Source: a virus. From it: DNA of 52,329 bases. This document shows positions 1 through 52,329 of this stretch, piece after piece. The notes under the pieces are model-generated. The model was given only the letters and a program-made list of their open reading frames with translations. It was not told the DNA's origin and ran no database searches. The first letter of the stretch is position 1. Every line of letters begins with the position of its first letter. A program made the position numbers and the translations under genes. The stretch covers positions 1 through 52,329 of IMG/VR virus record IMGVR_UViG_3300028361_000039. One strand, written 5' to 3'.

Positions 1-250
1 CTTGAACCCACTCTTCGCCTTTTTGGGTTGCTTGGGCTTTTGGGTCTAGCGCATTAAATACAGCTTCTTTATCAAGTCTTTCTTTTTCGGCTGCTGCTTC
101 CTTGGCTGCCTCTTCACGAGCTTGTTTTCTCTCAAACTCTTCGGCTGCCGCTCGGGTAACATCTTCCATTACCTTTTCAAGCCGAGCCTCGACAATCGCT
201 CTTTCTCTTTCAATTTTTTCAAGTCCTGTAATCTTTTTCCAAAAACTCAT
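1..250 (-). CDS. Conserved hypothetical protein, C-terminus cut by window edge
   Basis: The first 83 codons of a gene running off the left edge; it begins at the ATG at 248-250 with GGAGAAAC just upstream. The visible protein starts MSFWKKITGLEKIE and is a strongly charged Ala/Glu/Lys-rich helix, probably coiled coil, followed by an ALDPKAQATQKGEEWVQ stretch. Marine T4-like phages carry conserved proteins with a similar basic start and a 'KGEPWV'-like segment, but no function is known to me. It follows queE by about 20 bases and is probably co-transcribed with it. Confidence 0.75.
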   Translation of the reverse strand, partial: MSFWKKITGLEKIERERAIVEARLEKVMEDVTRAAAEEFERKQAREEAAKEAAAEKERLDKEAVFNALDPKAQATQKGEEWVQ

Positions 251-269
251 CTGTTTCTCCTATGTAGTA

Positions 270-1142
270 CTACGTGCCCCACTTATTACCATACAATTGA
301 ATTTGTAGCCTCGGTGAGAACCTCCATCCCTGCTTTATAGCAATATCAGCTACTCGCTGTTCGTTCATTTCGTATTCTTCACTGCGGCCGCCCAACGGCA
401 TCAAATATACAGGACACGCTACTCCTGTTGATTGATACTCACCAACTGCTGTGTGTACTTCTTCAACATCAACTTCGTCTGCTACAACAAACTTGAGGTA
501 TATGTCGCTGTTAGGAAGTTCTTGAGTATAGCTTGCAACTATTTCAGGCTTTATCGCAGCTTTCCACGCCTCACCGGATACTGTTAGTTTAGGTGAGCAA
601 CTCCACATCAACTTCACCTCGGGCCTGCTCAACAATGCGGCAACTAATTCCGGTGACAATGGCTGGGTGCCATTGGTTTCAATAGTTATGTTTTTAAGAT
701 CATGCATTCCGGGGTGTTCTAGCAGTTTAGGCCAAAACTTCTGCCATAGCATTGGTTCACCTCCGGTAAGTATTAAGTGGATGTCTTGACCGTTGTCCAT
801 GGTCCATTTGCCTTGTGGGGTAACACTAAGTAAGTGTTTGACCACACTATCAACTTCTCCATCTTTCATGTATTTCTTAAATTCAGGGTAGATACTAGCG
901 TATGTATCACAGCCTGTATGAATTATAGGCAAGTCCTCAAACTTGTCGATGTCATTAAGTCTGTCACTTGTGATAAGTTCCTTAACTTCAGGATTGTGTT
1001 TAGCTTTAGGAGTCCCCCGTTCCAGGCCGAAATTTTCACAGCGAAAATTACAACCAAAGGTTCTCAAAAATACGCTAGGAACGCCTACAAATAAACCTTC
1101 ACCTTGCAAACTGGAGAAAACTTCTGAGTACCTCAATTTCAT
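270..1142 (-). CDS. queE: 7-carboxy-7-deazaguanine synthase QueE (radical SAM)
   Basis: A 290-residue radical SAM protein that would convert 6-carboxy-tetrahydropterin to 7-carboxy-7-deazaguanine, the ring-contraction step towards preQ0. The N-terminus SEVFSSLQGEG is the QueE substrate-binding signature, and LTGGEP (SAM 'GGE') follows mid-protein. Cluster cysteines are Cys31 and Cys35 (GCNFRC), but the third Cys expected two residues later is replaced by Phe-Gly; Cys78 in the TGCD segment is the likely substitute. I chose the ATG at 1140-1142 because GGGAG lies upstream, it starts one base after the folE stop, and an earlier in-frame start would overlap folE. With folE it forms a two-gene early unit. 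Confidence 0.92.
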   Translation of the reverse strand: MKLRYSEVFSSLQGEGLFVGVPSVFLRTFGCNFRCENFGLERGTPKAKHNPEVKELITSDRLNDIDKFEDLPIIHTGCDTYASIYPEFKKYMKDGEVDSVVKHLLSVTPQGKWTMDNGQDIHLILTGGEPMLWQKFWPKLLEHPGMHDLKNITIETNGTQPLSPELVAALLSRPEVKLMWSCSPKLTVSGEAWKAAIKPEIVASYTQELPNSDIYLKFVVADEVDVEEVHTAVGEYQSTGVACPVYLMPLGGRSEEYEMNEQRVADIAIKQGWRFSPRLQIQLYGNKWGT

Positions 1143-1143
1143 A

Positions 1144-1845
1144 TTAGTAAACTCCCTTACCACCCGACGACTGTTGTAGTTTAATGTTATCAAAAAATTC
1201 TTTCTTTGTACTTGGGTCAGATTTAAATGCTCCTCTCAGCACAGTAGTTTGGGTTAACGAGCTAGTAGCCATAATTCCCCTATTAGTACAGCATCCGTGT
1301 TCGGCGCCTACGTGCACAGCCACATCCAATGATTCAGTTGCTTTTTGTATTTCCTCAGCAATGTTGTTAGCCAATTGCTCCTGTAGAGTGCCGCGCCTTG
1401 AACACCATTGAGCAATGCGAGTGTACTTACTGAGACCGATTACTTTCTTACCTGGGATAATTCCAATGTAGGCAACACCAGTTACGGGCTGGTGATGATG
1501 CGAACACATACTACGCAGCTCTGAACGCACTACTAACATGCCAGTATAAGCTTCGATGCCTTCGTTTGGGAATGCAGTTGCCTTTGGGGCAGGGTTATAG
1601 CGGCCGCTCATTACTTCGTTGATGTACATTTTAGCAAGACGTCGACCAGTGTCCATTGAATTTGGATCAGTGTATCGGTCAATTACTAAACTGTCAAGAA
1701 CGCTTGTAAACTGATCTGCTAGTTCTAGAATTAGTTCTTCCTTCTCACCATCGAGAATGTATTCTGAAATGTTATCACCTGCCCAGTACCGGGCACCAGC
1801 GTTATTCAACCGTTGCTTAATTACTTCCGAAATTGTTTGTGTCAT
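1144..1845 (-). CDS. folE: GTP cyclohydrolase I
   Basis: A 233-residue FolE that turns GTP into dihydroneopterin triphosphate, the first step of both folate and 7-deazaguanine synthesis. Zinc ligands are visible: Cys114 and the His cluster 116-118 in MCSHHHQP, and Cys185/186 in AEHGCC. The family helix with MDTGRRLAKMYINE and the segment SELRSMC are present. Length is near the bacterial enzyme. It lies directly upstream of queE, one base apart, and behind a near-consensus promoter at 1897-1925, so the pair should be made early. In this setting the product most likely feeds preQ0 synthesis rather than folate, although folA and thyA are elsewhere in the window. Confidence 0.95.
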   Translation of the reverse strand: MTQTISEVIKQRLNNAGARYWAGDNISEYILDGEKEELILELADQFTSVLDSLVIDRYTDPNSMDTGRRLAKMYINEVMSGRYNPAPKATAFPNEGIEAYTGMLVVRSELRSMCSHHHQPVTGVAYIGIIPGKKVIGLSKYTRIAQWCSRRGTLQEQLANNIAEEIQKATESLDVAVHVGAEHGCCTNRGIMATSSLTQTTVLRGAFKSDPSTKKEFFDNIKLQQSSGGKGVY

Positions 1846-1896
1846 TATTTCTCCGAGTTATGAAAGGACGAGGATGTCCTTATTCTGACTTAATAC

Positions 1897-1925
1897 ATTG
1901 TACCACGTATTTAGATTTTTGTCAA
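1897..1925 (-). promoter_or_regulatory. Early sigma70-type promoter for folE-queE
   Basis: Minus-strand TTGACA (1920-1925), a 17-base spacer and TACAAT (1897-1902), about 50 bases ahead of the folE start. This is a full consensus -35 and a five-of-six -10 at the optimal spacing. Confidence 0.88.
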
Positions 1926-2044
1926 TGTCTGTGATTATTTGTGGCCAAGCGTAAAAGTCATTCTCCCCAAGGAGCAAAACGAGTCGACTCCCAAGGAAAA
2001 GTGATAGAAGCTTGTATTCATAATTGATAGCTCTCAGTTAGTAC

Positions 2045-2073
2045 ATTATATTTGAATTTTAATAGGTCGTCAA
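2045..2073 (-). promoter_or_regulatory. Second early-type promoter upstream of folE
   Basis: Minus-strand TTGACG (2068-2073), 17-base spacer, TATAAT (2045-2050). It points to folE with a leader of roughly 190 bases, which would run through the second promoter. It may also make a short separate RNA. Confidence 0.7.
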
Positions 2074-2079
2074 CGAAAG

Positions 2080-2087
2080 GATAAATA
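2080..2087 (+). promoter_or_regulatory. Late-type promoter box for the GIY-YIG gene
   Basis: GATAAATA on the plus strand, 60 bases before the endonuclease ATG. It matches the box found before the virion genes on the other strand (see 46279, 47753). T4-like late boxes bind the gp55-type sigma. Expression of this endonuclease late in infection is therefore possible. Confidence 0.5.
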
Positions 2088-2146
2088 AAGTGTAATCCAC
2101 GGTACAGCAATACCTGACTACTCTATTATTAAAGGACAACAACAGC

Positions 2147-2779
2147 ATGATTATTTATTCTATATACCTTATTACGAACAACATTAACGGCAAGCAATAC
2201 GTAGGCTTTACATCACACCATCCAAAAAATAGATTCCAAAGGCATTGTCAATCTGCAAACAATGGCAGCAAAACAGTATTCCATAAAGCTATGCGTAAGT
2301 ATTCCTCAAAGAAATTTTCTGTTCAATGTCTATACCAAACTCTTGATAAAGATCATGCGTTGACGGAAATGGAGGAGCATTTTATTAAAGAATATAATAC
2401 TCACTTCATTCACGGAACTGGCTACAACATGAACTATGGCGGCGTAGGTGGCGACAATTCATCTAGCCCAAATTTTAAGGAATACATCGCAAATAGGAAT
2501 TATTATGGAGAGAATAATCCTTGCTACGGCCTAAAGCATGCCTATAAGCCTCGCTGGTCTAGAAGAGGCAAGTTACCGTTAAATTTCGAATCTTGGTCTA
2601 CTGCTGCAAAGGGTAAAAGCTATTATCACAATACTATGTTACAAACAGAAAAAAGATTCCTCCCTTCTGAGATTCCTCAGGGATGGGAGAAAGGGCGTCT
2701 TAAGATTGCATGTTCTTGCGGTAAGGATGTAGACATCTCTAATCTGAAGAAGTACCACGCCTCTTGTCAGAAACTCTAG
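2147..2779 (+). CDS. GIY-YIG homing endonuclease (Seg-like, free-standing)
   Basis: A 210-residue protein with the GIY-YIG nuclease module at residues 3-90: SIYLITN...GKQYVGFT holds the paired tyrosines, followed by a conserved Arg/His region and the catalytic-type Glu in MEEHFIKEYNT. The rest resembles the DNA-binding tail of phage Seg-type homing enzymes, with a CxC...C zinc-finger-like end (CSCGKDVD...HASCQ). It is one of only two plus-strand genes and overlaps the 3' end of the convergent phosphoribosyltransferase gene by 41 bases, which fits insertion as a mobile gene beside a conserved one. AAGGAC lies upstream of the ATG at a rather long spacing. Confidence 0.9.
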   Translation: MIIYSIYLITNNINGKQYVGFTSHHPKNRFQRHCQSANNGSKTVFHKAMRKYSSKKFSVQCLYQTLDKDHALTEMEEHFIKEYNTHFIHGTGYNMNYGGVGGDNSSSPNFKEYIANRNYYGENNPCYGLKHAYKPRWSRRGKLPLNFESWSTAAKGKSYYHNTMLQTEKRFLPSEIPQGWEKGRLKIACSCGKDVDISNLKKYHASCQKL

Positions 2780-3341
2780 CTAATAACGAGTCTCTCTCCC
2801 AAGGAAAAGATAGCCATTGGTCTTTTTCTTTTTTATCTATTGCGGCCCAGAAGTATTGTACGTCACGAAAGTCGCCACTAGTATTTTCTGTCATAGCAGC
2901 AAACCGCACGTTTTTGGTCCAAACAGAATCCCAAGCGTATTGTTCGGACGGCAAGCATCCGCTCTGCCAGTCCTCCTTAATCCAGCTGAAGGTAGCACCT
3001 GTGTCATTAATATCGTCTACAATAAGGATATTCTTACGCTTGCTAATATCCCAACGGCAGCTAGGCGCTGGTTGATCCAGTTCGTTTGACACATAGCCGA
3101 ACGCATCTTCAGCCATCCATAAATTGCTCTCAGGTCCCATATCAGTAGTGTCGCGCAGTCTAACATCTAGTGTGTGCATAGGAACATCAATTAAGTGACT
3201 GAGCATAGTTGCAATGGGTAACCCGCCTCTAGTAATTCCAGCAATGTAATCAGGGCGCCATTTGTCTTTGTACATTTGTAGTGCAATGGCAGTAACCGCA
3301 GTTTCAACATCTTGCCACGTGTAATACTTTTTAGTTGTCAT
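2739..3341 (-). CDS. Phosphoribosyltransferase (purine/Gpt-like)
   Basis: A 200-residue type I phosphoribosyltransferase. The PRPP-binding loop NILIVDDINDTGATF is intact, and AGITRGGLPIATMLSH near residue 35 is the usual pyrophosphate-binding turn. Such enzymes attach a base to PRPP; the family here is closest to xanthine/guanine or hypoxanthine types, but the substrate cannot be read from sequence. The last 13 or so codons overlap the convergent endonuclease gene, and the C-terminal tail (DKRRGTSSD) is low in complexity, so the original end may have been replaced when the mobile gene arrived. Its start overlaps the upstream gene by 11 bases. Confidence 0.85.
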   Translation of the reverse strand: MTTKKYYTWQDVETAVTAIALQMYKDKWRPDYIAGITRGGLPIATMLSHLIDVPMHTLDVRLRDTTDMGPESNLWMAEDAFGYVSNELDQPAPSCRWDISKRKNILIVDDINDTGATFSWIKEDWQSGCLPSEQYAWDSVWTKNVRFAAMTENTSGDFRDVQYFWAAIDKKEKDQWLSFPWERDSLLARVSDKRRGTSSD

Positions 3342-3675
3342 TTTCTACTAGTGCTCTAATTGTGTTGTAGTTTTCCTTTGCTTTTTTCAGCGCAGGGTAT
3401 TTGTTCATTAGTTTCTTTTCTGTTTCCTCCTCCAGCATCTTATCTTTTGCCCAACGCAGAGCGTTAATATCGTCATCTCGTAAGCTTACGTCTGCTACAT
3501 TACTAAACAGTGTAGTCCAGCATCCGCTTGCAAATACCTGGAACATGTGGTTGCTATATCTTACATCTCCGGGCACTGCTCGAGGGTCATCTGGACCGCA
3601 GTTAACATAAGGACCGCTATTACTAGCACCAGCGACTATTAACGACCCGTTGGACGAATGTATATCATCTAGCAT
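3331..3675 (-). CDS. Conserved hypothetical protein (114 aa)
   Basis: An unrecognised 114-residue protein. The N-terminal half is rich in Gly, Asn and Ser with PDDPRAVPGDVRYSN, like a small virion or beta-sandwich fold. The C-terminal half is a charged helix ending YPALKKAKENYNTIRALV. That end closely resembles the C-terminus of its upstream neighbour (YPGLERAYENFRTAYVLVEQ), so the two share a module. It overlaps genes on both sides by 11 bases. Confidence 0.75.
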   Translation of the reverse strand: MLDDIHSSNGSLIVAGASNSGPYVNCGPDDPRAVPGDVRYSNHMFQVFASGCWTTLFSNVADVSLRDDDINALRWAKDKMLEEETEKKLMNKYPALKKAKENYNTIRALVENDN

Positions 3676-3994
3676 CTTGCTTTCCTTTCCAGTCCTGCTC
3701 TACTAGCACATACGCAGTTCTAAAATTCTCGTATGCTCGCTCAAGTCCCGGATACTGGTCACACATCAGTTGTACTTGATCAAACGCCGGAAACGCTGTT
3801 TTGAACGGTATTTGGTTGTACCTGCTCGGGAAAAAGAAATCATCATTGGTATTAAAAAGACTGCCGTTTACTGAGACTGCACTGATGCTATTTACACTCC
3901 AGTTAGCAGGGTTAATCCAATTGATGTTGCTTGCAATAGTGCCAGTCTCGTCATTCGTAACCAACGAAGTTTCACCTTGCTTTAATAATGTCAT
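3665..3994 (-). CDS. Conserved hypothetical protein (109 aa), shares C-terminal module with neighbour
   Basis: A 109-residue protein of unknown function. Residues 1-60 are polar and beta-rich (NINWINPANWSVNS), with DFFFPSRYNQIPF mid-protein; residues 75-100 form a helix, DQYPGLERAYENFRTAYVLV, that also closes the next gene. In the related protein the N-terminal part differs, so the helix looks like a reused module. The start overlaps the end of the glycosyltransferase gene by 23 bases, which indicates translational coupling. Confidence 0.75.
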   Translation of the reverse strand: MTLLKQGETSLVTNDETGTIASNINWINPANWSVNSISAVSVNGSLFNTNDDFFFPSRYNQIPFKTAFPAFDQVQLMCDQYPGLERAYENFRTAYVLVEQDWKGKQDAR

Positions 3995-5054
3995 ACATTG
4001 TGTCTCCGCTAAAGAATTCTTTCGCTAGCACTTCTTTTTGTTTAGCCAGTGCCGGAAGGTATCTGTCGTAATTTTCCATGTACACTTTGATTCTAGCTTT
4101 TATTTCTTGTTTATTTTCGCAGTATGCTGCAAAGTTCTCAGTCCATCTGCTAGGGTACTTAAATACATCACTGCCCATTTCGCTGTAGCTTAGTCTGTTA
4201 GGCACCATTGGAATTGCTCCCACACACACGCCTTCATACCAGCTGATGCCCAGTGTTTCTTGCAGGTTTGCACTAAACACTAGTTTTGCTCTAGCTAGCA
4301 GCGCATGGTACTCATCCTTGGTTAGCTCAGTGTCTTGGCAAACTACAAATTCGTACTCTGGCATTTCCTTTGCTAGATCACGGAATATCTCCACTTGCTT
4401 TTCTGGCGCAACACGATGAGGGAAAAGGATTAAGTTTTCTTTTTCTTGTCCTGCAAACTTGCTCAAGTTTTCTTGTAAATATTCCATCGGCCAGCCGGTA
4501 CGCACTATTTTACCTGACTTAACTAACTCTGCGCCGACACAGTCTTTCATACTGCGGATGACAAAGGCACTCAAGTACATATCAATATGGAAGTCAGTAG
4601 CAAAGAAGTTATGATCATAACAGTGAAACATTGACTGTTCGGCATATCTTACCCATGGCTTATTACCTATAAGTCTGCCCAAGAAGTCATTTTTATCGTA
4701 ACTTCCTGCGTGCCAAAGTCCGCCTATTTTAATATCTACGCTCAATAGTTCTGCCATGTAGCGCAATTGTATTACGGTAGGATTCCATGCATCAGTATAC
4801 AAGAAGTAATCGCCGTTGTTTATCTCGCCTTTGCAGAATAGTTCACCAATCTGTTCTAACTGTTTACTCTTGTAAACATTGGTTCCGCCAAAGTTAAGGA
4901 ACGCCCCAGGCGTTGTAGCCTGAGGAGTTTCTCCACCTGAGATAACGACAATATCTTCCATTGTAGCTTGACGCAGTTGCGCAGGTAAGTGTTGCTTCCA
5001 CTCACCAGTGTATCGTGTTGATACACTTTCAACGTCTACAATGTAAATAGTCAT
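3972..5054 (-). CDS. GT-B type glycosyltransferase
   Basis: A 360-residue protein resembling family 1/4 glycosyltransferases. The C-terminal nucleotide-sugar half shows LILFPHRVAPEKQVEIFRDL, LLARAKLVFSANLQETLG and SWYEGVCVGAIPMVPN, the usual order of donor-binding segments with the conserved Glu in the E-x7-E-like stretch. The N-terminal half would bind the acceptor. The start at 5052-5054 forms a TAATG junction with the preceding small gene. T4-like phages use such enzymes to glucosylate modified DNA bases; the neighbouring 7-deazaguanine genes make DNA a possible acceptor, but a surface polysaccharide is equally possible. Confidence 0.82.
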   Translation of the reverse strand: MTIYIVDVESVSTRYTGEWKQHLPAQLRQATMEDIVVISGGETPQATTPGAFLNFGGTNVYKSKQLEQIGELFCKGEINNGDYFLYTDAWNPTVIQLRYMAELLSVDIKIGGLWHAGSYDKNDFLGRLIGNKPWVRYAEQSMFHCYDHNFFATDFHIDMYLSAFVIRSMKDCVGAELVKSGKIVRTGWPMEYLQENLSKFAGQEKENLILFPHRVAPEKQVEIFRDLAKEMPEYEFVVCQDTELTKDEYHALLARAKLVFSANLQETLGISWYEGVCVGAIPMVPNRLSYSEMGSDVFKYPSRWTENFAAYCENKQEIKARIKVYMENYDRYLPALAKQKEVLAKEFFSGDTMYDIIKAR

Positions 5055-5245
5055 TAGCCTCTCCGAAAGTTTCCGCGGGCTTTTGCTCGCAACCACCCTT
5101 GATATTTTTGATATGCCTGCCATACTGGCGACTGTCCCCGGTACAAATCAGCTTCGTTATAGACTTTGCCCTCTAGTCGGCAAAAGTCGCGGTATGCATC
5201 CAAGTCGTTAAAGATCTTGTTTACTGTAGGGTTTTTAATAGCCAT
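5054..5245 (-). CDS. Small conserved hypothetical protein (63 aa)
   Basis: A basic 63-residue protein, MAIKNPTVNKIFNDLDAY..., with a C-terminal KARGNFRRG tail. It has no motif I recognise. AAGGAA lies about 10 bases before its ATG, and its stop overlaps the start of the glycosyltransferase gene (TAATG), so the two are probably made together. Confidence 0.7.
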   Translation of the reverse strand: MAIKNPTVNKIFNDLDAYRDFCRLEGKVYNEADLYRGQSPVWQAYQKYQGWLRAKARGNFRRG

Positions 5246-5273
5246 TATATTGTATTCCTTAGTAATTGTAATT

Positions 5274-5287
5274 AAGGCCGAAGCCTT
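5274..5287 (-). terminator. Small TTCG hairpin
   Basis: On the minus strand AAGGC-TTCG-GCCTT folds into a 5-base-pair stem with a stable tetraloop, between the QueD-like gene and the small gene at 5245. There is no U-run, so it could be an mRNA-stability or weak termination element. Confidence 0.4.
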
Positions 5288-5307
5288 GTTGGGTTAGTGT
5301 TTATTAA

Positions 5308-5667
5308 TTACGGCAAATATTCAATAATGCCGTCGGACTCGCCGTCTTCTGAGACTACGATTTCATAGTACCGTTCACCGTATAAGGGTAAGAGGTGCTT
5401 TTCTAGTATATCATCAGCAATCATCTCACAAGATTTGTGGTCTTGATTTCCTGCTTTTATAAAATCTTGTAATGCCCATTTAACTAAGAAAAATTCTAGT
5501 TCTCTGTCTAAATGGTCTACTGAAAGTTTTACTTCTACGTAAAATAAATGCCGGTGCTCATGTTCAAGAAACTGTATTCTGGGGTCGATTTGACCTGCAT
5601 TTGGATACTTATGAAATCCTTCAAAGCTAGTACGCACTTTAATAAATGTACGCTTACTGGCTATCAT
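5308..5667 (-). CDS. Probable QueD/PTPS-like protein (6-carboxytetrahydropterin synthase family)
   Basis: A 119-residue protein whose order of motifs matches the PTPS/QueD fold: FEGFH near residue 17 (family F-x-A-x-H), then HEHRHLFYVEVKLSV (family HGHxY-x-V-x-V), then DRELEFFLVKWAL (family G-x-V-x-DF-x-x-L-K) and SCEMIADDIL (family P-T-x-E-x-x-A). The three histidines could bind zinc, but the usual catalytic Cys before H-x-H is absent, so activity is uncertain. I chose the ATG at 5665-5667 because it gives an ATGA overlap with the upstream gene. QueD would link FolE to QueE, so its position fits a preQ0 pathway. The identity is an inference. Confidence 0.55.
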   Translation of the reverse strand: MIASKRTFIKVRTSFEGFHKYPNAGQIDPRIQFLEHEHRHLFYVEVKLSVDHLDRELEFFLVKWALQDFIKAGNQDHKSCEMIADDILEKHLLPLYGERYYEIVVSEDGESDGIIEYLP

Positions 5668-5930
5668 TGCGGCACTCCGATTGCTGCACTGCCCCGTGTC
5701 ATTTGGCATTCCAGTATTTCTACGCTCTCGCCTCGCATTTCGATACCAGATGCAATTGCTTCCATCTTTTTATCTAAATCCGCAAGAGCGTCATGATCAG
5801 CAGCTAGCTCGCCCGGCAAGGCTGGCCTAACAGTTGCATGGATATTGTAATCAGCTAGCACTTTTTTAATTAAAGCACTAATAGTGCTCTTACCACTATT
5901 TGCTGTGCCTGATACGTATATTTCTAACAT
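5664..5930 (-). CDS. Small P-loop protein
   Basis: An 88-residue protein with a Walker A loop, SGTANSGKST, at residues 7-16 after a hydrophobic strand, as in small kinases. No Walker B or lid is clear in the short remainder, so it may be a partial or regulatory P-loop protein. Its TGA overlaps the next ATG (ATGA). A consensus early promoter with a dyad lies about 30 bases before its start. Confidence 0.75.
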   Translation of the reverse strand: MLEIYVSGTANSGKSTISALIKKVLADYNIHATVRPALPGELAADHDALADLDKKMEAIASGIEMRGESVEILECQMTRGSAAIGVPQ

Positions 5931-5959
5931 TGCTTTTACCTCTTAGTTTGTATACTGTA

Positions 5960-5988
5960 AGTATACGATTACTTTACGATTTTGTCAA
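5960..5988 (-). promoter_or_regulatory. Early promoter with palindromic operator-like site
   Basis: TTGACA (5983-5988), 17 bases, TATACT (5960-5965) on the minus strand. The -10 forms one arm of a perfect inverted repeat, GTATACT-TAC-AGTATAC (about 5950-5966). The promoter overlaps the 3' end of the gene at 5969-6487 and drives the P-loop, QueD-like and glycosyltransferase genes. Confidence 0.88.
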
Positions 5989-6487
5989 GTGTATATTCAT
6001 TCCAATTTGTAAATCTGTCACGACTCATTAGGTCATGCAGGTTATGACACCATACACCAGGGTTAGTAGCTTTGAAGTCACGGTCGTCAAGTTTGACCAT
6101 TGTGTTGTAATTCCACTGCTTAATATAAGGCATGGGAATTCTTATTTGCGGAATAAAGTTATTGTATTCTACTAGCTCGCTTTCGAGAAAGTCTTCAGCA
6201 AGTGTAACGTCAATATCCAAGCTACACAGGAAGTCCTGTTTAAGAAAAGTTTTGATCATCTCATCCCATTCGAACCAGTCATCATTACTGTTTATTTTAA
6301 AACTATGATTGGCTCCAAAGAAGATGTGTGTACACTCTTCCTCGTCTGCGATTGCTCGTATCTCGTTTACGTCCTGTAGTCCAGTAACAAACAGAGTACG
6401 CATTCCGAACGCTGGAGTCTTTTCGACCTCTATGCCCACAAAGAACACTACACCCTCTGCTGTTTGTCCTTCATAATCACGCTTCAT
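5969..6487 (-). CDS. Conserved hypothetical phage protein (172 aa)
   Basis: A 172-residue protein of a type I recall as conserved in marine T4-like phages, without known function. It begins MKRDYEGQTAEGVVFFVGIEVEKTP and ends with DDRDFKATNPGVWCHNLHDL. Mixed alpha/beta, no membrane segment. It has a consensus early promoter about 100 bases upstream (6585-6613). Its last codons contain the -35 region of the next promoter. Confidence 0.8.
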   Translation of the reverse strand: MKRDYEGQTAEGVVFFVGIEVEKTPAFGMRTLFVTGLQDVNEIRAIADEEECTHIFFGANHSFKINSNDDWFEWDEMIKTFLKQDFLCSLDIDVTLAEDFLESELVEYNNFIPQIRIPMPYIKQWNYNTMVKLDDRDFKATNPGVWCHNLHDLMSRDRFTNWNEYTLDKIVK

Positions 6488-6506
6488 GTTGTACCTTTAG
6501 TTTTTA

Positions 6507-6674
6507 TTAAGTCGGTGGATTTTGTCTTTGTACCATAGTTTGATGGTTTTTAAAACGATTAATTTCGTAGTTCGAAGCATACTCAGTATAGCGCCGTTTA
6601 ACTAGCGTGTCAACCTTGTTGTGTTGAAATTTAAGTTCTTCTAGTCGATTTACTTCTTTACTCGGGTTGTTCAT
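6507..6674 (-). CDS. Small DUF465/YdcH-like helical protein
   Basis: A 55-residue frame starting at the ATG at 6672-6674, inside the last codons of dpdA (17-base overlap), and ending TAA at 6507. The protein, MNNPSKEVNRLEELKFQHN..., is a charged helical hairpin: L-x-x-L-K-x-Q-H-x-x-V-D...KRRY, then NRFKNHQ. The pattern resembles the short YdcH/DUF465 family; the match is by eye. The overlap with dpdA and codon-by-codon openness support it. A promoter for the next gene lies within it. Confidence 0.6.
   Translation of the reverse strand: MNNPSKEVNRLEELKFQHNKVDTLVKRRYTEYASNYEINRFKNHQTMVQRQNPPT
6585..6613 (-). promoter_or_regulatory. Early promoter upstream of the 172-aa gene
   Basis: TTGACA (6608-6613), 17 bases, TATACT (6585-6590). 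The -10 is again part of a short dyad, ATACT-G-AGTAT. It is embedded in the small gene at 6507-6674. Confidence 0.85.
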
Positions 6675-8190
6675 CTTCTAAAATCTCCAAGTTCTGTTCT
6701 GCATCTTCTGCAAGATCATCATCTTTTTGTGACGAAGATTCAAACAAGTTATCAAAATAAGTACTGGCGTTTACTGTTTTTTTACCTACTGCTCCTCGGG
6801 TGCCAGGAATTGACATCCAAAAACGGCTGTGGTCGTTTACTATATCCAGAGCAGCTTCTCGCGTTGTCTGTGCAAATATCTTGTCCACTACATCACGAAA
6901 GAATATTTGATCAAACTGTTCTTCAACTAGCATCTTAGGTACAATACCGTTGTCGTACTGTCTGTTTGCTTCTTGTACAGCGTTGATGTGACTCCACACG
7001 TTGTGACCCATTTGAATAGCGTAACTAAATGAATCCCAGCTAGTCTTTCCTTCTTTACCGATCTTATTTAGATCACCCGGCGCATAGATACACACATCTG
7101 ATACTTTTAGTTCTTTTGTAAGAGGACTGTCTGTAAAGTTCTTAAAGACGCCATCAGTTAGCACAGTGTCACGAAATAGTCGACTGTCAGTAGAATACTT
7201 CTTGTTGTCTATGCTGGGCTGCATCCTGTAGACCCATTTCTTGCGATCAGGTGTTTCGGTATGAATATAAATTTGTCCGTTTGCTGTAGCAAGGAACGGT
7301 GACGCACAGTCAAAAGTAACCATGAAGTTCGGGTTATGATACTTGCGAACCGCACGTTGTATATCGGTTAACAAAGTAGCCCACTCTAGCTTGCTTGTTC
7401 CCAGGAAGTGCATTACGTCATGTATGCCTTGCTCTAATAAGCCGTCAAATCGCAGTGCTACAAGCCGTTTAAGCACGAGATGAACGTCACACATGTTTTG
7501 CCCACCCATACTCCATCCATTGAAATGGCGGTCTGGATAGATAGTTGGATCGCAGTAGTCTTTCATCTGCTGATACCAGTCTTCGGCGTCTGCATGATTT
7601 TCACCTTGTAATACGTTGAGAAACTTGCATGCTCCGGTTCTGTGCTTCATCCAATAGTCGTTATTAATACGAGTTGCTGCTACTGCTTCACTGTAAGTGC
7701 TTATTCCCGTTGCTTTGGCGCCTTCTGGGCTACGTGCTACCCATGCAGGGATGTCAAGGATCATGCCATAGTCCATGTACGCATCCATCCAGCGCAGAAC
7801 TCCATCGCGCTTCTTCTGCGCTTTAGGACAGTTTGGATCTTTCCAGTCACCTTCCCAAACACCCTTCCCGATTTGAAATCCACCGGAATCCGCCAACATC
7901 CATGTGTTCTCACGATCACGGTTGCGTATCATGTCTTCTTTAGGTGAGTGCTTGTTAATATCAAGCTCAGCGTGACCAGCAGAATACAAACTCCATTTGT
8001 ACTGGAACTGGCCTTCTTTATGGTTTAGGTAATTTAGACTTTCAACTCCGTGATTAAAGTTACTGGGAATGCGTGATGTTAACACATATTCACCGTACCG
8101 TTGCTTACCTACGTAGGTGGCATAAAAACCACTAAGTGCTGGCAGGAAAAATGCGTAATCTTTTTGTTCTGCTGTTAGGTTTTTATTCAT
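6658..8190 (-). CDS. dpdA: DpdA-like 7-deazaguanine DNA transglycosylase (TGT superfamily)
   Basis: A 510-residue protein of the tRNA-guanine transglycosylase superfamily. Asp101 in LADSGGFQIGKG matches the TGT Asp of the DSGGFQ motif, FLNVLQGEN (about 190-198) and GWSMGGQN (about 225-232) match the base-binding loops, and Asp294 in VTFDCASPF matches the TGT nucleophile. The zinc site and other features of bacterial Tgt at the C-terminus are not visible, and the protein is longer than Tgt, as in phage DpdA proteins that exchange guanine for preQ0-type bases in DNA. With folE, queE and a QueD-like gene nearby this is the expected role. A QueC is not in the window. Its start joins the previous gene by TAATG. 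Confidence 0.87.
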   Translation of the reverse strand: MNKNLTAEQKDYAFFLPALSGFYATYVGKQRYGEYVLTSRIPSNFNHGVESLNYLNHKEGQFQYKWSLYSAGHAELDINKHSPKEDMIRNRDRENTWMLADSGGFQIGKGVWEGDWKDPNCPKAQKKRDGVLRWMDAYMDYGMILDIPAWVARSPEGAKATGISTYSEAVAATRINNDYWMKHRTGACKFLNVLQGENHADAEDWYQQMKDYCDPTIYPDRHFNGWSMGGQNMCDVHLVLKRLVALRFDGLLEQGIHDVMHFLGTSKLEWATLLTDIQRAVRKYHNPNFMVTFDCASPFLATANGQIYIHTETPDRKKWVYRMQPSIDNKKYSTDSRLFRDTVLTDGVFKNFTDSPLTKELKVSDVCIYAPGDLNKIGKEGKTSWDSFSYAIQMGHNVWSHINAVQEANRQYDNGIVPKMLVEEQFDQIFFRDVVDKIFAQTTREAALDIVNDHSRFWMSIPGTRGAVGKKTVNASTYFDNLFESSSQKDDDLAEDAEQNLEILEDEQPE

Positions 8191-8576
8191 TACTTTCCTT
8201 TAGTATTCAGTAAGTCGTCAAAGTTTCCGTACACTGTACTGTTTGTCGGAATTTTATACTTTGCTGTACCCACGTTACTGCCAACAGGTAGGTTACCGAC
8301 GTCCCAGCGGCCAATGCCGTTAAAGTATTGCCCGTCGTTATAGTCTTTATACCTTGCTGCTTGATTGATAGTTATAACTTCTTTTTCAAGAGTAGATATA
8401 CGACTGAGAATACTAGCTAACGGTCCAGGACCTGCAGATATTTCCTCAGCCTCGACAATGCTTGCTACTAGCATAAAGTTACGCAGTGCTTTTTTGACAC
8501 TGCGGTTATTTGACGCTAACGCAGCGTCAAATAATCTTGCAAGTTCGTAAAGGTCTACTTCGTTGTCTTCGTTCAT
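8190..8576 (-). CDS. Conserved hypothetical protein (128 aa)
   Basis: An acidic 128-residue protein. The N-terminal part, ELARLFDAALASNNRSVKKALRNF, is a helical motif I recall from conserved marine T4-like phage proteins, followed by a short coiled coil (LSRISTLEKEVITIN) and a polar tail. Function unknown. It lies between the gp45 clamp and dpdA in the same transcript and its stop overlaps the dpdA start. Confidence 0.8.
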   Translation of the reverse strand: MNEDNEVDLYELARLFDAALASNNRSVKKALRNFMLVASIVEAEEISAGPGPLASILSRISTLEKEVITINQAARYKDYNDGQYFNGIGRWDVGNLPVGSNVGTAKYKIPTNSTVYGNFDDLLNTKGK

Positions 8577-8588
8577 ATTGACCTCGCT

Positions 8589-9317
8589 TTATTTAGACTG
8601 AGCTGGCAAAATGTAATCGTACTTGGCCATGCCGCTGTCAACTGAAATCATCATAGCACCCTGGTCTGAAATGCACATAGTCAGCTCACCGTCCAGATTT
8701 AGGATGCTTTGAATCTGTGCAACAGGCCAGCTCCAGGTGTGTTTAAGTGTACCTTCCACTCCGTGCTGAAAAACAAACTCGCCAGCGTGAGTACTTGCAT
8801 CACCGAAGCTAAACACTAGGTTACCGCCTTTGGTTTTTACATTAAAGATAATTTCTTCTGAATGTGCTGCACTCATTAGCTTCATTCGAGCAATAGAAGC
8901 CATAGTAGGTTCTATTTGAATGTTCCAAGCTGCTCCTTTGAACTTTACAGTCTTAAGTCTTTCCTCAACTACGTTTTGCGAAATAAAGCGATAGTCGTTT
9001 TCAAAGTCACCGGCAGCATTCTCAAAGTGTACATAGGTCGGAATATCAACGCCGTCCTTTTGCTTGGATACTACTTCAATCTTAGCATCGTTCTTGTACT
9101 CGGGATTCTTTAGGTGGAGGCTTAGCTTGTCCAAGTTAGTCATACCAAAGGTACCGTGAAACTGTGGTACCGGAGTGTGGGTAGTTGCACTCATTATTAC
9201 ACTTCGATCTTCGGCCATTGAATCAATCTGAGTGTTTTCGTCGTTGGTTATCTTAATAATTGTCAGGAAGCCCAATGCGTGGGTGTGAGCTACTACGTCT
9301 TGCAAAATATCCTTCAT
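8589..9317 (-). CDS. gp45: DNA polymerase sliding clamp (gp45)
   Basis: A 242-residue protein, near T4 gp45 in size (228). The repeated beta-rich domains and the ending GMAKYDYILPAQSK, with the typical acidic/hydrophobic clamp C-terminus, support a PCNA-fold processivity factor. FHGTFGMTNLDKLSLHL near residue 55 fits the interdomain region. It would encircle DNA, tether gp43 and act as the late-transcription activator with gp33/gp55 as in T4. It sits just downstream of the polymerase genes behind its own promoter at 9351-9379. Confidence 0.85.
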   Translation of the reverse strand: MKDILQDVVAHTHALGFLTIIKITNDENTQIDSMAEDRSVIMSATTHTPVPQFHGTFGMTNLDKLSLHLKNPEYKNDAKIEVVSKQKDGVDIPTYVHFENAAGDFENDYRFISQNVVEERLKTVKFKGAAWNIQIEPTMASIARMKLMSAAHSEEIIFNVKTKGGNLVFSFGDASTHAGEFVFQHGVEGTLKHTWSWPVAQIQSILNLDGELTMCISDQGAMMISVDSGMAKYDYILPAQSK

Positions 9318-9350
9318 TTTTAATCCTTTTAGTTTAATTATACTTCGTAC

Positions 9351-9379
9351 AGTATATGATATAACCTGTTGATTGTCAA
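9351..9379 (-). promoter_or_regulatory. Early promoter for the gp45-dpdA operon
   Basis: TTGACA (9374-9379), 17 bases, TATACT (9351-9356) on the minus strand. The -10 pairs with a downstream AGTATA (dyad with a 6-base centre, about 9339-9356). It lies in the 77-base gap after the polymerase C-part gene. Confidence 0.88.
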
Positions 9380-9394
9380 CAAGTTTATTTAGGT

Positions 9395-10381
9395 TTAGCT
9401 TCCAAAGTCAAAAAGACTATTGAACGTAGTTGTTTGTTTTGTGCTTTCTAAGTCGTAATCAAGTACTCCTATAAGATTGCCTAGCTTATTATCGATAATA
9501 GTTCCTGCCATTGCACCATCGTCAAACGGCAACTCTTTAAACCATTCCGGCAAACGTAACTCATCAGTTGGATATGCAATGCTAGTATATCCCAATGGAT
9601 TAGGTTTTAGTTTGCAAACAATGCATTTCATTCCATCAGTTGCTTCTTGTGAATATTGGTCTCCGTGCATGCGTCTAAGGGCGTTCCAATTTATTGCTGC
9701 TCTTACGTGGCCTGGCATGTTGGCCTTGCCCTGCTTTTCTTCAAGACGTTGATAATGTCCTAGATTGTTTACACGTTTGGGAGTGCCTTTTTCCCAAGCA
9801 GGTCTATCTATAAATTCTTTTCTAAATACAGTAATTCGATCTAGTACTATTTCTCGATCAACATTTGTCAAAACCATATACAGTATTTCTTTCAAAAAGT
9901 CCTGCATATACACTGGAGTGTCGCTGCGTCGTAAGTCTAGCCCCATTGCCTTGACTTTACCTTCCGCCCCATCTACATCTTTGCGCTTTCCTTCGTCGTC
10001 GTATACTAGTGTAGCGTATCGCTTTTTAGTAATAAATAATCCCGAGCTAGCAACAATCTCTCTGCCTGCTTTGATAACTTCTGCTCTAGACTTAGCACAA
10101 TGAAATGCTTTTGCTGCAAAGTCTACAAACGTAGTGTCTACTTGTGCACTAACTTGGTCATATAGAGAAACTACACTGTCCTTATCCCAAGGGATACTAC
10201 CTTCCTTGATGTCTTTTTTCAGCGTAGGATACGCACTGAAGTAGACTGAGTCAGTGTTGTGTACTAGTATGTCGTTAGCAAAAAAGAACGGATCTTGTTG
10301 AACCATTGACACATCGTACACATAGTCGTCTACTTCGCCTAAGCAAGTAACTTTCTTTACTTTTGTTCTAATAGTATTCAA
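9395..10381 (-). CDS. gp43: DNA polymerase gp43, C-terminal part with split-intein C fragment
   Basis: A 328-residue protein. Residues 1-42 are an intein C fragment ending FANDILVHN; residue 43 starts the extein TDSVYFSAYPTLKKD, the second half of polymerase motif C (YGD/TDS). The remaining 286 residues are the thumb/palm end of a family B polymerase, with a C-terminal FNSLFDFGS tail like the clamp-binding tail of T4 gp43. Splicing in trans with the product of the upstream gene would restore the polymerase: 200+411+286 = 897 residues, against 898 in T4. The gap to the upstream gene is only 29 bases and holds a GGAGGTATCC ribosome site. Confidence 0.93.
   Translation of the reverse strand: MNTIRTKVKKVTCLGEVDDYVYDVSMVQQDPFFFANDILVHNTDSVYFSAYPTLKKDIKEGSIPWDKDSVVSLYDQVSAQVDTTFVDFAAKAFHCAKSRAEVIKAGREIVASSGLFITKKRYATLVYDDEGKRKDVDGAEGKVKAMGLDLRRSDTPVYMQDFLKEILYMVLTNVDREIVLDRITVFRKEFIDRPAWEKGTPKRVNNLGHYQRLEEKQGKANMPGHVRAAINWNALRRMHGDQYSQEATDGMKCIVCKLKPNPLGYTSIAYPTDELRLPEWFKELPFDDGAMAGTIIDNKLGNLIGVLDYDLESTKQTTTFNSLFDFGS
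10256..10381 (-). other. Split intein C fragment (42 codons)
   Basis: Encodes a basic head (NTIRTKVKKVT), then the intein block F region (DDYVYDVSMVQQDPFFFAND) and block G, ILVHN, with Thr as the +1 extein residue. Its partner is encoded at 10414-10776. The basic head here and the acidic tail of the N fragment (NLEEDDLII) are complementary, as in other split inteins. Confidence 0.92.
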
Positions 10382-10410
10382 TTGGATACCTCCTGTAGAT
10401 AATTTGTCAG

Positions 10411-13400
10411 TTAGATAGTAATAATTAAGTCATCTTCTTCTAAGTTTTTCGGAGTAACCTCAGTAGTAATTCCGTGTCGGTCTACAATTAAACTATGATC
10501 TTCTGTTACTGTGACCTTCTTCCCGTCATCAGTTTCAATTTCGTATAACTTCTTTTTGGTCTTGTGTCGCATCACGTAAGCTATTTCTCCAAATACCGCT
10601 TCATCTTCAAAAGCATTGTAACCAAGCACTGCGTTATTTTCTTTTTCCATTTCAGTTCTAGGAATTGCGTATTCCTTGCCTTGATCTTGTATTACTCTGT
10701 AATCAAAACGATTAAATAGATCTTCGATAGAAATCTTTTTATCATTAAGCGTAATTAAAGTGTCTCCGGTCACACTGTCACCATAAATTACAGCTTCTCC
10801 GACATGGTCATACACCCCAGTAATGGTTTTATTTACTTCTGCGCTCATATGTTTAACGATCTGTCTACCGGTTAGTGTAGTTGACTGTCCGATTCGCTTG
10901 TCAAAAAATCTACAGCCCGGATTCAAAATTGCCCCATAAAGAGAGTTCAACGAAATTTTCTTTACCAGTTGACGCTTGTCCCAAAATGTTATTTCGGTTT
11001 TGTTACCGGCTGTAATAGCTTTCTTTAACATTCCCTGTAGGTCTTTACGTTCAGCGTACCAACGCTTTAAAAGACCCGGAATAACTCCTTCAAACTCAGT
11101 TGTAAAGATTGTGCCATTAGCACTGATCATCCAAGGCATTCGACTTTCAAATATCAGTTTGTATATTTCTGCACCGCTGAGCACATCGTGTCTACCATCC
11201 TCCCAGTCAATAGTCAACGCAACGTCTTTTCGTTTGTCCATTACAGCAACATATTCAAGACTTCCAAAATGACCTTCCCATGCACCTGCAAACGTTTTCT
11301 TTTGAAGTGTCATTGCTTCATGGACCATTCTGTCTGTCATGTCTGGCCGAAGTTGCCCTACAACAGTTTCGGGCCCCATGTTTAGTGCTCGAATCACACT
11401 AGGATACAGTGAATTTAAGTCCATTGAACCTATAGCTAAGTGTAGTCCTTTTTTTGGAAAGGCAACGTATGCACCTGCTGCCTGCGTGTTTTCGGTACTA
11501 TGCTTTTTTCTATTTGGTACCTGCAGACCTCTGTGATGTGCTTCATTTATAATTGCCTGCTCAGTAATAGCAACAGCTCCCATAACTGTTTTCAACATCA
11601 CTGTGTTAGCGTGTGCAAGTTCGTTGGACAAGTCAATAAATTTCAGCTTCTTGTCTAGCTTGTCTAACAGTGCAGTGTCCTGTCTGTTGTATTCAACAAA
11701 CGTTTCAAAGTCGTTGTTATACAACTGATCTAGTGTTCCTTCATATACCGTCTTATTTTCGCCTATCTCTAGCTCGCCGATTGCATCAAGTCTATAAGTG
11801 TGTCGTTCTTCGTAAGTGTATTTCCTATAAAGATTTAGACTGTCAAGATGCACACGTCCAACAAAGTCATAGGTCTCAGATGTCTTTCCAAACTTTTCGT
11901 ATTCTCGCTTCTTAGGAAGTTCTCCCCATAGGCAAAACTTTCGCGTGTCGTCTTTGCTTAATACGCGCTGTATACGATTTACAGTGTAGGGCACGTCATA
12001 CCCCTCTGAATTATGAACTTTTGTCCCATTGCAAACAAAGTAATGTGAGGTAGTTTCAATATCACCCATTGGTATCATTTCGTCTGTTTCAACAATACGT
12101 TTGACTTTTACAATGACCTCGTTTGAATCTGCGTCGTGGAACCACCGAATTTTGCAGTTGGCTGAATTTTTCTTATCAAATAATGCCGGCAACTTTTGCT
12201 TTTTACTATGCAAAGGCTTGATTTTGAGTAGTTGCTCTTTGCAAAACGCTACATATTTAATACGAACAATGTTGTCATTTACTGTGGTAATAAATCCGTT
12301 CCACTTCAATAATACATTCAGTTTACGTGATTGGTTCTCAAAATTGCATATCTCCGCATGCCAAGTCGCCACTGAGCCATCACCATCAATACAGCCACTG
12401 ATAAACGCACAGAACTGGTCCTCAGACAGCATAGACAATAGTTCGACATTTAACTCTTTTTTAGCTGATTCACTGTATATCATATTTCGAAGAACAGAGA
12501 ATTTATTGTGCCTACTAAAACCAACGTAGAAACAACCATCCTTTCTACGATTTATTAAATTCACATATCCAATGCCCTCGTTGTTTATAATGTCAACTGC
12601 TGCCTGGGCCAATACTTGATTAGAGTTGCAAAATGAATAAGTGCCGCCATAACTGTCAAACGTACCGTCAGTAAACATCATTCCAAGCAACCTGCACATA
12701 TCAGCCGATATAACTTCGTCTTTTGATATACACTTTTCTTTGGATAGATGACTTTGTTGGAATTTAAGTGAGTCCTCTATCTCCTCGACCGTAGTTATAA
12801 TAGGCAGTGTATTTTCTGTAAACAGCTTACCGTAAGTCATTGCATTATTAGTGTTGCGGTGTATTGGCTGCCGTAAATAAACATCTTGAGTTTTCATTCT
12901 TTCTTTAATAGAGGATATGTTACCTTCGACGCTATTTAATTTTAGCGTATTAAGGTTTTTGTATTTTCTCTTATCTTTAAAATAATGCGGAATAACATGC
13001 TCATCCGATATATCTATTGTTGCGCCAAAATCGTCAACTAGTACATTTTTTTGTTTTAAGCCAGAATCAAACGTGTTTACAACACTTGCGTTAGATAGTG
13101 TGTCTCCCTTTTTTATATTTCCTAGTGTCTTAATTCTATCGTCTAGGTATACCTGCTCATTTATGCCAATGCAGTTCCAACCGCTGTGCACATCAGCATC
13201 TTCCAACAGGTCCAAGAACGTAAGCAGCATATCCTGCTCACCTTTGCCTTTGGAATCGTTAGGAAACAGTATTACCTCATCTCCCCATCTCTTTTGACAC
13301 ATTGCCCTGGCTTCCTCTAGTGGGAGACCTTTGGGCGGTACTGCTAGTGTGATCAACATGCTGTCTAGCCACTGTAGGCATACTGTGATAGCTGTAATGG

Positions 13401-13773
13401 GCATAAACGGGTCGTCAATCGGAGCCCATCCACGCACTGGGTCGAAGTCAGTTTCGATGTCCCAAAACAATACGTTTAGCTTAGGGGAATCCTGATTGAG
13501 ATAGTTTTCACTTAGGCATTGGAAAATTGGATTAATGTCGCTTTCAAACAGTGTCTTGTCTCTGTTAATAGCAACTTCTTTTCGGAAGTCTTTAGTATTC
13601 TTTGCAACAATTCTACTTAGACTATCGCCAAAGATACTCTGATGCTTTCCTTTTGGGTCTTTGTAATAAAACGTATACTTAACCGGATATTCTACAAAGG
13701 TTCGTTTTCCTTCGCGTCTTTCAACAACGCGAATAACGTCTTCTTTTCTATCAAATAATGCGTCAACGTACAT
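10411..13773 (-). CDS. gp43: DNA polymerase gp43, N-terminal part, with internal intein and split-intein N fragment
   Basis: A 1120-residue precursor: extein 200 aa, intein 388 aa, extein 411 aa, intein N fragment 121 aa. Exo I is WDIET (Asp105, Glu107), Exo II is GWN...SEGYD across the first intein, Exo III is YNRQD. Polymerase motif A MDLNSLYPSVIR and motif B SLNSLYGAILNPG are intact; motif C ends YGD at the split point. I chose the ATG at 13771-13773 (MYVDALFDRK) because GGAGAA lies upstream and the family starts there; an in-frame ATG 15 codons earlier is less likely. Neither half has both motif C aspartates, so activity should need trans-splicing. It follows the dsbA-like gene group in one early transcript. 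Confidence 0.94.
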   Translation of the reverse strand: MYVDALFDRKEDVIRVVERREGKRTFVEYPVKYTFYYKDPKGKHQSIFGDSLSRIVAKNTKDFRKEVAINRDKTLFESDINPIFQCLSENYLNQDSPKLNVLFWDIETDFDPVRGWAPIDDPFMPITAITVCLQWLDSMLITLAVPPKGLPLEEARAMCQKRWGDEVILFPNDSKGKGEQDMLLTFLDLLEDADVHSGWNCIGINEQVYLDDRIKTLGNIKKGDTLSNASVVNTFDSGLKQKNVLVDDFGATIDISDEHVIPHYFKDKRKYKNLNTLKLNSVEGNISSIKERMKTQDVYLRQPIHRNTNNAMTYGKLFTENTLPIITTVEEIEDSLKFQQSHLSKEKCISKDEVISADMCRLLGMMFTDGTFDSYGGTYSFCNSNQVLAQAAVDIINNEGIGYVNLINRRKDGCFYVGFSRHNKFSVLRNMIYSESAKKELNVELLSMLSEDQFCAFISGCIDGDGSVATWHAEICNFENQSRKLNVLLKWNGFITTVNDNIVRIKYVAFCKEQLLKIKPLHSKKQKLPALFDKKNSANCKIRWFHDADSNEVIVKVKRIVETDEMIPMGDIETTSHYFVCNGTKVHNSEGYDVPYTVNRIQRVLSKDDTRKFCLWGELPKKREYEKFGKTSETYDFVGRVHLDSLNLYRKYTYEERHTYRLDAIGELEIGENKTVYEGTLDQLYNNDFETFVEYNRQDTALLDKLDKKLKFIDLSNELAHANTVMLKTVMGAVAITEQAIINEAHHRGLQVPNRKKHSTENTQAAGAYVAFPKKGLHLAIGSMDLNSLYPSVIRALNMGPETVVGQLRPDMTDRMVHEAMTLQKKTFAGAWEGHFGSLEYVAVMDKRKDVALTIDWEDGRHDVLSGAEIYKLIFESRMPWMISANGTIFTTEFEGVIPGLLKRWYAERKDLQGMLKKAITAGNKTEITFWDKRQLVKKISLNSLYGAILNPGCRFFDKRIGQSTTLTGRQIVKHMSAEVNKTITGVYDHVGEAVIYGDSVTGDTLITLNDKKISIEDLFNRFDYRVIQDQGKEYAIPRTEMEKENNAVLGYNAFEDEAVFGEIAYVMRHKTKKKLYEIETDDGKKVTVTEDHSLIVDRHGITTEVTPKNLEEDDLIITI
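10414..10776 (-). other. Split intein N fragment (121 codons)
   Basis: Begins SVTGDTLITL (block A, Ser1) directly after polymerase YGD and includes block B, VTEDHSLIV (T-x-x-H), then ends in an acidic tail at a stop codon. No endonuclease domain. The insertion point equals the pol-c intein site known in archaeal family B polymerases, including the naturally split Nanoarchaeum equitans enzyme. Confidence 0.92.
12010..13173 (-). other. Intein with LAGLIDADG homing endonuclease, in gp43 Exo II
   Basis: A 388-codon in-frame insertion. It starts with Cys (CIGINEQVYL), has a block B-like SDEHVI, two LAGLIDADG-type motifs (LLGMMFTDGTF and FISGCIDGDGS), and ends FVCNGTKVHN before Ser+1. The flanking exteins HSGWN and SEGYDVPY join to make the Exo II motif of family B polymerases. 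Both DOD motifs keep the acidic residues, so the endonuclease may be active. Confidence 0.95.
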
Positions 13774-13845
13774 CGTTGGGTATTCTCCTTGTTTATGGCC
13801 AATTGTGCCATGCTGCATGTTCGTAAGTGAACGACTCTTTAATAA

Positions 13846-14022
13846 TTATGTTTTGGCATGTTTAAGCATATACAAAGTGACTCTTGGGTCATTCACGACT
13901 AAGCAGTCCTCAGGATATACTCTTTTGTCGCCGCAATAACCAGTCATACAAACAACTATCATCTTAGCTCCTAGTTTCTTAACAGTGCCCAGAAGGTCTT
14001 TGTGTTCTGGTATTTCTGTCAT
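13846..14022 (-). CDS. Small hypothetical protein (58 aa)
   Basis: A frame from the ATG at 14020-14022 to TAA at 13846, with AGGAAA upstream. The 58-residue product, MTEIPEHKDLLGTVKKLGAK..., has three cysteines (VVCMTGYCGDKRV and EDCLVV), reminiscent of a small metal-binding or redox fold, but I do not recognise it. It fits exactly between the membrane-protein gene at 14031 and the polymerase start. Confidence 0.72.
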   Translation of the reverse strand: MTEIPEHKDLLGTVKKLGAKMIVVCMTGYCGDKRVYPEDCLVVNDPRVTLYMLKHAKT

Positions 14023-14030
14023 TTTATTTC

Positions 14031-14258
14031 CTAAAAGAATAGTCCTATTACGTAGATCAATGTAAGTGTACCGTTTAATACAATCAAACTACGTTCTTTC
14101 CACAGCCAAGCAACTACGGTCCAAAGTCCACTGCTGACTACAAACGCAATAATGTAATAAGGATATATGTTAAATGAAGATAAGATAGCAGCGGTGATCA
14201 GCAACGCTGTTGCTAACCACGCCAGCTTCTGATAAGGTTTCTCATCAGGTGCCTTCAT
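14031..14258 (-). CDS. Small membrane protein (75 aa)
   Basis: A 75-residue protein with three probable transmembrane helices: LAWLATALLITAAILSSF, YYIIAFVVSSGLWTVVAWLW and a third ending IYVIGLFF. The charged N-terminus (KAPDEKPYQK) precedes the first helix. It follows the DsbA-like gene by one base. The function is unknown; similar small three-helix proteins occur in marine phages. Confidence 0.75.
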   Translation of the reverse strand: MKAPDEKPYQKLAWLATALLITAAILSSFNIYPYYIIAFVVSSGLWTVVAWLWKERSLIVLNGTLTLIYVIGLFF

Positions 14259-14259
14259 A

Positions 14260-14520
14260 TTACTTGTCTGCTCCGATAGTGGTTATGATAGTTTCGAGGT
14301 CATCAAAGTCATCGTAGTAATTTTCCCAATCGCGATTCTTAGCAATCTTAATTGCTTTGTTAATCAACGAGGATTTAATATCTAATTCTTCTGCTACAGC
14401 TTTTACGGTGTCTTTAAGACCACCTTTCAAATCTTCAATCTCTTGTAATGCAGTAATAGCTTCTCTTACTAGATTTTCTAATTTGGCTTTTTCTTCAGGT
14501 CCGTAGGTACGATCACTCAT
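14260..14520 (-). CDS. dsbA: DsbA-like double-stranded DNA-binding protein
   Basis: An 86-residue, mainly helical protein. EDLKGGLKDTVKAVAEELDIKSSLINKAI matches the helix-turn-helix-like core I recall for T4 DsbA relatives, and the acidic C-terminal YYDDFDDLETII is also typical. T4 DsbA (89 aa) binds DNA near late promoters. It heads an early unit of dsbA, two small genes and gp43, behind a consensus promoter at 14557-14585. Confidence 0.75.
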   Translation of the reverse strand: MSDRTYGPEEKAKLENLVREAITALQEIEDLKGGLKDTVKAVAEELDIKSSLINKAIKIAKNRDWENYYDDFDDLETIITTIGADK

Positions 14521-14556
14521 AGTTTCTCCTTTGTGTGTTACTCTAAGTTACTGTTT

Positions 14557-14585
14557 ATTATACGGTTTTTTTGACAGGATGTCAA
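14557..14585 (-). promoter_or_regulatory. Early promoter for dsbA and polymerase
   Basis: TTGACA (14580-14585), 17 bases, TATAAT (14557-14562): a perfect sigma70 consensus. It overlaps the last codons of the gene ending at 14582. A direct repeat of AGTAAC lies in the leader. Confidence 0.92.
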
Positions 14586-15220
14586 CCGGTAAATACTTTT
14601 CGATTGTCGAATGCACGGTGCCACCCGAAGAATTTTGCCTTATAGTCACTCTGGTCATCGCTTGAAAGATCCTTCCATTCAGATTCACGTGCAAGTAGGT
14701 TCTTAACACCTTGCTCCCAATCTGTGGTTTCAATAATAATTTCTAACTGCTTTTTTGCTAATATAGCAGTTTTGATGTCAGAAAAGTCTTGTTCGATGTG
14801 AATTACTTCCATACATATAGCATGAGTGACATAATCTAGTGAAAAGTCAATGCCCCATTTGGGATTAACACTTAATAGTTTGTTAAGTATAGGGCGAGTT
14901 TCGGATACTTCCTGAATACGCTGGCGGGCCTCACCTGCGAATGCACCACGGAATAATAGCATACAGTGATCTAATACCAGTCCTTCTTCTGAGTCTTCAC
15001 TATCGATATACCATGTCTGAACTGGAGCAACATGGTACTGTATATCTTTGTTTAATCTAACACCGTTCGCAATGTAATGCAAATGTTCAAGCTCGGCAGG
15101 AACTTCGTAACCGTCTTTATCAAAATCTTTAAAAGGAAGGGTTCTTAATTTTTCATAAGAAATAGGAACTGTTAGGAACGGATTAGTTTCAAATTTATTA
15201 TTAACGTTTGTTAATTTCAT
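14582..15220 (-). CDS. Conserved hypothetical protein (212 aa)
   Basis: A 212-residue protein starting MKLTNVNNKFETNPFLTVPI. It contains FKDFDKDGYEVPAELEHLHYIANG and a C-terminal DYKAKFFGWHRAF. I recall proteins of this layout as conserved but uncharacterised in marine T4-like phages. WYIDSEDSEEGLVLDHC and IEQDF could be metal-binding acidic clusters, but no catalytic family is clear. No coupling to the upstream gene (60-base gap). Confidence 0.78.
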   Translation of the reverse strand: MKLTNVNNKFETNPFLTVPISYEKLRTLPFKDFDKDGYEVPAELEHLHYIANGVRLNKDIQYHVAPVQTWYIDSEDSEEGLVLDHCMLLFRGAFAGEARQRIQEVSETRPILNKLLSVNPKWGIDFSLDYVTHAICMEVIHIEQDFSDIKTAILAKKQLEIIIETTDWEQGVKNLLARESEWKDLSSDDQSDYKAKFFGWHRAFDNRKVFTG

Positions 15221-15280
15221 ATAGCCCCTGCACTTTTGCCGACGTTGTTATAACCATTTGGTATAGTCAAGCACTAATTA

Positions 15281-15982
15281 CTAGTTATCTTTTTTCTTCT
15301 TGTCGAACTCGCCAAGTGCTTTAAGCAATGATTCTTTAATAGAATCTTTGTTTTTTGTTGACGCAGATTCTTGCCGAGGGGCCTTTGCGTTTAAAAATTG
15401 TTCGAATTCTCTTGTTAGCCTAGCGTTGTTAAAAATAACGTCTAGCTGAGCAGAATATTTCTCTATCTTACTCGACACGTTAGAATTAGTTCTAGTTGTT
15501 GCAGCCTTTTGCTTAGGTACTGATCCTTTCTTCTCTGACGATTTTCCTTGGTTACTCCCGATACCAAACGCCTTTTTAAAATTCTGAGGATTCTTATATC
15601 CTTGTTTAACTTCATCGGCGAGTCCTTCTTCGACATCGTCTTCGTCTTCGTAATCATAGGATCCTACTAGCTTATCGTCTAGCGGATGATTAGTCCGTCC
15701 AGATTTAGCCTTGGGCATAGGAACATTACCTTTAGCATAATCTCCGTTTTTTTGACTCTCGGTCAACTGTACTCCTGCAAGCGCAGCAAAATCTGATATA
15801 CTATAATCTCGATCCATGTTTAGCGATCCTGCTTCAACCTCTAAACTCTCTTCCAAGTAGTTTTTAGTTTCGTTAGTTAAAGAAGCACTTTTCTTAGCAG
15901 ACTCTTGTAATTTTCGTAGTTCTTCTTGGGTGTTCGAAGGCTCTATGTCATATAGAGTCCTTTGCAGTTTATTGTAGTCCAT
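15281..15982 (-). CDS. Conserved hypothetical protein, acidic, probably virion-associated (233 aa)
   Basis: A 233-residue protein, MDYNKLQRTLYDIEPSN..., with a low-complexity middle (SYDYEDEDDVEEG) and a basic Ser/Lys-rich segment, then a helical C-terminus (REFEQFLNAKAPRQ, SIKESLLKALGEFDKKKK). It follows the late gene at 15995 by 12 bases, so it should be a late product. The charged, disordered layout fits a scaffold or internal head protein; this is inference. Confidence 0.75.
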   Translation of the reverse strand: MDYNKLQRTLYDIEPSNTQEELRKLQESAKKSASLTNETKNYLEESLEVEAGSLNMDRDYSISDFAALAGVQLTESQKNGDYAKGNVPMPKAKSGRTNHPLDDKLVGSYDYEDEDDVEEGLADEVKQGYKNPQNFKKAFGIGSNQGKSSEKKGSVPKQKAATTRTNSNVSSKIEKYSAQLDVIFNNARLTREFEQFLNAKAPRQESASTKNKDSIKESLLKALGEFDKKKKDN

Positions 15983-15994
15983 AAATAATTCCTG

Positions 15995-17002
15995 TTACTT
16001 CTTTTTTCGAGTTCTTGATTCTTGGAACTCGTCACTAGGCATATTGGTACCTTTACGAACACTACCTTGATTTGTTTGACGCTTGTGTGCAGCTTGCATG
16101 TACTTTTCAATCATGTCTTGCGGAATGCCAGTTTGCTTAATTATGTCTCTAATACTTGACGGCCCGGCACTAGTGCCGAAACGAGTAAACGCATCACCTA
16201 ATGTGCTTAACTGGTTTGATACATTGTCGTCCTTTTGACTAACTGCCATATCCATCATAGTACGCCCTAATTCAACTACTTCGGAATTTTCGTTTAGCTT
16301 ATTTGACCCATTACGCTGACTGGTAGAGCGTTCTGCTAATTTAGCACCCAAGCGACCAGCAAACTTGCGTCTAACACTTTCAGTTGTTGGATCACTTGAC
16401 TTAGTTGTTATTTGCACTTTTTTATCAGGATACTTTTTCCTAATGGTCCCCGCGGCTTTCTTAGCTGCATCAAAGTTTCTAAACTCAACCGGCTGGCCAT
16501 CTTTTTTCCACAACTTGCCGTTTATTAGCATATAATGTGGAGACATCTTAGACATTTTTCTTGCAGTGTTAATGCTGCCAGCCTTTTCGTCATCTTTGGT
16601 ATCGTAAGCAATATCCTTGCCCATCTGGTCGCGCTTGGCCGGTCCGCCCATTACACCCCCGGACCGATTATCAAATCTACCTTCGCCTACTGTGATCTCA
16701 CTAGACGGCATTCCGCCTGGCATGTTGATTTCGCCCTTGGACTTAATCTTGTATTCTAGATTGTGATACACTGTATCCATGTAGTCTGCGGCTTTGGTAA
16801 TTTTTGCTTGCTGCCATGCTTCTAGATCATAAGTATCTGGTAGTGTTTTCATTAAGTCATGAAGTTTTATTGCATACTCTGCAATGCGGTATAGTTGTGA
16901 TCGAGCCATTTGTAACTCGTGATCAGCGTCGGCTGTTCCTGCTAGATCAGATATTGATTCATTCACCCTACTGACTTTTCTTTTAATTTTGGTGTTAGCC
17001 AT
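15995..17002 (-). CDS. Conserved hypothetical late protein (335 aa)
   Basis: A 335-residue basic protein. Residues 30-90 hold SQLYRIAEYAIKLHDLMK, LEAWQQAKITKAADY and DTVYHNLEYKIK, helices I recall in conserved marine T4-like phage proteins of unknown role. The rest is Gly/Ser/Lys rich with a MSPHYMLINGKLWKKDG segment that reads like a small beta domain. A late promoter box lies 23 bases upstream (17025-17032), which indicates a virion or morphogenesis role. Confidence 0.78.
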   Translation of the reverse strand: MANTKIKRKVSRVNESISDLAGTADADHELQMARSQLYRIAEYAIKLHDLMKTLPDTYDLEAWQQAKITKAADYMDTVYHNLEYKIKSKGEINMPGGMPSSEITVGEGRFDNRSGGVMGGPAKRDQMGKDIAYDTKDDEKAGSINTARKMSKMSPHYMLINGKLWKKDGQPVEFRNFDAAKKAAGTIRKKYPDKKVQITTKSSDPTTESVRRKFAGRLGAKLAERSTSQRNGSNKLNENSEVVELGRTMMDMAVSQKDDNVSNQLSTLGDAFTRFGTSAGPSSIRDIIKQTGIPQDMIEKYMQAAHKRQTNQGSVRKGTNMPSDEFQESRTRKKK

Positions 17003-17024
17003 AGTTTTAATCTCCTAATAATCT

Positions 17025-17032
17025 TATTTATC
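17025..17032 (-). promoter_or_regulatory. Late promoter box GATAAATA
   Basis: CGATAAATAAG on the minus strand, 23 bases before the 335-aa gene and overlapping the stop codon of the ParB-like gene. Same box as at 30357, 46279 and 47753. Confidence 0.75.
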
Positions 17033-17699
17033 GTTTAACCGGCCGCCCACCCATTATGTTGTCATTGACATCAAGGGCATTTTTTGCTGTACCGTTTTTA
17101 TTTTTCTTCTGCGGGGCAATCGGAACTCCGTTTTTATCTAATTTAGCTTTAGCTTTTGCTGCTGTAGGATTAGCTACGCTTGCAACTGCGCCTGCGCTAG
17201 TTCCGCCTGCTGTTGCAGACTCTTTAACCGCAGGATCGTCTTGCGGGTTTGGAGTTTCTTCTGAATCAATGTCGTAAATGTCTTTATAATAGGTCTTAGG
17301 AAAAGCATGTACTAACTTTAGTAACTGTTTTACCGGAACGTCTGCACGAATTACGCTGACTGATGCAAGGGTGTTTACTGCTGCTAGCCATCGGTGGTGA
17401 CCGTCAATAATATAGTTATCCGAACTTGCAATAATAGGCTTTTCATTCTTTCTTTTTAGAAGAGCTTTCATAACCCCTTTGTCACTAAACTCTTTTTGTA
17501 CTGGTTTTAGCGTTCTTGCTGGTAGCCGACCTCGAGTAATAGTAACACCGTTGCTTTCTAAGTATTTAAGGAATTCCGGATAATCTTTCTCTTTAATTTG
17601 TGGCATCTTTCTGCGAGGAATACCAAGCGTCTGTGAAGGATCTGGTTTGTCGATTCGAAATTCGCTTAATATGTTCTCGTCTAGGTCGGTTATTTTCAC
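17028..17699 (-). CDS. ParB/sulfiredoxin-fold domain protein
   Basis: A 223-residue protein. Residues 55-120 have the ParB-type nuclease/NTPase fold: LPARTLKPVQKEF, KPIIASSDNYIIDGHHRWLAA (the DGHHR nucleotide-binding motif). The C-terminal 90 residues are a low-complexity Ala/Lys tail. The start is GTG at 17697-17699, overlapping the previous stop as GTGA. N-terminal KITDLDENILSEF resembles short leaders on neighbouring genes. The role in the phage is unknown. Confidence 0.82.
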   Translation of the reverse strand: MKITDLDENILSEFRIDKPDPSQTLGIPRRKMPQIKEKDYPEFLKYLESNGVTITRGRLPARTLKPVQKEFSDKGVMKALLKRKNEKPIIASSDNYIIDGHHRWLAAVNTLASVSVIRADVPVKQLLKLVHAFPKTYYKDIYDIDSEETPNPQDDPAVKESATAGGTSAGAVASVANPTAAKAKAKLDKNGVPIAPQKKNKNGTAKNALDVNDNIMGGRPVKR

Positions 17700-17866
17700 T
17701 TCTTAATATCCTTTTTATGTCTTAGTGTGGGTGGCCGGCCGTCTTTATCTACTATGTTACCAAACTTGGCAGCTTGTATCTTTACTTCGTCAGGACCAAC
17801 ATCAGGAGTAGTGTTTACTCCTTTAACAATTCTGCCTACTGCTTCTGTAATTTCTTCTATTTTCAT
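17696..17866 (-). CDS. Small hypothetical protein (56 aa)
   Basis: A frame from the ATG at 17864-17866 to TGA at 17696, 56 residues (MKIEEITEAVGRIVKG...). GGTAAGA lies upstream, and the stop overlaps the GTG of the ParB-like gene (GTGA). It contains TTPDVGPDEVKIQAAKFGN and a basic end (RHKKDIKK). It fills the gap between two genes exactly, which is good evidence that it is real. Function unknown. Confidence 0.72.
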   Translation of the reverse strand: MKIEEITEAVGRIVKGVNTTPDVGPDEVKIQAAKFGNIVDKDGRPPTLRHKKDIKK

Positions 17867-17868
17867 TC

Positions 17869-18183
17869 TTACCTTTTCGGCGACTTTGCACCCATTTGGT
17901 CTAGTGATGCATCTATGTGCAGTGCAAGTTCAAAATCTAAATCTGTTAATCCCCCTGCATCATGAGTTGTAATAGCAATTGTAACTTCGTTATAAAAGAA
18001 CATAAAATCAGCAAAATGATCTAATTTTACTTGCGCTTCTTCAATATCCATAAAGAAACGTAAAGTTTGATTATAGTCATCGAACGTAACCTCTTTATAG
18101 AGATAGGTGCCTTTGCGCATTTCCCAGTCAGGAGTATGCTTTTTGCGTATCTCTTCTGCTTGTAAGGGCTTTAACTTGTTCAT
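17869..18183 (-). CDS. Pterin-4a-carbinolamine dehydratase-like protein (PCD/DCoH)
   Basis: A 104-residue protein with the PCD fold pattern: YKEVTFDDYNQTLRFFMDI, then EEAQVKLDHFADFMFFYN (usual HHP site replaced by DHF), then VTIAITTHDAGGLTDLDFELA, which is the characteristic THdaGGLT segment. The family dehydrates 4a-hydroxy-tetrahydropterins or acts as a dimerisation cofactor. The first of the usual three active-site His residues appears altered, so catalysis is doubtful. ATGA overlap with the upstream gene. It joins the pterin theme (folE, QueD-like, folA) of the window. Confidence 0.82.
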   Translation of the reverse strand: MNKLKPLQAEEIRKKHTPDWEMRKGTYLYKEVTFDDYNQTLRFFMDIEEAQVKLDHFADFMFFYNEVTIAITTHDAGGLTDLDFELALHIDASLDQMGAKSPKR

Positions 18184-18410
18184 TTATTGCGTCCTCTAAA
18201 AGTAGGAGTCTGATTAAGGTTATTAACTTGTTTAAACCATAAATCGAACCATTCAGGTGTGCCTGGCGCAAAACCTTGCTCACGTTGCGTTTCTTTAATT
18301 TCTGCTGCTTTATAACTGCGTTCTTCTATTGTAATAGCAGGGGAGTATTCCTGATACCCTTTAAACTCGTTTACTCCAGCCAACTGTTTAATTCGAGCTA
18401 ATTCATCCAT
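18180..18410 (-). CDS. Small hypothetical protein (76 aa)
   Basis: A 76-residue protein, MDELARIKQLAGVNEFKGY..., with PGTPEWFDLWFKQVNNLNQ near the C-terminus. The MDELxRIxxLAGV start recurs in marine T4-like phage proteins and may be a leader. It overlaps the next gene as ATGA and follows the nucleotidyltransferase gene by one base. Confidence 0.7.
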   Translation of the reverse strand: MDELARIKQLAGVNEFKGYQEYSPAITIEERSYKAAEIKETQREQGFAPGTPEWFDLWFKQVNNLNQTPTFRGRNK

Positions 18411-18411
18411 G

Positions 18412-19755
18412 TTAAGTAAGAGGATTCCATTTGTTTGTCACACTATCCCAACATAAATTTTGTTGGCGGGCAGCTTCGTTAATACTTGCATGTTCTATTC
18501 TAATCATTTCAGCAATGGACTCGTACGCAAATTCCTTCCCGGCTAACTTTGTGCCAGTGTATTCTTGTACAATCTTCCAAACAGCTTGATCCTGTCCGTC
18601 GTCAATAAGACTTCTTACCTTGTCGATTAATGCACTGTCATCATTCTCTTTAGCTTTTCTGTAGAACTGAACTAACTCCATCATTCCAATATTACCAGTA
18701 TATGATGCCATCTCATTAGTACCTCGATGCACTTTAGAGCAAGTGTTTTCTACTTGTAGCACTTGATTAGAAGTTTGAAAGTTCTTTTTACGCATTACAG
18801 TCTTGGCAACAAGATCAATACCTTCGCCAGTTTCGTCCCAATTTAAAACAAATGGTAGGTTTATATCAGTGGACATAGACTTAATGACAGCCTGGGCCTC
18901 TGGCCTCATCTGTGATATCTTCTGTCCCCACTTGCGATAGGCATTATTAAACAGCGTAACAATCTCAGCAATAGTAATTTTCGGACTGTTTCTTGAATGA
19001 TTAATCTGATTAAAGAAATGTCGTGTAAATATAAAGTCAATGTCTAAACTAGAAAATAATTGATTAAGATACTTTTCTAGTTTTTGTAGATCCTGACCAG
19101 TAACATCAGGTGTGGACGTATTCTGATCGTCCTCAGAAGTTGCAACTTCATTTGACCCTAGCGCATCGTCTAACAATTTTGCCGCTACGCTACCATTTTT
19201 TCCGTACATTAATTGTGCGGCCTTCGACTTGTCCTGGCTGCTCATAGTCGGCCAACCTGATCTAAGTTCGCTGGCACTTTTAATCTGCATTCCGCCGAAG
19301 TCAAAGTCAACAGCAGGACCGTATACCATGTAACCCATCTCGTCAGCAGTGTTTAAATCTTTGCCGGCATAACTTCTTAAGTAGCCGGGCTCACCGTTCT
19401 TTTTTATTTGGTCTGGCTTTGGATGATTATCTTTGTCTTTTGTGCTGCGTACAAATACCAAAGCTGAGTTGTCATCAATAAGTTGTTTGTAACTAGCTGC
19501 ATTAAATGGACTTTTAACTTCAATGAAGTTGTTTTGGGGTACTCCCGACATAATTGCAAGTTTTTTCTTTACATCGAACGGGAAAGGTCTTGATAAGGTA
19601 TCACTTGTTGCAGCAACATAGACATTAGATTGTCCAAAACTTTTCACAGCCCAGTCGTATAGACTTTTGTGCCCAGGATGGAAGGGATGAAATCCCCCAG
19701 GCATTATTGCCACTATACGTTTTGCTTTAGCTTCATATAATTGTCTTAATAACAT
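18412..19755 (-). CDS. Nucleotidyltransferase-fold protein (cytidylyltransferase-like) with C-terminal extension
   Basis: A 447-residue protein. Residues 12-130 are an HxGH-type nucleotidyltransferase: MPGGFHPFHPGHKSL (His26, His29), AATSDT and FVRSTKDKD. This family transfers NMP to small phosphorylated substrates. The C-terminal 250 residues are a separate domain (KLEKYLNQLFSSLDIDFIFTRHFFNQINH..., KVHRGTNEMASYTGNIGMME) without a match I know. It is one of a run of late-type genes and follows the ligase-like gene, with which it may work on a shared nucleotide substrate. Confidence 0.82.
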   Translation of the reverse strand: MLLRQLYEAKAKRIVAIMPGGFHPFHPGHKSLYDWAVKSFGQSNVYVAATSDTLSRPFPFDVKKKLAIMSGVPQNNFIEVKSPFNAASYKQLIDDNSALVFVRSTKDKDNHPKPDQIKKNGEPGYLRSYAGKDLNTADEMGYMVYGPAVDFDFGGMQIKSASELRSGWPTMSSQDKSKAAQLMYGKNGSVAAKLLDDALGSNEVATSEDDQNTSTPDVTGQDLQKLEKYLNQLFSSLDIDFIFTRHFFNQINHSRNSPKITIAEIVTLFNNAYRKWGQKISQMRPEAQAVIKSMSTDINLPFVLNWDETGEGIDLVAKTVMRKKNFQTSNQVLQVENTCSKVHRGTNEMASYTGNIGMMELVQFYRKAKENDDSALIDKVRSLIDDGQDQAVWKIVQEYTGTKLAGKEFAYESIAEMIRIEHASINEAARQQNLCWDSVTNKWNPLT

Positions 19756-19764
19756 TCCCTGTTC

Positions 19765-21321
19765 CTAGTGTGGTTGCCATCTTTGTCTAGGCACAAGTTT
19801 AATCTTTGAATCTTGTGCTACGTATCCCTCACCGCCTCGCACTCCGTCAGTGCTTGCACTAACGTCACTATCTGCGCTATCTAATTGATCGATCACATTA
19901 TCTTTAACGGCCATGATTTCTTTAACTAATCTAAAAATTAGTGGAATAGCATTAGGTGACGCTTGTGCCATATCAATAATTTTCTTTTGTTTATTAGCAC
20001 TTACTTTTGAGTTTTCGAGCCACTTAAAGAATCCAGTTTCTAGTCCTGCTAAATTTTTTGCCTTGCTAGTTTGATTTACATAAGTGTAAATTATGTTCTT
20101 CATATCAGACAGTCCTTTGATCGGAGCTAGAAATTGATCAATAATTGGAGCAAACTTTTTAGCGTCTTGTCGTATCCTATCAATACCAGAAGTGTCAATT
20201 TCTGGCTGGTGAGTTACATAGGTCTGACCTAAAACAACTGCATCCCTGCTGGCTAATTCATTAACATCAGTAATCGGAGTACCGTTTTTACTTCCAAACT
20301 CGCTAAACTTTGTGTGAACAACAACACCAACTCTACTAGCTGCAATGCGCTTACCAAGCTCGCTATCGCTGCTCACAGTGTATTTAACTTGATTAGGAGT
20401 AAACTCAATTCCTGCCTTGGTCGTTTCAAAGGGATCGCGTGGAGTATACAGTAAGTCCCCAAACACATACCCTCGAAACTGCGGCGGAGTTGCTCGCTGC
20501 ATAATTTTAAATACCACACCCATGCTCGAAGCAAACTCTGCTCGCTTAGGATCACCCTGGTCCTTGCCGGTGCTATTAATAAAATCTTCTAGCTGTTGAG
20601 CAGAAGTGGCTTTGATCCTACCCCATGCGTTCTTATTGACTAACACAAACTGCCCTTGATCATCACGCCCCCAGTAGACCGTTGGCATGCCATCATACTT
20701 AATACTTACGTCAGAACTATCGGATCCTAGTTTGTCTAGTATGTCTGCTGCTTTGATTGCGCCTACGCTACCGTCAACAAAAACTAGGTCTTCTAGATGT
20801 TGATATTCTCGCCCAACAGTAGCTTCCGTTAATTTCTTTGATTCTCTAAGTGCGTCGACGTTAAAACGTAATGACATAACACTCATGAACTTGTCAAATT
20901 TTGAAATATCATTAAATACAAACAGTTGTGAGTAAGAAGTGTTGCTTAAACGGGTATCTGGGTACTTTTTATTCTGTTCGAACTGGTATATTGTTATGCC
21001 GTTGCTGTCAACAAAGATTTCTAAAAGTTCTAACGGAGTCGTCGAACCAAATAGTCTCATTTGATTATTACCTGTGTAGAATGCAAAAGCAGGAATATAC
21101 TTGTTGCCCACAACTGGCTTTGTTACGCTTAAACTTAGCAGCTTCTCTACTTGTTTGATTGTGCGTTGATCAAGATCTTCGCTTAGTAGTTTACCGGATA
21201 TTTCTGCATCCACAACCTGGAGGTAATCCAGTACATTTAATACTCCGTTAATATCTCTAAACGATTCAGGTACCTCTTCTAGCGGAAGATTTTTAATTTT
21301 GCTAAACTCAGCAAATCGCAT
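19765..21321 (-). CDS. Nucleotidyltransferase/ligase-like protein (DUF6267-like)
   Basis: A 518-residue protein. The core begins near residue 165 with LTEATVGREYQHLEDLVF and has IKYDGMPTVYWG (Lys208), the KxDG motif I of DNA/RNA ligases and capping enzymes, then GYVFGDLLYTP (motif III-like) and VGVVVHTKFSE (motif IV-like). I recall related proteins as DUF6267 in marine phages. The motif V lysines are less clear, so ligation is not proven. The first 160 residues are an added domain. Its start is directly after the stop of the previous gene. Confidence 0.72.
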   Translation of the reverse strand: MRFAEFSKIKNLPLEEVPESFRDINGVLNVLDYLQVVDAEISGKLLSEDLDQRTIKQVEKLLSLSVTKPVVGNKYIPAFAFYTGNNQMRLFGSTTPLELLEIFVDSNGITIYQFEQNKKYPDTRLSNTSYSQLFVFNDISKFDKFMSVMSLRFNVDALRESKKLTEATVGREYQHLEDLVFVDGSVGAIKAADILDKLGSDSSDVSIKYDGMPTVYWGRDDQGQFVLVNKNAWGRIKATSAQQLEDFINSTGKDQGDPKRAEFASSMGVVFKIMQRATPPQFRGYVFGDLLYTPRDPFETTKAGIEFTPNQVKYTVSSDSELGKRIAASRVGVVVHTKFSEFGSKNGTPITDVNELASRDAVVLGQTYVTHQPEIDTSGIDRIRQDAKKFAPIIDQFLAPIKGLSDMKNIIYTYVNQTSKAKNLAGLETGFFKWLENSKVSANKQKKIIDMAQASPNAIPLIFRLVKEIMAVKDNVIDQLDSADSDVSASTDGVRGGEGYVAQDSKIKLVPRQRWQPH

Positions 21322-21642
21322 TTAGTAAGCTCCATTTCTTATCTGAGTTAATTCTTCTGCAAATAATTTGTCAACAATCGCTCGTTTGTCGTCTTTCTTA
21401 AATACTCGATTAAGACTGCCTAATTGAAACTGATCGCAGTAAGACTCCATTGCACTCCCTACAGCTTGCCCTAGACATTTATTAGGGTCAATATGTTTTT
21501 TTGAATCATGCAGATCTTTCATTTTCATTATAGCAGGAAATAACGACTTGCGATAAATTATAGGATCATTTCTCATGTAGATAATGACATCCTCGACAGT
21601 GCCTTCTGTATCAAACGAGTCTTCAAATTCTACTAATCTCAT
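21322..21642 (-). CDS. Conserved hypothetical protein (106 aa)
   Basis: A 106-residue helical protein, MRLVEFEDSFDTEGTVEDV..., with a central Cys pair region (NKCLGQAVGSAMESYCDQF). No known family. It is immediately followed by the ligase-like gene. The MR-hydrophobic-x-E-F start is shared with the next gene (MRFAEF), which hints at a common leader. Confidence 0.72.
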   Translation of the reverse strand: MRLVEFEDSFDTEGTVEDVIIYMRNDPIIYRKSLFPAIMKMKDLHDSKKHIDPNKCLGQAVGSAMESYCDQFQLGSLNRVFKKDDKRAIVDKLFAEELTQIRNGAY

Positions 21643-21678
21643 AATATTTCCTTTACCGCTAGACGATCATTTGATTCG

Positions 21679-22152
21679 TTAATCCTCATCTGACTCTTCC
21701 TCACTTGGAAATGTGGACTTGTCCTGCCACTGATAACTGATTTTGTCTTCATCAATCGGCCCACCTTTTGCCCAAGTTCGACAAGCTCTTGCAGAATGGC
21801 ACTTGAAATGATGCATCCAGCAGTATCCTAACTCGCCATCTTCGTCTGATGTAGGCCCTGGCAAACAGTCATTCATTCTTTCAGAAATATCAAATGCTAC
21901 ACAATTACCGCAAACACTCGACTTTGCTGCCTTTACTGTTGTACTCCAAAACTCTGCAATGTCTTCCCAGTATGTTCCTGGTTCGTCTACATTAAGAGGT
22001 CCGTACTGAACATGCTCTGCTTGTACAGCATCGTTTCTATTTATTGTGTTTATTTTCAAATCTTTTGTTGCAGGGGGACACTCCATCTTTGCTTCTATTA
22101 ATCGCAAAGAAAATTCTCTGTTTTGTACTGCTGCTACGTCTTGCATTCTCAT
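21679..22152 (-). CDS. Cysteine-rich protein, probable metal or Fe-S binder (157 aa)
   Basis: A 157-residue protein with a CGNC pair followed by DCLPG, GYCWMHHFKC and ARACRTWAKGG: seven cysteines in about 55 residues, with two His. This is a metal- or Fe-S-binding pattern; I cannot assign the centre. I chose the ATG at 22150-22152 (MRMQDVAAVQNREF) because it follows the upstream stop by ten bases with AAGGGA ahead; an earlier in-frame start would overlap the upstream gene by over 120 bases. The tail is acidic. Confidence 0.78.
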   Translation of the reverse strand: MRMQDVAAVQNREFSLRLIEAKMECPPATKDLKINTINRNDAVQAEHVQYGPLNVDEPGTYWEDIAEFWSTTVKAAKSSVCGNCVAFDISERMNDCLPGPTSDEDGELGYCWMHHFKCHSARACRTWAKGGPIDEDKISYQWQDKSTFPSEEESDED

Positions 22153-22162
22153 AATATTTCCC

Positions 22163-22735
22163 TTACCAGTTTTTGCAACTCCAGTACTTTGCGGAAGTAT
22201 TGGGTCCTGGATTGTCGCAATTATGTCTTGCCCTAAAACTCTTTTTTGCTTCAGGGTTGTCTGCTTTGATTTCCATATCAGGATCACCAAAGTTTACTTT
22301 CTTTGTATTCTTGGTCTTTGGATCTGTAACGTATACATGAAACTTTTTCGGTCCGTCGGAGCTTCTAATGGGCTTACCTAGCTTAACTTTGCTACCTTGA
22401 TACTCAGCTTCGTCTAGCTGTACACTATTATACCACATAACACCGTATTCTTCAAAGAACTCATTTGCATTAAGTGTTTCCTCGTTAGATAATTCTCCGT
22501 CCATAGTTGAAATTTCAATGTCAAAGTCATCATAACCGTTTTCAAAAAGGTAATTTGCTAACCTTTCTGCATACTCGTCTGATTCATCTTCGGCCAAGTT
22601 GCGTTCTAAAGGTATATGAAATACACTTGCGTTCTGTTCTGTTTCTAAAAGTTCTAATGCAGGAAAGATAGTGTTATCCAGACTTTCCAGTAAACCCTCT
22701 TTCTTTTCAAAGATTATTCTTACAAAATGGTTCAT
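22163..22735 (-). CDS. DUF5872-like protein (190 aa)
   Basis: A 190-residue protein. The last 70 residues (LGKPIRSSDGPKKFHVYV... NFGDPDMEI... SFRARHNCDNPGP... YWSCKNW) match a conserved phage C-terminal domain I know as DUF5872. The N-terminal 110 residues are acidic and separate. The role is unknown. It lies between two late-type genes, consistent with a virion protein. Confidence 0.72.
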   Translation of the reverse strand: MNHFVRIIFEKKEGLLESLDNTIFPALELLETEQNASVFHIPLERNLAEDESDEYAERLANYLFENGYDDFDIEISTMDGELSNEETLNANEFFEEYGVMWYNSVQLDEAEYQGSKVKLGKPIRSSDGPKKFHVYVTDPKTKNTKKVNFGDPDMEIKADNPEAKKSFRARHNCDNPGPNTSAKYWSCKNW

Positions 22736-22745
22736 AGCTTAGGTC

Positions 22746-23087
22746 CTAGTGATTTAACACGATGGAATCAACTGTTCCACCAACAAAACTAACAACTGCT
22801 CTTATCCAAACATAATTGCCAGTGAAGTTAATAATCCTACTGCCAAAGCCATTGCTATCGTTATATAAATGCACAGTAAACCAATCTTCGTCGATGGGGT
22901 CTAATGCTAGAGTTGCCTGAATGATAATGGATCCATTCAGGCTGTCGTAGGTGTACTGTACAGTATGTACTCCGTCTCTTCTGCCGTAGTAACCGTCACC
23001 TTTATATTTTTCTCCAGTGACTGTTTCGGTTATAGCCGATTCGCTAGAGTGAGTGTTGTTTGATAAAATTATTTCGCTAGTTGCCAT
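22746..23087 (-). CDS. Beta-rich conserved virion-type protein (113 aa)
   Basis: A 113-residue protein with a Ser/Thr-rich start and alternating beta strands (GVHTVQYTYDSLNGSII, DWFTVHLYNDSNGFGS, NYVWIRAVVSFVGGTV), like a head-decoration or tail-associated beta-sandwich. The ATG at 23085-23087 follows the stop of the upstream gene by one base. A TTG five codons earlier is possible but would overlap it. Confidence 0.75.
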   Translation of the reverse strand: MATSEIILSNNTHSSESAITETVTGEKYKGDGYYGRRDGVHTVQYTYDSLNGSIIIQATLALDPIDEDWFTVHLYNDSNGFGSRIINFTGNYVWIRAVVSFVGGTVDSIVLNH

Positions 23088-23088
23088 G

Positions 23089-23784
23089 CTAATATTTATC
23101 AATATCTTTTTTATATACTAAATAGTCTATCCTTCTAATGTTATGTCCAATTAGCATACTAATAAGTTTAAGCACTTTATCGTCTCTTACATAAATGTAT
23201 AGCCCGGAAGTATAATGCCCGTTCTTAATGTTATTGATAGTTAATGTACCAACTCTGCTCTTGTCCTTATTGGCCTCTAACCAATTAACGAAGTCAGGAT
23301 TAATTTTGTTGTTTCCAAAAGTAACCTTTATCAAAAACTCAGGAACAGAATTAGTGAGTATTATGTTCTTTTTTGTCTGTAAGAACTTAGCAAAGTCAGC
23401 ATCAGGTTCCCAAAACTCCCTATTGCTAACTATCATTCTGCTTGCTATTTTAGTAAGCAATTCTTTATCATTAGAGTATATTATTAAAGTTCTGCCAGGG
23501 TTAAGTCTTATTTTGTAATCTTCAGCAAACTTTAATATGGTATAGATATTTTTGGCGTCGAGATAATGATCAACTGGAACTCTACGTGTTGTCCTCCAAA
23601 CTATTTCGGACATTGGTTCGTTACGTTGATAACTTTCAGTTAGTTGGTCAAGTCTTTCTCTAGCATAACTTAACACACTACTTTTCTGAAGACTAGATCG
23701 GAATATTGTGTTTAGCTGATTGGAAAGTAGCAGCTTGTACTGATACTTTCCGTAATGCAACTTTGTTGTTTCAAACTGTTTCAT
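23089..23784 (-). CDS. Conserved hypothetical protein (231 aa)
   Basis: A 231-residue basic alpha/beta protein, MKQFETTKLHYGKYQYKLLL.... It shows RTLIIYSNDKELLTKIA and NGHYTSGLYIYVRDDKVLKL, but no catalytic motif I know. The layout is one I recall from conserved hypotheticals in marine T4-like phages. Its start overlaps the end of clpA by 14 bases, so it is in that operon. Confidence 0.75.
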   Translation of the reverse strand: MKQFETTKLHYGKYQYKLLLSNQLNTIFRSSLQKSSVLSYARERLDQLTESYQRNEPMSEIVWRTTRRVPVDHYLDAKNIYTILKFAEDYKIRLNPGRTLIIYSNDKELLTKIASRMIVSNREFWEPDADFAKFLQTKKNIILTNSVPEFLIKVTFGNNKINPDFVNWLEANKDKSRVGTLTINNIKNGHYTSGLYIYVRDDKVLKLISMLIGHNIRRIDYLVYKKDIDKY

Positions 23785-26017
23785 GAATTACATTTGCTGA
23801 ACATAATAGCTTGATTTCACCTGCATGACAATCAATAGTAACATTGCCACCGTTCTTTAAGTCCCCAAATAATATTTGTCGAGACATTGGCCGCTTAATT
23901 TCTTTATCGATCACACGCTGTAACGGCCTTGCTCCATTCTTTGGATCAAATCCTTTGTCAACTAAGAAGTCAAGTGCTTCGTCGGAAATCTCAATTGTAA
24001 TGTTTTTGTTAGCAACCAAGTCGCGTAATTCGCACAAGAATTTACCAACAATTTTCATCATTACGGGCTTTCCTAATCTAGCAAAAGTAATTACGCCGTC
24101 TAGTCTATTTCGGAATTCAGGAGCAAAGAATCGCTTGAACTCAGCATCATCATACTTAGCATCCTCCTCATCATTAAATCCTATGGAGTTCTTCTCAGTT
24201 TGAGCAGCACCAAGGTTAGTTGTTAGGATTAGTACACAGTTTCGAGCATCGGCTTCTTTGCCATTTGACCCAGTAATTTTACCGTTATCCATAATCTGCA
24301 ACAACAGCTGGCTTACGTCTGGGTGCGCTTTCTCAATCTCGTCTAACAGCAATACACAGTTTGGATTTTCTTGCAGTTTAGTAATTAGTACTCCGGCATT
24401 GTCGTCAAATCCAACATAACCCGGTGGCGAGCCAATCAGCTTGCTTACAGAGTGCTTTTCCATATACTCACTCATGTCAAATCTTACTAGTGCAACTCCT
24501 AGATTTTTAGCAAGTGCTTTGGCAGTTTCTGTCTTTCCACAGCCAGTTTGACCTAAAAATACAAAGCTGCCCACTGGTTTGTCATCCGGCTTTAGCCCTG
24601 CTTGGTTAACAAGAATCTTATCAACAATTGATTCAATAGCAGTATCCTGCCCATAAACCGATCCTTTAAGGTTAGCTTCCAGGTTTACCAGATTATCAGT
24701 TTCTTTTTCTGCAATCTGTGCTATTGGCATTTTGACCATCTTAGCAAGCTCAAATTGTATCTGCTCTTCATCTACAATGCGATCACCTTCAAAGTCGTCC
24801 TTGAGCTTGTATCTCGCACAGGCAACGTCGATGAGATCAATTGCTTTGTCTGGCAATTTCTTTGTTGTTTGGTATTTAACACTGAGCTTAATAGCGGCGT
24901 CAATTGCTTGGCCAGTTATTACTGTATTGTGGTAGTCTTCGTAATACTTTTTAAGCCCTTCAAGTATGTCCCTAGTAACTTCTACTGTGGGCTCGTCAAC
25001 CGTTACGCGCTGAAATCGTCTCATAAGCGCACGGTCTTTTTCAAAATACTTGCGGTACTCTTCCCAGGTAGTAGACGCTACTACCTTTAGGTCACCCTTA
25101 GACAGTGCTGGTTTAAGCATGTTTGCTAGGTCGTTTGCACTCCCGCCACTGCCAGCGCCAGCGCCATTCATCATATGGGCTTCATCAATAAACATGATTG
25201 TTTTGCCCTGCTTTTGCAAAGCATCCAGTACGTTCTTAAATCGTTCTTCAAAGTCTCCCCGATACTTGCTGCCGGCTAGCATTGACCCAATATCTAAACT
25301 AAACACTTTGTAATCTTGCAGGAACTTTGGTACAGCACCGTTAACAATGTTATATGCTAGTCCCTCGGCAATTGCCGTTTTTCCGACACCGGGATCTCCC
25401 ACCAATAACACATTGTTTTTAGTACGCCGACCTAGTGCTAATGCCAGGCTTTCTAGTTCTTCGCTTCGCCCGATAATAGGATCAATTTTGCCTTTTTCTG
25501 CAAGGCTGTTAAGATCGGATGTAAAGCTTTTTAGTGCTTTTTTTCCTTCAGGTGAAGCAGATTCGCTTTCTTCAAATTCTTCGTCAAATTCTTTGGCGAG
25601 GTATGCTGCAAACTTGGCTTTTTCAACATTGCCTTTTTCTAGATAATAGACACACATTGCTTTCTTTTCTGACAAAATGCTCAAAAGTACGTCAACAAGT
25701 CCAATTTCTTGTCGACCAGCAAACAGCACCTGTGTAAATGCACGGTTAAGTACACGTTCAACTGTTTGCGTTTTCTTAGGTTTATACTTTGTTTGATCAG
25801 TAATTATCTCGTCACATTGGTGAGTTAAGTAGTAGTCCAAGTTCGACTTGATATAATCAACGTCGGCTCCAAACTCTGTCATAATACTTGCAAAGCTCTT
25901 TTCGCAAAACATAGCATGGACCATGTGCTCAAGAGTAACATACTCGTGACTGAGCTTTTTTGCGTTGCTGATTGCTTTATCGAAAGTTTCTTGCAGTTCT
26001 TTGCTTGGTTCTACCAT
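23771..26017 (-). CDS. clpA: ClpA-type AAA+ protein unfoldase
   Basis: A 748-residue ClpA (E. coli 758). It has the N-domain repeat (YVTLEHMVHAM), the first AAA+ module with Walker A GDPGVGKT (207-214) and Walker B FIDEAH, and the second with GQTGCGKT and LLLDEIEKAHPD. ACAR/RFRP-type arginine fingers follow each. The ClpP-binding loop is kept: NSIGF in the second module, then FAPEFRNRLD. A phage-borne ClpA would recruit the host ClpP to new substrates; no clpP or adaptor clpS is in the window. It precedes a conserved hypothetical gene and follows a DnaJ-like gene. Confidence 0.93.
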   Translation of the reverse strand: MVEPSKELQETFDKAISNAKKLSHEYVTLEHMVHAMFCEKSFASIMTEFGADVDYIKSNLDYYLTHQCDEIITDQTKYKPKKTQTVERVLNRAFTQVLFAGRQEIGLVDVLLSILSEKKAMCVYYLEKGNVEKAKFAAYLAKEFDEEFEESESASPEGKKALKSFTSDLNSLAEKGKIDPIIGRSEELESLALALGRRTKNNVLLVGDPGVGKTAIAEGLAYNIVNGAVPKFLQDYKVFSLDIGSMLAGSKYRGDFEERFKNVLDALQKQGKTIMFIDEAHMMNGAGAGSGGSANDLANMLKPALSKGDLKVVASTTWEEYRKYFEKDRALMRRFQRVTVDEPTVEVTRDILEGLKKYYEDYHNTVITGQAIDAAIKLSVKYQTTKKLPDKAIDLIDVACARYKLKDDFEGDRIVDEEQIQFELAKMVKMPIAQIAEKETDNLVNLEANLKGSVYGQDTAIESIVDKILVNQAGLKPDDKPVGSFVFLGQTGCGKTETAKALAKNLGVALVRFDMSEYMEKHSVSKLIGSPPGYVGFDDNAGVLITKLQENPNCVLLLDEIEKAHPDVSQLLLQIMDNGKITGSNGKEADARNCVLILTTNLGAAQTEKNSIGFNDEEDAKYDDAEFKRFFAPEFRNRLDGVITFARLGKPVMMKIVGKFLCELRDLVANKNITIEISDEALDFLVDKGFDPKNGARPLQRVIDKEIKRPMSRQILFGDLKNGGNVTIDCHAGEIKLLCSANVIHETV

Positions 26018-26026
26018 GTTAAATCC

Positions 26027-26851
26027 TCATTGTTTATTAATCTTGTTTCGTAATACGATAATTTCGTCTATCAACTGTTCATTGGTAATTTTTGGAATCT
26101 CTGCATTTATTTCAACGTATAAGTTCCCCCGCCTACCTGTGTTTATATTAGGAATGCCATGCCCTGTAACACTAAATATTTGTCCGGGCTTAGTGCCACG
26201 AGGAATTTTAATTTCTAGTTTCTTGTCCTCTAGTGTACTTACTAGTATAACACCTCCTAGCATTAAGTCAAACACGTTTACTTGTTTTTTTGTAATAAGA
26301 TGATCTGCATCCCTTTCCCAACCCTGGGCATTGTTTACTCTCACTTTTATGTGAAGATTGCCTCGTGGATAATCAGGATGTCCGTTATCTCCTAGTGATT
26401 GATAGCGTATCGTGTCGCCGTTTTTTGCGCCTGCAGGAACATCTACTGTTACTGTTTCTAACTCACCCCCAGCCAATCTGTACTGCATGATCAAACTTTT
26501 TCCAGTCATTGTATCGCGTAGCTCCAGCGTTACTATCATCACTACATCTTTGTTTCGAACAGTACGCTGAGCAAACCCGTGACCAAAGCCATGCTGATTA
26601 AACGCTTGCTCAAACGGGCTGTAAGGGTGAGTAAAATTTTGACTATTGAACTGGTGGTTGTTTGGAGGGTTATCATATGCAGCTCGTTTGACCGCATTGC
26701 CTAATATATCATATGCTTCGTTAATACTTTTAAACGTGTCAGGGTCACCACCCCGATCAGGGTGATGTTTCATTGCTAGTGATCTATAAGATTTTTTAAT
26801 CTCTTCAACGGTTGCTGATTTTTTAACATTTAGTAAGTTATAGTAGTCCAT
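26027..26851 (-). CDS. DnaJ/CbpA-like J-domain cochaperone
   Basis: A 274-residue protein. Residues 1-65 are a J domain with the HPD motif (KHHPDRGGD), followed by a Gly/Phe/His/Asn-rich linker (about 70-100) and two DnaJ C-terminal substrate domains (VPAGAKNGDTIRYQSLGDNG; IPRGTKPGQIFSVTGHGIPN). The zinc-finger domain is absent, as in CbpA-type cochaperones. It would stimulate host DnaK. Followed by clpA 9 bases downstream, so the pair forms a protein-quality-control unit. Confidence 0.93.
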   Translation of the reverse strand: MDYYNLLNVKKSATVEEIKKSYRSLAMKHHPDRGGDPDTFKSINEAYDILGNAVKRAAYDNPPNNHQFNSQNFTHPYSPFEQAFNQHGFGHGFAQRTVRNKDVVMIVTLELRDTMTGKSLIMQYRLAGGELETVTVDVPAGAKNGDTIRYQSLGDNGHPDYPRGNLHIKVRVNNAQGWERDADHLITKKQVNVFDLMLGGVILVSTLEDKKLEIKIPRGTKPGQIFSVTGHGIPNINTGRRGNLYVEINAEIPKITNEQLIDEIIVLRNKINKQ

Positions 26852-26896
26852 GCTCTTACTTATCTGAGACTAGTAGTATATTAGAAGATCTTGATA

Positions 26897-27193
26897 TTAC
26901 TTACGTTTCATCCAAGCGGTTGCGCCCATAAATGCACCTACTATGCCTGCTTGTGCAAGATAGAATAAGTCGATCATATCTGCCAGAGCAGCAACTCGAT
27001 CAACATCTACAAACGGCATGAATAACAACGCAGTGAAAATCAGCATAGTCATTATAGCAGTCCACGCCATCTTCGATTGGTCATTTTGCTTAGCAAGGTC
27101 AGCTATTAGTGTTTCATTTTCTTTATAGAGAGCAAACTCAGTTGCAGTAAGTTTACCGTCATCGTTGTTGTCAAATTTTGCCATATTGTCCAT
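26897..27193 (-). CDS. Holin candidate: EF-hand-like plus two membrane helices
   Basis: A 98-residue protein. Residues 5-17 hold a calcium-loop-like DNNDDGKLTATEF. Two hydrophobic helices follow: AWTAIMTMLIFTALLFMPF and LFYLAQAGIVGAFMGATAWM, then a basic tail (KRK). Size, topology and position after the spanin-endolysin block fit a holin; this is inference. The ATG at 27191-27193 has AAGGAG 8 bases before it. A late-type box lies at 27212-27219. Confidence 0.68.
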   Translation of the reverse strand: MDNMAKFDNNDDGKLTATEFALYKENETLIADLAKQNDQSKMAWTAIMTMLIFTALLFMPFVDVDRVAALADMIDLFYLAQAGIVGAFMGATAWMKRK

Positions 27194-27211
27194 GATAGTC
27201 ACTCCTTGTTA

Positions 27212-27219
27212 TATTTATG
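27212..27219 (-). promoter_or_regulatory. Late-type promoter box CATAAATA
   Basis: CATAAATATAAC on the minus strand, one mismatch from GATAAATA, about 18 bases before the holin-candidate start. The 150-base gap before it holds no gene I can support. Confidence 0.45.
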
Positions 27220-27352
27220 GAGTAACTGCTTAAAATAATACTCACACTTTTTAAAACTAAAGGTAGCGGCCCAGTTCCAACGGTAGTGAGCACCGACACA
27301 CTATGGGCTTATGTAACTATAACGGTCCCAAGTGCTGTGTTCTTTTAACTAT

Positions 27353-27754
27353 TTACTCAGTGTTACTCTTTTGAATCTTGTTATTGATTTCGTCCATAGT
27401 CTTTTCTGACTGGATATAGTATTGTCTGTACGCTTTGATAATGCTTTGCTGCTGTTGTATGAACGCACGTATATCACCAAGGTTCAGACTAATTCTTTCA
27501 TAGCCGTTGCTGGTCAGACCTAGCAATACTACTGATTCTCCTGACAGTCTTAATTCTTCAAATATTTCTTGATAGTTCTCAGGAGTAATAATATACCATT
27601 CGAGACTGCGCATACGTATCTCATCAGCATCTGGCAACACTAATTCTGGTTTAGCAATAGGAGTAAACGAAGCGTCAACCTTTTTAGTAAACAAGCTACA
27701 CCCGCTTAGCAGGGTTGCGACCAGGACGAGCACTAGCACATTAGTTGCTTTCAT
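27353..27754 (-). CDS. Outer-membrane spanin candidate (lipoprotein, Rz1-like)
   Basis: A 133-residue lipoprotein: basic start, hydrophobic segment and a LSGC lipobox (Cys19), then a periplasmic domain rich in polar residues. This fits a Rz1-type o-spanin, though longer than lambda Rz1. The ATG at 27752-27754 has AAGGAG 7 bases ahead; an upstream in-frame start is less likely. It overlaps the i-spanin gene by 14 bases, the usual Rz/Rz1 arrangement. It would bridge to the inner spanin in the last step of lysis. Confidence 0.78.
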   Translation of the reverse strand: MKATNVLVLVLVATLLSGCSLFTKKVDASFTPIAKPELVLPDADEIRMRSLEWYIITPENYQEIFEELRLSGESVVLLGLTSNGYERISLNLGDIRAFIQQQQSIIKAYRQYYIQSEKTMDEINNKIQKSNTE

Positions 27755-28214
27755 TGACAGGCTCCTTATCTTCAAACAACCACGGGCACTCAGAGTTTGC
27801 TTCTTTTGCTAACGCTGCGTTTTTTTCTTTCTCTGTTAGCTCAGCGCCACTTAATAATTCAAAACACCTACTGGCTTTCTCAGTTGCATTGTTTATAACT
27901 CGTTCAACTAGTCCCGGCTTACGACTTGCTAACACACCTAACTCGTGTTTTTCGAGTTTATTAGCCAGCTGGTTATTTTGCGATCGAATATCTGCAAAGT
28001 CTTCGTTCAATTCTGTTATTTGGTTGTTAGCAGTTGCAATGTTAGACTTGAGAGTATTTACAGCTCTTTCACTAAGTTCTAAAGATGTTTCGAGCACAGC
28101 ATTATTCTTCTGCAGGGTAGCAATTGTTGATTGACTATCTGAGTAATACCAGTAGCCCAAGCCGCCCATGAGCAGCATGACTAACGCAAATACACCTGCA
28201 AGTTTAAATCCCAT
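27741..28214 (-). CDS. Inner-membrane spanin candidate (Rz-like)
   Basis: A 157-residue protein with one N-terminal membrane helix (GFKLAGVFALVMLLMGGLGYW) and a long periplasmic coiled coil (residues 35-90). The C-terminal region has ERVINNATEKASRCFELLSG, of a type common in phage Rz proteins. Adjacent to the o-spanin with a 14-base overlap and one base after the endolysin gene, so the lysis genes are arranged endolysin, i-spanin, o-spanin. Confidence 0.82.
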   Translation of the reverse strand: MGFKLAGVFALVMLLMGGLGYWYYSDSQSTIATLQKNNAVLETSLELSERAVNTLKSNIATANNQITELNEDFADIRSQNNQLANKLEKHELGVLASRKPGLVERVINNATEKASRCFELLSGAELTEKEKNAALAKEANSECPWLFEDKEPVNESN

Positions 28215-28215
28215 A

Positions 28216-29106
28216 TTACTCTCCTAGTAATGCCTTAATAGTGTTCGGCCCCACAATTCCGTCTGCTACTAGTCCTGCTTTTTTCTGCCAACGCTTGACT
28301 GCTCGCCCTGTACCCGGGCCGTAAATGCCGTCGGATGTAATGCCTAGCTTTTCTTGTACCAGCGCCACTGTTGGTCCTCTACTACCTTCTTTTAGTATTA
28401 CATTGAGGTTTATGTTACTTGACTCAAGATCGCCACCTAGTACGTCCGTGGCCTTTATGTAACGCGCCTTTCGGTCGTCCATTCCGTGAGTGCCACCGTT
28501 AATGCGCTTGCTTAATCCAACGATGTCTTGTCTGTCGCAATATCTGTTTAAGTTATTCTCTTTCCAGAACCAGCATGCGCTTTCTAAGGCACCTTCCTTG
28601 GTACGTACATACTCAGCCGCACTCTGTGCACTCATACCGATGTACGCACCGAATTGACTATAATTGTTAAATCCCGTTAGCTGTAATATGCCGCCGCCAC
28701 GATAGTACCAACCGTCGCCACTTGCAGTATCCCCATTGCCCATTCTGTTAGCGTAAATTATGTTAGCAATCGCTTCTGGCTGTCTGTGGTAGTCTGCTGC
28801 ATTACGTCCTGCACGTTCAAAGTATTTAGGAAAGATCTTGTTCAGTGCGCTGGCAGAATAATTTAAGTTCTCTGTAAGCACACTAAAGTCTCTGCTTTCA
28901 TGACCACATTGTGCAATAAAGCCGGCTACTCTTTCAACTGTAGTAATTTCGTATTTAGGCAGTACTTTACACATTATTTTGAACCAATCATCTGGGTGGG
29001 TATTTCCAGTCAACAGTTCCTCTAGCATATTACTATTAAAAGTAAATGCAAAGTCAGCGGCTATATTATCTTTTTTAGTAAACAATTCTTTCCAAGACCA
29101 ATACAT
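28216..29106 (-). CDS. Endolysin: GH19 domain plus C-terminal peptidoglycan-binding domain
   Basis: A 296-residue protein. The N-terminal 210 residues are a GH19 (chitinase-like muramidase) domain with AQCGHESRDFSVLTENLNYS (the catalytic Glu region), YYRGGGILQLTGFNNY and CWFWKENNLNRYCDR. The C-terminal 65 residues (LVQEKLGITSDGIYGPGTGRAVKRWQ) form a PG_binding_1 repeat. No signal peptide, so it would need the holin. I favour the ATG at 29104-29106; two in-frame ATGs lie 3 and 5 codons earlier, and all overlap the upstream gene by 32 or more bases. Confidence 0.9.
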   Translation of the reverse strand: MYWSWKELFTKKDNIAADFAFTFNSNMLEELLTGNTHPDDWFKIMCKVLPKYEITTVERVAGFIAQCGHESRDFSVLTENLNYSASALNKIFPKYFERAGRNAADYHRQPEAIANIIYANRMGNGDTASGDGWYYRGGGILQLTGFNNYSQFGAYIGMSAQSAAEYVRTKEGALESACWFWKENNLNRYCDRQDIVGLSKRINGGTHGMDDRKARYIKATDVLGGDLESSNINLNVILKEGSRGPTVALVQEKLGITSDGIYGPGTGRAVKRWQKKAGLVADGIVGPNTIKALLGE

Positions 29107-29794
29107 GGTTTTCATTCTCAAAAGTTAATTTATTACCGTATTTGGTAATGTTATAGTCGCCGATATATTTAGACAAGAAGATGATTTCTGAAAAGTCGTT
29201 CGCGTTAAACGATTCTGATATGTTGTCTAATGTTTCCTGCGCAGGACCAAAGTCAATGAACTTAAATTGAACAGGATCAGCGTATGTTTTTTTAATAGTT
29301 ATCATGTCGTCTCGCATACTAACGTCTTCGACAAAACTCCTATTAAAGAAATTCTTATAGTTATTTAGATTAGACTCGTTTACTGTGATATCATATTCGT
29401 CAGCGTCGACTGGCATAACTTCTTCTAGCGCAGCCTGTGTCAGAGGCACACTCCTAAAGTTTTTATAGTATCTAAACTTAATCTCTTTCATATCAGTAAG
29501 GTTTTTAACACCGTTTACTAGCTCTTCAATTTGTGCCGGCACTGCCTTGTCTCTTTGAATTTCTACGAACACTTTGTATGTTCCGTCACTTTGTTCGCCC
29601 GGCGTAGCGTCGGCGTCTAATACAAAGCTATATCCTCTTTCTATAAAATCTGCTAGATCCGTTGCTGATTCAGTTGTCATTGTACTGAACGCAACAGTAA
29701 CAATGTCTTCGTCACTGCCCATCTTACTTTTGTACGAGTCTATTTCTATAATCTCGTCTACTAGATCTCTAAGATCTCCTTTGGTTAAACTCAT
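29075..29794 (-). CDS. Conserved hypothetical protein (239 aa)
   Basis: A 239-residue acidic protein, MSLTKGDLRDLVDEIIEID.... It contains YSFVLDADATPGEQSDGTYKV, repeated alpha/beta segments and a C-terminal NITKYGNKLTFENEN region. Marine T4-like phages carry such proteins without known role. It starts by ATGA overlap with the gene before it, in a transcript with a late promoter, and overlaps the endolysin start. Confidence 0.75.
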   Translation of the reverse strand: MSLTKGDLRDLVDEIIEIDSYKSKMGSDEDIVTVAFSTMTTESATDLADFIERGYSFVLDADATPGEQSDGTYKVFVEIQRDKAVPAQIEELVNGVKNLTDMKEIKFRYYKNFRSVPLTQAALEEVMPVDADEYDITVNESNLNNYKNFFNRSFVEDVSMRDDMITIKKTYADPVQFKFIDFGPAQETLDNISESFNANDFSEIIFLSKYIGDYNITKYGNKLTFENENHVLVLERIVY

Positions 29795-30345
29795 ACACTA
29801 GCCTCCTCTTCGTCCATTGGGTCACCCATATCTTCGTCGGTAGCCATATCGTCTGCTGGTTGAGTTTCTTCTGCCGGAGGAGCAGTCTGTTCAGGCGGTT
29901 CAAAAGCATCGCCCATATAACCTGTGTAAATATCTGCCATTAATTTCTTGGGCATTTGAATCTCAACAACCCAAACCGGAAGACGGTCTAGTTTACCTTT
30001 CTTAGTTCCAGGACGAATGTCATTTGGCTCTTCTATCTTTCTCGGCACAACAAGATGAGACTTAGAATAACGCACCTTACAGTCGTAGTCTAGCAGGCGC
30101 TTGCCGCCCATTGGGTCAGGCATTTCTTCTTCAGGCCACATAAAAGAGCAGGTTACCCAGTGTCGTTCGATATTAGGGCCTTCAACTACCTCGCCTTCCA
30201 TCCAGTTTGCATATACATATATGTCAAGATGATCTAAGACTCTTTCGAAGTCTTTAAGCACCTGGAACGATGTATTTGAACCGAAAACGTTTTCAATGTT
30301 CTTAACAATATCTAATACGTCATGCATGTTTTTAAGTTGCCTCAT
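29791..30345 (-). CDS. Conserved late-type protein (184 aa)
   Basis: A 184-residue protein with an alpha/beta core (VLDHLDIYVYANWMEGEVV, RHWVTCSFMWPEEEMPDP, CKVRYSKSHLVVPRK) and a highly acidic, Pro-rich tail (MATDEDMGDPMDEEEASV). A late promoter box lies 12 bases upstream of its start, so a virion or assembly role is likely. The family is seen in marine T4-like phages, without known function. Confidence 0.75.
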   Translation of the reverse strand: MRQLKNMHDVLDIVKNIENVFGSNTSFQVLKDFERVLDHLDIYVYANWMEGEVVEGPNIERHWVTCSFMWPEEEMPDPMGGKRLLDYDCKVRYSKSHLVVPRKIEEPNDIRPGTKKGKLDRLPVWVVEIQMPKKLMADIYTGYMGDAFEPPEQTAPPAEETQPADDMATDEDMGDPMDEEEASV

Positions 30346-30356
30346 TCTATTACTCT

Positions 30357-30364
30357 TATTTATC
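30357..30364 (-). promoter_or_regulatory. Late promoter box within a hairpin
   Basis: CGATAAATAAG on the minus strand, 12 bases before the 184-aa gene. The box lies inside an inverted repeat, CTCTTAT...ATAAGAG (30353-30376), which separates the divergent late unit from phoH. Confidence 0.72.
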
Positions 30365-30480
30365 GTATGATAAGAGTTCTATACTAATTTATTAATCCGC
30401 GACAAAAGGTAAATATTAGTGTAAGGACAACATGGTTACTAAAACATTACCTTACTCTTCGACCCTAAGGAGGACACTTA

Positions 30481-31203
30481 ATGGGTGCAAAACGAAATAC
30501 TGCTAAAAAGCAGACTAGCAAAAACTTCGGCAACGTAGTCGAGATCAATCAACGCAAACAACAACAGCAAGTTCATATCGTACCTAAAAACATAGCACAG
30601 GAATCATACGTACTAAAACTACTTGACGAAAGCAAAAGTATTGTATTCGGGGTAGGTCCTGCTGGTACCGGCAAAACAATGCTAGCAGTTCAAGCTGCTG
30701 TAAAAATGTTCAAAGACGGCAAAGTTGACAAGATCGTGGTTACTAGACCAGCAGTTGACACAGACGAAGACATTGGTGCACTGCCAGGCACGTTAGAAGA
30801 AAAAATGGCTCCATGGGTAAGACCTATTATGGATGTGTTGCGTGAGTATTTTAATTCAAGAGAGCTAGAAGCAATGATGCAAGAAGGTATACTTGAGATA
30901 GCGCCACTTGGTTTTATGAGAGGCAGAACCTTTAAAAACTCGTATATAGTCGCAGACGAGTGTCAGTCGACTACTAAAAGACAGATGAAGATGTTGCTTA
31001 CACGCATAGGACAAGGGTCTTATATGGCAGTCACAGGAGACTTAGCACAAGCAGACCGATCTAAAGATAACGGTTTAATTAATTTCCTAAATCTCTTAGA
31101 ATCAAAAGATCTAACTCATTTGGACATAGTCCGTTTTGCACAAGGAGACGTTGAGAGACATGACGCAGTTAAGGAAGTTCTTGAGATATACGGAGACGAA
31201 TAA
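30481..31203 (+). CDS. phoH: PhoH-like ATPase
   Basis: A 240-residue PhoH-family P-loop ATPase. Walker A is GPAGTGKT near residue 60, followed by VTRPAVDTDEDIGALPGTLEEKM, a PhoH signature, and Walker B YIVADECQ; the C-terminal RFAQGDVERHD is also typical. The family is common in marine phages; a nucleic-acid or RNA-related function is suspected. Very strong ribosome site AAGGAGG. A 24-codon leader frame (30432-30506) with its own AAGGA overlaps the start and might affect translation. It is the only plus-strand gene here besides the endonuclease and ends before a strong terminator. Confidence 0.95.
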   Translation: MGAKRNTAKKQTSKNFGNVVEINQRKQQQQVHIVPKNIAQESYVLKLLDESKSIVFGVGPAGTGKTMLAVQAAVKMFKDGKVDKIVVTRPAVDTDEDIGALPGTLEEKMAPWVRPIMDVLREYFNSRELEAMMQEGILEIAPLGFMRGRTFKNSYIVADECQSTTKRQMKMLLTRIGQGSYMAVTGDLAQADRSKDNGLINFLNLLESKDLTHLDIVRFAQGDVERHDAVKEVLEIYGDE

Positions 31204-31215
31204 CACCTAGTAACT

Positions 31216-31250
31216 CAAGATAAAAGGAGCCAATGGCTCCTTTTATCTTG
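31216..31250. terminator. Bidirectional intrinsic terminator
   Basis: A perfect 16-base-pair stem (arms 31216-31231 and 31235-31250) with an AAT loop. The lower half is AAAA/TTTT and the upper GGAGCC/GGCTCC, so either strand yields a hairpin followed by U's. It sits between the convergent phoH and the gene starting at 31516. Confidence 0.92.
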
Positions 31251-31264
31251 ACTATATTATTTTA

Positions 31265-31516
31265 CTAACCCCTTATTCCTTTTAACGAAAAATAAGTTTC
31301 CCACTTGGCATCATCAAACCATAGTATTACTGTATGATGTTCAGTGTCCCATACCACAGTAGTGTCGCTATTGCATTGTTCACAAAGCCTAACAACTCTA
31401 GAAATAACGCCAGCCATTTCATAACCAGTGTTAACGTTAATAACTACTGGACAAGACGTTTTGAAGTTCGATATCCAATGTGACGGCTTAATATCTTCCA
31501 TATGCATTAGTTTCAT
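31265..31516 (-). CDS. Small conserved hypothetical protein (83 aa)
   Basis: An 83-residue protein, MKLMHMEDIKPSHWISNF..., with a C-E-Q-C motif (RLCEQCNSD) that could bind metal, and a beta-rich second half (TTVVWDTEHHTVILWFDD). Start chosen at the ATG at 31514-31516, which has GGGAG just upstream. Last gene of the early unit ending at the bidirectional terminator. Confidence 0.7.
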   Translation of the reverse strand: MKLMHMEDIKPSHWISNFKTSCPVVINVNTGYEMAGVISRVVRLCEQCNSDTTVVWDTEHHTVILWFDDAKWETYFSLKGIRG

Positions 31517-31552
31517 ACTACTCCCTTTCCTTTGTATGCCGGTCAAGTATTT

Positions 31553-32419
31553 CTATGTAGCAAACGGAATGTCTATTGCTGGGTGATGTTGGTAACCTAT
31601 TAACTCATAATCACTGGTTTTTGTTTGAAGCAGCTCTTCTAGATTTGTAAATGCTGGCATTATCAAAATAGGGCCAGGTAACGGATCTCTTTTTAGCTGC
31701 TCTCTAACAGCGTCTATTTGATTGTGATATATGTGTAGGTCACCTGAAGTGTGTACAAACTCACCTACTCCTAGTCCTAGTATCTGAGCAAACATATGAA
31801 CCAGTAAACTGTAGCTAGCAATATTAAACGGCAGTCCAAGCGGAGCATCGACGCTGCGCTGGTACAGTTGGCAGCTTAGCTCACCGTCGCACACATAGAA
31901 TTGGAAAAATGCATGACACGGAGGAAGTGCCATTGCACCTACTTTATCGGCATTCCACGCACTTACAATATGTCGTCGACCATCAGGATTATTGCGTAAT
32001 CCTTCAAGAACATTTGCAATTTGATCTACGTAACCTAGTGCAGCATCCCAGTGTCGCCATTGATGGCCATAAATTGGTCCCAGTTCTTTTACTAGGTCTG
32101 TATTAGTGTATCCTAGGTCCTTGCCCTGCTTGTTAGCATTGGCTGTCCAGATAGTTCTTTTGCCAATAAGGTTTTCTCGTTTGTCTTCGTAACGTATTTC
32201 AGCTAGCCTGCGTTCGTCACTGCTGCCTTCTAACATCCATAGCAGTTCACTAACTACTCCACGAAACGCTAATTTCTTAGTTGTAACAGCTGGAAATTCT
32301 TTGCGCAGATCAAATCGCATTTGATAGCCGAATACACTTTTAGTTCCTGTGCCAGTCCTATCATTTTTATTCTTGCCGTTTTCTAAAATATATTCTAGTG
32401 CTCGTAGGTATTCTTTCAT
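31553..32419 (-). CDS. thyA: Thymidylate synthase ThyA
   Basis: A 288-residue ThyA that methylates dUMP using methylene-tetrahydrofolate. Catalytic Cys168 is in ALPPCHAFFQF, with RRHIVSAWN before it and GDLHIYHNQ after it, and the start NDRTGTGTKSVFG is typical. Many marine T4-like phages carry ThyX, so this choice is notable. With DHFR (33035) and SHMT (36260) nearby the phage has the whole thymidylate cycle. The gene follows a small gene (32426) closely and is part of an early unit driven from 34823-34851. Confidence 0.96.
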   Translation of the reverse strand: MKEYLRALEYILENGKNKNDRTGTGTKSVFGYQMRFDLRKEFPAVTTKKLAFRGVVSELLWMLEGSSDERRLAEIRYEDKRENLIGKRTIWTANANKQGKDLGYTNTDLVKELGPIYGHQWRHWDAALGYVDQIANVLEGLRNNPDGRRHIVSAWNADKVGAMALPPCHAFFQFYVCDGELSCQLYQRSVDAPLGLPFNIASYSLLVHMFAQILGLGVGEFVHTSGDLHIYHNQIDAVREQLKRDPLPGPILIMPAFTNLEELLQTKTSDYELIGYQHHPAIDIPFAT

Positions 32420-32425
32420 TCAGCG

Positions 32426-32617
32426 TTATCCTTTTTTTACTATGCCAGACATTTTCAATAACCATTCTTGATTTGCTCGACGTTCGGCTTTAGTTGCCCA
32501 CGGTTCTACATCATTGAACCTGGCATTTGTAAGCTTGTCAATGTAGTTTTGTCCATACTTGATCTCTAAAAGTAATCGATCTTTTTCAGTTAACGAAGTT
32601 TCTGATTTATTACTCAT
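32426..32617 (-). CDS. Small hypothetical protein (63 aa), paralogue of 32793-33050
   Basis: A 63-residue charged helical protein, SLTEKDRLLLEIKYGQNYIDKL.... The N-terminal motif matches the neighbour at 32793 (TDKEHTYLVLKWGVNYLLDL), so the two are distant copies. Its ATG overlaps the preceding stop (TAATG). Function unknown. Confidence 0.72.
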   Translation of the reverse strand: MSNKSETSLTEKDRLLLEIKYGQNYIDKLTNARFNDVEPWATKAERRANQEWLLKMSGIVKKG

Positions 32618-32796
32618 TATTTCTTTTTCTGGTCAATTCCTGCACCTCTCCTAATCCAATCTAGTGATACTTCGAACTGATAGTCAGTAAAGTCTTTCTC
32701 GGCCGCTGTACCTATTGATTTTTCTGTTTCTTCGTGATAGCGATTAGCGTTTGTTAGTAGCTCAATTGTTTCTTTTTTTTCTTTTGATGATTTCAT
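32617..32796 (-). CDS. Small hypothetical protein (59 aa)
   Basis: A frame from the ATG at 32794-32796 to TAA at 32617, 59 residues: MKSSKEKKETIELLTNANRY..., then TDYQFEVSLDWIRRGAGI and a basic end. It is joined to both neighbours by overlaps, ATGA upstream and TAATG downstream, which is strong support although it is short. Function unknown. Confidence 0.75.
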   Translation of the reverse strand: MKSSKEKKETIELLTNANRYHEETEKSIGTAAEKDFTDYQFEVSLDWIRRGAGIDQKKK

Positions 32797-33050
32797 TTGC
32801 TTTGGTCCTTTGCTAGGTTGATAATATTGTCTATCAATTCTCGGTCTATTTCTTTTTTGATCTCGTCTGCTTGTATCAGTTCTGCTTGGTTACGGTGCCG
32901 TTCAAACAGTTTTGCTGCTCTTCTTTCTAGCTCAGTTAGTCCACTAGCACCGCCTGCCCATAAGTAATAAAGATCAAGTAGATAGTTTACACCCCACTTT
33001 AGCACAAGGTATGTGTGTTCTTTGTCAGTAACAGTTACTTTTTCTTCCAT
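32793..33050 (-). CDS. Small hypothetical protein (85 aa), paralogue of 32426-32617
   Basis: An 85-residue helical protein. TDKEHTYLVLKWGVNYLLDLYYL is the motif shared with its neighbour, followed by a long charged helix (LTELERRAAKLFERHRNQAEL). It overlaps the DHFR gene by 16 bases, and its stop overlaps the next ATG. Function unknown. Confidence 0.72.
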   Translation of the reverse strand: MEEKVTVTDKEHTYLVLKWGVNYLLDLYYLWAGGASGLTELERRAAKLFERHRNQAELIQADEIKKEIDRELIDNIINLAKDQSK

Positions 33051-33535
33051 ATCTCAAATGTAACCTCAGGATGTACCTCTTGGAACGTTAACTCAAACTG
33101 GTCCTCAATAGCAGCAACATCTAGAAATGTGTCACAATCGTAACTACCTGGAATTCTGCTTAGATAGAACTCGTCAATGACATCCAGTGTTTGATCAATT
33201 AGGTTGCGGCCGCCTATTACCCAAGTGATTAGATTTGGAAATGCATCAGCAACCAAGCACACTTGATCAGCAATGTTGCCGCTAATATATTGGGCCGCAC
33301 CAGGAAACTCATCTGGCCTAGTTGTAGCTAACACGTTTATACGTAGAGGCATTGGCCTGGGGAAATCAGGTGCGCACCAAGTTGTGGAACCCAGTACGAT
33401 AACGTGTCCTTTAGTATGCTCTTGGTACCAACGCATATCTGTATAGTTATGTGGCCACGGAAGGGCTCCATTTGCTGCTATGCCGCCGTGATCATCACAA
33501 GCTAATATTGCTTTAATTGTATTTATTTTGGTCAC
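33035..33535 (-). CDS. folA: Dihydrofolate reductase
   Basis: A 166-residue DHFR that reduces dihydrofolate formed by ThyA. AILACDDHGGIAANGALPWPHNYTDMRW is the N-terminal active-site region (split here to two motifs: GGIAANGALPW and DMRWYQEHTKGHVIVLG), with WVIGGRNLIDQTL as the NADPH-binding GG. The usual Asp/Glu at the active site corresponds to Asp in the TDMRW segment. Overlaps the membrane-protein gene upstream by 23 bases. Confidence 0.92.
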   Translation of the reverse strand: MTKINTIKAILACDDHGGIAANGALPWPHNYTDMRWYQEHTKGHVIVLGSTTWCAPDFPRPMPLRINVLATTRPDEFPGAAQYISGNIADQVCLVADAFPNLITWVIGGRNLIDQTLDVIDEFYLSRIPGSYDCDTFLDVAAIEDQFELTFQEVHPEVTFEIWKKK

Positions 33536-33842
33536 GTGTGTTTCCTTTTATTGTGTTTAATATTTGAGTATTCTCGTATTTGATTCGTTTTCTTGCTCGG
33601 ATTACTATATTTACGATCCAGAGAATTAGCGCAGTAACAGCCAAAGACGAAAATATAGAAACCGGCGCTGCCTCTCCTGGAAGGAGTCCAACAACAGTTT
33701 CTAAAAAGCAAGCGAACCAAACTACGAACACTGCCCAACTAACGACACCTGCTATAAACAGAATCACTTTAATGTTGAATAGTGAAAATATAGATTTTAT
33801 ATCATTTCTAATTTCACGAAGTATCGTTTTAACGAATCTCAT
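33513..33842 (-). CDS. Two-helix membrane protein, paralogue 4 of a tandem array
   Basis: A 109-residue protein with two transmembrane segments (VILFIAGVVSWAVFVVWFAC and FSSLAVTALILWIVNIVI), an N-terminal amphipathic stretch (RFVKTILREIRNDI) and a basic C-terminal helix (RARKRIKYENTQILNTI). The same architecture recurs in the three preceding genes. Joined to the upstream copy by ATGA. Confidence 0.8.
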   Translation of the reverse strand: MRFVKTILREIRNDIKSIFSLFNIKVILFIAGVVSWAVFVVWFACFLETVVGLLPGEAAPVSIFSSLAVTALILWIVNIVIRARKRIKYENTQILNTIKGNTRDQNKYN

Positions 33843-34144
33843 CGTGGATACCTAACGTTGTTTATTAGCATTTTGTTTTCTTTTTTAATTTTTTCTCTTG
33901 CTTTGACGTAAGCATTATTTGTCCAAGCTATTAGAAAGATCTCAGTTACTACTACTACAAGTATAAGTATTATGACAGAAAACCCGCCGGCGGTTAATGG
34001 TAATAAGATTATAAGACCAATTGCAGATGCAACTACAAAGGCAATTGATAGTACGACAACACAAATAGGCCTAAGCCATTCTCCAGCCCATTCTTGAAAA
34101 TCTGTCTGCATCTGCGTTACTGTTTCTTTATATACTCGTTTCAT
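33839..34144 (-). CDS. Two-helix membrane protein, paralogue 3 of a tandem array
   Basis: A 101-residue protein: N-terminal KRVYKETVTQMQTDFQEW, two hydrophobic segments (ICVVVLSIAFVVASAIGLII and GGFSVIILILVVVVTEIFLI), and AREKIKKENKMLINNV at the end. Its C-terminal K-x-x-x-K-x-E-N-x-x-L-I-N motif is shared by all four copies. Function unknown; location in the host inner membrane is likely. Confidence 0.8.
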   Translation of the reverse strand: MKRVYKETVTQMQTDFQEWAGEWLRPICVVVLSIAFVVASAIGLIILLPLTAGGFSVIILILVVVVTEIFLIAWTNNAYVKAREKIKKENKMLINNVRYPR

Positions 34145-34168
34145 TTCTCTTACCTTGTTAGCTCAGTG

Positions 34169-34483
34169 TTAGTTGCGTGACTTAGTGTGTTTAATGTTTC
34201 TCAACAGCTCGTCGTTCTCTTTCTTGACATTCTTTGCTGCTGTTTTATATGCGCCCCATGCCCAGGTAGCTAGGAATATTTGGATAATGCCTACAATTAA
34301 TATAGTTATTAACACGCCATCACCGCCAAAAGGAGTGAATGCAGCCATTAGTGCTGTGATAATAGCATCTGCATTTATTGTTGCAGTAATTAACAAAAAC
34401 ACAAGAAGTGGTACCAAATGACCTTTAGCCCAAATCCTAAGGTCTTTTTTCATCAGTTTAATCGTTTCTTTAAGTACTCGCAT
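34169..34483 (-). CDS. Two-helix membrane protein, paralogue 2 of a tandem array
   Basis: A 104-residue protein: MRVLKETIKLMKKDLRIWAK start, hydrophobic segments VPLLVFLLITATINADAII and GVLITILIVGIIQIFLATWAW, then AAKNVKKENDELLRNI. Start overlaps the previous stop (TAATG). Confidence 0.8.
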   Translation of the reverse strand: MRVLKETIKLMKKDLRIWAKGHLVPLLVFLLITATINADAIITALMAAFTPFGGDGVLITILIVGIIQIFLATWAWGAYKTAAKNVKKENDELLRNIKHTKSRN

Positions 34484-34791
34484 TATCGTGTCTCATTAAT
34501 GAGGTTGATGAGATTTTTGTTTTCTGCAATGATCATAGTCTTAGCTTTGCGGCAAGCCACGTGTATCCAAAAACCGCCACCGAGTAGAATTATTGATTGG
34601 GCTACAATTACCAAAAACATACCCGCGTCCGACAATGATGTATAATGCATTAGCAAACTCAGTGTGCCCACCATTGATGCTAATAAAACAAGGAGAGCGC
34701 ATACATAACCTAGATAAGGTAATAGTACCTCCTTTAAAACGTAGCAGGTATCATTCCAGAGTAGGGAACAAGTTTTCTTAAATACTCTCAT
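34483..34791 (-). CDS. Two-helix membrane protein, paralogue 1 of a tandem array
   Basis: A 102-residue protein and the first of four. MRVFKKTCSLLWNDTCYVLK start, hydrophobic segments PYLGYVCALLVLLASMVG and MFLVIVAQSIILLGGGFWI, then KTMIIAENKNLINLI. AAGGAAAG lies before its ATG, and a near-consensus early promoter lies about 30 bases upstream. The array may change the host membrane early in infection, for example against superinfection, but nothing in sequence proves this. Confidence 0.8.
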   Translation of the reverse strand: MRVFKKTCSLLWNDTCYVLKEVLLPYLGYVCALLVLLASMVGTLSLLMHYTSLSDAGMFLVIVAQSIILLGGGFWIHVACRKAKTMIIAENKNLINLINETR

Positions 34792-34822
34792 TTTTCTTTC
34801 CTTGTTTGCTTAGTGTCTTGAC

Positions 34823-34851
34823 AGTATAAGCTCACAAGGAAGGAGCGTCAA
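34823..34851 (-). promoter_or_regulatory. Early promoter of the membrane-array/folA/thyA unit
   Basis: TTGACG (34846-34851), 17 bases, TATACT (34823-34828) on the minus strand, about 31 bases before the first array gene and directly behind the gp44 stop. A short TGTC-TT-GACA palindrome overlaps its start point. Confidence 0.85.
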
Positions 34852-34852
34852 C

Positions 34853-36256
34853 CTATTTCTCTAGATTACGTGCAAGTCTGATCATAGTTGCTGCTAAATT
34901 TATCTCCGGATCAACGACCAATGCATGGTCTACTAACCCTTGTTTGATAATTAGCACTGCACTGTCTTGCTGGTGCTCGCTGGCACCAAAAAGCTCAATG
35001 TTATTATAGAGCCAGCGGTACACTTCATCCATTTCCTCCGGCTGTGCTTGACTACAGACTAGCTTACGGGCTTCTGTAATCTTACCTGCCTTGAACAAAT
35101 CTGTCATTGCCAAGTGGAAGTCAGCACTGGTGCTGGCAGTAGCTGCGGCCTCCAGCTCACCACTTTGTGAGTTTAGCTGTACGGTATTAATACATTTACG
35201 CATGTCTGGATAGTATGCTTTTACATAACTATCTATAGTTTCAAGATCAAATGTTACATTCTCAGTAATAAGTATTTCGGCAACTCGAGCAGTAAACTCT
35301 GTTTGATCAATTTTTTCAAAGTGAAGGTGCTGACACCTGCTGTGAATGGCCGGCATAATCTTGTTGGGATAATTACAAGTTAGAATAAATCTAACATCTG
35401 CACTATATGATTCCATGAGGTTACGCAGGGCAGGCTGCACACTGTTGATGTTCATATAGTCTGCTTCGTCAATCAGCACAATTTTATAGTCACCAAATGC
35501 CATGGTCTGACAAAACATAATCAGCTTATCAACCCATTCGATCTTTCTGCCTTCTTTTGAACCGTTAGCAATCAACACATCAGTATCTTGCACGTCCAAC
35601 TGATTAATTAGTATTTTAGCTAGAGTAGTGTTATGATGTATAATGCCATTGGGTGTTACATACTGGTGTGGTGTGTCTAATGCCACATCATACACGTCTT
35701 GTTCGTCTCCTGATAACATTCCAACTATACTAGCCGGCCCGTTTATAGTATCTACTACGTCACATTTACTAATCTTCTTAGGAATACCATTACTAAAGAC
35801 CAAATGTTCTGTAGAACATTTAAGTTCTGTATTGTTATCAAATACATAAGTAGCAACAGTGTGTCTTTTCTTTACAAGCCCATTAACAGGTACATAGCCT
35901 GTGGGGCTATCAATTTTTATACAGTGCTTGCTAACAACAGGCACGTTATATTCAATCTCGTCCAGTTCTAGTATTTTGAAAAGTTCTTTGATCGGTATTT
36001 TATAATGCTTATCAATTGATTGGTATTTTAATAGCTGCTCTTTTTGTAAAGAAGTCAATGTAGCAGTGTCGATTTCTATACAAACTTCTTCGGTACCGGC
36101 TAGGCACTTACCAATTCCGGCCGACCCCGATAAAAGCAGGTGCGGAATACTGCCCTGTTTGATCCATCCTTCTATCTGTTCTTTTTGCGAGTTGTCTTTA
36201 AAGACATAGCCGTTTAGATCATTTGGCCGATACTTTTCGGTCCATAATTGATTCAT
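34853..36256 (-). CDS. gp44: Clamp loader large subunit gp44 with mini-intein
   Basis: A 467-residue precursor of the T4 gp44-type AAA+ clamp loader. The start WTEKYRPNDL is the RFC box; Walker A is GSAGIGK, split from TT by a 159-residue intein. After splicing the protein is 308 residues (T4 319). Walker B is VLIDEADYM and the SRC motif is AIHSRCQHLHF. It would load gp45 with a gp62 partner, which is not in the window. Located in one transcript with glyA (4 bases apart). Confidence 0.94.
   Translation of the reverse strand: MNQLWTEKYRPNDLNGYVFKDNSQKEQIEGWIKQGSIPHLLLSGSAGIGKCLAGTEEVCIEIDTATLTSLQKEQLLKYQSIDKHYKIPIKELFKILELDEIEYNVPVVSKHCIKIDSPTGYVPVNGLVKKRHTVATYVFDNNTELKCSTEHLVFSNGIPKKISKCDVVDTINGPASIVGMLSGDEQDVYDVALDTPHQYVTPNGIIHHNTTLAKILINQLDVQDTDVLIANGSKEGRKIEWVDKLIMFCQTMAFGDYKIVLIDEADYMNINSVQPALRNLMESYSADVRFILTCNYPNKIMPAIHSRCQHLHFEKIDQTEFTARVAEILITENVTFDLETIDSYVKAYYPDMRKCINTVQLNSQSGELEAAATASTSADFHLAMTDLFKAGKITEARKLVCSQAQPEEMDEVYRWLYNNIELFGASEHQQDSAVLIIKQGLVDHALVVDPEINLAATMIRLARNLEK
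35630..36106 (-). other. Mini-intein in the gp44 P-loop
   Basis: A 159-codon in-frame insertion starting Cys (CLAGTEEVCIEID), with block B STEHLVF, block F/G DVYDVALDTPHQYVTPNG and IIHHN, and Thr+1. No LAGLIDADG or other endonuclease domain. It splits the lysine and threonine of GxxGxGK-T, a site also used by archaeal replication factor C inteins. Confidence 0.94.
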
Positions 36257-36259
36257 AAT

Positions 36260-37423
36260 TTACCTTTTAGTTTTAGTTTTAGTTTTTAAAATATTTGCTA
36301 TTTTTTGAGCAAGCTGGCAGAACCATTCCGATCCATGCCCGCGAGTCGTTTCTGCTGCTGTTCCTATTCTGATGCCTGACGTCTCAACAAAGGAGCGTGG
36401 GTCATTAGGTATGCTGTTTTTGTTAACGGTAATTCCGCATTCTTCAAGTAAGTCAGCAGCAGCTCTTCCCGAAAGTTTGCTAGTACTTAAGTCTAGTAGT
36501 ATTATATGAGAATCTGTACCGTGTGTCAATGTTTTAATACCATGATTGTTAAATACGTCACACATTATTCTAGCGTTGTTAACTACTTGCGCTGCGTATT
36601 GCTTAAATGACACAGTGTCTGCTTCAATAAAGCATTGCGCTTTGGCTGCAATTGTATTCATCAGCGGGCCGCCCTGTGTGCCCGGAAAGATTGCACTGTT
36701 GATCTTTCTAGTGTAGGCAGGGTCATTCCACATGATTATGCCACCGCGTGGACCACGTAGGGTTTTGTGTGTGGTAGAAGTAATGACGTCAGCTAGTCCT
36801 ACTGGAGTTTGATATACTCCTCCGGCAATTAGACCTGAGTAATGTGCAATGTCAGCTAGTAATACTGCGCCTACAGCGTCTGCGATGTCCCTAAAACGCA
36901 CAAAGTCAATCTGTCGTGGGTATGCACTAGCTCCACATATGATCATTTTGGGACGGTGCTGGTAAGCAAGCTGTTCGACTTGGTTGTAGTCTATCCAGCC
37001 GTTTGCATCCACTCCGTAGCTGAATGCATTGTAGATTTTGCCGGATATGTTTGGTAAAGATCCGTGTGACAGGTGTCCGCCACTTGCAAGATCCATACCT
37101 AGTATAGTGTCTCCTGGGTTGAGGAATGCTTGAAACGCTGCTGTATTTGCATTAGCTCCACTATGCGGTTGTACGTTTGCAAACGTGCAGCCAAACAGTG
37201 TTTTGAGTTTATCAATTGCTAACTGTTCAATTTCGTCAATATATTCACAGCCATTGTAATAGCGTTTGCCTGGGTAACCTTCTGCATACTTGTTAGTGAA
37301 AACACTTCCACAAAGCTGCATCACTTCTGGGCTAGCAAAATTCTCGCTGGCTATCAGCTCTATTGTTTCCTGTTGTCTGGTAGTTTCTCTTGCAAGAATT
37401 TGTTGTATTTTAGTATGAATCAT
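36260..37423 (-). CDS. glyA: Serine hydroxymethyltransferase
   Basis: A 387-residue PLP enzyme making methylene-tetrahydrofolate and glycine from serine. The PLP lysine is Lys220 in STTHKTLRGPRGG, with Asp191 and His in LADIAHYSGL, and ELIASENF and KYAEGYPGKRYYNGCEYID at the N-terminus. It is slightly shorter than bacterial GlyA (about 417), with a short C-terminus. It supplies the ThyA cofactor, and folA closes the cycle. It follows a small gene whose stop directly precedes its start. Confidence 0.96.
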   Translation of the reverse strand: MIHTKIQQILARETTRQQETIELIASENFASPEVMQLCGSVFTNKYAEGYPGKRYYNGCEYIDEIEQLAIDKLKTLFGCTFANVQPHSGANANTAAFQAFLNPGDTILGMDLASGGHLSHGSLPNISGKIYNAFSYGVDANGWIDYNQVEQLAYQHRPKMIICGASAYPRQIDFVRFRDIADAVGAVLLADIAHYSGLIAGGVYQTPVGLADVITSTTHKTLRGPRGGIIMWNDPAYTRKINSAIFPGTQGGPLMNTIAAKAQCFIEADTVSFKQYAAQVVNNARIMCDVFNNHGIKTLTHGTDSHIILLDLSTSKLSGRAAADLLEECGITVNKNSIPNDPRSFVETSGIRIGTAAETTRGHGSEWFCQLAQKIANILKTKTKTKR

Positions 37424-37909
37424 TTATACAGTTTCGTCCTCAGTAGGACGGTATTCGTAAATTGGCTCGTCAGGCTTTGTGTAGGGGAACCCCACAGGTG
37501 TTGCGCAGCCACTGCCTGAGAAGTAGATTTTAGACTTCTCACCGGATTCTTCGTCGGTGTACCATTCCCAAAATACTTTGCCGTCAATATCCCATGCGCT
37601 GTTGTTGTCTTTAAATACGCTGCTCAATCGCTTGTTTTGGTACATTACATTACCTCCTGACTCTTCGGTGACGTCTATCCACTCGCTGTCTTCGCCGGTA
37701 AGCGGTGTTAACGGCTCGAACGCCAGCAGCTTCTTGAGAATACCTAATGCATAGCTTGCGCTGTATCCACTGTGGCCTTCTTTGCTAAACTCTTCAACCA
37801 TGCGCAAAATGTGATCACGCATACAAAAGTTTATGTCTTCGCCGCTTAAATCGTCATCTGTCATTCCGATACAGTCTAGTTCTGATTTTGCAAAGTCTAA
37901 CATACTCAT
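37424..37909 (-). CDS. Conserved hypothetical phage protein (161 aa)
   Basis: A 161-residue acidic protein. EEFSKEGHSGYSASYALGILKKLLAFEPLTPLTGEDSEWID is a signature I recall in many phages, but without known function (key segments: GHSGYSASYALG and PLTPLTGEDSEW). The C-terminal part has Trp-rich VFWEWYTDEESGE and CATPVGFPYTKPD. ATGA overlap with the upstream gene. Confidence 0.82.
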   Translation of the reverse strand: MSMLDFAKSELDCIGMTDDDLSGEDINFCMRDHILRMVEEFSKEGHSGYSASYALGILKKLLAFEPLTPLTGEDSEWIDVTEESGGNVMYQNKRLSSVFKDNNSAWDIDGKVFWEWYTDEESGEKSKIYFSGSGCATPVGFPYTKPDEPIYEYRPTEDETV

Positions 37910-38103
37910 TTTTTAAACTCCATAAACGGTTCAATATCGTTATTAAATATCTGTGTCATCTGTCTCCAAAGATACTCTTTCTCACTAATAGTTAGTGCAC
38001 AATTAAGGAGATTATCGTCGTCATCAGCCTTAGTAGGTAGAAAATATGCGTGGTTGTAGGTCAAACACATGTTTCGGATAATTCCTTCGGGGGTGTTAAT
38101 CAT
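37906..38103 (-). CDS. Small hypothetical protein (65 aa)
   Basis: A 65-residue protein, MINTPEGIIRNMCLTYNHAY..., with LLNCALTISEKEYLWRQMTQIF. Its start and end overlap neighbours as ATGA, so translation is coupled through the whole run. Function unknown. Confidence 0.7.
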   Translation of the reverse strand: MINTPEGIIRNMCLTYNHAYFLPTKADDDDNLLNCALTISEKEYLWRQMTQIFNNDIEPFMEFKK

Positions 38104-38375
38104 AAATCTTGTCCTAGAAGTCTGGTCCAGACTTCTTGTATAATGCCTTGACTCAAAGCATCAGGGTGACCGGAGCTACAGTCAACACCGTCCTGTAGCT
38201 CCGGTGTCCACTTAGCTTCCCATAAACTGAACTCATTGCGTATCTTGCGACCCAGCGTGTGATGATACAGTATTAGGTCCGATTCTTTTGTTTCTAAAAA
38301 CGCCATCTTAGACTGTTTTGCTTCGTTGTGGAACCAGTTAATAACTTCTTCAACTATTTCTTCACGTGGTTTCAT
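38100..38375 (-). CDS. DUF6794-like protein (91 aa)
   Basis: A 91-residue protein. LILYHHTLGRKIRNEFSLWE and SSGHPDALSQGIIQEVWTRL match a small phage domain I recall as DUF6794. Role unknown. ATGA overlaps on both sides. Confidence 0.72.
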   Translation of the reverse strand: MKPREEIVEEVINWFHNEAKQSKMAFLETKESDLILYHHTLGRKIRNEFSLWEAKWTPELQDGVDCSSGHPDALSQGIIQEVWTRLLGQDL

Positions 38376-38911
38376 CGCTGTATGTTTAACTCCTTGTAGG
38401 CAATTTGAATACTTTTAGACTGGAAGTATGCATCTGATAGTGCATTGTGCAAATTATTCTGCCCCAACGTCTTTCTCGGATCCTGCTTACATGCTGAGAA
38501 CAGTGTACGACTGTCACGGATCTGCCAAAAGTTCCAAGGAATCGGCTTTCCTACACAGCGATATAAGTCTTCAAGAATAGTATAGTCAAAGCCGTAGCCT
38601 TGCCCCCAAAGCACACTGGTTCCTACGCACCACTTGGATAACTGTCGCAATGCGTCTTCTACGCTGAGTCTGCCTACGGGATCAAACGCTTCTTCCATAA
38701 CGGCAGGGTCTTGCCTGCCCCACCACTCAATTGTACTGTCACTTGCTGATCGTCCCAGCTGATCCTGCTCGTCAATATCAATCTTAAAGTATAATTCTGA
38801 ATGCGGTTCAGAATCTGATTTGGGGTCAAACTTAACTGCACCTATACTTAGGATAGTTGCGCCAGGTTTAACGTCAAGTGTTTCTAAATCTATGGTTCCA
38901 TGAGTAGCCAT
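38372..38911 (-). CDS. dexA: DexA-like 3'-5' exonuclease (DEDD family)
   Basis: A 179-residue DEDD-type exonuclease. IDLETLDVKPGATILSIGAVKFDP holds the first Asp/Glu pair (I-D-L-E), STIEWWGRQDP matches T4 DexA (STIEWW), WGQGYGFDYTILEDLYR has the second Asp, and HNALSDAYFQ has the HxxxxD end. T4 DexA degrades DNA 3'-5' and an exoribonuclease relative is known. The start at 38909-38911 overlaps the preceding stop (TAATG), and GGAAAAC lies upstream. Confidence 0.85.
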   Translation of the reverse strand: MATHGTIDLETLDVKPGATILSIGAVKFDPKSDSEPHSELYFKIDIDEQDQLGRSASDSTIEWWGRQDPAVMEEAFDPVGRLSVEDALRQLSKWCVGTSVLWGQGYGFDYTILEDLYRCVGKPIPWNFWQIRDSRTLFSACKQDPRKTLGQNNLHNALSDAYFQSKSIQIAYKELNIQR

Positions 38912-39081
38912 TAAGTTTTCCTGTTTTCCTGACCAATGCCAGATATGATTAAGAATATATACAGGATGGGCCAACCCCATCCTGTAATGGAGCTAGTAAG
39001 GTGCAGGAACATCAAGACAATGCCTGCGAGCCCAGTAGTAGTAAGACTTTTGTTGTTTGTTGCTGTTTCTGGAAGTTTCAA
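38911..39081 (-). CDS. Small membrane protein, TTG start (56 aa)
   Basis: A 56-residue frame from TTG at 39079-39081 to TAA at 38911. AGGAGC lies 6 bases before the start. The product has a polar Thr/Asn-rich head and two hydrophobic segments (LAGIVLMFLHLTSSI and WPILYIFLIISGI). The stop overlaps the dexA-like start (TAATG), and a consensus promoter is 25 bases upstream, so it opens the early transcript to gp44. A 10-base-pair stem (arms 38961-38970 and 38976-38985) lies within it. Confidence 0.72.
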   Translation of the reverse strand: MKLPETATNNKSLTTTGLAGIVLMFLHLTSSITGWGWPILYIFLIISGIGQENRKT

Positions 39082-39105
39082 AATCTGCTCCTATACTGTC
39101 AATAC

Positions 39106-39134
39106 AGTGTAGCGCAGAATTTAAGGAATGTCAA
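39106..39134 (-). promoter_or_regulatory. Early promoter with dyad operator-like site
   Basis: TTGACA (39129-39134), 17 bases, TACACT (39106-39111) on the minus strand. A near-perfect dyad overlaps the -10 and start (39091-39112, 8 of 9 arm positions pair around CAAT). It drives the unit from the small membrane gene to gp44. Confidence 0.82.
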
Positions 39135-39138
39135 TGAC

Positions 39139-39399
39139 TTATTTAATTAGTCGAATTTTGTATATTGCACCTGTGGGTGCTGACATAGGTTGAACACTAG
39201 CTAGCTCACTCATAAAGTTTCGTGAACCTTCTAATATATATTCAGCGTAAGAAAAGCCAGCTAATACCTTGTAGGTCTCAAACAGTTCAAGCTTATCTTG
39301 CTTCCACAATGTAGCAAGAGCAGGCACATGCTCTATTAGGTATTCGTTCCAATCATCTTCAGAAAGTATATTATTACTTGGTAACGGTAAATTCAACAT
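39139..39399 (-). CDS. Small protein of a tandem pair (86 aa)
   Basis: An 86-residue protein. WNEYLIEHVPALATLWKQ and LFETYKVLAGFSYAEYIL align with the neighbour at 39374 (MYLLDNVPALDKLWSQ and QFETYKALAGLTYKDYIE), so the two are paralogues. Function unknown. It overlaps its neighbour by 26 bases. Confidence 0.72.
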   Translation of the reverse strand: MLNLPLPSNNILSEDDWNEYLIEHVPALATLWKQDKLELFETYKVLAGFSYAEYILEGSRNFMSELASVQPMSAPTGAIYKIRLIK

Positions 39400-39631
39400 T
39401 TGTAAACTCTATTGGAATATAAGGGCAGTAGAAAAGACCGGCATTAGGATGATATTTGTTCTTTTCTATGTAATCTTTGTAGGTTAATCCCGCTAGGGCT
39501 TTGTAGGTCTCAAACTGTTCAAACTTGCCCTGACTCCATAATTTATCAAGAGCCGGCACATTGTCTAACAGATACATATCCCAAGCAACGGCTGTGCGTA
39601 TTTTATTTCCTGCATCAAGTAGTAAACTCAT
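39374..39631 (-). CDS. Small protein of a tandem pair (85 aa)
   Basis: An 85-residue protein, first of the pair with 39139. The shared core is about 45 residues; the C-termini differ (GLFYCPYIPIEFTNVEFTV here). Upstream lies the 606-base region without genes, and no consensus promoter was found directly before it. Confidence 0.72.
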   Translation of the reverse strand: MSLLLDAGNKIRTAVAWDMYLLDNVPALDKLWSQGKFEQFETYKALAGLTYKDYIEKNKYHPNAGLFYCPYIPIEFTNVEFTVTK

Positions 39632-40237
39632 AATACTAGTCCTGTGTGTTGAATATTTTTCTATTGTCTAAGATAAGTAGTTTCTTTTAATTCAGAGCAT
39701 GCCATTAATATAATTGGTGTTTGACTGTATGTGTGTACGCTTCGCTTAACACAAGCTTTCGCTTGCGCTCAATCTAACTTCTCTTTGTGAATAATGTTTG
39801 GTTAATCAAATACCACTTGTACTGCATGACTGCTAGCAGGCAGGTTCAGTTGGTTCATCTAGATAGTAGAGCCATAACTCACCCATTTGGGTGAATTGAA
39901 GGTAACTCATTTTCATCTGAGTGAGCATGGACCATCTTAATAAAAGAGATTTACATTTCTGTATCAGAGGCGGTTGACCGGTACCCCTTACTCTAGCTTC
40001 ACAATATCAACGGATGGTAGTTAATCCCTATTAAGCGAAATTACTTGCCTGTAGGTTGTATCTTTATCACAGCGCCTACTTCATTTAAAGCCTTTAGTTA
40101 GCTTTTGCCTTCCAGTGCATCGATATCCGTCGACGATGTTACATCGCAAACTCTTGATGAGTCGAGCAGCCCCGACCAAACAGTACTGGTTAATGTGCCT
40201 AAGTGTGACTAAGTGTGCCTAAGTGTGCCTGAGTAAT
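39632..40237. other. 606-base region without convincing genes
   Basis: The longest gene-free stretch in the window. It holds short direct repeats next to the MazG-like gene (40191-40229), a CACCCA/TGGGTG hairpin (39880-39893), a CAAGC/GCTTG hairpin (39752-39765), a CGATGT/ACATCG hairpin (about 40133-40145) and a foldable stretch at 40112-40189. The only frame of note is a 27-codon minus frame (39833-39916, MKMSYLQFTQMGELWLYYLD...) with no ribosome site. I see no tRNA, intron core or sigma70 promoter. A structured RNA or an origin are possible. Confidence 0.6.
40191..40229 (+). repeat. Ten-base direct repeats
   Basis: Tandem copies of TAAGTGTGCC: a degenerate copy (TAATGTGCC), TAAGTGTGAC, then two exact copies, followed by TGAGTAATC. 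Ten-base spacing puts each copy on the same face of the helix, as in iterons. They lie 8 bases beyond the MazG-like stop. Confidence 0.7.
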
Positions 40238-40534
40238 CTATGTAAGATCAGCTGATTTTACAAAGATTCCGTCTATCATTTTTCCTTTACGATCTTTAAT
40301 ATCGTCATAAGCAACTGCAAGACAATCGTCCATAGTATGACCATTGCGCACCATAATGTTAATTAGTACAACCATCATATCACCAATGTCGTCCTTAATG
40401 TCTTTACCTTTGCAGATGTTAGAGGAAAGTTCTCCCATTTCCTCTACTAATTTACAAAATTGTGACTTGTCGTCAGATCCGTTAATCAAGTTTCGGTCGT
40501 GGTGCCATTGCGTAATTAATTCTTCGTAATTCAT
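40238..40534 (-). CDS. mazG: MazG-like nucleotide pyrophosphohydrolase
   Basis: A 98-residue protein with the MazG fold: EEMGELSSNICKGKDIKDDIGDMM carries the E-E-x-x-E and later D-x-x-D metal-binding residues. MazG-like enzymes hydrolyse NTPs or ppGpp-like alarmones; in phages a role in host nutrient signalling has been suggested. Its start lies 13 bases after the GroES-like stop. Directly downstream lie the iteron-like repeats. Confidence 0.85.
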   Translation of the reverse strand: MNYEELITQWHHDRNLINGSDDKSQFCKLVEEMGELSSNICKGKDIKDDIGDMMVVLINIMVRNGHTMDDCLAVAYDDIKDRKGKMIDGIFVKSADLT

Positions 40535-40547
40535 TTGAGCCTCTTGG

Positions 40548-40958
40548 TTAGTATTGTGGATTTATAAACGAACTTGGGTCTACAGTAGCGTGTTCACCGT
40601 CTCTGTATTCTGCACCCATGTTTAAACTATTAGGCGCAGTTACTGAATAAGCTAGAATGCTTTCAGTTTCTACCATTCTAACTTCAAATTCAGTGTTGTT
40701 AGCTTCAAGGTTAATTCCTCTAGTCCAACGGCCGTGTTCGACTAATATCCAATTACCTACAGCGTATACATCGTTATTAATTGTCCCTTTGCTGTATACC
40801 TTGCCCCATCGAGGGTAGATGCCTCGAGTCTTACCGTCATCGTTGGATATTACTATTCCAGTAGTAGTAGTTTGTTCACCAAAGTGCATCTCGGTAACTA
40901 GTACTCGATTATTGATTGCTCTAAGGTTGCCTTGTATATTATTAATGTTAGTGGCCAT
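40548..40958 (-). CDS. GroES/gp31-like cochaperonin
   Basis: A 136-residue protein resembling GroES and T4 gp31: residues 10-60 (NNRVLVTEMHFGEQTTTTGIVISNDD) carry the N-terminal strand and mobile loop, with TTTTGIVI matching the GroEL-binding I-V-I type end, then GKVYSKG and YAVGNWILVEHG as in GroES. In T4, gp31 replaces GroES to fold the capsid protein gp23. The start overlaps the preceding gene by 11 bases. Confidence 0.78.
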   Translation of the reverse strand: MATNINNIQGNLRAINNRVLVTEMHFGEQTTTTGIVISNDDGKTRGIYPRWGKVYSKGTINNDVYAVGNWILVEHGRWTRGINLEANNTEFEVRMVETESILAYSVTAPNSLNMGAEYRDGEHATVDPSSFINPQY

Positions 40959-41376
40959 CGTTTACCTTTTTTATAAAGTTGCCCTTTGCATCTTCGGCCC
41001 AGTTATCTTCATTGTTGTCTTGCTCTTCTATTTCTAATGTTGTTAATTGTTGTTCGACTTTGGTTTGAGACTTCTTTGAAGATTTCTTTGCAGGTGCTAA
41101 TTTAGTAGTCGGCTGCTCTACTTCTGCTTGTTTGTCGGATGACTCCGCTCTTCCACTATCTGGACGTGCTTTGCCTGCTTGGGCGTAGTGCTCTTGTACA
41201 ATTGCTTCACGCTTGCGTGTAATTTCGCCGCCTGGGCCTAGCTCGTCACCACGTGCATTTACTCTTGCATTTCCCACTGCCGGAGTTAATTCGTTTCTTT
41301 TGCGAAGCAAGTCCATATCAACTTGCTTTCCTCTCATGCTGATGTGCTGTTTTTTTCCTGATGATACTTTTGACAT
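40948..41376 (-). CDS. Conserved hypothetical protein (142 aa)
   Basis: A 142-residue basic protein. The N-terminus MRGKQVDMDLLRKRNELTPAVGNARVNARGDELGPGG is a block I recall from many marine T4-like phages (key: KRNELTPAVGN and NARGDELGPGG). The rest is a charged, disordered Lys/Ser/Glu linker. Function unknown; possibly virion-related. Confidence 0.78.
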   Translation of the reverse strand: MSKVSSGKKQHISMRGKQVDMDLLRKRNELTPAVGNARVNARGDELGPGGEITRKREAIVQEHYAQAGKARPDSGRAESSDKQAEVEQPTTKLAPAKKSSKKSQTKVEQQLTTLEIEEQDNNEDNWAEDAKGNFIKKVNDGH

Positions 41377-41400
41377 GTGTGTCTCCTATTATATACTTAC

Positions 41401-41922
41401 TTATCTCATGAACTCATGGAAGTCTAGGCCATATTGAATTGAGTGTATTTTGTGCACTCCGATTAAATACAGTACAAAACTTGCTACACTAGATCCTCTG
41501 CCGACTCCCCAAACTATTTCATTCTCTCTCATAAAATCAACTAAAAATATCATATACCTAAGTATATTAATCATATTACGAGATTGATATTCTTCTAGTT
41601 CACTAGTTAGTCTGTTTATTTCGTTTTGATTCGAGCATAATCCAACAAGGTGATCGTAAATATCTATCTTTAGATACTCGTCAGGCATGAACCACTCAGA
41701 CTGGCAGGCATTATCGAATTCTACCATTGTTGTAGTTGATGAGTTGTAGACTTGTAATCCTGAAGTATACCTTTCTTTTGCAACGGCATTAAACCGTTGT
41801 ACGTCAGCTGTGTCTTCACACTGTACAAGGTGTACTTTATCTGCATGTCCGCTGTAGATCATGTTTACGAGATCTAAAGTGGTGAAGATTGGTGTTCCTA
41901 ACTTGTCTGTTTTTACAATCAT
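41401..41922 (-). CDS. DnaE-like fragment (bacterial DNA polymerase III alpha motif)
   Basis: A 173-residue protein. Its last 50 residues (IVWGVGRGSSVASFVLYLIG, then KIHSIQYGLDFHEFMR) strongly resemble the GPGRGSAAGSLVAYLLGI-type segment of family C polymerases (DnaE palm). LLRYMIFLVDFMREN precedes it, as in DnaE. The catalytic palm carboxylates that follow in DnaE are missing because the gene ends. So it cannot be a polymerase, but may be a nucleotide-binding or regulatory derivative. It sits behind a weak promoter at 41929-41957. Confidence 0.72.
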   Translation of the reverse strand: MIVKTDKLGTPIFTTLDLVNMIYSGHADKVHLVQCEDTADVQRFNAVAKERYTSGLQVYNSSTTTMVEFDNACQSEWFMPDEYLKIDIYDHLVGLCSNQNEINRLTSELEEYQSRNMINILRYMIFLVDFMRENEIVWGVGRGSSVASFVLYLIGVHKIHSIQYGLDFHEFMR

Positions 41923-41928
41923 ACAAAC

Positions 41929-41957
41929 AGTTTAGTTGATATTGATTAGATTGTCAA
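41929..41957 (-). promoter_or_regulatory. Probable early promoter of the DnaE-like gene
   Basis: TTGACA (41952-41957), 17 bases, TAAACT (41929-41934). Perfect -35, weaker -10. Overlaps the 3' end of the small gene at 41932. Confidence 0.55.
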
Positions 41958-42177
41958 CACTTTTGTGGCCGTTTTCTGCCATTTGTTCTCTTTCTTTTTG
42001 TGCTGCGACTACTCGACGATCGGCTACTTCAGCATGATAGATATCAAGGAACACAGTGATTTGATGCTTAACACTGGGATTAGAACTTTGAAAATATTTG
42101 TGCTGAAGCTCAGATATTTTCGAATCCAGTTGACTTTCGCTTAGATCACTTAGTGAATGTATTAATGGACTTATCAC
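41932..42177 (-). CDS. Small conserved hypothetical protein, GTG start (81 aa)
   Basis: An 81-residue helical protein, start (V)ISPLIHSLSDLSESQLDSKI..., with FLDIYHAEVADRRVVAAQK. I chose the GTG at 42175-42177: it overlaps the upstream TGA (GTGA) and has GGAG 7 bases before it; a longer ATG frame would read across the upstream gene. Small genes of this kind follow tail genes in marine T4-like phages. Function unknown. Confidence 0.75.
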   Translation of the reverse strand: MISPLIHSLSDLSESQLDSKISELQHKYFQSSNPSVKHQITVFLDIYHAEVADRRVVAAQKEREQMAENGHKSVDNLININ

Positions 42178-42749
42178 GAGAACTCTCCGATGTAGTTTGC
42201 AAACACAGTGTGTCCTTGGGTTGCAGTCCAAAATTCAATAATGACCGATGTGTTATTACTGGCAACCGTTAATGTTGTAGGAAAGTCTGACGAATACTTA
42301 ATTGTTCCGGCATTGGTCGTTAACCCTATTTCGTGTACGGTAGAATCACTTCCTTTAAATTCTACAGTCATTTTTGAAACATAGACTCCATTGTCGCGGG
42401 TCGGCCAATCAGTCAGCATAAACGTAGCGTCAGTTGCTAGTGCAATTGTTTGGTAGTGTCCTTCTAGAAAACTAATTTCTAAGTTTGACGATCCCGAGTT
42501 TATTGTTAGGGGATTACGTGATGAGTGAGTGGACAACGACAATTCTGCGCTAGCAATTACACTGCCGTCGAAGTTGTTGGACTGATCCAGCTTAGCAGTA
42601 TTACTCTGCAGAATTGTAATTTCATTTTTTGCAATGCCTAATCCTGCCTTAATGATACTAAAGTTATCGCGAAAGCCCTGGGTGTCATTATCCACTCCAG
42701 CAACTGGGTACGCTGCATCCAGCGTGTCGCTTATAATTTGACTTGCCAT
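42174..42749 (-). CDS. Virion structural protein, probable tail/fibre-associated (191 aa)
   Basis: A 191-residue protein. The start SDTLDAAYPVAGVDNDTQGFRDNFSIIKAG is a helical module like that in the neighbour at 46293 (NDGTGDDLREAMIKINENFEIL). The rest is beta-rich (HYQTIALATDATFMLTDWP, KYSSDFPTTLTVASNNTSVII), as in fibre-associated proteins. A late-like box AATAAATA lies at 42774-42781, 24 bases upstream. Confidence 0.78.
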   Translation of the reverse strand: MASQIISDTLDAAYPVAGVDNDTQGFRDNFSIIKAGLGIAKNEITILQSNTAKLDQSNNFDGSVIASAELSLSTHSSRNPLTINSGSSNLEISFLEGHYQTIALATDATFMLTDWPTRDNGVYVSKMTVEFKGSDSTVHEIGLTTNAGTIKYSSDFPTTLTVASNNTSVIIEFWTATQGHTVFANYIGEFS

Positions 42750-42773
42750 AATTATTCCTCTGTTATATAATCC

Positions 42774-42781
42774 TATTTATT
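42774..42781 (-). promoter_or_regulatory. Late-type promoter box AATAAATA
   Basis: AATAAATAGG on the minus strand before the 191-aa virion gene, one mismatch from GATAAATA. AGAGGAATAATT then gives a ribosome site. Confidence 0.45.
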
Positions 42782-42785
42782 ATTA

Positions 42786-45700
42786 TCATACGTTGAATAG
42801 GTAGTTTGCGAATAGTATAAATTTTTCTTCCAATGAGTCTTTGCTTCGCTTAACAATATACCTATCTATGTCGTAGTTAATAATATTAGGATTAAAGTTA
42901 CTATTATTTATAGCTGCTAGAACATTCTTTGCTTGTCCTGGCACACAATAGCAAACTGGAATAGCACTTACATATCCTAGTTCTTGCAATTTGTTTTGAG
43001 GAGTTCGCATCCAAAGAGGCAGATAATTTCTTTCATTCTGCCCAATTGCCTTGATGTTATCTCGCATGTGTTCAATACTAGCTCTATATTTTACGACATC
43101 CGAACTCTGACCAGCAAGTATGGCATTACTATCCACTTTCAATGTGTTTGTAGGATTCGGTCTAATTCTGTATGGTTCACTGTCGCTTCTTTCAAGAGCA
43201 ACTACAACACTGGAAGTGTCATTTATTTCTACCTCAAAGTCTGCATTGTCTGTTGAAAGTTCAACATCGCCTTCCCTGGTTTCGATAATTAGCTGGTTTA
43301 GAGTAGAGGGAATAAATCTAACAAAGCCGCCACGACCATATACTGGCAAAGAATCAAAGCCTGATCCAGTGTTTGTATTATCGTCGATAGCTGCATACTG
43401 TAAACTGTCAACTGTGATTTTTTTAGTATTACGTATGTTAAACTTACTTTGTGTTTTACCTTTATCAGTCTGTGCAAAATCGTTAACATCAATATAAATT
43501 ACTTCGTATACCTGTTCTTGAGTATCTGGATCAATTGCAATTGCTGTCTTGAACTCTCCCAACCCGTACTTTGTTCTTTTATGATTCTTTGCTGCGGCTG
43601 CAACAAACTCTGCAATGTTTTTGGCTTCAATTCCAGCATAGATCAGCATATCTAGGTTCTTTTGTATGCCAAATGTAGCGTTACCTAGTCTATAAATTTT
43701 ATCAGGTGTAAATATGCTGGGATCGCTTGTAAAGTCTCTAAACGCATCTCGTTGACTCTGTTGAAGCATGGGTCTTGCGTAGATATCTGTATATTGCGTG
43801 TTGTCAAAACTTTCTACTCGAACGGTAAATGTACGGTCGATTGCTGCAATGCCAAATCGATCAACTGCTCTAACAGTGAAATCGTATTGTCGATCGAAAG
43901 TTGTTTCGCCAGGTATTTTACCATCCCAGGACACATTGTTATTATCAAATATGCTTAGTCCTAGACCTTCTGCATCAGCAAACTGCTTAGGAGCTCCGAC
44001 TATTTCTCCATTGTATTGCAGTCTCATGCCGAACGGTAGTCTGCCGTTTATTAGTTTATATGTCATCTTTGAAAAGGGCACGGTTGTTTCTGCTTCTAAT
44101 CTAAAAATACTAGTGAAGTTGGCATTAATAGTTCCTAGGTCCGCAGCAGTAATCCAACTTATGTTACTGTCAACTTCTCCAATTATCTGCAGGTTAAATG
44201 TTTTTATACTGCTGGGCATGACTACTTCGTCGTTTTCTGCAACAATTATGTCCTCAGAGAAAAAGTCTCGGGCAAATAGTGCTATGCCAATATTTCTTCC
44301 TTGTGCTAGCACAACAGTAAGATTTTTATCTAGCTGTACAAAATCCTCATTGTCACGCAGCACTTTTACAACAATAGTTCCGTTATTGCCAAAGAAGTTG
44401 CGAATATTTGAAACAGCTCTAGAACTAGCAGTACTAGGTATTTTAATTATCCATTGTCGAGGTTCAACAGCACTGACAAATGCCCTGTTGTTATAGGTGT
44501 CTTCAAGCGCCTGTACGGTTGCAATTACTCGGTCGTTAACACTTAGCTCATTAGACGTTTCGGCAACTTCGGACCACTTATTTTGTTCAAATAATATCTG
44601 AACATTTCCTTGGTCGTCGAAGATAATATCACCGTTAGCATCAAGTTGTGGCTCAGTTGCGTGTGCTGCTATGCACACATAGATAAACCCGTCTCCCCCG
44701 CTGGACACTGAGCGAACAATATAATCACCCACAATATAATCTTCGCCTACTTGTATATCTCTAGGACTGCCTGAAGGAAATATTCCTGTAATATTGAGAT
44801 CAGTTTGTGTTATTTCGTATTCAATATACGGAGTAATACTACTTATAGTATAGGCTTTGTTTTGTTCAAACTCTAATTGACGTTGAGTGTACCTTTGCCT
44901 ATTGATTTCAGACAGGCGGTTAACAAATAAGTAGTCGCTGCTGGTAACACTGGCCCTGCTGAGTATTAACGGAACACTGGTGATAAGAGGCGACCCTAAA
45001 AAAATTACGTCATAGTCTGCGTTTGAGTCATCAACATTTATAACTCTATACAGTCTTTCTTCGAGAAGAATTTCTCGATTGACCAAAGCCAATAGGTCAT
45101 TAATACCGTCTATATCACCGGTACGATCTATCTTAAATATTTTAAACGAGGTTGCCTCTCGCGGAGTGTCTTCAAAGTAGTTTGCAAATATGCTAACTAT
45201 TCCAGTATCTGGTGATATCCTAGTAGCGCGTATTGTAAATGTGTAGTCTATTGTAATAGCTGGCTGATAGGGAATTTGTCCTGTAATCTCACCAGTTCTG
45301 CTGTCTAATAATAATCCTGGTGGTAATCTACTTATAGTGCCTAGATTGTTTATGTTTTCGAGTGTGTATATTAGTTCACCGTCTAGCTGATTATTGTCAA
45401 TTGTTTCTAAATATATAGTAGCGTAATTGTTTGCACGTCTAACTCCTAAGTCTCTTGGTGTTAGCCAAGTGGGCGTTCTTATGTTGGTTAAATCAGCAGT
45501 AAATGTCCCTGTGCTGGATTGCATTAGTGTATTATCGGCAGTTAGAAAATCGTCTCCTACTACGTATATTTTAAATTCTCTTCGAATAAAGCTAGTACCG
45601 TCTGTTACAGTGACAGCAAAAGGATAATATCTGTTTAGTTTTCTAGAAAAAATCGAAGTTGCACTAAATCCATAGGGTACTGAATCGTAAACATAACTGC

Positions 45701-46256
45701 TGTAGCCTGTTGTTGTTACATCATTGCTATCAGTAACAAAGTCCAGGTCCAAACTTAACAGGGGTTCTACGATGCCCTGTAGTTTACCGTCGTTTGATAA
45801 TTCTATTCCTGGTGGTAGCTCACCGTCGTCGTTTGCAATATAGTATCTTAGCTGGTCGCCTGCTGGAAGATCGGTATCTGTGGCCAGTAATTGAAAATCT
45901 ACCAGTACATTGTCTAGAATGAATAACGAATCGTTTGCGCCAATTGGTAAAAGCCCTGAGTTTGTAACCCAGCGTGGGTCATCAGGACCGGTAACTATTA
46001 GTTCTACAGTTCGATCTTCAAATAGATCATCTAATTCTGCTCGGATAACAACGTTAAAGCTTTGGTTGTAGGCTACTTCAAACAGTGTACCTACTATACG
46101 ATTACCTTCTAATCTTGCACCTGGTGGGAGACGTCCGCTTATAATTTCAGTAATAGTTTCGTTATTGTTTGTTAAGGGCAGCAGAATATTAACAGCTTCT
46201 CTTTCGATTGAAGTTGCTATTCTATCCCCTGTCTGTATGTTCCAAATACTGCTCAT
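42786..46256 (-). CDS. Large tail/virion protein with Ig-like (He_PIG-type) repeats
   Basis: A 1156-residue protein. It has several repeats of LPPGxxL...G.I.G..., as in ISGRLPPGARLEGNRIVG, GELPPGIELSNDGKLQG, RLPPGLLLDSRTGEITG and GRLPFGMRLQYNGEIVG, the pattern of He_PIG/cadherin-like beta domains. I recall large proteins of this type (VrlC-like) in marine T4-like phages. The C-terminal quarter is different and rich in alpha/beta. It has a late box 22 bases upstream at 46279-46286. It probably forms part of the tail or fibre complex. Confidence 0.8.
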   Translation of the reverse strand: MSSIWNIQTGDRIATSIEREAVNILLPLTNNNETITEIISGRLPPGARLEGNRIVGTLFEVAYNQSFNVVIRAELDDLFEDRTVELIVTGPDDPRWVTNSGLLPIGANDSLFILDNVLVDFQLLATDTDLPAGDQLRYYIANDDGELPPGIELSNDGKLQGIVEPLLSLDLDFVTDSNDVTTTGYSSYVYDSVPYGFSATSIFSRKLNRYYPFAVTVTDGTSFIRREFKIYVVGDDFLTADNTLMQSSTGTFTADLTNIRTPTWLTPRDLGVRRANNYATIYLETIDNNQLDGELIYTLENINNLGTISRLPPGLLLDSRTGEITGQIPYQPAITIDYTFTIRATRISPDTGIVSIFANYFEDTPREATSFKIFKIDRTGDIDGINDLLALVNREILLEERLYRVINVDDSNADYDVIFLGSPLITSVPLILSRASVTSSDYLFVNRLSEINRQRYTQRQLEFEQNKAYTISSITPYIEYEITQTDLNITGIFPSGSPRDIQVGEDYIVGDYIVRSVSSGGDGFIYVCIAAHATEPQLDANGDIIFDDQGNVQILFEQNKWSEVAETSNELSVNDRVIATVQALEDTYNNRAFVSAVEPRQWIIKIPSTASSRAVSNIRNFFGNNGTIVVKVLRDNEDFVQLDKNLTVVLAQGRNIGIALFARDFFSEDIIVAENDEVVMPSSIKTFNLQIIGEVDSNISWITAADLGTINANFTSIFRLEAETTVPFSKMTYKLINGRLPFGMRLQYNGEIVGAPKQFADAEGLGLSIFDNNNVSWDGKIPGETTFDRQYDFTVRAVDRFGIAAIDRTFTVRVESFDNTQYTDIYARPMLQQSQRDAFRDFTSDPSIFTPDKIYRLGNATFGIQKNLDMLIYAGIEAKNIAEFVAAAAKNHKRTKYGLGEFKTAIAIDPDTQEQVYEVIYIDVNDFAQTDKGKTQSKFNIRNTKKITVDSLQYAAIDDNTNTGSGFDSLPVYGRGGFVRFIPSTLNQLIIETREGDVELSTDNADFEVEINDTSSVVVALERSDSEPYRIRPNPTNTLKVDSNAILAGQSSDVVKYRASIEHMRDNIKAIGQNERNYLPLWMRTPQNKLQELGYVSAIPVCYCVPGQAKNVLAAINNSNFNPNIINYDIDRYIVKRSKDSLEEKFILFANYLFNV

Positions 46257-46278
46257 CTATAGTACTCTCCATGCAGAG

Positions 46279-46286
46279 TATTTATC
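46279..46286 (-). promoter_or_regulatory. Late promoter box GATAAATA
   Basis: CCGATAAATACTC on the minus strand, 22 bases before the large Ig-repeat protein. Spacing and sequence match the boxes at 47753 and 17025. Confidence 0.78.
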
Positions 46287-46292
46287 GGAATA

Positions 46293-46958
46293 TTAAATCA
46301 CACCCTCGTCAATACTAATTGCTGACGGGTTAGTGAAAGTTCCTAGATCAAAGTCTGATGTTGCAGTAAGTAATTCGATTGTGTTGGTAACAGAAAATAG
46401 TATTCCACCTAGCTCAATATTTTCAAAGTAAACAGCATAGGCCGCTGGGTCAACTCCATTTACTAATCCGGTAAGGTTGCCTACATTAAGTATGTCGTAC
46501 CCACCGGCATTAAGATTCCCACTCAGTTCCGGAGTAATATCTTGTGACAGTTCTGCAAGATAATCGTTGTTAATAACAAGGTTACCGTCTACTATGCGAG
46601 TGGATATACCGGGTCCACCCTGAATAGTTAGTTCTGCGCTGCCTTCTAGCAGAGTGGCGCCACCGTCGGTTGTTATTGCAAGTGAAACAACGCCTGTGTT
46701 ACTAATTGTAACTTTTTCAAAATCTGAGCTTAGAGCAATGCCGGTACCGCTATTAAGTTTTTTAAACTGTAGATCGTCGTTAATGCTAGCAGAAAAAAGT
46801 CCTTGCCCCACAGTACCAAGATTACTAGCAGTTGATGTTGCGCCAATTGTCAGATCAAGTATTTCGAAGTTTTCATTTATTTTTATCATTGCTTCGCGAA
46901 GATCATCACCTGTTCCGTCGTTAGCAATTTGTCCTACGTTAATTAAGTTTACTGCCAT
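46293..46958 (-). CDS. Virion protein, fibre-type (221 aa)
   Basis: A 221-residue protein. The N-terminus INVGQIANDGTGDDLREAMI and KINENFEILDL is the module also seen near the start of the 42174 gene. The remainder is low-complexity beta (GGATLLEGSAELTIQGGPG; ELSGNLNAGGYDILNVGNLTG), typical of trimeric phage fibres. It has no separate late box and starts 10 bases after its neighbour. Confidence 0.8.
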   Translation of the reverse strand: MAVNLINVGQIANDGTGDDLREAMIKINENFEILDLTIGATSTASNLGTVGQGLFSASINDDLQFKKLNSGTGIALSSDFEKVTISNTGVVSLAITTDGGATLLEGSAELTIQGGPGISTRIVDGNLVINNDYLAELSQDITPELSGNLNAGGYDILNVGNLTGLVNGVDPAAYAVYFENIELGGILFSVTNTIELLTATSDFDLGTFTNPSAISIDEGVI

Positions 46959-46968
46959 TGTCTTTTCC

Positions 46969-47730
46969 TTACGCTGTTTGTATTTGCTTCCATGCGCCGC
47001 CTAGGTACACAACCATTGTTTGTACTCCTGAGCTTGTTGGATTCCAATTTGTTCCGTCCGCAATTGCAATCATTCCGTTTTGAGGAGAGCCTGGCTCTGC
47101 TGTTATTATGCCTAATGTTAATAGATTGCTAACAGTAATGCTAGATGTGCTAACTGACGGCAGGTTATTAATTGTAGTGCTTAGATCATTAACCTTTAGA
47201 TATCCAACGTCGTCATTGAATTCAGAAAGACTTGACGGCGCGCCCTGTATTGCAGCATATGATATCAGCCCTGTGCCAGCATTAAATACAAGCTCGTCAT
47301 TTAAACTTAGCAAGTTTCCTTTTAGATTAGTAGCAGTGATCCTCGCAAATGATGCCTGGTCAGTACCTATGCTACCACTAGCATTAACACTAGGTATGAT
47401 ATCGCTGTTTAGTGTTAGACTATCAAGTTGAATATTTCCGAGGTCGCTTAGCGGTCGATAGACAATGCCGTCGCCTGCCGCATTAACTTTTAAAAAGTAG
47501 TCTTGTGAACCTTGAAAACTAGACGGTGTTTCTATTAGATCAGAAAACGTCTGAGCTACTAGTCTATTGCCATTTAACCTAATATCGCCTGCGTTAATAG
47601 TTCCTGTTGCTGTAATATCCTGAACTTGAACAATAGAAGATCCTTGTAAAGTAAGATTATCACCTGTAGGTATCTCTTTTATTTTATTATTGTCATTGAC
47701 ATCAATTATTAGGGGATATCTATTGGCCAT
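46969..47730 (-). CDS. Virion protein, fibre-type (253 aa)
   Basis: A 253-residue protein starting MANRYPLIIDVNDNNKIKEIPTG, a block I recall from marine T4-like tail fibre genes. It has repeating beta segments (ITATGTINAGDIRLNGNRL; GNLLSLNDELVFNAGTG) and a C-terminal GMIAIADGTNWNPTSSG...VYLGGAW typical of fibre tips. A late box is 23 bases upstream (47753-47760). Confidence 0.82.
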   Translation of the reverse strand: MANRYPLIIDVNDNNKIKEIPTGDNLTLQGSSIVQVQDITATGTINAGDIRLNGNRLVAQTFSDLIETPSSFQGSQDYFLKVNAAGDGIVYRPLSDLGNIQLDSLTLNSDIIPSVNASGSIGTDQASFARITATNLKGNLLSLNDELVFNAGTGLISYAAIQGAPSSLSEFNDDVGYLKVNDLSTTINNLPSVSTSSITVSNLLTLGIITAEPGSPQNGMIAIADGTNWNPTSSGVQTMVVYLGGAWKQIQTA

Positions 47731-47752
47731 TCTTGCGTCCTGTTTGTTTATA

Positions 47753-47760
47753 TATTTATC
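47753..47760 (-). promoter_or_regulatory. Late promoter box GATAAATA
   Basis: ACGATAAATATATA on the minus strand, 23 bases before the fibre gene start, between that gene and the hairpin at 47767-47809. Confidence 0.78.
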
Positions 47761-47766
47761 GTATCT

Positions 47767-47809
47767 ATGTGAACTACTGAGTGACTAAAGATCACTCAGT
47801 AGTTCACAT
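47767..47809 (-). terminator. Strong 18-base-pair hairpin after the giant fibre gene
   Basis: A perfect 18-base-pair stem (arms 47767-47784 and 47792-47809) with a 7-base loop begins at the stop codon of the large gene. There is no U-run after it, so it may be a 3' stability or processing structure rather than a classical terminator. Confidence 0.75.
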
Positions 47810-50800
47810 TATCTTCCTACTACTACTTCAACAATGCCGCGTTCGTTGGTATTTTTAGCACCTACTGCCTTACCAATCATTGTGCCATTAACTGGGTTGT
47901 TGTTTACACAACCGTATCCAAATATTCCGCTTGTAACAATTATGTCTCCTTTGCTAACTTTGCCAACTACTTTACATGGAACTCGTCCTTGAAGTGCCAG
48001 AGCAACTACATTATCACCTGACAGTGCAGTGTTCATTAGATGCGCTGGATTAGTTGATACCACTCCGGCAGCTCTAAAGTTGTCCTTTTGGTTAGTTGTA
48101 GTTACTTCGGCATCGCCACCAAATACTAGAACAGTGCCGGCTTCGTAAGCTGCATCAGCTTGATAATTTTCAGCTAGGTCAGCGTAGTATGCTGTGGTTG
48201 CAGTACCATTAAATATATTTGCGTAAACGTTATCATATTTTAATGCTGCGCTGCCAATGTCGTGGGAGTTGGTAACATCTGGTAAGAATCCTTTACCAGT
48301 GTATTCACCTGCAACAATACTGGCTCCATTTACAAACAAGTTTCCACTTGAATATATATTACGATATCTTAGTGAATTACTACCAATATCATAAGTGTTA
48401 GTAACATCAGGAAGTACACCTGCTGAGCTAAAAGTAAACGGAATTACACTAGTGTTTGAACTAGTATTTGCTGTTACTATTGCAACTCTGCCTGCTGAGG
48501 ATAATCCTGACGCTGCGCCTATAGATATTCCTGTTGAAGCTGCACCTTTTTCACTTTGTGCTTCTATAAAGCTGGAGTAGATCCAATTGACTCCGATGGC
48601 CTTCTTGCTTGCAAGTGTAGAGTTGGCTTTTAATACAGACTGTGCAGTATTGGAGTCTCCAATATTTACTCCACCTGCTATCTGTACAGTAGGTGCTACA
48701 CTTGGTGAGCCCCCTACTGATCGAAGTATTTCACCCTGCGTTGGAGTTTTGAACAGAACAGTGGTCGTATCAAGGCTTAATATTTCATAAGATGGGTTAC
48801 CCCCTAATATTAAGGAGTTGACTTGAATACTACCAATGGCATTTGTTTTGAGTATTGAATTTGTTTCGCCAGAGTTGGTAACATTTGAAATACTGTATGC
48901 ACCTGTACCAGTTCTTATCAGTGCTTGTCCTGGATCACTTGCTACTGCAAGTACGGAACCTGTGAAGTCTTTATCCTCTAGACCAAGTCCCTGCGCTACA
49001 ACATTAGAAAAAGATATCTGGTCTATATTACTAGCACCGTCATCACCACTCCAATTACCTAATACTGAGCCATTAGATATGCGCTGTAGTTTGTTAATGC
49101 TTAGTGCACCGTTGTTTATTGTAATCCAGCCAGTAGTTGAATTAAACACTGCTGAGTCAAATGATGCAGATCCTAGATCACTTTGTGATATGCCTGTTGA
49201 ATTTGCCCTTGTGGATGCAGATGCAAGTGCTAGTTTACTTTGTGCTATGCCAGCATTTGCATTAACATCAGCATTAACAATAACTCCTGCTTTAATCTGC
49301 AGGTTAATTTCTTCTCGACTGGTTGTTATACTGATATCGCTGCTAGCAGATGCCAAGACGTTAGCCCATTCGTCTACAGGACCATCTATTACAATTCCTT
49401 GCGCGCCTGCTGGCAACACTTCAGCTCTGTCTTGCCCAGGCGAGTTACCAGCAGGAGTTCCATCACTAAATTCTCCTGATAGCGGTGTGTAAACCAATAT
49501 AACAATGTCGCCGTCTACTGATCCTGTCTCTTCAATGACCTCGACTATTTCACCTGTAGCTCCAGTTACTGATCCGGTTATAACATCTCCGGGAACATAC
49601 GGCCCTGCTACAACACTGCCGGCAGGTAATATAAGGCGTTTAGCACCAGTGGAAGACAATACTTGTCCTGATTGGTAACTGTTATAGCTGACTGATCGCA
49701 GGTCTTGAATCTCGTCGCCGCCGCTGGCAGTGTTATCAACATAGCGTTTGGTTGCTGCATCTGCTGCATTACTGGGTATACCCAAGTTAGAAATTGTGTT
49801 GTTGGCTGCATTCAAATCACCTGTCAGCGGAATTGAACCGTTAGGCGCCAGCGCACCGGGTCCTAATCTGTTCGAGACCGGATTGCCTGCTGCATCGTAA
49901 CCTAATCGTCGGTTTACATATCCTCTAACAGCAAGTTCTGTAGGCACAGTATCCGAAGCATTGTCAGTCATTGCAGTGTCTGTTGAAAACTCTGTTACTA
50001 CAACACCACGTTTAAAACCTAGCCCGTCTACATCACTTAGTGCTATGGAAGCACTAAAAGTCACAGTACCTGTACCTTGGTCTACGCTAAAGAATCTGCC
50101 TACTCTAAATACGCCGTTCTGATCAGTGCTTACATAGAAAACTCGACCCTTGCCTCGTTCCTCTACTTCGTTTGCACTATTTTTATCTTCAGGCTCTCCA
50201 AATAACACGTTTGGATAATTGGTAGAGTTGTAACCTCCTGTGCCAATGTCAAGGAAGTCGTGGCCGGTGACTCTGCAAGTAGAAATGTTAACAGTAATAT
50301 CGCCAATGCTTCCAGCTTTTAGACCAGCACGTATTACAACAATACTATTTCCTAAAATTGTTGTGCCTGCAAGTCCCTCGGCACTAAGAGGATAGTTTAT
50401 ATCTATTCCCACATCTTCAATGTCTACGATTGCATAATCGTTATCTTCTGCTGGCGCTACTTCGGTTTCGACACCTTGAATAGTCTTCACACCACGGAAG
50501 TTGTAAACATAATGCTGCTTGCCAGCCCATGTTATAATGGAAGGAAGTGGAGTTAATGAATCCGCAGTCCAGCCGACTGGACGGTTGCCTTCAGGCGTAA
50601 ACAAGTTATTATTTAATCGAAAAATTTCATTAAAATCTGAAGCTGCCAATAATGCAATTCTGGTATCACCGACTGTGCCGCCTTTAGTAGTACCGTCACC
50701 TGAAAGACTAGACTCTCCTGCTCGCTGAGAGTCTACCAACAGCCTTATGTAGTCATAACTTGTATCAAATCCAGTTTGTAGTTGATCTTGTTCTAATTCA

Positions 50801-52329
50801 TTGCCCAACGAATCAGATGTGAGGAAACTAACTGATCTGTACACAAATTCAGGATTTTCATTAAAAATGATAGCAGTAGATGGTCTAATTGTTAGAAGTT
50901 CTGCCCTTGCAACGTCACCTAAAATGTGTGTTGAGTTACGACGATACTGAATAATAGTATCAAATGCAACTTCCTCTAGCAAACCACTCTCACTAAACTG
51001 AGAATCTCCTGTTGAGAAGTTCAGCTTATAAACAGTGTTACTAACTGTTGGAGTTGTTGGCTCGATGTATATCGTACCTGTTACTAAAATACCGGTTATT
51101 ATGCCGTTGCCTTCGGTATTGTTTATAGCAGTAATTGCAATAGTACAATCGTGCGTGCCGTTTTGCCCACCAAGTAACGAACCTGTAATATTGAAGGAGT
51201 CGTCTACTCTATAGTCATTGCCGCCATTTTCTATAGTTGCGGTATACCCCCCGTTAATAGTTTTTCTAATAGTGAAAATTGCGCCGGTTGCAGTACCTGT
51301 TGCTGCTGCGCCGGTGTTGTAGTTATATGAAATATCAGTACCTACGTTGAGATACGCTCCTACATATTCTCCCGTTTTTTCTGCATTTGCAACTTCATAT
51401 CTTGCAAAAACGTTACGTGCTGGATGATATAGGTCTATTTCGGATCTATTAGATGGTACATCCTTCATGTCGTATACGTAAATGGACAAGCTTTCGACGT
51501 CGTTGCCGTATCCTATAGCATTTACGTTTATTGGAACACTATTTGACCCTAGTGCACTTGCTGTGCCCTGTGGGTCAAGTGTTAGTTGATCAACTGTATT
51601 AAATATACCTGTAGAATTTTTTAAGTAAACAGTGGTTGACCCAGTACCTCCGTTGCTAGTCTGTGACGTGCTGGCACTTACTGTTGCAATAGCATCTGAG
51701 TTTGCCTGCTGTACAACATCTCCAACTGTAAGTTGTATTGGATTTGTTACGGTTAACACCACATCAGCAGTAAATGATTTAGCAGGCTGAACCATATCCT
51801 GTATCAGATCAACTACGTCAGGAATTTCGTTAGGATCAGCTCCTTCTGCAATTAATCCATATTCTCCGTAGCAAGACGAACCACTTATTGAACGTATTTG
51901 GCCGCCATTGGCAGCATAATAAGACACCCAGCAATAGTAAGTAAACATACTCACCATTTCTGATAATGCACCGTTCAATACCACTAGTCCGTAGCCAAGA
52001 TCGTTAATCTGCGTAAAGTCGTTTCCTAGTATGGAACGGTTGCCAGCTGTTTGCAAAGTAATAGGTATTTGTGTTTCGGAATCTCCGATAGCATCCAGAT
52101 CAACACCAGTAAGCAATTGACTAGTTAATCCTGCAAAACCTTGACCGTTGTTTGAACTACGATCTAGAATAAGCTCAGCTGAGCCTAAATCCGGATCGTA
52201 GTTAGTAACTGCGTTTACTTGAAAACGCCTTCCGTCAATGTAGAATGCACATGGAGTTTGAGGACGCCTTACAAATAACCCTTGCGGATCGTCTTGACTT
52301 CCAAAACTTTGTATCTTAAGCCTAAACGC
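47809..52329 (-). CDS. Giant tail-fibre-type protein, N-terminus cut by window edge
   Basis: An open frame of 1507 codons to the right edge; the true start lies outside. It is rich in Gly/Ser/Thr/Val beta repeats, with several near-repeats of LPDVTNTYDIGSNSLRYRNIY and LPDVTNSHDIGSAALKYDNVY near the C-terminus (typical of phage fibre/baseplate proteins). The end has DLAENYQADAAYEAGTVLV and FRAAGVVSTNPAHLMN, a domain often found at the tip of marine phage fibres, maybe an auto-proteolytic or trimerisation unit. A 13-residue FGSQDDPQGLFVR-like segment lies at the edge. Confidence 0.85.
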   Translation of the reverse strand, partial: AFRLKIQSFGSQDDPQGLFVRRPQTPCAFYIDGRRFQVNAVTNYDPDLGSAELILDRSSNNGQGFAGLTSQLLTGVDLDAIGDSETQIPITLQTAGNRSILGNDFTQINDLGYGLVVLNGALSEMVSMFTYYCWVSYYAANGGQIRSISGSSCYGEYGLIAEGADPNEIPDVVDLIQDMVQPAKSFTADVVLTVTNPIQLTVGDVVQQANSDAIATVSASTSQTSNGGTGSTTVYLKNSTGIFNTVDQLTLDPQGTASALGSNSVPINVNAIGYGNDVESLSIYVYDMKDVPSNRSEIDLYHPARNVFARYEVANAEKTGEYVGAYLNVGTDISYNYNTGAAATGTATGAIFTIRKTINGGYTATIENGGNDYRVDDSFNITGSLLGGQNGTHDCTIAITAINNTEGNGIITGILVTGTIYIEPTTPTVSNTVYKLNFSTGDSQFSESGLLEEVAFDTIIQYRRNSTHILGDVARAELLTIRPSTAIIFNENPEFVYRSVSFLTSDSLGNELEQDQLQTGFDTSYDYIRLLVDSQRAGESSLSGDGTTKGGTVGDTRIALLAASDFNEIFRLNNNLFTPEGNRPVGWTADSLTPLPSIITWAGKQHYVYNFRGVKTIQGVETEVAPAEDNDYAIVDIEDVGIDINYPLSAEGLAGTTILGNSIVVIRAGLKAGSIGDITVNISTCRVTGHDFLDIGTGGYNSTNYPNVLFGEPEDKNSANEVEERGKGRVFYVSTDQNGVFRVGRFFSVDQGTGTVTFSASIALSDVDGLGFKRGVVVTEFSTDTAMTDNASDTVPTELAVRGYVNRRLGYDAAGNPVSNRLGPGALAPNGSIPLTGDLNAANNTISNLGIPSNAADAATKRYVDNTASGGDEIQDLRSVSYNSYQSGQVLSSTGAKRLILPAGSVVAGPYVPGDVITGSVTGATGEIVEVIEETGSVDGDIVILVYTPLSGEFSDGTPAGNSPGQDRAEVLPAGAQGIVIDGPVDEWANVLASASSDISITTSREEINLQIKAGVIVNADVNANAGIAQSKLALASASTRANSTGISQSDLGSASFDSAVFNSTTGWITINNGALSINKLQRISNGSVLGNWSGDDGASNIDQISFSNVVAQGLGLEDKDFTGSVLAVASDPGQALIRTGTGAYSISNVTNSGETNSILKTNAIGSIQVNSLILGGNPSYEILSLDTTTVLFKTPTQGEILRSVGGSPSVAPTVQIAGGVNIGDSNTAQSVLKANSTLASKKAIGVNWIYSSFIEAQSEKGAASTGISIGAASGLSSAGRVAIVTANTSSNTSVIPFTFSSAGVLPDVTNTYDIGSNSLRYRNIYSSGNLFVNGASIVAGEYTGKGFLPDVTNSHDIGSAALKYDNVYANIFNGTATTAYYADLAENYQADAAYEAGTVLVFGGDAEVTTTNQKDNFRAAGVVSTNPAHLMNTALSGDNVVALALQGRVPCKVVGKVSKGDIIVTSGIFGYGCVNNNPVNGTMIGKAVGAKNTNERGIVEVVVGR

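What the first reader, a model, noticed from the sequence alone, without database searches (positions are those of the whole stretch)
9395..13773. DNA polymerase gp43 encoded as two genes joined by a split intein in catalytic motif C
The upstream gene ends in YGD followed by an intein N fragment (10414-10776); the downstream gene starts with an intein C fragment (10256-10381) followed by TDSVYF. The break falls between the two aspartates of the polymerase motif C, so neither gene product can polymerise alone. The three exteins total 897 residues, nearly T4 gp43 (898). Ser1, the T-x-x-H block, terminal HN and Thr+1 are all intact. Acidic tail on the N fragment and basic head on the C fragment fit split-intein pairing. 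The same site is split in the archaeon Nanoarchaeum equitans; environmental phage split inteins are known for other genes (for example gp41 helicase). Whether this exact phage case is described I cannot tell.
Basis: partly seen in the sequence, partly recalled or inferred. Interest (0 to 1): 0.95.

Follow-up and report, generated by a model that had tools for sequence, protein, structure and literature searches.

The report
Phage polymerase split by trans-splicing intein
This environmental phage encodes its replicative DNA polymerase as two genes whose proteins must be stitched together at the active site by a two-part self-removing insert (a split intein); the arrangement is real and under strong selection, but phage polymerases of this kind are already known.

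Summary
A T4-type family B DNA polymerase (897 extein residues) is encoded as two adjacent minus-strand genes. The first ends YGD + 121-aa IntN; the second begins with a 42-aa IntC + TDS. IntN's best solved-structure match is the Aes123 PolB1 split intein. An AlphaFold model of a fused relative has that fold (TM 0.89). Against a sister phage, the two intein fragments show 37 synonymous but only 6 non-synonymous changes, so they are functional or were until very recently.

It is not new in kind. Split inteins in motif C of phage PolB are published (Aes123, CP21, MIJ3), and YGD^TDS is the archaeal/Mimivirus pol-c site, split in Nanoarchaeum equitans.

What I add: (1) a large environmental-phage family uses exactly this site, mostly with a Vsr-like homing-endonuclease gene between the halves; here only 29 nt and a Shine-Dalgarno remain. 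(2) The nearest polymerase (95% identical) has a different split intein two residues away (YGDTD^S), and 68 close relatives have none: fast turnover at one active site. (3) The same gene carries a second, contiguous intein-like insertion in the exonuclease active site, absent from the sister phage. Splicing was not tested.

The parts
13174..13773 (-). N-extein part 1 of the PolB/gp43-like polymerase (200 aa), ends GWN; AAGGAG lies about 10 nt before the ATG
   Evidence: RB69 gp43 homology
12010..13173 (-). Second, contiguous intein-like insertion in exonuclease motif Exo II (388 aa, C1 ... VHN^S), with LAGLIDADG-like motifs
   Evidence: precise empty site in sister locus L092; weak LAGLIDADG_3 hit E 0.004-0.02
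10777..12009 (-). N-extein part 2 (411 aa), holds motif A (DLNSLYPS) and ends in motif C residues YGD
10414..10776 (-). IntN: N-terminal split-intein fragment (121 aa; Ser1, NX-type RH, TEDH block)
10382..10413 (-). TAA stop of the N gene plus a 29-nt spacer; Shine-Dalgarno AGGAGGT at 10394-10388, 6 nt before the TTG start; position held by a homing-endonuclease gene in most relatives
10256..10381 (-). IntC: C-terminal split-intein fragment (42 aa, TTG start, VYD block, terminal HN)
9395..10255 (-). C-extein (286 aa + stop), begins TDSVYF with Thr+1 and the second motif C aspartate
14557..14585 (-). Consensus sigma-70-like promoter (TTGACA-17-TATAAT) upstream of two small ORFs and the polymerase genes; none found between the two halves on the minus strand
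   Evidence: pattern match only

Best explanation
A phage replicative DNA polymerase (family B, T4 gp43 type) is made as two polypeptides. Each carries half of a class 1, serine-type split intein. The halves associate, fold into one Hint domain, and splice by Ser1 N-O acyl shift, transfer to Thr+1 and Asn cyclisation, joining YGD to TDS to give an 897-residue enzyme with intact motif C. The arrangement derives from a 'fractured gene': a homing element (split intein plus a free-standing Vsr-like endonuclease gene between the halves) invaded the pol-c site, and in this lineage the endonuclease gene was later deleted down to 29 nt, so the split intein is now kept only because the polymerase depends on it. 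A second, contiguous intein-like insertion in Exo II must be spliced in cis for proofreading. Shown: the sequence arrangement, homology, fold of a fused relative, purifying selection, the decay series of the endonuclease, empty sites. Inferred: that splicing occurs, its chemistry, and the homing history.
For: IntN/IntC tile the Pfam intein model end to end. IntN's best PDB match is 9HTH, the Aes123 PolB1 split intein, E 1.1e-10; profile of the family E 3.2e-23. AlphaFold model of the naturally fused relative L137 (pLDDT 95.4) matches 9HTH at TM 0.89. Ser1, TxDH and VYD are invariant in 36 of 36 representative relatives, HN^TDS in 34 of 36. Sister locus L092: IntN dS 0.557, dN 0.012; IntC dS 0.361, dN 0.025; 6 non-synonymous of 43 changes, P about 8e-20 under neutrality. 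The spliced junction VGEAVIYGDTDSVYFSAY matches intein-less relatives. 27 of 36 relatives have 0.9-2 kb between the halves, mostly one ~320-aa endonuclease family; L154, L148 and L165 hold remnants; the window has the shortest gap. Experiments on relatives: Aes123 and CP21 PolB split inteins splice in vitro (PMC11923092, PMC12707363).
Against: No splicing data for this phage. IntC alone is a weak family match, below Pfam's curated cut-off. Block F lacks the usual His (QQDPFFF), as in its relatives. The Vsr assignment of the endonuclease rests on weak sequence similarity (E about 0.6, but all three hits are Vsr). The exonuclease insertion has no detectable homologue outside this phage and no splicing-domain profile hit.
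Confidence: 0.93

Rival explanations
1. The two halves assemble non-covalently into an active two-subunit polymerase, and the intein fragments are inactive remnants that merely hold the halves together.
For: Split family B polymerases exist in archaea (PMC4104785 discusses split PolB3 genes). SCTP-2, L137, L156 and L160 have KN instead of HN at the C end, which could mean weakened splicing in some relatives.
Against: In the window and 34 of 36 relatives every catalytic residue checked is kept, and dN/dS across the intein fragments is about 0.02-0.07. The break separates the two motif C aspartates by 163 foreign residues.
Confidence: 0.04
2. Sequencing or assembly error: the polymerase is really one gene with a contiguous mini-intein, as in L137 or L012.
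For: Contiguous forms exist in relatives: L012/L013, L137 and SCTP-2.
Against: Two further contigs carry the identical locus and the divergent sister L092 keeps the same stop, 29-nt spacer, Shine-Dalgarno and TTG start. The two reading frames differ.
Confidence: 0.01
3. The intein no longer splices and the phage replicates with another polymerase.
For: The window is a 52-kb fragment, so other genes of the phage are unseen. A small Pol III alpha-like gene is present at 41401-41922.
Against: Strong purifying selection on exteins (extN2 dN 0.006, dS 0.387) and intein; only one family B polymerase in the record; clamp-loader gene in the same record. The Pol III-like gene is a 173-aa fragment family.
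Confidence: 0.02

Closest known systems
Aes123 PolB1 and CP21 PolB1 split inteins (T4-like phages of Aeromonas and Campylobacter)
   Same: Cysteine-independent serine-type split intein in a phage PolB gene; similar fragment lengths (115/39 aa for CP21, PMC12707363); same fold as the Aes structure.
   Different: CP21, LCGC14 and GOM-OPS-1 use Ser+1 (PMC12707363) and CP21 lies at TD^S; here Thr+1 at YGD^TDS. No endonuclease gene between the halves here. A second intein-like insertion in the same gene.
PolB split intein of Pseudomonas phages MIJ3 / PA5oct (PMC6892783)
   Same: Best cultured match to the C gene (49.6% over 99%) and to IntN (38.8%); split polymerase.
   Different: Inserted two residues later (YGDTD^S, Ser+1) with a 1.7-kb endonuclease gene between the halves.
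Nanoarchaeum equitans PolB split intein and the pol-c allele of archaea and Mimivirus (PMC549080)
   Same: Same insertion point (YGD|TDS) and, for Mimivirus, the same Ser1/Thr+1 nucleophiles.
   Different: Archaeal or giant-virus hosts; N. equitans halves are not adjacent in the genome; the Mimivirus one is contiguous with a LAGLIDADG domain. IntN's sequence is closest to phage inteins.
Klebsiella phages KP13-7 and phiKp_21 (Alcyoneusvirus), unannotated
   Same: Cultured phages with a split intein at exactly YGD^TDS (found here).
   Different: A ~325-aa endonuclease gene lies between the halves and IntC carries a long N-terminal leader; annotated only as hypothetical proteins.
'Fractured genes' of Dassa et al. 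2009 (not readable here; cited by PMC6892783 and PMC12350094)
   Same: Gene broken by a split intein with a free-standing Vsr-related homing endonuclease between the halves, as in most relatives.
   Different: In this window the endonuclease gene is gone.

Membership tests
Class 1 inteins (Hint fold, PF14890) | Sequence and fold of the splicing domain | tested here: met
   model of fused relative L137, TM 0.89 to 9HTH
Class 1 inteins (Hint fold, PF14890) | Cys/Ser1, TxxH, block F Asp, terminal HN, Ser/Thr/Cys+1 | tested here: met
   Ser1, TEDH, VYD, HN, Thr+1
Class 1 inteins (Hint fold, PF14890) | Splices its flanks | not testable with these tools
   Needs expression; relatives splice in vitro (PMC11923092, PMC12707363)
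Natural split inteins | Two separate genes, each a half intein fused to half of one host protein | tested here: met
Cysteine-less (oxyester) inteins | Ser/Thr at both junctions and NX-motif His preceded by Arg/Lys (PMC10189870) | tested here: met
   Ser1, Thr+1, RH in YVMRHKT, invariant H71 of IntN; one non-catalytic Cys in IntC
pol-c insertion allele | Insertion at YGD|TDS of family B polymerases | tested here: met
   definition from PMC549080
Fractured genes (split intein + endonuclease between halves) | Free-standing homing endonuclease gene between the halves | tested here: not met
   Only 29 nt in the window; present in about 27 of 36 representative relatives
Family B DNA polymerase, gp43 type | Exo and Pol motifs complete once spliced | tested here: met
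   PHROG 262 covered by both halves; RB69 gp43 alignments
LAGLIDADG intein (second insertion, 12010-13173) | Splicing-domain and endonuclease homology, precise empty site | tested here: inconclusive
   Empty site precise in L092, junctions C1/HN/S+1 by eye, weak LAGLIDADG_3 E 0.004-0.02; no splicing-domain hit, no homologues

The most novel reading that the evidence does not exclude
Motif C of phage PolB is an arena where related split-intein elements compete for two overlapping insertion points two codons apart (YGD^TDS and YGDTD^S). Elements are exchanged, lost, stripped of their endonuclease or re-fused into contiguous inteins within a single polymerase clade, and this phage has additionally interrupted its proofreading site, so both active sites of its replicase depend on protein splicing, one in trans and one in cis.
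Probability: 0.5. Interest if true: 0.6.

Novelty: new member of a known kind. Interest (0 to 1): 0.45.

Why it matters
It adds a well-supported Thr+1, pol-c-site split intein to the few known cysteine-independent split inteins, which are sought as protein-engineering tools, and points to dozens more. For evolution, the locus and its relatives show consecutive states of one element: empty site, split intein with endonuclease, truncated endonuclease, endonuclease lost (this window), and apparent re-fusion to a contiguous intein that still contains the former start codon. That makes the question whether split inteins can revert directly testable.

Tried and rejected
AlphaFold of the exonuclease insertion alone: pLDDT 31, uninformative. 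Searches for homologues of that insertion in viral contigs, phages, plasmids and prokaryote genomes found only the same phage; Pfam/NCBIfam on its splicing parts gave nothing. Frameshift/assembly artefact rejected. Pfam gave no name to the intervening endonuclease; a profile gave only Vsr hits at E about 0.6. The 2009 'Fractured genes' paper and the 2019 Aes123 paper are not held, so I could not check whether a phage PolB at exactly this site was listed there. One query failed for a wrong frame. I did not fold the IntN+IntC pair of the window itself because a joined sequence is not a window protein; the fused relative L137 was used instead.

Full report
WHAT IS THERE. On the minus strand, one gene (ATG 13773 to stop 10411) encodes the first 611 extein residues of a family B DNA polymerase, interrupted by a 388-residue insertion (12010-13173) and ending YGD followed by a 121-residue tail (10414-10776). 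After 29 nt a second gene (TTG 10381 to stop 9395) starts with 42 residues ending VHN, then TDSVYF and the rest of the polymerase. Exteins sum to 200+411+286 = 897. The open frame upstream of the TTG has no other start codon; the TTG is preceded by AGGAGGT at 6 nt. Both halves hit PHROG 262 (DNA polymerase) in complementary parts, and the only two PF00136 matches of the record are these halves.

IT IS A SPLIT INTEIN. The two fragments match positions 2-94 and 121-155 of the 155-position Pfam intein model; NCBIfam intein_Nterm E 1e-13. The closest solved structure to IntN is 9HTH, the fused Aes123 PolB1 split intein of an Aeromonas phage; a family profile reaches E 3.2e-23. IntC's best solved matches are the PolB16 intein and gp41-1. 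Ser1, the Arg-His of the NX motif that PMC10189870 describes as specific to cysteine-independent inteins, TEDH, VYD, HN and Thr+1 are in place. A relative, L137, has the same intein as one contiguous 159-aa domain; the window's two fragments tile it exactly, with the C gene's start Met kept inside it. Its AlphaFold model (pLDDT 95.4) matches 9HTH with TM 0.89.

IT IS UNDER SELECTION. Locus L092 is a sister phage with the same split. Between the two, IntN has dS 0.557 and dN 0.012, IntC 0.361 and 0.025, close in constraint to the polymerase (0.387 and 0.006). Six of 43 changes in the intein fragments are non-synonymous where 79% would be expected: P about 8e-20. The stop, the 29-nt spacer length, the Shine-Dalgarno and the TTG start are also kept.

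WHERE IT SITS. By alignment to RB69 gp43 the N gene ends at the Asp of YGD (residue 621) and an intein-less relative aligns straight through YGDTDS, so the motif A Asp and the second motif C Asp (both catalytic in gp43, from established knowledge) lie on different polypeptides. YGD|TDS is the pol-c site of archaeal and Mimivirus inteins, and N. equitans is split there (PMC549080).

KNOWN PRECEDENTS. A split PolB with a split intein was reported in MIJ3 (PMC6892783); Aes123, CP21 and metagenomic PolB split inteins have been purified and shown to splice (PMC11923092, PMC12707363); PTm1 is annotated as an intein-containing split polymerase. MIJ3, PTm1, CP21 and the Lak phage sequences lie two residues further on, at TD^S junctions. 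At exactly YGD^TDS I found two cultured phages, KP13-7 and phiKp_21, annotated only as hypothetical proteins, the contiguous SCTP-2 intein, and a large environmental family: 68 of the sequences analysed here, 37 after 98% extein clustering, from a scan that was capped at 80 of 234 hits.

TURNOVER. The polymerase nearest to the window (L010, 95% identical, sister with 100% support) has a different split intein (IntN 40% identical) at the other site, with an endonuclease gene of about 1 kb. The smallest well-supported clade of six holds two YGD^TDS split forms, one YGDTD^S split form, one YGDTD^S contiguous form and two intein-less polymerases; 68 close relatives have no intein. In the intein tree the window groups with YGD^TDS inteins of distant polymerases, not with L010. 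Intein and polymerase histories therefore disagree, which argues for horizontal exchange. Both site types carry the same ~320-aa endonuclease family (48% identical between L015 and L010); its profile finds only Vsr endonucleases, weakly, in line with the PTm1 annotation and the EDxHD/Vsr family cited from Dassa et al. (PMC12350094). Gap lengths fall into full-length (27 of 36, 0.9-2 kb) and reduced (9 of 36), with recognisable remnants in L154 and L148, and in L165 at the other site; the window has the shortest. L012/L013 and L137 appear re-fused: in L012 the sequence runs from the end of IntN directly into the former start ATG of the C gene. The direction (re-fusion rather than an ancestral state) is inferred from the retained start codon.

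SECOND INSERTION. The 388-aa insertion 12010-13173 separates Asn from the Asp of Exo II (GWN^SEGYD; aligned to GWNVESFD of RB69, where that Asp reads Ala in structure 3KD1. That this Asp is the exonuclease residue D222 is established knowledge). Its junctions (C1, HN, S+1) and two LAGLIDADG-like motifs look like a standard intein, and L092 has the exact empty site, but no profile recognises its splicing domain and it has no homologue in any collection searched. I therefore call it an intein only by inference. If right, both active sites of this replicase are interrupted.

VERDICT. The kind is known. The site family, the endonuclease-free end state, the site switching between near-identical polymerases and the doubly interrupted enzyme are the additions. 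Limits: no splicing data, the record is a 52-kb fragment, and two key papers were not readable here.

Noticed in passing
window 12010-13173 (-): Contiguous intein-like insertion in the Exo II motif of the same polymerase gene; precise empty site in sister locus L092; no detectable homologue anywhere searched.
   Followed up: yes
window around 12009-13174 versus L092: Identity to the sister phage drops from about 98% to about 92% at the exonuclease insertion and stays low across the split intein, suggesting a recombination or co-conversion boundary.
   Followed up: partly
L012 from 3232, L013 from 5055, L137:7001-7477: Contiguous inteins that appear to be re-fused split inteins, with the former start Met of the C gene inside the domain.
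   Followed up: partly
L170, L171 (Klebsiella phages phiKp_21 and KP13-7): Cultured phages with an unannotated split intein at YGD^TDS and an endonuclease gene between the halves.
   Followed up: partly
L005, L137, L156, L160: KN instead of HN at the intein C terminus in several YGD^TDS inteins; splicing may be slowed or compensated.
   Followed up: no
window 41401-41922 (-): Stand-alone 173-aa gene matching only a short segment of Pol III alpha (PF07733 E 1.8e-10) and a phage family of that length (phrog_11127); function unclear.
   Followed up: no
window 270-1193, 1144-1845, 6658-8190 (-): QueE-like radical SAM gene, GTP cyclohydrolase I, and a 510-aa protein with a tRNA-guanine-transglycosylase-like SGGFQ stretch but no family hit: possible 7-deazaguanine DNA modification.
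   Followed up: no
window 2147-2779 (+): GIY-YIG endonuclease gene on the opposite strand, a possible free-standing homing endonuclease.
   Followed up: no
L101, between the polymerase halves (about 7376-8535): In this relative the space between the halves holds a radical-SAM-like ORF (by eye) rather than the usual endonuclease.
   Followed up: no
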